Shown: one piece after another, positions 1-38,792 of the stretch
How the letters are laid out: each line of letters starts with the position of its first letter
Position numbering within the stretch: the first letter of the stretch is position 1
NCBI GenBank assembly: GCA_002715725.1
Contig: PAZU01000054.1
Coordinates: 1 to 38,792, forward strand
Direction: 5' to 3'
DNA: 38,792 bases
DNA from: Methanobacteriota archaeon
GTDB taxonomy: Archaea > Thermoplasmatota > Poseidoniia > Poseidoniales > Poseidoniaceae
Made by a program: the position numbers and the translations under genes
The notes under the pieces: model-generated
Database searches by the model: none
Seen by the model: only the letters and a program-made list of their open reading frames with translations
What the model was told of the DNA's origin: nothing

Positions 1-170
1 CATACGATGGCCCAGCACCTATCGTTGAGGATATCTATGGAGAAAATTACGGCGTGGACAGAGGAAATGGTGCAATCCCAATCGAGTTCTACATCAACAA
101 ATGGGGATTTCCAGACGGATTTGGAAAAACTGATTATGAGAAAGAAATAGCAAGCAAAAACGAAATTTAG
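1..170 (+). CDS. 3' end of a CDS truncated by the window start; product unknown
   Basis: Open frame from position 3 to TAG at 168-170: YDGPAPIVEDIYGENYGVDRGNGAIPIEFYINKWGFPDGFGKTDYEKEIASKNEI*. No family recognised. Confidence 0.6.
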   Translation, partial: YDGPAPIVEDIYGENYGVDRGNGAIPIEFYINKWGFPDGFGKTDYEKEIASKNEI

Positions 171-240
171 ACCGGAAGTGGATATAAAGAGGCTTAATGA
201 GCTACATCTTTGCATTTTATGATACAAATCCACAAGTAAC

Positions 241-705
241 TCAGTTAGTAACTCCACCGGCTATGAAACCGAAGAACCAAAACCACATCAATCCTCCAAT
301 AATCAAAGCTATTTTCGCAGAAATACGTGCCCCTGCACGGAAACTTTTTACAAAAGTCCCACTACTTTTTGCAATACCAAAACCGATTACAGGCCATAGT
401 ATAAGTGAACACATGAAGTACATTAAACCCATTAGATCTGGAGAAGAGTTACCTGAAAGAATCCCAGTAGATACCAATATGGAAATTAAGATTGGAAAAC
501 TTACGGGGACAAGTAAACCAATCCAGAAATTCTGGTCTTTGATTTCAATCTCGAAATTATCTTCATCACCAACTTGGAACTCTTGTTCACAGATGGGGCA
601 AAGTACTTTTCCAGAATAATTCAATGGAGATGCTAAACTTTTGTCGCAAGAAGGGCATGTTACCATCACTTTATCTTCTACAATTTCGGGCAAATCAGAT
701 GACAC
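241..705 (-). CDS. Small membrane protein with N-terminal zinc-ribbon (CPSC...CPIC) and hydrophobic C-terminal domain
   Basis: 154-aa ORF with GTG start; CPSCDKS...LCPICEQEF motif followed by 3-4 hydrophobic segments; directly follows the stop of the upstream gene. Confidence 0.75.
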   Translation of the reverse strand: MSSDLPEIVEDKVMVTCPSCDKSLASPLNYSGKVLCPICEQEFQVGDEDNFEIEIKDQNFWIGLLVPVSFPILISILVSTGILSGNSSPDLMGLMYFMCSLILWPVIGFGIAKSSGTFVKSFRAGARISAKIALIIGGLMWFWFFGFIAGGVTN

Positions 706-1056
706 TTAAGCACCCCCTGAGAGAGTTTGGATGGTTCCAATGGAAATAATGAAAGCAATCCATATTAGGGCCAACTTCAGCGACAATCGAGACCCTTTCT
801 CACAATGTGAATTCCCTGATTTTATCGCTCGACGAATCATCAACCCTGACAATAATGGCCACAATATTAGATGCCCCAAAAACCAAAGTATAATGAAAAT
901 ATGTGTCACTGGTCTGTAAGGTCCACCCAAATTTGCATTTACTAAAATAATCAATGAAAGTAAAGAAATTCCCCATCCTACAAGAATTGGAATCCCTAAT
1001 CCAAACCAAAAACCTTGAAATCTTTGTTTGGCTTCATTGCTGACGAAGATTGACAT
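706..1056 (-). CDS. Small multi-pass membrane protein, apparent paralog of the 241..705 C-terminal domain
   Basis: 116-aa ORF; shares the pattern FWxGL..P...LILWP...SxKxALI with the neighbouring ORF. Confidence 0.75.
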   Translation of the reverse strand: MSIFVSNEAKQRFQGFWFGLGIPILVGWGISLLSLIILVNANLGGPYRPVTHIFIILWFLGHLILWPLLSGLMIRRAIKSGNSHCEKGSRLSLKLALIWIAFIISIGTIQTLSGGA

Positions 1057-1086
1057 TTAATTTCACACACCAAATCGGAGAAATGG

Positions 1087-2457
1087 TCACTCTTCCTCAG
1101 TAATTCCATCCCTGCAAAAGGCCTCCAAGAAGTCCACTCTCGCTTCAGTGAAACGGTAGGATGTTGCCTGGATTTGAAGCATCGACCTTTCCTTTTCCGT
1201 CACCACTCCGTCACTGATGGCAGCTTTGTACAATTCAATGTACGTAATTTCTTGAGACGTAAAGGATTCTGGCATAATGAGTGTTGAAAATTTTGACAGA
1301 GATGCAATTATCGGTTTCCGAAGCACAATGAAAGGCAAACCAATCAAAACCCCTCCGATCCATCCTCTGTCAAACAACGCTTCCATCGCTTCAGTAGCGA
1401 AGAGAAAGAGCAAAGCAAAAGTTCCAGTGAAAACTGCTGTAGTGAAACCTTTCCTCAATTTTTCATCGATACCAAAAACTTCGTTTTTAACCATGGCATA
1501 GGTAAATACCAGCCCTTCAAACAAGGCCGCCAACACCACAGTCGTTGGCAACAGTGGGCCAACCGCAATCAATAATTTCGGAACCTGCTCATCGGGATTG
1601 AACGGATGGGTGTTGAGAGTTGGAGATTCTCCAAGAACCCCAATCAGCGTAAAGAGCATCAAAATGGTTGTGATTTGCAACACTGCTTTACCAAAAAAAC
1701 CGAGTTGAACGGCCCTTATCTCTACCTTTTGATGGGGCTCTTCCTGCTTGCTTTCTGAGTAGATTTTGTTAATTGAAAGTGCAGCATAAATAGCTCCGAG
1801 AGTTGGTAAAAGAAGAAGGATCCTGCTCAGCGGCTCAAGAGTGGGTGACGATAATGTCATTGGAAACACTGAATTCCAAGATTCTGGACAAGTGATGATG
1901 AACGGCATGGGCTCTCCTGAAGCCGTCGAACCAGTTCCGCTACCTACCGTGGAACAGTAAGTCCAGCCGACGTCACCTATTGCTTCATGTGTTCCACCCA
2001 TGAGAGCGCTAATGGAAAACACAACAGTCGCGCACAGCACTGGGAGGAAATATAATCCTCGACCGCTCAAAAATCTGGAAATGCGGCCTCCCCACTCCTT
2101 TTTTGAATAGAACGAGGGGGCTAAGATGTACAAGAAAAAGAGTTGTAAGGACATTATGTAATAGACAACACGTGCATTTGAAAGAAACGAAAGGTAAGTC
2201 TCTGGCCATGAATAGAGCCAGAAGAGCATTGATGATGCGCACCTAACAGCTTCGGTCATAAGCATAAATGCCATGAAACGGTTTTTTCCCTTAGACGGGT
2301 CGGCTCTGTAGATGAGGACTGAAAGAAATACAAGAAACACCGCTGATACGATGCTAAACATCGCTAAAATGTGCCAATATCCAATGAAAGATGTCGAATA
2401 ATCAGCGTTTGAGATGGTACGCCAATAGTAAACAAGCGGTCCCCCTACATCTGCCAT
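1087..2457 (-). CDS. Multi-pass membrane protein with a possible TerB-like C-terminal helical domain
   Basis: 456-aa ORF with many hydrophobic helices; C-terminal YIELYKAAISDGVVTEKERSMLQIQATSYRFTEARVDFLE resembles the TerB-like 'A.ADG.i...E...l' pattern. Confidence 0.75.
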   Translation of the reverse strand: MADVGGPLVYYWRTISNADYSTSFIGYWHILAMFSIVSAVFLVFLSVLIYRADPSKGKNRFMAFMLMTEAVRCASSMLFWLYSWPETYLSFLSNARVVYYIMSLQLFFLYILAPSFYSKKEWGGRISRFLSGRGLYFLPVLCATVVFSISALMGGTHEAIGDVGWTYCSTVGSGTGSTASGEPMPFIITCPESWNSVFPMTLSSPTLEPLSRILLLLPTLGAIYAALSINKIYSESKQEEPHQKVEIRAVQLGFFGKAVLQITTILMLFTLIGVLGESPTLNTHPFNPDEQVPKLLIAVGPLLPTTVVLAALFEGLVFTYAMVKNEVFGIDEKLRKGFTTAVFTGTFALLFLFATEAMEALFDRGWIGGVLIGLPFIVLRKPIIASLSKFSTLIMPESFTSQEITYIELYKAAISDGVVTEKERSMLQIQATSYRFTEARVDFLEAFCRDGITEEE

Positions 2458-2558
2458 GAACCGAGACGAAAACTGTGGTATTATTCATTTTAGGTGTTTT
2501 TTGGAAATAGTAGGTTGGTTTGAATTTTCAGTGGGTATTTCAAACGACAAGGTTGTGG

Positions 2559-3587
2559 TCAAGGATTAAGAAACTCTGCAGTATCTTCTGCGGCTACTTC
2601 GAATAATGTTTGCCCTTTTGGTGCGAAGCAATGACCTGCATCAAGGTTCTTGATGTTGCATAAATCGGGATTGAAAATACTCTTTAGGTTAGCCAGTTTC
2701 TCGCAATCGCAGATTTTATCTGTTGTACCTGCGAGAACAAGCACAGGACTAGAAAGTGCCGCAAGACTCGCTTTGTTATCCTCAAGGAAAGACTTTGTTG
2801 ATGTGCAGTCGACATAAAGTTGATCATAAAATTTCACCCAATGTCCTTCAGGATAATATTCAGAACGCAAGGCCGCAAGACCACTCATGATGAAGCTAGG
2901 CAACATGTCCTCCTCTTCTAAGCCAAGCCAATCCTGAAACCAATTCTGCATTTCTTCACGCCCCTCCCATGCGGCAAGACTGCTCCATTGTTTGGATTCA
3001 AACAAGGCGTTGTAAGTCTCAGTTGTGGCCTCGTTGTAATAATATGGTGCTAGCAATACCAATCGATTGACACTGCTTGGGTTTCTAACCGCATAATTAG
3101 TTGCTATTGAGCCCCCTAGTGAGTACCCCATAAGATCGAATGATTCAGTTAATCCAAGCTTGGTCAAAAACCTCTCTAAGCAAGCTGTCATTGCATCAAG
3201 GGAACATCCAGGTTCAACAAAATTCTCATTCATCGATGCTCGTTTTCCATGATATGGTAACTCAAAAATGATTATTCTTCGATTGGGAATAAGTTTGAGC
3301 AAATCCGCCATTTGTACACCCATGAGGCGCATGTAGGCGCTAAGTCCAGGTACAATTACGAGTGGTTTTTCTTTGGCCTGTTGGTTATTCATTCGTTCTA
3401 AATACCAAGCCGTACGTCCATTATCCAAAACTATGCTCTTCTCTTGGAGTTTAGATTTTGACAGTTGACTCGACATGTCCAACTTCACGAGAGTTTTGCC
3501 CAGCATGGGTAAGTAGAAGGGAGAGAGGAACCACAGAAAACCAACAAGGAATGTTAGTGACAAAATTACAGTTATAGTGTCTGTCAT
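2559..3587 (-). CDS. Alpha/beta hydrolase fold protein with N-terminal hydrophobic anchor
   Basis: 342 aa; PLVIVPGLSAYMRLMG, nucleophile elbow MGYSLGGSIATNYA, late DAGHCF histidine motif. Confidence 0.85.
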   Translation of the reverse strand: MTDTITVILSLTFLVGFLWFLSPFYLPMLGKTLVKLDMSSQLSKSKLQEKSIVLDNGRTAWYLERMNNQQAKEKPLVIVPGLSAYMRLMGVQMADLLKLIPNRRIIIFELPYHGKRASMNENFVEPGCSLDAMTACLERFLTKLGLTESFDLMGYSLGGSIATNYAVRNPSSVNRLVLLAPYYYNEATTETYNALFESKQWSSLAAWEGREEMQNWFQDWLGLEEEDMLPSFIMSGLAALRSEYYPEGHWVKFYDQLYVDCTSTKSFLEDNKASLAALSSPVLVLAGTTDKICDCEKLANLKSIFNPDLCNIKNLDAGHCFAPKGQTLFEVAAEDTAEFLNP

Positions 3588-3727
3588 GTTATTTCCATCA
3601 CTGTTATGCCTATTTATTTTTACACTTTATTCATCATAGAAAAATTAAATCATACCTGCAAGGAATTCCTTCGAATACCGCATTGCATAGGATAACCTTT
3701 GCTTGGGCAAAAACCATGAAACATGTA

Positions 3728-4531
3728 TCAAGCGATACGCTCGACCGTCTCTGGAGTGATTCCTTCTTCTGGGGTAACTCTGAAAACCATAATCGACAGA
3801 TTTTCAGGTGCGTTTCTAAACTTAGAAACGGTCATCGAAGTTTCGAAATCTGAACCAATTGTTCTTACCTTGAAGTCACAAACCATGTCGGCAATAGCAG
3901 CCATTTCTTGCTTGATTGCAGGAGTAATAGTGTCCTTTGAAACTGTGACGAACAAAATTCCACGATGGATTTGAGTGTGTGCTTGCATCATACGCAACAT
4001 TGCAACTACTCTACTCTGGTCTTCTCTTTGCATGAAGAAATCAAGTGAATCAATAACCGCTCTGAAATAAGGACCCATTGCCATAATCTCGTTAGTCATC
4101 TCTGTCAAGAAATCTTGAGTGTCATCATCTACAAACCTAGTTTGAGCTAAACGCTGGATATCTGGTAATTTGAAGCCTTCAAGGCGGTAACGGCTGGCTA
4201 GCAGTTCCTTCTCCAAAACCTTAGCGTTGTATTCTTCACCAAGAGTCCTGACAGCGATATCTGTTGGCCACTTGTACTTGTTGAAAACCCTTGCAATCTC
4301 CAATTGACTCTCGTTTGTGGAAATCAAGATTGTATTATCAGGTTCTTCAGCAGGAGATGTTAGTTGCTTTGCAAACAATTCTGAACCTGCACCAGTTTCG
4401 GTAAAACCGACCACCAAGAATCCTCTTGGAACACCACCATTCATTGCATTATCGAACTTCGGAACACCAAAACTTCCCACGCTACCAAAGAATTCCTCAT
4501 CATCAGGACTGAATTTGATTTGTTTACTCAT
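3728..4531 (-). CDS. KaiC/RecA-superfamily ATPase-like protein with degenerate P-loop (KaiC-like 3)
   Basis: 267 aa; KaiC-like N-terminus FGVPKFDNAMNGGVPRGFLVVGFTETGAGSE, where GxxxxGK[ST] has become GFTETGAGSE; Walker B-like YFRAVIDSLDFF retained. Confidence 0.75.
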   Translation of the reverse strand: MSKQIKFSPDDEEFFGSVGSFGVPKFDNAMNGGVPRGFLVVGFTETGAGSELFAKQLTSPAEEPDNTILISTNESQLEIARVFNKYKWPTDIAVRTLGEEYNAKVLEKELLASRYRLEGFKLPDIQRLAQTRFVDDDTQDFLTEMTNEIMAMGPYFRAVIDSLDFFMQREDQSRVVAMLRMMQAHTQIHRGILFVTVSKDTITPAIKQEMAAIADMVCDFKVRTIGSDFETSMTVSKFRNAPENLSIMVFRVTPEEGITPETVERIA

Positions 4532-4543
4532 CTAATCACGCTC

Positions 4544-5143
4544 CTAATGAATTACTACCTGTCCACGGTCGATCAAGTCTGTACAGTAAAGGTCAAGATT
4601 GGAAAGAACTGTTGGTGGCACCTGGTCAGGTATGTTTAGAATAACAGACAGAACCTCTCTTTGTCTGAAAGTGTTGATGAAGGTGTGAAGATATTCTGCT
4701 AGCATTCTCTCTTCATTGTAAATCGCTAATGCATTGACTGAATCAATAAGAACGAAATTTCTCTCATTGTTTGAGATTCTCAAGATGTAAAGAGTTCTCA
4801 GCAATACGCTTTCGAGCATAATTGGGCTGTCAACGAATGTAATATTGCTGTAAGGTACTTCCGTGCCTCCCAAAATTCCTGAGGAAACCAAGTCGACGAA
4901 TTGAATGTTGGAAACATCAACACCAATTGCCTCGAATGCTTCGATAATCTCGACTGCGCCACGAGTAGCGCAAATGTAAACTCCGCCCATTTCGAACATT
5001 TGCATGAGTGGAATCATTGTGGATGCTGTTACCATAAACGCATTTGAGTTGCCACACCTAACTTGAATTGAAGAATTCAAACTGACCTCGGTCAATTGCT
5101 CAGCAATTCTTTGATCTAATTCAAACATTTTCAGGACCCCCAT
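4544..5143 (-). CDS. KaiC/RecA-like domain protein lacking a P-loop (KaiC-like 2)
   Basis: 199 aa; Walker B-like NFVLIDSVNALAIY present, no GxxxxGK[ST]; sits between two KaiC-like genes on the same strand. Alternative start at 5128. Confidence 0.65.
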   Translation of the reverse strand: MGVLKMFELDQRIAEQLTEVSLNSSIQVRCGNSNAFMVTASTMIPLMQMFEMGGVYICATRGAVEIIEAFEAIGVDVSNIQFVDLVSSGILGGTEVPYSNITFVDSPIMLESVLLRTLYILRISNNERNFVLIDSVNALAIYNEERMLAEYLHTFINTFRQREVLSVILNIPDQVPPTVLSNLDLYCTDLIDRGQVVIH

Positions 5144-5931
5144 CTGTTAGTTTTGTCACTAACTGCTCCCCATTTCAGCATTGGGGTTAGCATTACTCCA
5201 AGCGGCGTCAATTCAATAGCGTGCTTTGCACGACTGTGAGATGTACCTCGCATTTTGACCACTTGTAAAAATCTCAACAAGTGACCCATCCTTTCTACAT
5301 CGCCCATAACGATGATTCCGTCAGCAATAGCCTCTTCTACACCGAATGATGACCAGTGCGCATTTTCAGAAGCTGAAGTAATCTCTGAAATCAAAATCGT
5401 AGTACATCCAAGAGTTGCCAACTTCTTTCCTAGAGTAAACAAGAAATCTCTAATCAACTGCTCACTCTTAATCTTGTAACAAAGAGTAGTTACAGAATCG
5501 ATGACCAATCTTGTGACACCAATCGTATTGACTATGTCTACAATTGCTTTAATCAAAGCGTGAACGTCATCCAAATCAAATGATGCTTTGTCAAGACCTA
5601 GCCAAGAATACAATACGTCCATATCGAATACGTTAATCAGCCCGCTATCGATCATGTTCATGTCAAAGAAAGCATATTGACGAATATTTTCCAGCAATTT
5701 AACACTCGGTTCTGTTGCTGTAAAGTGCGCACACGCCTCTCCTGCTAAAGCACCACGAACCAGGAATTCCATTCCCAGAGTAGTCTTTCCAGAACCACAA
5801 GTTCCAGCAGCCAAAACTGTAGAACCGTAAGGGATTCCACCTCGCAGGATTTCATCCATTCCGTGGATGCCCGTGATACAACGGTCGCGGGTGTAAACAG
5901 TTGCAGGTTGCATGGCTAACATACAACCCAA
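5131..5931 (-). CDS. KaiC-like RecA-superfamily ATPase with intact Walker A (KaiC-like 1)
   Basis: 266 aa; TGIHGMDEILRGGIPYGSTVLAAGTCGSGKTTLGMEFL (Walker A), TRLVIDSVTTLC (Walker B), VVKMRGTSHSRAKH typical of KaiC-like proteins. Confidence 0.9.
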   Translation of the reverse strand: MGCMLAMQPATVYTRDRCITGIHGMDEILRGGIPYGSTVLAAGTCGSGKTTLGMEFLVRGALAGEACAHFTATEPSVKLLENIRQYAFFDMNMIDSGLINVFDMDVLYSWLGLDKASFDLDDVHALIKAIVDIVNTIGVTRLVIDSVTTLCYKIKSEQLIRDFLFTLGKKLATLGCTTILISEITSASENAHWSSFGVEEAIADGIIVMGDVERMGHLLRFLQVVKMRGTSHSRAKHAIELTPLGVMLTPMLKWGAVSDKTNRWGS

Positions 5932-5966
5932 TCAATCACACTAAATGAACGATACGCCAAAAACGC

Positions 5967-7073
5967 TCAGACTTCGCCCGGAGTTGGAGAATCTGAGACA
6001 TTCCATGAACTATCTTGAGAAGGAGAACCTCCATTCCAAACAATTGTGTTGCCAACAAGAATACCAGAAGATGCGCCCCACTCTATTTTACACACTTGAG
6101 TTCCTTGGCCTTCGTCCTCTTCAGCGAATAGCATTCTCAACCTACCAGTATTATCATCTAAGCCGCTGACTGAGCCAACTCCAAGGAATCCTGTAGAACC
6201 CAAATCATAGACTACGCTAGCATTCCCAACATCCTGTGAAGTTGGGTCTCCACTGAATAGAGCAATTCCCCCACCAGGAATTACGCCTTCTTTGTAGAGA
6301 TATTCGCTAGAACCAGCAGTCCCGCTGCGCTCGAATGACCAACCTTTCAATGACAAGGCGAATCCGTTGTAATTTTGAACTTCTATCCATTCTGGAGCAC
6401 CACTGGCAGGTCGTGGAGAGATTTCTGTAATCCTGAGAACCTTCGGAGCTTTACCTCCATCATGAACCTCAAGACTCACCGAAATTACATCTTGCCCACT
6501 AATGAAAGTTCTACTGGCAACAGATGAAGTACTTGCAGTGAATCTATCGGCGCCTCCATCAAACAAGACTTGGCCGACTCTAGATGAATTAGAGGAGGAT
6601 TCTACTTGAATAAGTAATCTCACTTGCAGTTCATCTGAAAGTCCTAATCCGCTAGTTATAGCCTCAATGCTGACATTTGACAGAGCTTCGATACGATCTA
6701 AATCTAATAATCCATTACTAATTATTCCCGGTTGTAGTACTCCTTCATACAATTTTGTAACCGGTACTAAGTGCCATTCCTCTGTAGCATTTGCCTGGTC
6801 TCTGACTCCGTCTACGTAGGGAACATACCATCCCTCACCATTAGTCAATCTATCCAAGCCATCTACTGCAGAACGGTCAATCAAATCGGAATATGGGTCA
6901 TTACTCCCCAATTCCAGTTGTGCCAATGACATAAATGCAGTCAATATCATCAAGAATAATGTGAATGCAGAAAGGAACTCTACTACTGCAACAACCGCTT
7001 CTTCTCCTTGTTTAGGAGATTTGCGCAGGTGTTGAGGCCTCTGCATAATACAAGGGAGTCGCTCAAGAGTCAT
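5967..7073 (-). CDS. Membrane-anchored protein with lamin-tail-domain-like (LTD) region
   Basis: ORF track runs to 7196, but ATG at 7073 (MTLERL...) avoids overlap with the divergent gene at 7168; one hydrophobic N-terminal segment EAVVAVVEFLSAFTLFLMILTAFMSLAQL; LTD-like LRITEISPRPASGAPEWIEVQNYNGFALSLKGWSFER. Confidence 0.75.
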   Translation of the reverse strand: MTLERLPCIMQRPQHLRKSPKQGEEAVVAVVEFLSAFTLFLMILTAFMSLAQLELGSNDPYSDLIDRSAVDGLDRLTNGEGWYVPYVDGVRDQANATEEWHLVPVTKLYEGVLQPGIISNGLLDLDRIEALSNVSIEAITSGLGLSDELQVRLLIQVESSSNSSRVGQVLFDGGADRFTASTSSVASRTFISGQDVISVSLEVHDGGKAPKVLRITEISPRPASGAPEWIEVQNYNGFALSLKGWSFERSGTAGSSEYLYKEGVIPGGGIALFSGDPTSQDVGNASVVYDLGSTGFLGVGSVSGLDDNTGRLRMLFAEEDEGQGTQVCKIEWGASSGILVGNTIVWNGGSPSQDSSWNVSDSPTPGEV

Positions 7074-7167
7074 GAGGGTGTCGCCCGAAAAAAAGTCAAT
7101 CTCTCCAATTGCAGCCAAACATACCCTTGTCACCGATTGATATTTGAGGGGCGGATGGTAGGACAAC

Positions 7168-10119
7168 ATGATGTCCAGCGCGCATGCTGTATCCAAAAGG
7201 CACTCTTCAAAGAAGAGTATTGGCTTAGTTGCGTTGATGATTTTGTCATCTTTAGGTGGTATTTTGTTAGCACCTACAGCGTCTGCATCGGTGAGTGGAG
7301 ACTATGAAATTACAACCTCGATTTCGCCAATACCTGACATCTACATGTCAGCATGGGACCCTGTATACATAGAGGTACAAGTGAAAAATTCTGGTTTCTT
7401 CTACAATTCAGAAAGCCGTTCTATCGAATGGTTCGTCTGTGAAGGGTCCCAAACTGAGACAGATTGCTACAATGACAGAGAAGATTACGGGATCGGCTCA
7501 ATAGAACCTCTCGCAATCGGTGCTTCGTTAAATTATTCTTTCAATCAACCGTTCAATTCTTTTGGAGATGAAGGGCCCTATACCCTTGTTTATAGATTCA
7601 TAGATTCCGATACAGTGACTTCAAATGATGTTGCTATGTTCAACTTTAATCTAGCACGAAAATTAGTTGATGTAAGCATAGATGAACAGGACCCAATCTC
7701 TCAGTTGGAAAATTTAGCCGAATATAATGGTAAATTTATTCTAAACACCGACACTGATTATCTGATGAGCATGGACGGAATAGTGAGTTCTTGCGGATCA
7801 TGCGGATTAGAAGCAGACCTTGGATGGAAATTGGTTGATTCTTTCGGTGTAGAGCGTGCCAATTCTAGTACGACTTACACGAGCCTGCCAAATTGGGGCG
7901 CCGTTGCTTTCACTAGAGATTTACCAGCCTTAAACTTCGATAGTGAAGGCACATACACTATGCATTTCGGCATCCTTGATTCGATTGGAACTCCTTCTGG
8001 CGATATGAATTCATTCAATGACTTGCAAAGTGTTGAAGTTGTTTTTGATGATACTGTTGATTTGCAAATATCATCAATGTTCCCACTCAACTCTCCAACT
8101 TCAGCCGACTACTACTATGGAAATGATAGTGTAGCAGTTACAATTTCCAATCTAGGAAATCATTCAGTAGTCGGGCCTTTGGTGAGATTTACAGTAATGG
8201 ATTTAGATGAGCAAATCGAATCTGAAGAAGATTGCTTCCCAACTGAAATTGTCCCAGGAGAAGTTGAAACATGTATTTTCGATTTGAATGAATTAGGTGA
8301 CAAGAAGTTGAAAGTTTTCGTTAGTGAAGCCCTCAATGAGGGTGTAGATGCTAAACCGTCCGATAACATTCTAAATGCCCAAGCTGAAGTAATTGTAGGT
8401 GAAATTAACCCGATTATCGAACAAAGCAATTTCTACGGAACCTACAACACTGCTGACAATATTACTTTCACTGCAAGAACTCTACCGACTGCGGCTGGTC
8501 CACTAACCTACAAGTGGTATCGAGCAGGAATACAATTAATCGCAGAGGGTCAAGAAGTTACTGTTCCGGCTAGCCAACTTGGCCTTGGAGACCACTTTAT
8601 ACAAATCAGAGCATACGATTCGCTTAACAACTTAGAATCCGCAACCACTTTAATTACAGTTTTCAACAGCACAGATATCAGTCAAGGCGACTGGATGAAT
8701 GGCTCTGCTGTAACACGGACTCATGCAAAGGGGGTAGTAGAGTATGACTACCCTCTGGCTGGGGTTAATTACGGCCCTGGTGTGGGTCTAGAAGCTCTAA
8801 TCCGAATGTCAATCGATGTAGTTTCAACTACTGAAGAGCCTAGTGCTGGAATGGATTGGATGGAATTCGATATCAACTTGACTAAAATTATTCCAGATAA
8901 TGTTCCAAGAGAGAGCATTGCTATGCATCAATTGCTAGGTTACAATCAATTAGATTGGGACCCTCTAGATTCGGGGAACTATTACCAATTAATCGACAAT
9001 GACACATTAAGAGTACATATCAATCAAAATATGGATTTACTCCTAGTTGGAGAGTTACCTTCACCAGAAATCAATCTATCAAATCCAGAACTTACCTTAC
9101 TACCAGATGGGCAAATGCAACTGGACTGGAATGCAACTGGCGACATAGAAAACCCATACTTTGGGGGATGGAAAATATACAGAGTAACCAGTCCGATTAC
9201 GGCATCTACTTACTTCCCAGACCCTGAAGTAACAGATAGCGAGTTCATATGGAACGGTTTGATGCAAGGCGCTCTGTCCGCCACATTAGAAGCAACTACT
9301 ACATCATGGATTGACGAAAGAGGTTTGGAAACAGGAATCTGTTCATCCTATGCAATTATTCCAACTGATCGTACTGGAGAGCCAGACTTCTTGGAAGCCA
9401 AGGTTACACTTGCTAACGGAGCGCCTGGATTAACATGTGGCGATGCTATTGACCCTAATTCAGAAGTTTCTGGATTAAGTGCATCAATAGCCTACAATAA
9501 CGACACAGCTTGTTTTGATTTGTACAATGATTGGCATCGCTGTTATGAATTGACACTAAAATGGACATGGCCAGATAATGAACCTGAAGGTGAAATTACT
9601 TGGAATATGTACCGAATCGAACAGAAGCCTAACGATGTTGATTTGAGATATATTGAACCTATAGCAACCGGTCTGGTAAATATCCCTGGTGAAGAAGGTT
9701 CATTCATCCAATATGGAACTGAATATGATGGCATAGCGCCTTATCGCACATACTACTACATCCTAACTCCATTAGATAGCGTAGGTAATGAATTCACACT
9801 TGTGGATTACCCTTCGCAAAATGTTGAAAGGGTATACATCGAAGACCAATATTGGCAATACAACGAATATAGAATCCCTGAACCTGAACCTGAGCCTGAA
9901 CCCCCATACGGAGTAGAGTGGTTGGGTGATTTGCAGGACTACATGGGTATCGAGAATTTCCAAATTGCAGGCATGATAATGCTGCTTACAATAATTATCA
10001 ATTTCATTGGATTACCATTGATTTTGAAGAAGAGGAAACGCATGAAGCGAGTTATTGCAAAGCGTGCTGCAAACAATCCTGCAAATTTGGATGACGAATT
10101 CCAAGATTTCTTCAACTGA
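7168..10119 (+). CDS. Large secreted/surface protein with Ig/CARDB/FN3-like repeats and C-terminal membrane anchor
   Basis: 983 aa; N-terminal signal-like LVALMILSSLGGILLAPTASAS; CARDB-like and PKD/FN3-like segments; EPEPEPEPP linker; C-terminal TM (IAGMIMLLTIIINFIGLPLIL) then basic tail. Confidence 0.85.
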   Translation: MMSSAHAVSKRHSSKKSIGLVALMILSSLGGILLAPTASASVSGDYEITTSISPIPDIYMSAWDPVYIEVQVKNSGFFYNSESRSIEWFVCEGSQTETDCYNDREDYGIGSIEPLAIGASLNYSFNQPFNSFGDEGPYTLVYRFIDSDTVTSNDVAMFNFNLARKLVDVSIDEQDPISQLENLAEYNGKFILNTDTDYLMSMDGIVSSCGSCGLEADLGWKLVDSFGVERANSSTTYTSLPNWGAVAFTRDLPALNFDSEGTYTMHFGILDSIGTPSGDMNSFNDLQSVEVVFDDTVDLQISSMFPLNSPTSADYYYGNDSVAVTISNLGNHSVVGPLVRFTVMDLDEQIESEEDCFPTEIVPGEVETCIFDLNELGDKKLKVFVSEALNEGVDAKPSDNILNAQAEVIVGEINPIIEQSNFYGTYNTADNITFTARTLPTAAGPLTYKWYRAGIQLIAEGQEVTVPASQLGLGDHFIQIRAYDSLNNLESATTLITVFNSTDISQGDWMNGSAVTRTHAKGVVEYDYPLAGVNYGPGVGLEALIRMSIDVVSTTEEPSAGMDWMEFDINLTKIIPDNVPRESIAMHQLLGYNQLDWDPLDSGNYYQLIDNDTLRVHINQNMDLLLVGELPSPEINLSNPELTLLPDGQMQLDWNATGDIENPYFGGWKIYRVTSPITASTYFPDPEVTDSEFIWNGLMQGALSATLEATTTSWIDERGLETGICSSYAIIPTDRTGEPDFLEAKVTLANGAPGLTCGDAIDPNSEVSGLSASIAYNNDTACFDLYNDWHRCYELTLKWTWPDNEPEGEITWNMYRIEQKPNDVDLRYIEPIATGLVNIPGEEGSFIQYGTEYDGIAPYRTYYYILTPLDSVGNEFTLVDYPSQNVERVYIEDQYWQYNEYRIPEPEPEPEPPYGVEWLGDLQDYMGIENFQIAGMIMLLTIIINFIGLPLILKKRKRMKRVIAKRAANNPANLDDEFQDFFN

Positions 10120-10170
10120 ATTTTGTTGACCGTCTGTTTTATCTCAAATAGCAAAGTGGGGCGAATGCTT

Positions 10171-10256
10171 GCGGCGATCGCATAGCCTGGCCATTGCGTC
10201 GGATTGCTAATCCGATGGGTCTTCCCACGGGGGTTCAAATCCCCCTCGCCGCGCCA
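10171..10256 (+). tRNA. tRNA-Ser(GCU), CCA encoded
   Basis: 7-bp acceptor GCGGCGA/TCGCCGC; anticodon arm TCGGA-TTGCTAA-TCCGA with GCT anticodon; long variable arm (TGGGTCTTCCCA); T arm GGGGG-TTCAAAT-CCCCC; discriminator G and CCA. Confidence 0.95.
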
Positions 10257-10266
10257 CAATTTTGTC

Positions 10267-11364
10267 TCATTCTGCATTTAGGACCGTTCTTGAATCCTTA
10301 ACCGAATTTTTCCATTTCATCATGAATTGATTTACGATAGGGACTAGTAAGAAGAATCCAAAGGTCCAGTACCAAATTTGAGAGATTGGCACTGCTACAA
10401 TGTACACGAATCCGATAAACATCCATGCCAAATAACCTAAGGAACGCATGAATGAATCAAAGGCAGAAGGTAGACGTCCATCAGAATCGAAATCTTGTTT
10501 CAGGTCAATATTCCATACAGAAATTGCATACCAAAGAGTGAGCCCTCCTGAAAGGAAAGCCCAACCTAGTGGCAAACCATATTCTGGCCAAAAGCAAGGT
10601 ACAGAGCCGATTGCAAATAACATTACACAGTATATTTTGGATTCTAGTAATGTTCTCTCGGAACCTTTCACGTCAGGCATCATTGGAACTCCGACTTTGC
10701 GGTATTCACCACTGCGATAAAGTGCAAGAGCCCAAAAATGAGGGGGAGTCCAGAAGAAAATTAATGCAAATAACATCCATGGGATTGGTGACCCTAAGTC
10801 AAAAGGATTGAGATTTTCTGGAAGTTCTTGAGCTGATGCAACCACCCAACCAATCAATGGAGGGGTGGAACCTGCTATTCCGCCGATAACAATATTCTGA
10901 GGTGTGCGTCTTTTGAGCCAAATAGTGTAAATGAAGACATAAAATAAGACAGAGAATAGTGTCCAAAATACTGCTTTCCAGTGAATCGGATAGAAAATCG
11001 CACAGCCAGTTATCGAAATCGCTATTCCAAATATCAATGCATGTCTTGGAGATATGTATCCTTCTGGTATTGGCCGAGTTCTTGTTCTAGACATACCGAC
11101 ATCAATATCCCTGTCATATACCATATTGATTGCATTTGAGCCACCTGCAGCTAATGTGCCACCTACGAGGGTGATAATACAGGCTTGCAATGTATCTAGC
11201 CACGTTCTGTCACCAGAAATGGCATCACTTCTGACCATCAAGTCATGAGCAACTATTGCACATATCGCAGTAATCTGCAACAATACAACTACTCGCAATT
11301 TCATCAATTGCAGGTAAATTGTCAACAGACTGGGCCTATCATTCATCCTCGGCACCTTCTTCAC
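10267..11364 (-). CDS. ctaB: Protoheme IX farnesyltransferase (heme O synthase), UbiA family
   Basis: 365 aa; NAINMVYDRDIDVGMSRTRTRPIPEGYISPRHAL and GSTPPLIGWV...TPPHFWALALYRSGEYRKVGVPMMP are CyoE/CtaB signatures. Start may be internal (11346). Confidence 0.95.
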   Translation of the reverse strand: MKKVPRMNDRPSLLTIYLQLMKLRVVVLLQITAICAIVAHDLMVRSDAISGDRTWLDTLQACIITLVGGTLAAGGSNAINMVYDRDIDVGMSRTRTRPIPEGYISPRHALIFGIAISITGCAIFYPIHWKAVFWTLFSVLFYVFIYTIWLKRRTPQNIVIGGIAGSTPPLIGWVVASAQELPENLNPFDLGSPIPWMLFALIFFWTPPHFWALALYRSGEYRKVGVPMMPDVKGSERTLLESKIYCVMLFAIGSVPCFWPEYGLPLGWAFLSGGLTLWYAISVWNIDLKQDFDSDGRLPSAFDSFMRSLGYLAWMFIGFVYIVAVPISQIWYWTFGFFLLVPIVNQFMMKWKNSVKDSRTVLNAE

Positions 11365-12385
11365 TTAACCGCAGCAACATCAAACCAATTGATGCACTCA
11401 AGAAACTTGCAACACCTAGTATTAGATGCAGTAAAGACAGACCTTCTGGAAAATCTCCCATCTTTGCATAAACGACATACATGCCGCCAACGAAAACATT
11501 TGCTAACCAGAATGCGCCTGCCGTATCTAAACAATGAGAGTAAGCCTTGTGGACTCCTTGCTCTCTAGCATTTTCTTTGAATTTCATGATTCCAAAGATT
11601 AGAGCGATTCCTACAATGCCCGCTCCTAATCTGTGCACCATCTGAACCAAAATACCACTATTGTCTATGCTTGGTAAAAAATCTCCTTGGCACTTAGGCC
11701 AACCGTCAGGGAAACCGATTGAACAACCTTGGTTCCCATTTGGAGAGGAGGAGACCCAAGCCCCCAAAATCAATAGCAAGAAAATCGAAGCGGTAAGTAT
11801 TGTATATCGTTTGAATTGTTTCTGCTTAAACCCGGTAGGTACTGAGAAAACTTTCCAGTTTACTCCTTCGATTTTCCTCATGGCCAAATATTGCCATATC
11901 AAAATGAAAACGAAAATACAAGCCAACCCTAGATGCAATGCTACAGACCAATCGGCATTGTCAAACCTGACAGTGACCGCTCCTGCAATACCTTGAATCG
12001 TAAGTAAAATTCCAGTAAAGAACGATATTTTGACCAATGATGGTCCATACTTTTCTTTGCGCTTCAAAATTATCAAGAAATTAGCTAATACAGGAATCGC
12101 CATCAAGCTTGCTAGCAAACGGTGTATCCATTCGATGAATATCTCAAAAGTAGTGTATCTATGGTCTGGACCTCGGCTGTCGTACTCCTCGGTTTCATCA
12201 TACCATATTCCTTGATCTTCCTGAGAAACATCAAATCCCCATGTTCCAAAACACTGGGGCCAATCAGGACAAGATTCACCAGCATCATAGATTCTAATCG
12301 TACCTCCAACTACGATGATCATCATTGCCATTATCGCAATCGCGAGAGGCAAGGTGGAGGGGCGGCGGAACCATTTGGATTCCAT
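11339..12385 (-). CDS. ctaA: Heme A synthase (CtaA/COX15 family)
   Basis: 348 aa; VGGTIRIYDAGESCPDWPQCFG, IEWIHRLLAS, MVHRLGAGIVG; overlaps the start of ctaB. Confidence 0.92.
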   Translation of the reverse strand: MESKWFRRPSTLPLAIAIMAMMIIVVGGTIRIYDAGESCPDWPQCFGTWGFDVSQEDQGIWYDETEEYDSRGPDHRYTTFEIFIEWIHRLLASLMAIPVLANFLIILKRKEKYGPSLVKISFFTGILLTIQGIAGAVTVRFDNADWSVALHLGLACIFVFILIWQYLAMRKIEGVNWKVFSVPTGFKQKQFKRYTILTASIFLLLILGAWVSSSPNGNQGCSIGFPDGWPKCQGDFLPSIDNSGILVQMVHRLGAGIVGIALIFGIMKFKENAREQGVHKAYSHCLDTAGAFWLANVFVGGMYVVYAKMGDFPEGLSLLHLILGVASFLSASIGLMLLRLSEEGAEDE

Positions 12386-12429
12386 TGAATATAGGGGGCT
12401 AGAGGCTCCCTTTTAACAAACCGGACTTC

Positions 12430-13281
12430 ATGCGCTGTGACATGAGGGCAATCTTAGTCGCCTGCCTATTTGCGACAGTTGCATTTTTGCCCGGTTTTAG
12501 TGATGCTCACGGCATTCCCGGAGCACACTCTGAAGGATACATTGCTGATGTATTAGTAGTCGACTTAAATTGTGAAGAAAATCATACTTGTGTTTCCCGC
12601 CCGAGTAATATCGTCGAGTATTACGGCGCAGATTGGTGTGAAGAATGTCCGGCAGTAGAAGACCAACTACGAAACGTCACAGGAAATTCTTCAATCATTT
12701 TGAGCCACAGACCATCATCAAGTGATGATTTCTGGTTACAAGAATCCAAGGAAAGATTCCTTGATGTATACGGGTTATGGGGCTATCCAACAATTGCAGT
12801 GGATGGACATTACATTTTAGCCGGACCAACTCAATCTCAGGAATTGAATTCATTGTTATCTGAATCTGAATCAAATTATTCTGGAATTTCAAATCTCACT
12901 TTGTTAGATGGAAACATAACCTTGGAAGGCAACTTCACCAATATGTCAATCGATATTTGGACATTACATGCTGATGACAACCTAACCTATCTAGTAACAA
13001 ATCACACAAATTATTCTCAAACTAATTCTGTAGACATCACTGGGGACAAGTTGGTCATTGTACTCTCCAAACCAGGATACATTGCCTTGATTTCGGGTTC
13101 ATCTATGCCGGCAAACGACTACATTCCTGATGGAGGGATTGATTCAATAGAAACTGAGCGCGACTCTATCAGTGGTTCAACGGTGATAATTATCACAATT
13201 TTGCTATTGATGATATCCCTTCCAGCAACCTACCAACTATTCCAAGTGATGAGAACACCAACCCCTATTGAGGAAGAATAA
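12430..13281 (+). CDS. Secreted/membrane-anchored thioredoxin-fold protein with CxxC motif
   Basis: 283 aa; signal-like N-terminus; VEYYGADWCEECPAVEDQL...YGLWGYPTIAVDG; C-terminal TM STVIIITILLLMISLPATYQLF. Confidence 0.8.
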   Translation: MRCDMRAILVACLFATVAFLPGFSDAHGIPGAHSEGYIADVLVVDLNCEENHTCVSRPSNIVEYYGADWCEECPAVEDQLRNVTGNSSIILSHRPSSSDDFWLQESKERFLDVYGLWGYPTIAVDGHYILAGPTQSQELNSLLSESESNYSGISNLTLLDGNITLEGNFTNMSIDIWTLHADDNLTYLVTNHTNYSQTNSVDITGDKLVIVLSKPGYIALISGSSMPANDYIPDGGIDSIETERDSISGSTVIIITILLLMISLPATYQLFQVMRTPTPIEEE

Positions 13282-13359
13282 GTTGTCAACTTGTTGCGTA
13301 GGGTTCAAGAACAGGACGATGGTCGCAAACTTCGCACGAACTGTGCATAGGTGTCAACA

Positions 13360-13611
13360 ATGGTCAAACCAAAGAATCCCCACACCCGCTTTGAGCGCGC
13401 TAGAATCATTGGAGCACGTGCTCTTCAAATTGGAATGGGCGCACCACTAAACGCTCCTGAAGATGTTCTTCGTGAAGCGTTTAAAGAAGAATTAGTATCA
13501 CTATATGGAATGGAAGAAGCTTCTGTTCGATTCGTCCTAGACCCGCTGAAGATTGCGATGTACGAGTACGATAACGAACTAATTCCAATCGATACCGACC
13601 CGCATGAATAA
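13360..13611 (+). CDS. rpo6: DNA-directed RNA polymerase subunit Rpo6 (RpoK)
   Basis: [34 protein letters not shown] is a conserved archaeal RpoK core; ATG at 13360 chosen over GTG at 13351. Confidence 0.92.
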
Positions 13612-13615
13612 TTAT

Positions 13616-14704
13616 TCAGTTTTCTGCGGCATATCCGTAGAATCCTGGATTTTCTGGATTTGGAAGAGCGTCTCGCTTAACCAGCATTGTTCTTACAGCC
13701 CACAAGTCTGTAAAAATTCTATATTTTAGGGTCATATCGAGGTAATCAACACCACTCGATCCTCCAGTACCCATTCTCCTTCCTATCATTCTCTCGACCA
13801 TTCTGGCATGATGAGAGCGGAAGAGTAACATCGATTCTTCTAAATCAACAACAGTATCAATCAATCTTCTAGGCCACGAAAGCAATGGAAGTTCACGATA
13901 TGATTCTATGAAAAGTAATCCAGCCCGAGCTGCTGAAACTTCACCATCTGGTAACAAGAATTTCCTAGCGCCTTCGATTCCAGATAGTATTCTTGGACGA
14001 ATTGTTTCTTCAGAACCATGTCCTATCTTTACCATGTGAGCAATTACTGACTCCCCGTGCTCCTCCATTGAACTTAGATGCCCTTCGACGAAATCTCGCA
14101 ATACATCTACATCGCCAGATACTCCATTAACTGGGGTTCTTGAAAGCCACCTCTGTAATACATCGTTCAAAGAAGGCATATTGTCAACACGATTCATATC
14201 TTGCATAACCGAATCACTCAATTTTCCTTCAGAGTGTAACTTACGGTTATGTTCCATTGGGTCCATACCTCCAATTCTTTGCTCCGATTCAAGCCCAAGA
14301 AGCATTTCTAGCATCCGCATCTGCCAACTTTCAAACCCGGATGATGTACCAAGCCTATCTCTGAATGCCAAGAAATCTTGAGGAGCTAGGGTTTCCATGA
14401 CCTTCCACTGAGATGCTAGTAGACGAAATATTTCCGAGCAGCGTTCAAGATGGCTTACAATTACTGGTATCTGCTTTTCATCTACTTCTGGAACATCCAT
14501 CAGCGTTAACACATCATCTAATTCTCTGTTAATCTGCTTGAACCACAACTCGAAAGCCTGGTGAGTCACGATAAAATGCATTTCATGATTAGAAGGGGTA
14601 GGCATATGGCCTTCAGGCCCGGATTGCAAAGACAGTAACTCATCCAATTGTAGATAGTTTCCATAGGTCATCCGACTGTTGGGAGTCTTCCCGCTCATAT
14701 TCAA
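13616..14704 (-). CDS. kynA: Tryptophan 2,3-dioxygenase
   Basis: 362 aa; MTYGNYLQLDELLSLQ...HEMHFIVTHQAFELWFKQINRELDDV, FRDRLGTSSGFES..QMR are TDO signatures. Confidence 0.93.
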   Translation of the reverse strand: MNMSGKTPNSRMTYGNYLQLDELLSLQSGPEGHMPTPSNHEMHFIVTHQAFELWFKQINRELDDVLTLMDVPEVDEKQIPVIVSHLERCSEIFRLLASQWKVMETLAPQDFLAFRDRLGTSSGFESWQMRMLEMLLGLESEQRIGGMDPMEHNRKLHSEGKLSDSVMQDMNRVDNMPSLNDVLQRWLSRTPVNGVSGDVDVLRDFVEGHLSSMEEHGESVIAHMVKIGHGSEETIRPRILSGIEGARKFLLPDGEVSAARAGLLFIESYRELPLLSWPRRLIDTVVDLEESMLLFRSHHARMVERMIGRRMGTGGSSGVDYLDMTLKYRIFTDLWAVRTMLVKRDALPNPENPGFYGYAAEN

Positions 14705-14836
14705 TGCAGAGAAGGCAGGGCTTGAAACCTTGACGGATGAATTTGGGTGCTCCGATGTCGGTTTTTGATGGAATTTTTAGAGCAAAAAGTATTCTATTTG
14801 CGTAACGGATATTAGTAAGACACTGAAGCCGTCGAC

Positions 14837-15949
14837 ATGGGCGTAGACACTGGACTGTTGCGGAATTGGCTCGAATCCTACGACCCTGACGACATTACAA
14901 TCGGTGTTGTTGCATCTCATTCATCGCTCCAAATTCTACATGGAGCAAGACAAGAAGGTTTCAGAACTTTAGGAATTGCAGTTGGAGAAAACCGACGAAG
15001 ATTCTATTCAGCATTCCCTGGTGCGGATCCAGATGAATGGCTGATGCTAGACAACTACCAAGAAATGCTTGACCATGCTGATTGGTTCAGAGAAAATAAC
15101 GTAATCATTGTACCTCACGGCTCTTTAGTCGAATATCTAGGAAGTGAAAATTTCAAAAATTTGCACGTTCCAACATTTGGAAATCGTGGAATCCTACACT
15201 GGGAAAGCAGTAGAGAAAGACAGAGGCAGTGGCTGGAAAAAGGTGGATGTTCGATGCCTAAGGTGATAGATGACCCTCACGAAATCAACGGACCTGTAAT
15301 TGTCAAATATGCTGGTGCCAAGGGTGGAGAAGGATATTTCATCGCTAGAGATTATCGAGACTTCAGAAGAAATGTGAAGTTGGAAGAAGAGTATACTATC
15401 CAAGAATATGTCCTAGGTTGCAGATATTATCTTCACTTTTTCTTCGACCCTACTGCAGATGATGGATTCCAAGTTCAAGGACGCGGCTCGAATGCAGGAA
15501 AGAACCTAGGAAGACTAGAGTTGATGAGCATGGACAGAAGAGATGAATCAAATGTAGATGAATTCTACAAACTGGGAAGTCTAAGAGACCTACGTGAAAT
15601 GAGTCTTGAACCTTCATTTGTTGTAACCGGAAATCAACCTGTAGTTATTCGTGAAAGTTTACTCCCTAGGGCTTTTGAAATGGCAGAGGGCACAGTTGCT
15701 GCTTCGTTCGAATTGGAAGAAGGTTCCAGAGGAATGATTGGTTCATTCTGCCTAGAAACGATTGTTACAGATAAATTAGAATTTAGAGTATTCGAGATTA
15801 GTGCAAGAATTGTTGCTGGTTCGAATCCCTTTGTCGGAGGTTCGCCTTACAGCGATATCAATGAGCCTTTCATGTCTACAGGACGTAGAATCGCTCGCTC
15901 AATCAAGAAGGCTATCAAAAACGATTGTCTTGAAACGATTCTATCGTGA
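14837..15949 (+). CDS. purP: 5-formaminoimidazole-4-carboxamide ribonucleotide synthetase (PurP, ATP-grasp-like)
   Basis: 370 aa; IGVVASHSSLQILHGARQEGFRTLGIAV, VIVKYAGAKGGEGYFIA, FEISARIVAGSNPFVGGSPYSDI match archaeal PurP. Confidence 0.93.
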   Translation: MGVDTGLLRNWLESYDPDDITIGVVASHSSLQILHGARQEGFRTLGIAVGENRRRFYSAFPGADPDEWLMLDNYQEMLDHADWFRENNVIIVPHGSLVEYLGSENFKNLHVPTFGNRGILHWESSRERQRQWLEKGGCSMPKVIDDPHEINGPVIVKYAGAKGGEGYFIARDYRDFRRNVKLEEEYTIQEYVLGCRYYLHFFFDPTADDGFQVQGRGSNAGKNLGRLELMSMDRRDESNVDEFYKLGSLRDLREMSLEPSFVVTGNQPVVIRESLLPRAFEMAEGTVAASFELEEGSRGMIGSFCLETIVTDKLEFRVFEISARIVAGSNPFVGGSPYSDINEPFMSTGRRIARSIKKAIKNDCLETILS

Positions 15950-17695
15950 TCAATCATCGAGTAGGTCTCCAAGAATATCTGGAGATTCCACGACTGTTTC
16001 ATCATCAGGCTGTTCTTCTGAACCATCCCATTCACCGCTTTCAAGCGCTGCAAGTTTGTCCTTAGCATCCTTAGCCTTAGCAGCCCTAGCTTCAGGGTCT
16101 TCGATAGTAAATTCGCAAATTAGCATAATCGGGTCACCATTGGTAATCTCTCCCTCGAACTCTAGTATATCTCCACCTGCGTTACAAACAACCTTGAAAC
16201 TGGTTGGGTCTTTTGAGCGTCGCTTCTTGTGTTTCTTGTAGTGGTGCACATATGCCTTGTAAGTACCACCTGGTGCCTTTCCTTCAGGCCAAACAACATT
16301 TTCTACTGGTTTCTTTGTTTCCGGTCTCACGTTGGCATCGACGTCTAATTCTCCACCACAAGCAGATTCTCTGTTACCGCCGTGGATCCTTTCTCCAGAA
16401 GGACATACAACGTGCAGGTCTAAGTCGTTGTAATTGTTCCACATTAGTGAAATCTGAACATCTGAGGATTTTGCACCTTCTCTTTCTAATCTCTCTCTGA
16501 GTTCCTTAAGTGCCACTTCAGTAGCCTTGATTGACTCTAACTCTGCGGCTTCATTCTCAACAATTTCTGCAAGGCGCTGCTCTTCTGCCTCGGCTAGTTC
16601 GATTTGCCTTTGTTCTTCAAGTTCGATTGCAAGGCGCTCTTCTTCAGCGATTCTCTCTGTTTCTTGAGCGACTAATGCTTCCTCAATCTCGTCTTCAGTT
16701 CCTCTTTCCTCTGGTGCTTCGAGATTGAATTCACATACTAGCATAATCGGGTCTCCAGCAGACAACTCGCCCTCATAGTGATTCACATCGCCACCTGCAT
16801 TAACGACAACTCGGAATTTGGTTGGATCTTTTGAGCGTCGCTTCTTATGCTTCTTGTAGTGGTGAACATATACCTTGTATTCACCAGGTGGTGCATGGAA
16901 ATTAGGCCAGACGATATTCTCTACAGGCTTCTTAGTTTCAGGCCGCACATTGGCATCGACATCTAATTCTCCACCGCATTCTGAAGCTTTGTTGCCACCA
17001 TGGATTCTTTCTCCAGATGGACACAATACATGCAAATCTAAGTCATTGTAATTATCCCACATTAATGATACTTGAACTTCTGAGGTCTTTGCACCTTCTC
17101 TGTCTAGGCGCTTGACTAATTCTCTTTCAGCTTGTTCGGATGCCATTTGAGCCTCGAGCGCATCGGATTCTTCTTGAGCCTCTATTTCTGCTAGACGCTC
17201 CTCTTCTGCTTCTTCCAACTCTTGCTGTCTTTCCTCTTCCCTCTCTGCGGCAAGACGCTCTTCCTCAGCAAGACGTTCTGCTTCTCTCTCAGCAGCGAGT
17301 TTTCTAGCCTCTTCTAATTCAGCCTCTCTGGCTGCTTCATATTCCGCTTTCTTGCGAGCTTCCTCGGCTTCCAATTCAGCAAGTTTTTCCTTTTCTTCTT
17401 GCATCAATTTAGCAGCGGCTTCCTCTGCCAATTTCTTACGAACTTCTTCTTCCGCAAGCAAGATTGCTCGTTCATCTCTCCTCTTGGAGGAAAGATGCCT
17501 TTCTACTTCGGCCAATTTGCGGTCAAATTCATTGTGCGCTTGGGAAAAATCAGGTGCACCGCGACGGGTTAAGTCCTGTCTCTGAATGGTCATAGTCCGT
17601 GAACTGCGGTCATCTTCTCTGACCAACATGAACCAGATACCAAAGAGAAATGCTCCCCCAAGGAATCCAACCATTAGCCAAGATGTGAGTTCCAT
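15950..17695 (-). CDS. Membrane-anchored ER/E-rich coiled-coil protein with two DUF2135/YfaP-like domains
   Basis: 581 aa; N-terminal TM (LTSWLMVGFLGGAFLFGIWFML), long E/A/R-rich helix, two copies of SLMWxNYNDLDLHVxCPSGERIHGGN...HHYKKHKKRRSKDPT, acidic tail. DUF2135 assignment is from the pattern only. Confidence 0.85.
   Translation of the reverse strand: MELTSWLMVGFLGGAFLFGIWFMLVREDDRSSRTMTIQRQDLTRRGAPDFSQAHNEFDRKLAEVERHLSSKRRDERAILLAEEEVRKKLAEEAAAKLMQEEKEKLAELEAEEARKKAEYEAAREAELEEARKLAAEREAERLAEEERLAAEREEERQQELEEAEEERLAEIEAQEESDALEAQMASEQAERELVKRLDREGAKTSEVQVSLMWDNYNDLDLHVLCPSGERIHGGNKASECGGELDVDANVRPETKKPVENIVWPNFHAPPGEYKVYVHHYKKHKKRRSKDPTKFRVVVNAGGDVNHYEGELSAGDPIMLVCEFNLEAPEERGTEDEIEEALVAQETERIAEEERLAIELEEQRQIELAEAEEQRLAEIVENEAAELESIKATEVALKELRERLEREGAKSSDVQISLMWNNYNDLDLHVVCPSGERIHGGNRESACGGELDVDANVRPETKKPVENVVWPEGKAPGGTYKAYVHHYKKHKKRRSKDPTSFKVVCNAGGDILEFEGEITNGDPIMLICEFTIEDPEARAAKAKDAKDKLAALESGEWDGSEEQPDDETVVESPDILGDLLDD
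16098..16476 (-). repeat. Second copy of intragenic domain duplication (approximate bounds)
   Basis: Encodes SSDVQISLMWNNYNDLDLHVVCPSGERIHGGNRESACGGELDVDANVRPETKKPVENVVWP...; near-identical to 16722..17094 at protein and often DNA level. Confidence 0.8.
16722..17094 (-). repeat. First copy of intragenic domain duplication (approximate bounds)
   Basis: Encodes SEVQVSLMWDNYNDLDLHVLCPSGERIHGGNKASECGGELDVDANVRPETKKPVENIVWP...; shares exact DNA stretches such as cttttgagcgtcgcttctt with the other copy. Confidence 0.8.
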
Positions 17696-17758
17696 TACCC
17701 GGCCCTAGACCAAACTGGGACTTATTTCCATCGCCTATAATTTCAATGTAAAAAATGA

Positions 17759-20209
17759 CTATTGTGACAAATCTTTGACCTTTTCAACCAAATCCATTTT
17801 TCTTATTCTCCACATTCCAATTGGTGTCAATGCAATAGAAATGCCAACGATTATTCCAACGATTGTGAAAGTTGCAGCAAATTGTGGTTCAATCGTAAAA
17901 TAAAATGCCCACTGAACCTGTGACTGGATCAAAAGTACTGTGCCAAAGTAGGCAAATATCGCACCTAATATTCCGCCAATCAAACCTATTCCGAGATGTT
18001 CCCAGAACATCATTTTACCAACTTTGCCCATAGGAGCACCTAATACACGGAGTGTTGCTAGTTCTGTATCTCTCTCAGCCAAATTCATCAACAGAGTATT
18101 GAACAGAACAGCGATTGCAATTATTATGCCTAAGAATTGTACTGCGCCAAGCGCCTTCTGCTGTTCTTCTAGTAAAGATTCGACTGTTTTGATTGAATCG
18201 CTGTTTAGACTGTAGCCAACTGTAATGTTAGAAAGTCCTTCCAAAGAAGACTCATCGGGAATTTGTATCAAGATTGATGTTGATTCAACACCAGTTATCT
18301 CTGATAAATCCGCTCTGTGGAAATATATCGTGCGAGAAACTTCTCCTTTGGTAATTCCAGTAATTTCGACATCATGGATGGAATTTCCAATCATTATCGA
18401 AACTTCATCTCCTGTCTTCCAATCTAAGAACTCGGAAGTACCTTGATCGATTAGAACCTGAGGCTGGTCATTATTGGAAGAAGGTAATTCACCCGACAGT
18501 AATTCAACAGAAATCATTGAAGATTTGTCATCGAGAGTGGAAAAACCATCTAAACCGTACCCCAACATTTCACGATTATCATCAACCAAGCCTATTGGGA
18601 AATTAATCATTAATTCATAGTCGCCTTCATTTTCCTCAACCCAGTCGATGACTGCATCTTCTCCTCCTATTGGAGCAGATGCTTGAATATCCCATGATTG
18701 CTTATCCTTAATACTTCCAAGTAGGCTATCTTCCATTGAATCCATCATGAATAGCATTGCACCAAATAGCAACATAGAGATTCCAACTGCGAAAAATGTG
18801 AATCCTACCCGCATAGGTTTTCGTAAACTTGACCGGATTGAAAGACCTACAGTAGCAGGTAAACCTGAGGTTATTCTTTGTAATTTCCGAGATGACACTT
18901 TCACCTCATGTTGCCCTCTGAATACCTTCAATGGTTGCAAGCGAGAAGCTTGCCATGCCGGTCTGATTCCGGCTAACAGAACAACAATCATTGCGATAAT
19001 TACAATTTGAGAAATCAATGAGAACTCTACATCATTTTTTATCGGTAATCCAATCATTTTTTCATAAAATGAAAGCATTCCTGGTGCGCCAACAAAAATT
19101 CCTAACAACGTACCTATTACAGATCCAAACAATCCAATAAACACTGGTGCAATGATATATCCTGGCATAATAGCCATTTTTGAAACACCTAGAGTCCTTA
19201 GAACTGCTATTTCCTTTGCTTGTGATTGAATCAACCTTTGTAAACTAAGGAAGATTGTAATTCCTGCAATTGCAGCAATCATACCTGTCACATACGGATA
19301 CATCTTCGCAGCACCTTCTGCATCAGCACGCAATACCTCTACTGAAAATACGCCTGAACGGTCATAGACACTGACTGGAGAATCATCAACTTCATTCATT
19401 AGCATTGAGATATCGTTTACCAACTTAGTGAGTTCAGGATTTTCATTTGTTTCCGTCGTCGACTGTAGATCGTAAGCAGGCTCGCCTTCTACATCGATTA
19501 GTATCATGTTAGATGACCCTGCACTTAGATTAGCTAGCGCCTCTAAACCAGCATCGGTCATGTAGCCAGTAGCAAAAGTTCCTTCTTCAGCAGGTAATGA
19601 AGAGCCCTCTGTAGCAAAATATAGATGCATGGAGTGGAAGCCAATTCCAACAACTTTGTATGTTGCTTTTCCATAACCTGAACTAATCTCGATTTCAGTT
19701 CCTAATTCAATATCAAGAGCAGTCGCAACGTGACTATCTAGTACAATTTCATCTGAATTTTCAGCAATTTCTCCTGAGGATAATTCACTATAAGTCGGCA
19801 TCCAAACCTTGTCGACCAATCCCTCATCAATTCCATGCCAGACTGCAGGTATCGCATTTTCATTTCCATCAGAATCTGATGTAAACATCATCCCATCTAG
19901 AATTAATCTTGATTCACATTTCTGCAATTTGTAATCTGATTCAGGCCAGTCATTTGCAATACTATTGCAGATATTTTCCGATGTCGGTTCATCCCAAATT
20001 CCACTAGGGTTTTCTATCCAAACATCAGCTAGATTGATACCTTCTTCGGCATCGTAAATTTCGTCATATAGCGTGGTAGCTGCATTGGCATAGGCACCGA
20101 AAGAAATTCCAGCGAAAACACCAACTGCTACCATGAAAACAACTGCCGATAAACGAAGTTTAGTTCGCCATAGGCTTCTTGCCAGTCGTTTGGTTAACAG
20201 CATCGACAT
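17759..20209 (-). CDS. ABC transporter permease, FtsX/MacB-type (two FtsX-like domains)
   Basis: 816 aa; N-terminal TM, periplasmic-type domain, two FtsX cores (AKEIAVLRTLGVSKMAIMPGYI and DTELATLRVLGAPMGKVGKMMFWEH). Confidence 0.92.
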   Translation of the reverse strand: MSMLLTKRLARSLWRTKLRLSAVVFMVAVGVFAGISFGAYANAATTLYDEIYDAEEGINLADVWIENPSGIWDEPTSENICNSIANDWPESDYKLQKCESRLILDGMMFTSDSDGNENAIPAVWHGIDEGLVDKVWMPTYSELSSGEIAENSDEIVLDSHVATALDIELGTEIEISSGYGKATYKVVGIGFHSMHLYFATEGSSLPAEEGTFATGYMTDAGLEALANLSAGSSNMILIDVEGEPAYDLQSTTETNENPELTKLVNDISMLMNEVDDSPVSVYDRSGVFSVEVLRADAEGAAKMYPYVTGMIAAIAGITIFLSLQRLIQSQAKEIAVLRTLGVSKMAIMPGYIIAPVFIGLFGSVIGTLLGIFVGAPGMLSFYEKMIGLPIKNDVEFSLISQIVIIAMIVVLLAGIRPAWQASRLQPLKVFRGQHEVKVSSRKLQRITSGLPATVGLSIRSSLRKPMRVGFTFFAVGISMLLFGAMLFMMDSMEDSLLGSIKDKQSWDIQASAPIGGEDAVIDWVEENEGDYELMINFPIGLVDDNREMLGYGLDGFSTLDDKSSMISVELLSGELPSSNNDQPQVLIDQGTSEFLDWKTGDEVSIMIGNSIHDVEITGITKGEVSRTIYFHRADLSEITGVESTSILIQIPDESSLEGLSNITVGYSLNSDSIKTVESLLEEQQKALGAVQFLGIIIAIAVLFNTLLMNLAERDTELATLRVLGAPMGKVGKMMFWEHLGIGLIGGILGAIFAYFGTVLLIQSQVQWAFYFTIEPQFAATFTIVGIIVGISIALTPIGMWRIRKMDLVEKVKDLSQ

Positions 20210-20221
20210 TCTGAAGCCTCG

Positions 20222-20908
20222 CTAATTCACTTTCTCGTCAGATATGATTTTTCCACTATCCAATCTAATTACGCGAGTCGCATATCGCGATAATGTTTCA
20301 TCGTGAGTTACCATAATCGTGGTGATTTGTTCTGTTTCACAAGCTTTGACAAGTACTTTCATTACCATTTCCGAGGTTTTAGAATCTAAGTTTCCAGTCA
20401 ATTCATCTCCAAGTAATAGTTTGGGGCTCTTTGCCAAACTACGTGCGATTGCTACTCTTTGCTGTTGACCACCACTTATTTCAGCAGGGAATCGGTCTAC
20501 TTCACTCTCAAGACCAACTAACTTCAACAACTCAAGGGCCCTGTCTTTATCTCTGCCTCCAGACAATTCTTGGATTAACAAAATGTTTTCCAACACTGTC
20601 AAATCCTGAAGTAGATTAAAAAATTGGAAAACATAACCTATGTTTTCTCTACGAAAGGTTGTCATTTCTTCAGATTTATCTCTAGGGACCTCATTTCCAG
20701 CGAATGAGTAACTTCCTGAGGTTGGGCTATCTAATGCAGCCACACAATTTAGTAGAGTCGTTTTTCCAGAACCAGATGGGCCGAGAAGAACAATTCTCTC
20801 GCCTTTTTCGATCTCCAAATCGATACCATCGAGTGCTTTGACAACACCTGAAGCCATGTCATAGTGCCTCTCTAATCCGCTAATCTCCATCAATGGCATA
20901 TCTAACAT
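20222..20908 (-). CDS. ABC transporter ATP-binding protein, LolD/MacB type
   Basis: GPSGSGKTTLLNCVA (Walker A), SGGQQQRVAIARSLAKSPKLLLGDELTGNLD; ORF extends to 20977, but an internal start (about 20890-20908) fits better with the divergent gene. Confidence 0.93.
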   Translation of the reverse strand: MLDMPLMEISGLERHYDMASGVVKALDGIDLEIEKGERIVLLGPSGSGKTTLLNCVAALDSPTSGSYSFAGNEVPRDKSEEMTTFRRENIGYVFQFFNLLQDLTVLENILLIQELSGGRDKDRALELLKLVGLESEVDRFPAEISGGQQQRVAIARSLAKSPKLLLGDELTGNLDSKTSEMVMKVLVKACETEQITTIMVTHDETLSRYATRVIRLDSGKIISDEKVN

Positions 20909-20986
20909 GCAATGCTCTAATTTCAAGTTAATAGGGTCTTTCCATATAGACTCATAATTGAAGTATAACATGTGCAAGGAGAGAAC

Positions 20987-21646
20987 ATGCGCGAGGTCCA
21001 GTTGAAATGGAATTCTGATTCAATTTTGTCATCAGATATTGGATTGATTACGCAAGTTGCTTCCGTTTTTGAGGTAGTGGCTCATTTAGAAGTAACAAAG
21101 GACGGTGTTCGCCAACTAGTCAAAATCCAATTCAAAGAAGGGAAGGGTTCTGAGGATTTGAATGATATTTCATATCTTGAAGTTGAAGGCCCACTGAATC
21201 CATATCCTCTACCTGAAATTGGAAAACAAGGATATGTTGTAGTTTGGAACATGCATCCGCTTTCAGTGGCTGCAATAAATTTCGATAGTTTACATGTAAT
21301 TCCACCATATGTTATCGCAGAAGAAGGTGCGCAAATCACAATTCGAGGACTACCTGAAGGAGTTAGTGGATTCCTAAAGGCAGCTAGATTGATGCTTCCA
21401 CCAGACCATGTCAATGTTGTAGACATCGCTGAAATTGAGGATAGCATAAAGCAGATTTTGACACCAAAACAGTTGGAAGTGGCCATTTTAGCGGTTCAAA
21501 CTGGATATTATAAAAATCCACGACAGATTAGCAAAAAGGAGCTCTCAGAATTAACAGATATCCCTCGTTCAACTCTTCAAGAGCATCTAGCAAAAGCAGA
21601 AGCAGCAATGGTGGAATGGGCCGTTAAGACTCATCTTTCAAAGTGA
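20987..21646 (+). CDS. Bacterio-opsin activator (Bat)-type HTH transcriptional regulator
   Basis: C-terminal LTPKQLEVAILAVQTGYYKNPRQISKKELSELTDIPRSTLQEHLAKAEAAM matches the HTH_10 pattern; start MREVQ at 20987. Confidence 0.85.
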   Translation: MREVQLKWNSDSILSSDIGLITQVASVFEVVAHLEVTKDGVRQLVKIQFKEGKGSEDLNDISYLEVEGPLNPYPLPEIGKQGYVVVWNMHPLSVAAINFDSLHVIPPYVIAEEGAQITIRGLPEGVSGFLKAARLMLPPDHVNVVDIAEIEDSIKQILTPKQLEVAILAVQTGYYKNPRQISKKELSELTDIPRSTLQEHLAKAEAAMVEWAVKTHLSK

Positions 21647-21682
21647 GAAAGTCTTGTAATAAAGCACCTAGTCGCTACAAAC

Positions 21683-22453
21683 ATGAGCGATAGGGAGACG
21701 ATATTACCTGGAGGAAAAGGCGTCTGGATTCCAATCGATCACGGGGTTTCCGACTTCCCAGTTGAAGGCTTAGAAAACTTAGAAGAATTGATTCAATCAA
21801 TCTCTCATGCAGATGCGATAGTTGCACAGAAAGGAGTCGTTTCGCATTTTTCTTCGACCGGAGCAAATTTTGTAGCCCATCTTTCGGTTTCTACAAGGCA
21901 CGCTGGAGATAGAAGCAGCGATAAAATGCTAGTAGGTGGTGTCGAAGAATCTCTCTCTCGAGGTGCTAAAGGCGTTAGTGTGCAAGTGAATATGGGAAGT
22001 CCTGACGAGCCAGAAATGATTGAAAGATTAGGGGCAATAACACAAGATTCACATTACTTAGATTGCCCAGTTTTGGGTATGATTTACCCAAGAGGAGAAA
22101 ATCTTGACATTATGGAAGGAGATGATACGATGGGATCAGCACATGCTGCAAGGCTTGCATTCGAGTTGGGTTGTGATGTTGTCAAAACCAAGTGGACCGG
22201 TTCGATTGATTCGTTTCGCAAGGTAACTTCGTCGGTACCAATTCCAGTATTGATTGCAGGCGGACCTGCTGGTTCAAGCACTGAAGAGACGCTAACCACC
22301 GTATACAAAGCAATGCAAGCAGGCGGAGGAGGAGTATGTATGGGAAGACAGGTTTTCTCACATCCAAACCCTGGAGCGATGGTATCAGCATTAAGAGCAA
22401 TCATTCATGATGGATCGAGTGTAGAGAAAGCGATGCAAGATTCTGGATTGTGA
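21683..22453 (+). CDS. DeoC/FbaB-type class I aldolase; probable 2-amino-3,7-dideoxy-D-threo-hept-6-ulosonate synthase
   Basis: 256 aa; GVWIPIDHGVSDFPVEGLENL, catalytic-Lys region DVVKTKWTGS, VLIAGGPAG; specificity inferred from the adjacent DHQ synthase II. Confidence 0.88.
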   Translation: MSDRETILPGGKGVWIPIDHGVSDFPVEGLENLEELIQSISHADAIVAQKGVVSHFSSTGANFVAHLSVSTRHAGDRSSDKMLVGGVEESLSRGAKGVSVQVNMGSPDEPEMIERLGAITQDSHYLDCPVLGMIYPRGENLDIMEGDDTMGSAHAARLAFELGCDVVKTKWTGSIDSFRKVTSSVPIPVLIAGGPAGSSTEETLTTVYKAMQAGGGGVCMGRQVFSHPNPGAMVSALRAIIHDGSSVEKAMQDSGL

Positions 22454-22454
22454 T

Positions 22455-23432
22455 ATGATGCAAGTTTGGCTTGAATCAGGCAATCCTACCGAGGGAGTAG
22501 ATTTGATCCTTGGAGATGAATTGCTGATAGACGGGGATGCTTTGTACATTAACTCAAAGCAAGTAGGCCGTAGAGTGGATGTCAGCAATTCTTCAGGACA
22601 ATCAATAGCACGCTCAATGGCAGGTAGTGTTGAATGGATTCTACTCGAATTTGGAGAATGGAAAATGATTCCAATCGAGAATATCATTGCTGCTTGCGAT
22701 GGAGGTCCTACCAAAGTTGCAGCTAGAATTTCATCTGCAGAACAAGTTCTAGGGGCTGCATTCGCTTTACAGATTGGTGTTGATGCATTACTTGTTGATG
22801 AAAAAACACTACCTACAGCATTAATTGCTAAATCACAAAGAGGAGAGAAAACTGTTGAGAACGATTCAGAAAATACAACTCAAGAAATGACACTTTCAAA
22901 ATTAGAAGTTATTGAAGTGCGCGAAGGAGGAGTTGGCGACAGAGTTTGCGTCGACCTCACTTCTATGCTAGAATTAGGAGAGGGCATGATAGTTGGTTCT
23001 AGTTCAAATTCGATGATATTGGTACATGGAGAAACTGTGGAGTCAGAGTTTGTTCCAATTAGACCATTCAGAGTTAATGCCGGTGCCGCCCATTCATACA
23101 TCATGATGGCAGATGGAACTACATCATACCTGAGTGAATTAAAAATGGGCGATGAAGTAATGGTCGCCAATAGTGATGGAATCTCTCGTAGTTGTATGGT
23201 TGGAAGAGTTAAAATTGAAAAACGACCATTTATTTTATTCCGTTGGAAGAATGAAAACGATAATGAAGCAGGGGTGCTCTTGCAGCAAGCGGAGACCGTA
23301 AGGCTCATCTCCGAATCCCGTGAACTTGTATCAATAACAGAACTTGTGCCTGGCACACTATTGCTAGGATGGACTGGAGGAGCCGGACGCCACGTAGGGC
23401 AAACAATCAGCGCTGAAGTGGAAGAAAAATAA
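22455..23432 (+). CDS. 3-dehydroquinate synthase II (archaeal type)
   Basis: 325 aa; GVDALLVD, EVREGGVGDRVCVDLTSMLELGEGMIVGSSSNSMILVHGET, PFRVNAGAAHSYIMM are DHQS-II signatures. Confidence 0.93.
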   Translation: MMQVWLESGNPTEGVDLILGDELLIDGDALYINSKQVGRRVDVSNSSGQSIARSMAGSVEWILLEFGEWKMIPIENIIAACDGGPTKVAARISSAEQVLGAAFALQIGVDALLVDEKTLPTALIAKSQRGEKTVENDSENTTQEMTLSKLEVIEVREGGVGDRVCVDLTSMLELGEGMIVGSSSNSMILVHGETVESEFVPIRPFRVNAGAAHSYIMMADGTTSYLSELKMGDEVMVANSDGISRSCMVGRVKIEKRPFILFRWKNENDNEAGVLLQQAETVRLISESRELVSITELVPGTLLLGWTGGAGRHVGQTISAEVEEK

Positions 23433-23441
23433 GGTGGAAAA

Positions 23442-24323
23442 ATGGCAGTTTTAGGTTCTGGTGATGCTAATGGAGGTTGTAGCCTCCTACATGCAGCCGG
23501 AATTGGCTATGGCGCATCACTTGCACTTGACCTTCCAGTGAAAGTTAGACTTCTGGATAAAGAACCCAGAAGAGAATTGGATGACCCGGATGGATTACTG
23601 GAACAAGTTCTGTCTGCCTGGGAAAATGCTGGCCATCCAAAACCTGATGGTGAACTATTCTGGTCTGTTAGATCAGAAATACCTCCCCGACAAGGACTGA
23701 AATCTAGTTCCGCAGTATCTGTTGCTGCGATTAAGGCATTATGTGATGCTACAGGATTAGAATTGGAAAATGCGGACATTGTAGACATTGCAGCATCTGC
23801 ACAATTATCCGCAGGAGTTTCAATCACTGGCAGTTATGATGACTCATGGGCTGCTCTGGAAGGTGGTTGGAAACTTGTTGATGCAAATGCAGAGGATGCT
23901 CGCTCAGGTTTGTTGCTTGAATCGCCAGGACCATCCTCAGATGATTGGTCTGTGATCATAGTATGTCGAGGAGATAGAGAAAAAAGGCCTGAATTAGATG
24001 ATTTTTCTTTCCACCAACAAGCATTTGCTCAAGCGCTAAACGCATTACAGGAAGGTAACGACCTAGTTGCATTAACTTGGAATGGAAGAGGAGTTGTCGG
24101 AGCTTTGAATGATCCAATTGGTAGAAGATTGACAAACGATGCATTCGTGAATGGTGGCAGAGCCGCAGGAATAACCGGTTCTGGCCCAGCAATTGTTATC
24201 TTTACTTCTGCTGTAAGTAGGCCCACTATTGAAAGAATCAAACAATGGTATAGCAAAAATGATTCAATTAAAGTGATTGAAACTAAGGTCATTAATGCTG
24301 ATTTCACATCTATGGACGAATAA
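23442..24323 (+). CDS. Archaeal (GHMP-type) shikimate kinase
   Basis: 293 aa; PPRQGLKSSSAVSVAAIKAL GHMP motif, AGITGSGPAIVIF C-terminal motif; operon context. Confidence 0.92.
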   Translation: MAVLGSGDANGGCSLLHAAGIGYGASLALDLPVKVRLLDKEPRRELDDPDGLLEQVLSAWENAGHPKPDGELFWSVRSEIPPRQGLKSSSAVSVAAIKALCDATGLELENADIVDIAASAQLSAGVSITGSYDDSWAALEGGWKLVDANAEDARSGLLLESPGPSSDDWSVIIVCRGDREKRPELDDFSFHQQAFAQALNALQEGNDLVALTWNGRGVVGALNDPIGRRLTNDAFVNGGRAAGITGSGPAIVIFTSAVSRPTIERIKQWYSKNDSIKVIETKVINADFTSMDE

Positions 24324-24331
24324 CCATATTC

Positions 24332-25354
24332 TTGAATGAAAGCCATCTGAACCGCTCTGATACTATGCGCATGAGCCTAGGCGAAAACATGGTTGTTACC
24401 CTCTTTGGAGAGTCTCATGGCCCCGCAGTAGGCGCACTTATAGAAGGAATGCCGCCAAATATCGACCTAGATGCAGACCAACTAGTTGCAGACATGATCG
24501 CTAGGAGACCTGGTTCAGGACTAGCTAGTAAAAGAAAGGAAACCGATGAGGTTGAGATTCTTTCAGGAGTTAACTCAGGAAAAACAACTGGAATGCCAAT
24601 TCTACTACTTATCAGGAATAGAGATGTTCGCTCAAAAGATTACTCATTCCTACCATACCAACCTAGGCCTGGTCATGTAGACCACCCAATCAATGTCAAA
24701 ACAGAAGGTGCTGCTGACCTAAGAGGAGGAGGTTCGTTTTCCGCTAGACTGACCGCTGGTTTGGTGGCTGCAGCATCGCTTTCTCGTAATTTAATTCCAG
24801 ATGAATGGGAAATTGAAGCCAAAGTTGGAGCCCTTGGAGGACTTGAAGGAGACGCAGGAATTGCATTGGCGGAACAAGCACGAAAAGACGGAGATTCTCT
24901 CGGAAGTCGTGTTGACCTTGTTATTTCAGGACTTCCGGTAGGATTTGGCGAGCCTTGGTTTGAAGGAATTGAACCAGCTCTTGCAAGGGCCTTAATGGCG
25001 ATTCCAGCCGCCAGGGCGGTTGAATTCGGCCGTGGAGTTGGTGCAGGAGAGATGAGGGGTAGTCAACACAATGACAAGTGGGGCGAAGAAATGTCGCTGT
25101 CTGAAGGTGCTGATGGAGCATTAGGAGGAATGGCCAGTGGAGCACCAATACATGTTAGAATTACATTCAAACCACCTAGTGGAATTTCTTTACCACAAGA
25201 AACATTCAATCAAGTAACAGGAATGATGGAGGAGTTAGCGATCAAAGGAAGACATGACCCAGTTATTGCACCCCGAGCGCGTCCAGTTGTCGAGGCAGTA
25301 GCAAGATTGGTTATTGCTGACCTTGGCATCCAAGGAGGATATATCGATGGATGA
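24332..25354 (+). CDS. aroC: Chorismate synthase
   Basis: MSLGENMVVTLFGESHGPAVGALIEGMPP, RPGHVDHPINVK, RGGGSFSARLTAG, GVGAGEMRGSQHND; likely start 24365 or 24371. Confidence 0.95.
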   Translation: MNESHLNRSDTMRMSLGENMVVTLFGESHGPAVGALIEGMPPNIDLDADQLVADMIARRPGSGLASKRKETDEVEILSGVNSGKTTGMPILLLIRNRDVRSKDYSFLPYQPRPGHVDHPINVKTEGAADLRGGGSFSARLTAGLVAAASLSRNLIPDEWEIEAKVGALGGLEGDAGIALAEQARKDGDSLGSRVDLVISGLPVGFGEPWFEGIEPALARALMAIPAARAVEFGRGVGAGEMRGSQHNDKWGEEMSLSEGADGALGGMASGAPIHVRITFKPPSGISLPQETFNQVTGMMEELAIKGRHDPVIAPRARPVVEAVARLVIADLGIQGGYIDG

Positions 25355-26591
25355 AATCGTAGTCCACAAATTTGGCGGCTCTTGCCTAAGGGATGGCAAT
25401 GACATTGACCAGATTGCGGACATTATCAGAACCAGTGAAGGAAGGCCAATCATTGTCGTATCTGCACTTTGGGGAATGACTGACAGACTAATACGTGCTT
25501 CAAGAGAACCAAGATACGCTAGTAGATTAGTGCAAGATTTAACCTATCAGCATTTACGATTCGCTCCTGGATTAGACACCGGTGAATTTGGAGAACTATT
25601 CAAGAATGTTATTTCTGGAATTTCAAAGGAATTGCTAAAACTTTCGAGTGGTGAAGAATCATTGCGTTCTGAAAATCTAATCTTGGCTGCAGGAGAGCGC
25701 CTCAGTGCTTTGGCCGTAGCACATAGATTACGAAGAAGTGGCATAGAGGATGCTCATCCAGTAGGGGCAGAGGATATAGGGCTGAGATTGAAGGGAATTG
25801 GTAGAGCCAAAGAGATTGACATCGATGCATCTTCCGTGAATCTTGACCGTCAAGTACTGGTTGGATTACCGATTCTTACAGGTTGGTTTGGTGAAGGTGA
25901 CGATGGGAATATTGCATTACTCACTAGAGGAGGTTCAGACCATTCTGCAGCAGCATTTGCAAATTTAATGAATGCATCAAAATTGATTCTGTGGAAAGAT
26001 GTGGATGGAATCAAGCAACTGAATCCGAGATGGGGAATAGAAACTCCTGCAATACCTTACCTAGGTTATGGTCAAGCCGCAGAGTTATCTATGCATGGAA
26101 CACCTGTCATCCACCCTGCTACCGTTTTTCCACTAATCGATGAAGGAATACCCATTGAAATCAAAAATTTCCATAACCCAAATTCATCAGTTTCGACAAT
26201 AATTGGACCAGATATCGTTACTGACGAGATTGTAGCAATTGGTTGTCAGCCAGGAGTTGCGATAATTACTGACAACAAGCCATTGAGTAGTGATTTATTG
26301 CTTGAAATAGAGAGATTAGGAATCACTCCATGGTTGGTGAAATCAACTCCTGAAGAGTTCAGAATAATCTTGCCTAAACATGAGTTAGATAATCTGGAAA
26401 ATTTTGTCTCAGGAAAAATCGAATTCAAGACAGCGATCATTTCAATTCTCGGAAACCCTGATATTCCGATTGAACACGAATTAATTTCTACCAATGAATA
26501 TGCAACAAGAATCATTGTTGAAACAAATCAACTTCATGAAACAATAAGAGAATTGTATCACTCTTTGTTCTCTCGCCAAGATTGCAAATGA
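25347..26591 (+). CDS. Aspartate kinase
   Basis: MDEIVVHKFGGSCLRDG, RGGSDHSAAAFA, ILWKDVDGI; start ATG at 25347 overlaps the aroC stop by 8 bp. Confidence 0.92.
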   Translation: MDEIVVHKFGGSCLRDGNDIDQIADIIRTSEGRPIIVVSALWGMTDRLIRASREPRYASRLVQDLTYQHLRFAPGLDTGEFGELFKNVISGISKELLKLSSGEESLRSENLILAAGERLSALAVAHRLRRSGIEDAHPVGAEDIGLRLKGIGRAKEIDIDASSVNLDRQVLVGLPILTGWFGEGDDGNIALLTRGGSDHSAAAFANLMNASKLILWKDVDGIKQLNPRWGIETPAIPYLGYGQAAELSMHGTPVIHPATVFPLIDEGIPIEIKNFHNPNSSVSTIIGPDIVTDEIVAIGCQPGVAIITDNKPLSSDLLLEIERLGITPWLVKSTPEEFRIILPKHELDNLENFVSGKIEFKTAIISILGNPDIPIEHELISTNEYATRIIVETNQLHETIRELYHSLFSRQDCK

Positions 26592-27472
26592 GTTGGCAAG
26601 TCTAGAGCGAATAATGCTCCGACAATCAGGAATACGAATAGAGTACCAAGTGCTACTCCGTATACTGAAATCAATTCAACAGATTCTTCCATTCGTAAAG
26701 CGGTTTGCTCTGAGAATAGAGAAATGAATGCTGGCAAGATTGTGTTAACAGATAGAACAAGCATTGCTAGACTTCCAGCTATCAATGGATTGATAACGAG
26801 GGAACGATGGTACTTTCCGATGATTTTCTTCACATTCATGACGTAAACTTCACGAGTTCTGATTGAAGTATCCAACATACTGAACCGGATTACACCATTA
26901 GACAGCTCAAAGTACATGACGAGAAGAACTGCATAAACAACTACTAGAATAGTCAACAGGAATTCGCTGTCACCAAATCCAAACAAATCTTGGGAAAGTG
27001 AAACCTTAGAAGATGCGAAACGCATTACTGAAAGAATGAACAAGACATAGGAAGCAAGCATGAATCTTGCATCTCTAGACATGGTTCCCCAGAATCCAGT
27101 ACCTATAGCACCTGCAACCACCATCAGTTGTAGGATGTTCGCTATAGCCATAGAGCCTGTAATTGCAAACCAAATTGTCCCTACTGCAGGTGTTACAATA
27201 TAAGTTAGAATACCAAGGCCAATCAATACTCCATAGCAACCTAATTGTAAATTCTGTACCATTTTATCTGCAGGTAAGAACTTCATCTTAGGGATCAATG
27301 GCCCTCCAAGAAGACTCTCTACGAAAGATGGAATTTCAACGGTTGGAATAGCATCCTTTGGAATTTCTCCAGAAGCATTACCTTTAGCTGCTAATTTCTT
27401 CCTAGAAGGAGCGGAAGAACGTACAGTCTTACCGTCGTATAGGTGCGCAGTGTCGCCTGATTTTGTTGCCAT
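26558..27472 (-). CDS. Multi-pass membrane protein downstream of DUF58/MoxR genes
   Basis: 304 aa; basic/disordered N-terminus then about 6 hydrophobic segments; 3' end overlaps the convergent aspartate kinase. Confidence 0.8.
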   Translation of the reverse strand: MATKSGDTAHLYDGKTVRSSAPSRKKLAAKGNASGEIPKDAIPTVEIPSFVESLLGGPLIPKMKFLPADKMVQNLQLGCYGVLIGLGILTYIVTPAVGTIWFAITGSMAIANILQLMVVAGAIGTGFWGTMSRDARFMLASYVLFILSVMRFASSKVSLSQDLFGFGDSEFLLTILVVVYAVLLVMYFELSNGVIRFSMLDTSIRTREVYVMNVKKIIGKYHRSLVINPLIAGSLAMLVLSVNTILPAFISLFSEQTALRMEESVELISVYGVALGTLFVFLIVGALFALDLPTHLQSWRENKE

Positions 27473-27484
27473 TCATCTCCCTCC

Positions 27485-28798
27485 TCAGAATCCTCTTGCT
27501 CCTGCAAGTGCGGTTGATAGTAGCATATCAGGCTCCCAATCCATGATGTTGACTCCAAGACCTCTTAATTCACTAATCAATACGTCTCTTTCGGTCTTCA
27601 GCACCTCATAACCAGTACGGTCTAACCTCTTAGCATCGAACTCAAATTCGAGACTAGAAGGTGAAAGAACTGTAACATCGAAATCTCTGGCTCTAAAATC
27701 CCTTAGTGCGGTAACAATTGTCGGATCATCTTCTAAATTAGATAGAACAATGATTGGGCTTCCTTTGTTTATGTGTGGAAGAATTCTGTTGACTACAACT
27801 TGTAGAGGTATGTTTCCTTTGGCCATTGCTCCAGCTAGTTTAGTCAGAATGACATACAGTTGCTTCTTTCCAGTATCACGGTCTACGCTTACAACTTCAT
27901 CACCGTAGGTGATTAGTCCAACAGAGTCACGTCGGCCAAGGAAATACTGAGCAAGACTTGCAGCCGCCCTAGTAGAGTATACCAAAGCATTTCTCGATAC
28001 AGGCCCTGTTTCAGATACTGCACGTGAATCTACAATCAGAATGATATCGCTGACAGCATCTCTTTCACGCTCATTAACCATCAACTTTCCACTTCTAGCG
28101 TATGCGGACCAGTTGATTGAACGGAATGAATCTCCATCGAAGTATTCACGAAGCGAATAAAATTCAGAACCAGGACCTGGTTGTCTGATATTTACAGCTC
28201 CAGTGAAAATCTTTGGTACACGTGATTTTACGAATGTATCTTTGAGATCTTCCATCTTCGGGAACACAAGGAAATCATTGTAGACATGCAGTTCCTTTTC
28301 CTTGTGGAACAATCCGAATGGATCTTGGACACGAACAGCAACCGGTCCAAGACTGTAAAATCCTCTTAGAGGACATTCGACAGTATATTCGATGAAAGTC
28401 TCACGACGTGGTCCCAATTCCATTAAAATGTAATTTGCGCCATCTTTGATGCGCATTACTTCTGGAACTCGGTCCTTTACTTCCAAAATCTTACCCAAAG
28501 CTGAGTGATTTTGCATACGTAATGTAACTCCAACTTCACCATCTTCGAAAATTCTAGCACTGGATAGTTTGCGCATGGCAGAAACATTGGACAGAGAGAC
28601 TCCTTCCTCTCCAGACCATTCTTCTGCACGGCGGCCGCTAGCAGCAACATCGGCGTGACCGCCGAATAATGCCGCCCAAGTTAGGAACACGAAGATTACC
28701 ACAGCAATGGTAACCAATTGCGAATTCCTCAATGTCAGACCTAGCAAGTACATTGCTACCGCTAGGGAACCTAACATTGCACTCTTACGACTCCACAT
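27485..28798 (-). CDS. DUF58-family protein (VWA-like), MoxR-associated
   Basis: 437 aa; two N-terminal TMs; RQPGPGSEFYSLREYFDGDSFRSINWSAYARSGKLMVNERERD is the DUF58 signature. Confidence 0.92.
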   Translation of the reverse strand: MWSRKSAMLGSLAVAMYLLGLTLRNSQLVTIAVVIFVFLTWAALFGGHADVAASGRRAEEWSGEEGVSLSNVSAMRKLSSARIFEDGEVGVTLRMQNHSALGKILEVKDRVPEVMRIKDGANYILMELGPRRETFIEYTVECPLRGFYSLGPVAVRVQDPFGLFHKEKELHVYNDFLVFPKMEDLKDTFVKSRVPKIFTGAVNIRQPGPGSEFYSLREYFDGDSFRSINWSAYARSGKLMVNERERDAVSDIILIVDSRAVSETGPVSRNALVYSTRAAASLAQYFLGRRDSVGLITYGDEVVSVDRDTGKKQLYVILTKLAGAMAKGNIPLQVVVNRILPHINKGSPIIVLSNLEDDPTIVTALRDFRARDFDVTVLSPSSLEFEFDAKRLDRTGYEVLKTERDVLISELRGLGVNIMDWEPDMLLSTALAGARGF

Positions 28799-28831
28799 GC
28801 TATCCGCCTCTCTATTTCAGTTTAGAAAATA

Positions 28832-30010
28832 TCAGACGGTTGGCACTGGAACTTCTCGCAAAATTGTTTGAACTACTTCACCTGCTTCCAATCCTTTGAT
28901 TTGGTGCTCAGGCTTTAGGATAATTCTGTGTGCGATTGCAAGTTCAGCAATTGTCTTGATATCATCAGGTGTTACGAAATCACGGCCACGTAGAGCTGCT
29001 GCTGCACGTGAAGTTTTCAGGAGAGCCTGAGAACCACGAGGCGATGAACCTACGAGAACACGAGGGTCCTCACGAGTTCTACTTACGATTTCAACCATGT
29101 ACATACGTAGAGCAGGGTCGACATAGACGTCTTCACATGCTTGCTGCATAGCGATTACACGTTGAGGATCCGTGATGACATCGACATCGACAGCATCCTT
29201 ACCACGAGTGATACGGCGGGCTAGAATTTCGTCTTCGTCCGCACGGTCTGGATAACCAACGCTCATCTTGAACATGAAACGGTCCAACTGTGCTTCAGGA
29301 AGCGGGTAGGTACCTTCTTGCTCGACTGGGTTCTGTGTTGCCATAACAATGAACGGTGCTGGTAATTTGTGAGTGACTGTTCCGATAGTCACCTGCTTCT
29401 CCTGCATAGCCTCAAGCAAAGCCGCTTGGGTCTTAGGAGGAGCACGGTTAATCTCGTCAGCTAGTAGCAGGTTACAAAATAGTGGACCTGGTTTGAAGGT
29501 AAATTCTCCCTTCTTAGCATCGTAGATGTTTGTACCTGTAATATCTGCAGGTAACAAATCCGGAGTGAACTGCACACGCTTGAAGTCACAACCCAACGCA
29601 TCTGCGAAGGTGTTGGTCATCAAAGTCTTAGCAAGTCCTGGGTAATCTTCGAACAGTAGGTTACCGTTCGAGAGGATGTTTATCAGAACGTTGTCAATAA
29701 CGTGGCTCTTACCGATAATTACCTTCTGGACTTCGGCGCTAATCGCTTGTGCGATCGCTCCGACGGCCTGAAGACGTTCACGGACCTCTGGGCTACTCTG
29801 GTGTTTAGGCTGTGCCTGTGCCGGTGCTGCTGGTGCAGGTGCTGCAGGGGCTGGGGCCGGTACTGCTGGGGCTGGAGCCACTGGGGCTGGTGCCGGTGCA
29901 GGTGCAGGCGCTGGTGGCGCTGCTGGGGCCGGAGCCGGTGCTGGCGGTGCTGCTGGTGCAGGTGGTGCCGGCGCAGGGGGGGCTGCGGGTGGTGGTGGTG
30001 CTGGCTGCAT
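28832..30010 (-). CDS. MoxR-family AAA+ ATPase with Pro/Ala-rich N-terminal extension
   Basis: GNLLFEDYPGLAKTLMTNTFA, FTPDLLPADITGTNIYD, FCNLLLADEINRAPPKTQAALLEAMQE, ATQNPVEQEGTYPLPEAQLDRF; first ~70 aa are P/A only. Confidence 0.95.
   Translation of the reverse strand: MQPAPPPPAAPPAPAPPAPAAPPAPAPAPAAPPAPAPAPAPAPVAPAPAVPAPAPAAPAPAAPAQAQPKHQSSPEVRERLQAVGAIAQAISAEVQKVIIGKSHVIDNVLINILSNGNLLFEDYPGLAKTLMTNTFADALGCDFKRVQFTPDLLPADITGTNIYDAKKGEFTFKPGPLFCNLLLADEINRAPPKTQAALLEAMQEKQVTIGTVTHKLPAPFIVMATQNPVEQEGTYPLPEAQLDRFMFKMSVGYPDRADEDEILARRITRGKDAVDVDVITDPQRVIAMQQACEDVYVDPALRMYMVEIVSRTREDPRVLVGSSPRGSQALLKTSRAAAALRGRDFVTPDDIKTIAELAIAHRIILKPEHQIKGLEAGEVVQTILREVPVPTV
29801..30010 (-). repeat. Low-complexity, GC-rich Pro/Ala-coding repeat at the 5' end of the MoxR gene
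   Basis: Imperfect repeats of ggtgctggtgcagg/ggggctggagcc encoding (PA)n / (AP)n stretches. Confidence 0.9.
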
Positions 30011-30028
30011 GTCTTTTTACCTCCTAGT

Positions 30029-31606
30029 TTATTTTCCCCAACGTCGAATTTGTTGCAGTAACTGCCTTAATTCTTCGTTGGAATATGAACGCTGTTGCGA
30101 ATACAACAGCTCGATTAGACGAGGATCCTTTACCATGGACTGGATCTCGCCCGGTGTCTTCCTAGCCATTTCATCTCTGGTTAGGTCATTAAATTGGCGT
30201 ACTTTAGCCATCATAGCTTCTCTTACGCGCTTTAGATACAGATTAGGGTCGACCTTGTTAGGTCTCTCCCTAAATCTAGTTAAATCGAAAACATGGCGCC
30301 AATTCTCTTTTTCTGGTACAACCATGATTGCGATGGACAATAATGCCATCAAGTTGAGTACAATTAGCCACTTAAGCAAGGTATCACTTGTTAGCATTAC
30401 AATTGCTCCCATCGCTTCAGTGAATGGAGAAGACATAGCGGAAGTAACGTGCCTAGATTCATCGAAAACGATGTAGAAGTTACTGTTTTTGCTGGTGATG
30501 ACAGTTGAGATATCCTCGTTCTCATGCTCCATCATATCTCTGATAAGAGTGGTGAAATAATCTTCATTACCGTTCCAATCAGTACCACTGCCGTCTGTAG
30601 AGGAAAGAAGTGAATCCCAGCAAGGGCGCTCACCATAGTAGCCAGAATCACACTGCTGCTTTCCTGTTACTTCAGCGTCTGCAATATCCCACAAGTGATT
30701 TGCAAGAACTGAGTGGTCTGAAACGAATACAATACTTCCTGTAACCTTCACATTACCTTCTCTTACTCCCTTAACTTGGTCGATTGCTTCGATTCCAGGG
30801 TAGTCCATTCTGATAATCAAACCAGTGTTATTACCACCCAGAATTGGGTTATCAGGGTCGTTTGCATCCATGTTCTCTCTAGCGATGAACGCTGAGCCCG
30901 ATGCGTGAGCTAAGACCTTGACATTGCGAGAAGTATCTTCATTATCTAGCACTTGTATTGCTGTTGGCCGATGGAATAGTACAGGAAGTGCGCAGTTGCT
31001 GTACTTTGAACTATCTTGTAAAGCATCATTACTACAGTATTCTCTACGCTCGAATTGATCATCCCAGACCTTGTTAACTCCTGCAACAGCCCACAATTTT
31101 CGAGAATCAGCTGGCTCGGCTTCGCCTGTTTGGCTTGCTACCTCGTAGTATCTGTTAGGGTCTACTACTGGAGCATCGAAGAACTTGACATCGAATTTAT
31201 CAGCAACTGTCTGGGCATTTGTTGAATTCGCTGCGATGATTACCTTGCCGCCCCTTTCGGTCACGAATTCATGTAGAGTATCTGCCTCTGCATTATCAAA
31301 TGGTTTCTCAGGAGCAGCGATGACTAGCATAGTTCGGTGAGGTTCTCTCCAATCATTGACTAACATTGGAGTGGACATTGTGTTAGCGATTACATAGTCC
31401 ATACCATCATCACCGAGAGAATTACGCATAGATGAGACTTGCTGGTATTGTACATTCTGATCTTCATCAGTAACATATGCAGAATAAACGGTCGTTTTGT
31501 TAGCAGAGGTTGCTATAATTACTGTTGTTGAAAGCAGCATTGCGACGATGAATCCAACTAGGAGCCAAGTTTCTAACTTGATTCCAGTTGTATCACCATC
31601 TGCCAT
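30029..31606 (-). CDS. DUF4350-like membrane protein of the MoxR/DUF58 cluster
   Basis: Start ATG at 31606 (MADGDTTGIKLETWLLVGF); N-terminal TM, GATase-like ADTLHEFVTERGGKVIIAANSTNA, internal TM LLKWLIVLNLMALLSIAIMVV. Confidence 0.8.
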   Translation of the reverse strand: MADGDTTGIKLETWLLVGFIVAMLLSTTVIIATSANKTTVYSAYVTDEDQNVQYQQVSSMRNSLGDDGMDYVIANTMSTPMLVNDWREPHRTMLVIAAPEKPFDNAEADTLHEFVTERGGKVIIAANSTNAQTVADKFDVKFFDAPVVDPNRYYEVASQTGEAEPADSRKLWAVAGVNKVWDDQFERREYCSNDALQDSSKYSNCALPVLFHRPTAIQVLDNEDTSRNVKVLAHASGSAFIARENMDANDPDNPILGGNNTGLIIRMDYPGIEAIDQVKGVREGNVKVTGSIVFVSDHSVLANHLWDIADAEVTGKQQCDSGYYGERPCWDSLLSSTDGSGTDWNGNEDYFTTLIRDMMEHENEDISTVITSKNSNFYIVFDESRHVTSAMSSPFTEAMGAIVMLTSDTLLKWLIVLNLMALLSIAIMVVPEKENWRHVFDLTRFRERPNKVDPNLYLKRVREAMMAKVRQFNDLTRDEMARKTPGEIQSMVKDPRLIELLYSQQRSYSNEELRQLLQQIRRWGK

Positions 31607-31740
31607 CTTTAAGCACCTCAAAAAACAACTACGGATAAACGTAGCACTTCTCCCAACCTCAACCCACTCATATAGATTATCGTAGGTTGAGCGGGCAAAA
31701 ATAACTAGTATCAACTAGAATCAATGAGTATCATTCCCGA

Positions 31741-31757
31741 AAAAATACATTATTTTT
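31741..31757 (-). terminator. Candidate transcription terminator: AT hairpin with T-tract on the minus strand
   Basis: AAAAATA-CAT-TATTTTT inverted repeat at the stop codon of 31750..32754; minus strand reads TAA TGTATTTTTT. Confidence 0.35.
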
Positions 31758-32754
31758 GCACAGGCCGACGAATTAGCGCAGTAAATATGAACGAAATAAC
31801 ACAGAATATTGAAGATAATGCAGGTAAAGAGGAACTTTCAGTATCCAATCCTGATGTATCTGAATCACCATCTACTTCAGTGAAATCATCATCATCTTCG
31901 GCTTGAATCTCTGTTGCTAGGACATCAATTTTCAAAGTTGCATATGAGGAGTAACCTGTGGCTTCACTGTAAACTGAGAATTCCAAAATACATTCCTTTG
32001 CAGGATGACTTGAAGTTGCAGATATTTCTAGTGTACCAAATGATACGCTATCATCAGAATTTTGAGCTGGCGTGACAGCCAATGGCAAGGACCCTATGGA
32101 TGAGAATTCATAATTCAATTGAGGGCACCTAGAAACTGAAATGCTGTATTTAGTTACAGCATCAGCAGTATTTCCAAAGTTTAGAACATGAAGTTTTTCC
32201 GATTCAGAAGTACCTGCCTTTAGGGTCGTTTCCATGTCAGCACTTGTACCATCCAGTCCTGTTTCAAACTCAACTTGCATATCATAAATTTTTGAAAATT
32301 CAATGTCTTGAGAAATTTGTCTTGAAGAATCTGCAGCTTGTCCTGCAATCATCTCGATTAAAGATAGAGAAACAGTTTCTCTAAATTCGTCTGAATTATA
32401 CAAGATTTCATCGTTTGATGCAGATTGTGACTCTAGTGCTGAACCTGTGATGGTTATTTCAAATGTTTCATTTGAATTCCCTGAAACACTGACTTGACCG
32501 GGATCGTCGACTTCAAACTCGACTTCTTCAAATTCGACTTCGAAGTTTACCTCGATAGGGGTAACGCGATTGTTGTTAATCCAAAACTCTAGAATTAGTT
32601 CAAAATTATATGATTCTGAATCTATTTGCATTATGGCTACGTCTTGGTCAACCTCCCAGTCTGCTGTCCATTGAATATCCGGATTCGGCACTTGAGATAC
32701 TGCATGAATCGGTATCAATAGTATGAAGGCCAAGAAAATGGTGAAACTCCTCAT
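31750..32754 (-). CDS. Secreted protein with C-terminal membrane anchor, unknown function
   Basis: 334 aa; signal peptide (MRSFTIFLAFILLIPIHAVSQ), beta-rich region, acidic linker, C-terminal TM (LPALSSIFCVISFIFTALIRR). Confidence 0.75.
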   Translation of the reverse strand: MRSFTIFLAFILLIPIHAVSQVPNPDIQWTADWEVDQDVAIMQIDSESYNFELILEFWINNNRVTPIEVNFEVEFEEVEFEVDDPGQVSVSGNSNETFEITITGSALESQSASNDEILYNSDEFRETVSLSLIEMIAGQAADSSRQISQDIEFSKIYDMQVEFETGLDGTSADMETTLKAGTSESEKLHVLNFGNTADAVTKYSISVSRCPQLNYEFSSIGSLPLAVTPAQNSDDSVSFGTLEISATSSHPAKECILEFSVYSEATGYSSYATLKIDVLATEIQAEDDDDFTEVDGDSDTSGLDTESSSLPALSSIFCVISFIFTALIRRPVQK

Positions 32755-32756
32755 TT

Positions 32757-33701
32757 TTATTCCTCACAAGCCCTCTTGATTAGCACTTTTATCATGTTTC
32801 TGCGATACCTTGGAGGTAGAGAAGTGTTGTTCACAGGTTTAGTAGATTTGAATACCGCATCACAAATTGCCTTGACATCGCCGTTTGATTCTGAAACTTC
32901 AGTATCATGTCTTCGTGGAATGCTTTCCAATGCAGTCGTAGCAACTCTTAGAGTAGTTCTGTCGCCTTTTTTCCATGCTGCAGCTGCGCCTGCCTCTGGG
33001 AAATCCCATGAGTCTCTCACCCTTAATTTACGATAGGAGCCGGTCCAATCTGCAACATCATCAGGCAGTGTAATCTTGAGCATAAATTCACCTGGCTGCA
33101 ATACATTTCTGGTCATTCCATCTAATTTGTAAAATTCTACCAGAGGCATGACTCTTGTACCATCCGGGCCAATCAAATGAACGCTTGCGTCTAAAACCAT
33201 TAGCGTTGGTGCTATATCTCCTTGGTAAGTAGCCACACAAAGTTCATTTTGATTTGGAATAACTCTGCAATCTGCACCTGTTCCACAATCGCATTTATGG
33301 CACCAGTCAATACTACTCCTCCATTCTTCTGTTTGGTTAAACCAAAAACAACGCGTATCCAAACAAAGATTGCCTCCAAGAGTTGCATTTCTTCGTATCA
33401 AAGAAGATGCAACTTTACTAGCAGCATCTGAAACAATAGGATGTACATCCTCTGATTCAGCGATATCATGTAATCTAGCCATACAGCCGATTTCTGTCAT
33501 TGAAATTTCTGAAAGGCCATCAATGCCTGCTAGAGAAATAACGTGAGGTTTGGAATTAATGTGCCACTTATAGTTAGGAATAAGGTCGGTACCACCAGCA
33601 ATCCAATCAAATTCATCACCTGCTAACATGAGTTCTTTAGCGATTGTACATGCCTCTGACACCGATTTCGGCTGATGAAGTTCAAATGGCGGCATTAGCA
33701 T
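32757..33701 (-). CDS. Molybdenum hydroxylase FAD-binding subunit, 4-hydroxybenzoyl-CoA reductase beta-like with extra Cys loop
   Basis: 314 aa; AGGTDLIPNYK, SSLIRRNATLGGNLCLDTRCFWFNQTEEWRSSIDWCHKCDCGTGADCRVIPNQNELC...; CoxM/HcrB fold plus Cys-rich insertion. Confidence 0.9.
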   Translation of the reverse strand: MLMPPFELHQPKSVSEACTIAKELMLAGDEFDWIAGGTDLIPNYKWHINSKPHVISLAGIDGLSEISMTEIGCMARLHDIAESEDVHPIVSDAASKVASSLIRRNATLGGNLCLDTRCFWFNQTEEWRSSIDWCHKCDCGTGADCRVIPNQNELCVATYQGDIAPTLMVLDASVHLIGPDGTRVMPLVEFYKLDGMTRNVLQPGEFMLKITLPDDVADWTGSYRKLRVRDSWDFPEAGAAAAWKKGDRTTLRVATTALESIPRRHDTEVSESNGDVKAICDAVFKSTKPVNNTSLPPRYRRNMIKVLIKRACEE

Positions 33702-36505
33702 TATTTCCCACCCTCCATGTGCCTCTGCTCTTTTTTAGTCCACGCAGTACCTGCTAATCCGAGGTTATCTAATTGACTGGAATCGGGTTTTACGGAAATC
33801 TTCCAAGTCTCGTCCTGTTCTTCGGGTGGTAATGTTGGATCTAATCCAAATAAAACACCATTTAGATACGGTCCCTCATCCTCCCTTCTCTGTCGACGTG
33901 AGTCTCTTATTTTATGCTCTGCAGACCTTTTAATCAATTTCTTTTGAAGTTCGGAGAAATCCAATCTAGGGACAGGTAAATCTCTCGCATCATCTATCTT
34001 TTCCCTCTTCATCTTCTTGGAAATAGCAGCCCAAACCTTGTCGGGTGTTAACGGAAGGTCGTTTACTCGAACCCCTATTGCATCATACACCGCATTAACC
34101 ACCGCCGGTAAGATTGGAAGAAGAGGACCTTCGCCTGCTTCTTTCGCACCAAATGGGCCCTCAGGGTCACATGATTCGATTATTATTGGAGTTACATTAG
34201 GCATCTCATGGACACTTGGTATTTTGTATTCCAAAAAGTTTGGATTTTGTAAATGACCCGTTCTACCATAGACCATTTGTTCAGACAGGACTTGTCCTAA
34301 GCCCATGTGACAGGAACCGATAATCTGTCCTTCGACCGCTAACGGATTCAGAGCTTTTCCACAATCATGAGCAGCCCAAACATCGGTGCACTTGATCAAT
34401 CCTGTATCAACGTCAACCTCGACCTCTGCAACGTAAGCAGAAAAGGAATAGGCAGGTGCTAGGCCTGCCGCTGCGCCTTTGTGCACTCCACCCATAGGCG
34501 GAGTTCGATAAGCACCACTTGCAATCAATGCCCCAATATCTTCTTGTGATTTATGCAATGCATCCAGATAAGATACACCGATTGTAGGGTCTTTCTTGAA
34601 GTATATCCGCCTGTCATTCAATACCAATTTTTCAGGCGGTAATTCCAACATTTCACCTGCAGCATTCAGAAGTTTTTCACGGATTTCTAAAGCCGCTCCA
34701 ATAGCAGCATTTGCATTCATGAAAGTCACTCTGGAAGAGTAGGAACCTAAGTCGACTGGACTAGTATCGCTTTCATGGGAACGAACATGGACCATTTCTA
34801 ATGGAAGAGCCAAGACTTCTGCAACTACCTGAGCGACCGCTGTACTCGAACCTTGACCAATGTCTGCAGCTCCTGTGTGAACTGTCACTCCTCCATCCAT
34901 ATCGATTTGCAAATGAACTGTTGCATGAGGGAAATTATGAGGGTCCCAGTGAATCGGTAAACCCGAACCAGAAATGAAGAAACCACAGCCAATACCAATT
35001 CCTTTACCAATTGGTAATTTACGGAATTTTTCATCCCAATTACTTCCTTCTCTAACCCTTTCAAGCGCTTGACGCATCCCATTCGAGGTTATTCTAAATC
35101 CAGTTATTGTTTTAGAGTGAGGTGGCAATAAATTTGCTAAACGGAGGTCGATAGGATCTACCTGTAATTTTTCTGCAATGTCATCAAGTCCTACTTCTAT
35201 TGCACACCTTGTGTTTACTGCTCCATGGCCCCTCATTGCACCACTGGCAGGCTTGTTCGTCCACACTCGGGCTCCAGTATAGTGGAAAGACCCAAGTTCA
35301 TATGGCGCTGTTGCTAGAACACCATTGTAGTAAGATGTAACGTGTCCAAATGAAGCAAAGCCCCCTCCATCAATCAGTGCATCGATTTCAAAACCAGAAA
35401 TTTTTGCATCATCATTTGCATTTATTTTCACTTCAATGTGTGAAGGATGTCTTCCACGGTTTACCCAGAATACCTCTTCCCTGTCAAATGTTATTCGAAC
35501 TGGCCTACCTGCCTTTCTCGCCAAAATTGCAGCGCACATTTCATGAGGGAAAGGGTCGGATTTTCCGCCAAATCCTCCACCCACAAATGTGCGTATGACA
35601 TTGATTTGGTGCATGGGGACTTCAAGTACGGTGGCTAATGCTCTGTGAGCATAATGAGGTACCTGCTGAGGAGTATACAACTGTAAACGTCCGTTAGAAT
35701 CCCAATGAGCGACGACTGCGTGAGGCTCTGTGAATCCATGATTGACTCCCATGAATTTCCACTTTCCGTTGTGAAATGCCTTTGTGGTATCTTCGAGGCT
35801 CTCTCGGTCCCCGAATTCTTGGAAGACTCTTTTTTGAACATTAGTCGAACCAATATGGTATGGACCCCGCCAATGGATAGGTTCGTCGACATCAAGAAGC
35901 CCTTTCTTAGGGTCGTGAATCGCGTCAAGTACCTCGTACTCAACCTCTATGAGCGCTGCTGCTTGACGTGCCGTTTCTTCATCGGTTGCAGCAACACATG
36001 CCACCAAATCCCCTACGTGTCTAACCTTCTCAACAGCCATCGCATGCTCGTCCTTTGTTACTGGCAAAACCCCAAATTTGCTTGGAGCATCTACGCCAGT
36101 TGATACAGCTATAACTCCAGGTAATTCTTCCGCTTTTGTCGTATCAATACTTTTCACTTTAGCATAGTGATAAGGAGATCTGACTATCCTTCCAATTATT
36201 TCGTTTGGTAACCTAATATCGTCACCATACCACGCTTGTCCCGTGACTTTAGCATTCGCATCAACTAGAGGGGTTCTTTTTCCAACCGTAGTTCCAGTAC
36301 GAAAACTATCATGTGAGTGAGCACCTGCTGGTTGAGGTTCATTACCGCCTTCAAGCTCAGGAATAAATTCTAAATCACGCTCAGCCATTTCGGGCCTAGA
36401 ACCTCCAGAACCAGGAGGATTAAATCTTAATTTTCCTGCAACTCTCTTGCCATCGACACGAACGTCCTTGTTCATACCAGCCTGCTGAACGTAATCCTTG
36501 CTCAT
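33701..36505 (-). CDS. Molybdenum hydroxylase large (molybdopterin-binding) subunit, xanthine dehydrogenase family
   Basis: 934 aa; TPLVDANAKVTGQAWYGDDIRLPNEIIGRIVRSPYHYA, VGGGFGGKSDPFPHEMCAAILA, GAMRGHGAVN, GPFGAKEAGEGPLLPILPAVVNAVYDAIG. Confidence 0.95.
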   Translation of the reverse strand: MSKDYVQQAGMNKDVRVDGKRVAGKLRFNPPGSGGSRPEMAERDLEFIPELEGGNEPQPAGAHSHDSFRTGTTVGKRTPLVDANAKVTGQAWYGDDIRLPNEIIGRIVRSPYHYAKVKSIDTTKAEELPGVIAVSTGVDAPSKFGVLPVTKDEHAMAVEKVRHVGDLVACVAATDEETARQAAALIEVEYEVLDAIHDPKKGLLDVDEPIHWRGPYHIGSTNVQKRVFQEFGDRESLEDTTKAFHNGKWKFMGVNHGFTEPHAVVAHWDSNGRLQLYTPQQVPHYAHRALATVLEVPMHQINVIRTFVGGGFGGKSDPFPHEMCAAILARKAGRPVRITFDREEVFWVNRGRHPSHIEVKINANDDAKISGFEIDALIDGGGFASFGHVTSYYNGVLATAPYELGSFHYTGARVWTNKPASGAMRGHGAVNTRCAIEVGLDDIAEKLQVDPIDLRLANLLPPHSKTITGFRITSNGMRQALERVREGSNWDEKFRKLPIGKGIGIGCGFFISGSGLPIHWDPHNFPHATVHLQIDMDGGVTVHTGAADIGQGSSTAVAQVVAEVLALPLEMVHVRSHESDTSPVDLGSYSSRVTFMNANAAIGAALEIREKLLNAAGEMLELPPEKLVLNDRRIYFKKDPTIGVSYLDALHKSQEDIGALIASGAYRTPPMGGVHKGAAAGLAPAYSFSAYVAEVEVDVDTGLIKCTDVWAAHDCGKALNPLAVEGQIIGSCHMGLGQVLSEQMVYGRTGHLQNPNFLEYKIPSVHEMPNVTPIIIESCDPEGPFGAKEAGEGPLLPILPAVVNAVYDAIGVRVNDLPLTPDKVWAAISKKMKREKIDDARDLPVPRLDFSELQKKLIKRSAEHKIRDSRRQRREDEGPYLNGVLFGLDPTLPPEEQDETWKISVKPDSSQLDNLGLAGTAWTKKEQRHMEGGK

Positions 36506-36513
36506 GCTGACAC

Positions 36514-37101
36514 CTACATTTCTGGACCATCAGGGTGGGGGTCTGAATGTGCTGCATTGTTCGAGGTAACAGCATCGGCCTCTCCCCTATGAATTGCAGC
36601 AGCTGCTTGAATTGATTGTACTATTTGTTGGTACCCAGTGCATCTGCACAAGTTGCCTTCGATAGCGCAGGAAATTTCCTTTTCTGTAGGGTTAGCATTA
36701 TTGTTTAGAAGTGCTTGTGACGCTACAAGAAAACCCGGAGTGCAGAAACCACATTGTGACCCACCATGTTCTGCAAAACACTGCTGTATTGGCGCTAAGT
36801 GTGAGCCATTTGCCAATCCTTCTACGGTTGTTATTTCACAGCCATTGACCTCATGAGCCATGGTTAGACATGAAAGTCGAGGTACTCCATCAATCATTAC
36901 GGTGCAACAACCACAGGTACCCATATCGCAGCCTCGCTTAACACCAAGGCACCCTGTCTTGTCTCTCAAAACATCCAGTAATATCGAATTTGACTTTGCG
37001 ATGACTTCATGTTTTTGCCCATTAACTTCGGCAGACCACACTTTAGAAGTCGCTGCTGGAATCATAGAAACATGCTCTTCTCCGACCATCTCTAACGCCA
37101 A
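36514..37101 (-). CDS. Molybdenum hydroxylase [2Fe-2S] small subunit
   Basis: 195 aa; GCLGVKRGCDMGTCGCCTVMIDG, QCGFCTPGFLVASQALL, EGNLCRCTGYQQIVQSI. Confidence 0.95.
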   Translation of the reverse strand: MALEMVGEEHVSMIPAATSKVWSAEVNGQKHEVIAKSNSILLDVLRDKTGCLGVKRGCDMGTCGCCTVMIDGVPRLSCLTMAHEVNGCEITTVEGLANGSHLAPIQQCFAEHGGSQCGFCTPGFLVASQALLNNNANPTEKEISCAIEGNLCRCTGYQQIVQSIQAAAAIHRGEADAVTSNNAAHSDPHPDGPEM

Positions 37102-37179
37102 CTAAAGGGGGGGAGTATGAATCACCCTTTCAGCATTGGCACTAAATAATCGTAAAATCTACCCTCAAAATAGAATCTT

Positions 37180-38556
37180 TTACTCTCTTCGAAGACCGAC
37201 TGCTGTGAAATCTTCTTTTCCTGCTGCCGGTTCATTCCAATCGTTATCTCCCGGTAAGATTAGGCCGTCACCAATTCGAACTAAATCCGCAGCTAGAAGT
37301 TGTTGCTCTTTGCACAAATTCTCCCAATCGAAAGAGGGATTGCGCCACTTAGCCCACAATCGCATCCTTCTCCATGAAGATTTACCTTTAGCATATAATT
37401 TAATTTGCAATTTGCCAGATGCAGGCATCCACCATATCATCAAGGGTAAGACCAATAATGTTGGTAAAGCGAATAAGAATTCAATGATCATACTATAATC
37501 CGCAAGCCCTGCAATTGGGCTTGAATCGGATAACAGCGCCCAAGTAAATGCTCCTGCGGAAATGAGCCACCAAAATGGATAGACCGCAATTGCTGTGTAC
37601 AATTTCAATGCGCCGCGGCTAGTTTCTTTCATCTTGCGTCCAAATATTCTGTCAACACTGACTACGAAAAGGAAGGGCGGGAAAGAGCCAACAATTGCAC
37701 TGAAAGTGACAAAACCTACCATGAAAGACCAAGCGAATAACCAAAGGAAAATAGATTTTGCAAAGCCTGCATTTGTTACTGACTTTGGCCTAGAATCAAC
37801 ATGATGTGGTTTGAGGTCTAATGATGATAATTTCGACATATGTTTCCTTGTTCTTGATTCCAATTGTTGGCACTTTTTTTCATCATTATTTGCAAGCCAT
37901 TCCCAAGCAGCGCGAACCCTTCGTGCACCAATTACTCCTTGCCCATATGTTGCTAACTTTTCTAACTCAGGGTTTTGTCTTCTTCTCTCCGCACGGATAA
38001 TTGAACGCGCTTCCCATATCAACTCTCTATCTTTCCAATCATCCCTAGAGAGAGATGCTCTAGAAATTTCACCAGAGATAATTGCGCTCAAATCTTCAAC
38101 GGTGCCTTCAACTTCAATCGGTCTTTCGACAGTTAAGGCCACTCTTTCACGGAAGGTCCTTCTTCGGCTGTAATGAATGCCCACCGGTATAATCACTGGA
38201 CGGTTTTGTGATGACAACTCGCAAGCCTTCAAAGCAATTCTTGCAGCATTGTCTTGAATTTCTTTAGACTTGGGTGAAGTATGCGACTCTCCTTCTGGAA
38301 AGACGACTACATTCTTTCCTGATGCTACTGAAGATGCTATTTGTTCTAATTCTTCATCATCGTTGATCAATCCATTGAATTTTACTTGTTCGCCAGGTAA
38401 TAGTCCCTGAGTGAGCATGTTGTCAAATAAACCACCAGGGTGCCAAGAGACGATGATTGCCCCTCTATCAGAAGGTAGGTTTTCTACATCGATTACAGTA
38501 ATCTCACGAAACCAAGTAGACATCAAAACTCGGCTGAACCAGTTTTGAAGCCCCAT
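37180..38556 (-). CDS. PlsC-like 1-acyl-sn-glycerol-3-phosphate acyltransferase domain with C-terminal membrane domain
   Basis: VSWHPGGLFDNMLTQ (H-x5-D), VVVFPEGESHTSPK, VIIPVGIHYSRRR; 3-4 C-terminal TMs; likely start MGLQNW at 38556 rather than 38625. Confidence 0.85.
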   Translation of the reverse strand: MGLQNWFSRVLMSTWFREITVIDVENLPSDRGAIIVSWHPGGLFDNMLTQGLLPGEQVKFNGLINDDEELEQIASSVASGKNVVVFPEGESHTSPKSKEIQDNAARIALKACELSSQNRPVIIPVGIHYSRRRTFRERVALTVERPIEVEGTVEDLSAIISGEISRASLSRDDWKDRELIWEARSIIRAERRRQNPELEKLATYGQGVIGARRVRAAWEWLANNDEKKCQQLESRTRKHMSKLSSLDLKPHHVDSRPKSVTNAGFAKSIFLWLFAWSFMVGFVTFSAIVGSFPPFLFVVSVDRIFGRKMKETSRGALKLYTAIAVYPFWWLISAGAFTWALLSDSSPIAGLADYSMIIEFLFALPTLLVLPLMIWWMPASGKLQIKLYAKGKSSWRRMRLWAKWRNPSFDWENLCKEQQLLAADLVRIGDGLILPGDNDWNEPAAGKEDFTAVGLRRE

Positions 38557-38655
38557 ATCGGCCCCTGTCAAGTTTTGGTTTTGACTTCTATGCCGATTTC
38601 CCCTAGAAACATAGGGTTCAAACACTATTGCTTGGTCGCGCGGAGCGCGGTGAAG

Positions 38656-38792
38656 ATGATGAGCGGTATTAGACGGAGTTTCAGCTTATTCGGCCTGTTG
38701 ATTCTAGTGGCACCTCTAGTTGTTGCGACTATTCCTGTTTCAGCAGATATCAATGAAGATAACGAGCCTCAAGGATGGTGGACTGAAACCAC
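38656..38792 (+). CDS. 5' end of a secreted protein, truncated by the window end
   Basis: MMSGIRRSFSLFGLLILVAPLVVATIPVSADINEDNEPQGWWTET...; clear signal peptide. Confidence 0.65.
   Translation, partial: MMSGIRRSFSLFGLLILVAPLVVATIPVSADINEDNEPQGWWTET

Follow-up and report, generated by a model that had tools for sequence, protein, structure and literature searches.

The window analysed here, a stretch of 38,792 nucleotides from an archaeon of the Poseidoniales, carries a lamin-tail membrane protein gene and three KaiC-like genes, KaiC-1, KaiC-2 and KaiC-3; all four were confirmed at the positions given in Table 1. The three KaiC genes, collectively referred to as the trio, are transcribed in the same direction and are near-contiguous. 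Each encodes a single-domain protein, the length of which ranges from 199 to 267 residues. In a preliminary description of the locus, KaiC-1 was placed 35 bp from the lamin-tail gene and overlapped KaiC-2 by 13 bp. Start codons conserved among homologs indicate that KaiC-1 probably begins with the ATG at 5913 and KaiC-2 with the ATG at 5128, so that the two spacings become approximately 53 bp and +2 bp, respectively.

Table 1. Genes of the KaiC locus, with coordinates in the window.
Gene	Coordinates	Strand	Features
KaiC-3	3728..4531	-	KaiC/ArlH-related; degenerate P-loop (GxGx[E/D]L), K-x-R finger kept
KaiC-2	4544..5143	-	shortened, predicted KaiC-fold pseudo-ATPase (structural model); without P-loop, without C-terminal K-x-R finger
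KaiC-1	5131..5931	-	single-domain KaiC-family protein; intact Walker A (GTCGSGKTT), Walker B, KMRGTSH finger
Lamin-tail protein (P0004)	5967..7073	-	membrane-anchored; N-terminal pilin-like helix (VVEFLSAFTLFLMILTAF), C-terminal lamin-tail Ig domain
Divergent neighbour gene	7168..10119	+	983-aa predicted exported protein, C-terminal membrane helix

KaiC-1 scores 177.5 bits against PF06745 (cut-off 26.6), and KaiC models are its top-scoring matches; the NCBIfam ArlH model reaches 34.5 bits, under the equivalog cut-off of 215. The Walker A motif previously read in this protein is present, and a P-loop was found in all KaiC-1 homologs (119/119), 114 of which also feature the K-x-R finger. KaiC-1 identity across the Poseidoniales ranges from 75 to 98%. 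KaiC-3 scores 46.3 bits against PF06745. Its P-loop, described earlier as degenerate, indeed reads TGAGSELF; no true P-loop occurs at the proper site in 90 KaiC-3 homologs, whereas the K-x-R finger is kept in 86 of them. The NCBIfam ArlH model gives 56.5 bits with KaiC-3, again under the equivalog cut-off, and ArlH models are matched, weakly, by all 18 sampled KaiC-3 proteins. A sister relationship between KaiC-3 and ArlH was considered and rejected, as support was 96/87 with two ArlH rows but fell to 10% of bootstrap trees when eight were used.

The KaiC-2 protein of the window obtains 22.2 bits against PF06745, under the cut-off, but a distant KaiC-2 homolog attains 33.1 bits. The reported absence of a P-loop holds throughout the family (P-loop in 0/119 homologs), and the C-terminal part bearing the K-x-R finger is also absent. 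Sequence searches of the PDB, profile search included, returned no match for KaiC-2, and a fold search was therefore needed. The AlphaFold (AF2) model (pLDDT 82, pTM 0.84) best matched FlaH/ArlH (4yds, E 1.8e-7) and KaiC; on the strength of these matches, KaiC-2 is predicted to be a true KaiC-fold protein. Two Pfam families of unknown function, DUF7090 and DUF7504, are close to the trio proteins. DUF7090 matches KaiC-2 in 18 of the 24 sampled proteins (best E 5.3e-8), the similarity falling under the curated cut-off for the member examined in full. A DUF7090 member is also found in Haloferax volcanii.

The lamin-tail protein scores 28.3 bits against the LTD model (PF00932), under the cut-off of 34.3, and an ortholog that adjoins the trio in a distantly related lineage (L163, 6104-7222) scores 44.3 bits, over the cut-off. 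The AF2 model of the protein (pLDDT 85.9) has a helix at residues 21-54, and its top PDB matches are lamin Ig domains. Lamin-tail proteins feature a long N-terminal helix with a conserved Glu, and 11 of 19 carry a motif which we take to be of the FlaFind type. Natrinema PilA2 gave a weak structural match only (E 0.24) with the model. The divergent neighbour gene adjoins the lamin-tail gene in 17 of the 21 Poseidoniales loci and is fast-evolving, with 24-42% identity in most of them. Its product is a candidate surface partner, and possibly belongs to the same system.

The order of the KaiC genes is kept in 19 of the 20 other Poseidoniales loci, and pN/pS values for the three genes range from 0.03 to 0.25. 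The genes are thus under strong purifying selection, and, given the conserved order, their arrangement is more than chance. The preliminary description had allowed that the genes might not be syntenic in relatives, that KaiC-2 and KaiC-3 might have unrelated folds, or that they might be decaying. Synteny was found, the two proteins share the KaiC fold as judged from profiles and models, and no decay is apparent. KaiC-1, KaiC-2 and KaiC-3 each form a separate clade (98-100% bootstrap), indicating that the split among them is ancient. The trio is conserved across the phylum Thermoplasmatota, KaiC-2 being present in 205 of 391 genomes; Aciduliprofundum and Methanomassiliicoccus are cultivable relatives that carry the genes.

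Sixty-two loci of testable relatives outside the Poseidoniales were surveyed for flanking genes. In 46 of these loci, the distance from the last KaiC gene to the start of a downstream pilin gene (PF07790) is no more than 1 kb, and an adjoining pilin is absent in the other 16. Summed over the loci, the adjacent downstream 2.5 kb (152 kb) contain 84 pilins, whereas the remaining flanks (617 kb) contain none, either in 420 kb upstream or in 197 kb further downstream. KaiC-3 is absent from 14 of the 62 loci, which retain KaiC-1, KaiC-2 and the pilin; hence KaiC-3 is not always needed. In the Poseidoniales, two of the three loci of genus g17 display the order prepilin peptidase, lamin-tail protein, KaiC-1, KaiC-2, KaiC-3 and PilA, and in one g17 locus (L112) KaiC-3 and PilA are approximately 10 bp apart. 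The prepilin peptidase was called from a PF06847 score of 26.7 bits, just below the cut-off of 29.9, a GGADAK motif and the gene context; a phmmer search of the PDB returned no match for it.

The preliminary description had proposed that the KaiC proteins act on the envelope. The direction was right, but the tie to type IV pili had been missed. The pilus link is well supported, as evidenced by the pilins located directly downstream across the phylum, the prepilin peptidase found upstream in one genus, and co-presence with a PilB3-like ATPase. In f2, the second family of Poseidoniales, KaiC-3 is found in 13 of the 16 genomes carrying the C18 PilB3-like ATPase and in none of the 57 lacking it, a co-distribution that is not independent by descent and may correspond to only about two joint losses on a single-gene tree. 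This loss count is tentative because the species marker, V-ATPase A, misplaces some rows (a g13 row falls with f1 and a g20 row with g17). The C18 ATPase matches PilB3_C weakly. In nearly all loci the pilus ATPase gene is not beside the trio, so gene order gives no sign of direct contact with the motor. The presence of T2SSE across the whole phylum was tried as a further test and set aside; nearly every genome has one, which leaves the comparison with little power.

That no archaellum genes lie nearby, as stated earlier, is true within the window, but contig C3 of the same genome bears a complete archaellum cluster, in which a separate arlH is located. An association of the trio with the archaellum was examined and rejected. 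Although f1 genomes have both, a mismatch at the genus level in f2 rules against it: g14 and g21 have the archaellum ATPase (ArlI) but no trio, and g17 and g22 have the trio but no ArlI.

The KaiC trio probably represents a control component of pili that has gone unrecognised. ArlH is an ATP-binding, hexamer-forming protein that controls ArlI (PMC8978795). A hetero-oligomeric regulator made of the trio, as proposed earlier, is plausible. On balance, we consider it probable that the trio is an ancient three-part KaiC module serving a PilA/PilB3-type, non-archaellum type IV pilus as an ATP-controlled, ArlH-like hetero-oligomer. KaiC-1 would bind ATP, with KaiC-2 and KaiC-3 as putative pseudo-ATPase subunits, and the three proteins would most likely assemble into a mixed ring, or a complex resembling one, on the cytoplasmic side at the pilus base. 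KaiC-3, whose own nucleotide loop is lost but whose K-x-R finger is retained, may complete or sense the KaiC-1 nucleotide site; KaiC-2, with neither loop nor finger, may be an adaptor or a ring-breaker. By analogy with the action of ArlH on ArlI, the ATP or phosphorylation state would toggle pilus assembly by the PilB3-like ATPase, and the pilin-like lamin-tail protein could be a minor pilin or an anchor of the same pilus. More speculatively, and as a tentative possibility, the complex may be a KaiC hetero-ring with one kind of nucleotide site, in which KaiC-1 binds ATP with a K-x-R finger contributed in trans by KaiC-3, and KaiC-2 interrupts or caps the ring; the whole would be an asymmetric pilus switch in place since the ancestor of most Thermoplasmatota.

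Among the known systems closest to this arrangement is ArlH (FlaH), the motor switch of the archaellum, which has the KaiC fold, acts beside a type IV filament ATPase and provides the solved structure (4yds) closest to the KaiC-2 model. Whereas ArlH is a single protein whose P-loop is intact and whose gene lies in the arl operon, the trio consists of three proteins, two without a P-loop, which are encoded beside pilins and do not track the archaellum.

Alternatively, the trio may be a signalling or expression regulator that senses nucleotide or energy state and sets pilin transcription, outside the pilus base. We regard this as unlikely, albeit worth serious attention. In its favour, the trio adjoins pilin genes and not the motor ATPase, and KaiC proteins near pili are classed as potential regulators by Makarova et al. 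2016 (PMC4858521). Moreover, deletions of CirA and CirD alter archaellation and motility in Haloferax (PMC13286277). These KaiC-like proteins of H. volcanii affect a surface filament, as proposed for the trio, but are encoded by separate genes acting on archaellum expression, with no trio and no pilin array (PMC13286277). Against it, no DNA-binding domain was found in KaiC-1, KaiC-2 or KaiC-3 with Pfam and NCBIfam models. Regulators of the CirA and GvpD types are known as single P-loop proteins, in contrast to the trio, a fixed set with two pseudo-ATPases. Co-distribution with the pilus ATPase points to a tighter association, yet a regulator could vanish along with its target.

It is improbable that the trio serves a Tad-like pilus (C11 CpaF/TadB/TadC) instead of the PilB3-like pilus. 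According to T2SSE match counts, the Tad-like ATPase is also missing wherever the trio is missing in f2, and the exact pilus is therefore not pinned down by co-distribution; in addition, the PilA pilin of this genome is located approximately 6 kb from the Tad genes on the same contig. However, the pilins adjoining the trio are of the PF07790 type, tied in Haloferax to PilB3-type ATPases in the main text of PMC4858521.

A circadian-type or general timing or signalling device with no special pilus tie is very improbable. KaiC-1 does score highest against KaiC models, and its full length can be aligned to the CI domain of cyanobacterial KaiC, the P-loop and the K-x-R finger being shared. In contrast to that protein, which has two tandem KaiC domains, KaiC-1 is a single-domain protein with two pseudo-ATPase partners and has T-E at the position of the EE pair. 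KaiB, not seen in the preliminary description either, was not found in the genome (PF07689 not matched; 76% complete), and the linkage to pilins is far over background. Least credible is a role in the archaellum as an additional set of ArlH-like components: KaiC-2 and KaiC-3 resemble ArlH and the genome carries an archaellum, but the latter has its own ArlH, the trio is flanked by PF07790-type pilins and not by an arl cluster, and the genus-level distribution largely refutes the idea.

We know of no established ArlH-like switch for non-archaellum archaeal type IV pili. MinD/FleN-type ATPases are proposed as such a switch in the main text of PMC4858521. The system was earlier called undescribed, which does not hold for its broader setting: ATPases of the KaiC family encoded near archaeal type IV pilus genes (arCOG01171, arCOG01174 and arCOG01175), proposed to be regulators, have been known since 2016 (Makarova et al. 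2016, main text, PMC4858521). Those genes adjoin type IV pilus genes as the trio does, but neither a fixed trio in which two members are inactivated nor the Thermoplasmatota-wide KaiC-1/KaiC-2/KaiC-3/pilin array appears in the main text. The fixed one-active, two-inactive trio appears new, a judgement that covers this main text.

If the proposed role is true, the trio would be a candidate controller for pili in a phylum to which the most abundant archaea of the surface ocean belong, and would offer a straightforward example of a KaiC assembly built from unlike subunits. It would also supply testable functions for P-loop-less KaiC families listed as unknown in databases. For particle attachment by Marine Group II, it gives a reason to consider pili, and not archaella alone.

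The host genome (1.94 Mb, 76% complete) carries a lamin-tail protein gene and three KaiC genes, KaiC-1 to KaiC-3 (the trio), on contig C54. The window comprises this contig, whose genes are consistent with Marine Group II (Poseidoniales), the placement taken for granted in the preliminary description. By its sequence, KaiC-1 is clearly a KaiC-domain protein. The top NCBIfam match of KaiC-3 is ArlH, the KaiC-like archaellum switch protein, at 56.5 bits, far below the model cut-off of 215. The AlphaFold model of KaiC-2, a confident alpha/beta structure (pLDDT 82, pTM 0.84), best matches FlaH/ArlH of Sulfolobus (4yds, E 1.8e-7) in the PDB, KaiC being next. Together with the profile matches of KaiC-1 and KaiC-3, this assigns all three proteins to the KaiC fold, as the preliminary description had supposed. 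KaiC-2 proteins (A5 members) match DUF7090 (18/24) and, more weakly, DUF7504 or DUF835, with Haloferax volcanii as control; these three families may also be P-loop-less KaiC relatives.

Features of the window, of filament systems in the same genome and of two distant loci
Feature	Sequence	Position	Strand	Characteristics
KaiC-3	C54	3728-4531	-	PF06745, 46 bits
KaiC-2	C54	4544-5143	-	PF06745, 22 bits
KaiC-1	C54	5131-5931	-	PF06745, 177.5 bits; GTCGSGKTT
Lamin-tail protein	C54	5967-7073	-	368 aa
Exported protein	C54	7168-10119	+	983 aa
Candidate tryptophan 2,3-dioxygenase	C54	13616-14704	-	
Molybdenum hydroxylase look-alike	C54	32757-37101	-	FAD-binding, molybdopterin and 2Fe-2S subunits
Complete archaellum cluster	C3 (L041)	6402-13842		arlJ, arlI, own arlH, arlG, arlF, arlCDE-like, archaellins
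PilB3-like pilus	C18			ATPase, two T2SSF proteins, two pilin-like proteins
Tad-like system	C11			
Protein with internal duplication	L161	3751-4875		~372 aa
Protein with internal duplication	L163	9285-10400		~372 aa

Elsewhere in the window, three genes resemble a xanthine/CO dehydrogenase-type molybdenum hydroxylase, as read from their translations, and the translation of another suggests a tryptophan 2,3-dioxygenase, an enzyme that is, to our knowledge, unusual in archaea.

The trio is syntenic in relatives, occurring in the same order in 19 of 20 other genomes sampled, and the order lamin-tail/KaiC-1/KaiC-2/KaiC-3 is common to both Poseidoniales families (f1 and f2). KaiC-2 is present in 108 of the 116 genomes of the host family and in 11/11 genera, and pN/pS is 0.03-0.25 across the three KaiC genes, with synonymous sites near saturation. 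Nonsynonymous change is strongly suppressed, and neither KaiC-2 nor KaiC-3, both proposed earlier as pseudo-ATPases, is decaying. A KaiC-2 profile search found homologs in 205/391 Thermoplasmatota genomes (83/152 genera), and KaiC-1 lies immediately upstream of KaiC-2 in 77 of 79 fetched loci. Aciduliprofundum, Methanomassiliicoccus, DHVE2 and Haladaptatiplasma MAGs are among the hosts that bear a name. KaiC-1, KaiC-2, KaiC-3 and ArlH each form a separate clade (98-100% bootstrap); the trio is therefore older than the divergence of the sampled lineages. A first tree placed KaiC-3 close to ArlH, but this placement was lost once more ArlH sequences were added. In two distant lineages, a protein with an internal duplication is encoded between KaiC-2 and KaiC-3.

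In Poseidoniales and distant relatives taken together, all KaiC-1 proteins (119/119) and no KaiC-2 protein (0/119) have a P-loop; in KaiC-3 it stands at the right place in 0/90 proteins, the one match being C-terminal and due to chance. In KaiC itself, the K-x-R/K finger reaches the nucleotide site of the neighbouring subunit. The motif is found in 114/119 KaiC-1 and 86/90 KaiC-3 proteins and in at most one KaiC-2, which terminates before the finger region. The motifs thus define three separate classes: loop and finger (KaiC-1), neither (KaiC-2) and finger only (KaiC-3). The KaiC glutamate pair aligns with T-E in KaiC-1.

The trio is linked to type IV pilins. In distant loci, co-directional pilin genes come next after the last KaiC gene, usually at a distance of 30-285 bp; one tested pilin is PF07790, and the others were identified by signature and phmmer. 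In the best 80 of 414 loci, which kinship makes non-independent, a pilin lies within 1 kb downstream in 46 of the 62 whose downstream sequence extends for 1 kb or more. Pilins number 84 in the adjacent 152 kb downstream, 0 in 197 kb farther downstream and 0 in 420 kb upstream; this internal control, the other flanking DNA, is clean. Within Poseidoniales, three genera (g5, g17 and g19) encode a PilA-type pilin downstream of KaiC-3 (~10 bp away in locus L112), and a prepilin peptidase gene directly precedes the lamin-tail gene in 2/3 g17 loci. The host genome encodes its PilA ortholog on contig C11 and its prepilin peptidase on contig C6.

The lamin-tail protein, a relative of which is encoded upstream of the trio in distant lineage L163, is modelled with a single long helix near its N-terminus (21-54) and beta domains after it; lamin Ig domains are its best PDB matches. 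The helix start, [G/A]-x-x-A-V-[IV]-E-F-L-[ST]-A-F, looks like the N-terminus of a type IV pilin; by eye, it also resembles the 145-aa pilin-like protein encoded in the PilB3-like cluster. Of 19 lamin-tail proteins, 11 match a FlaFind-type motif. The protein is likeliest a minor pilin or anchor. In most Poseidoniales, its gene is divergently adjoined by that of the fast-evolving, predicted exported protein, a possible surface partner.

The host genome encodes three type IV filament systems, and two large CARDB-like exported proteins follow the archaellum cluster. Among 146 Poseidoniales genomes (73 f1, 73 f2), KaiC-3 occurs in 72/73 of f1. In f2, it is found in 13 of 16 genomes with the PilB3-like ATPase and in 0/57 without, and by genus the two match exactly (g15, g17, g19, g22). 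The distribution of the archaellum motor ATPase ArlI disagrees, with ArlI lacking the trio in g14 and g21 and the trio lacking ArlI in g17 and g22. The V-ATPase tree requires at least four state changes. About two of these look like genuine losses, independent of each other, in g12 and in the g13/14/16/18/20/21 group; the count is tentative because the tree has misplaced rows. A g13 row groups with f1 in this tree, and a g20 row with g17 (L181, L184), which suggests V-ATPase gene transfer or MAG contamination. The Tad ATPase was lost in the same f2 genera as the trio, so presence alone does not separate Tad from the PilB3-like pilus.

KaiC-family ATPases near archaeal pili are already known, and MinD/FleN ATPases have been suggested as ArlH counterparts for euryarchaeal pili (PMC4858521). 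Marine Group II phylogenomics described the archaellum (PMC6461757); neither this study nor the other Marine Group II literature searched mentions KaiC. A fixed trio in which two members are inactivated is described in none of the papers compared, which do not include the 2017 KaiC survey. The main rival reading is a purely regulatory trio, like CirA/CirD of Haloferax (PMC13286277), but Pfam and NCBIfam searches revealed a DNA-binding domain in none of the three proteins. ArlH, which binds but does not hydrolyse ATP, autophosphorylates, assembles into hexamers and controls ArlI (PMC8978795). By analogy, the trio would most likely act as an ATP-controlled hetero-oligomer gating the assembly of a PilA-type pilus.
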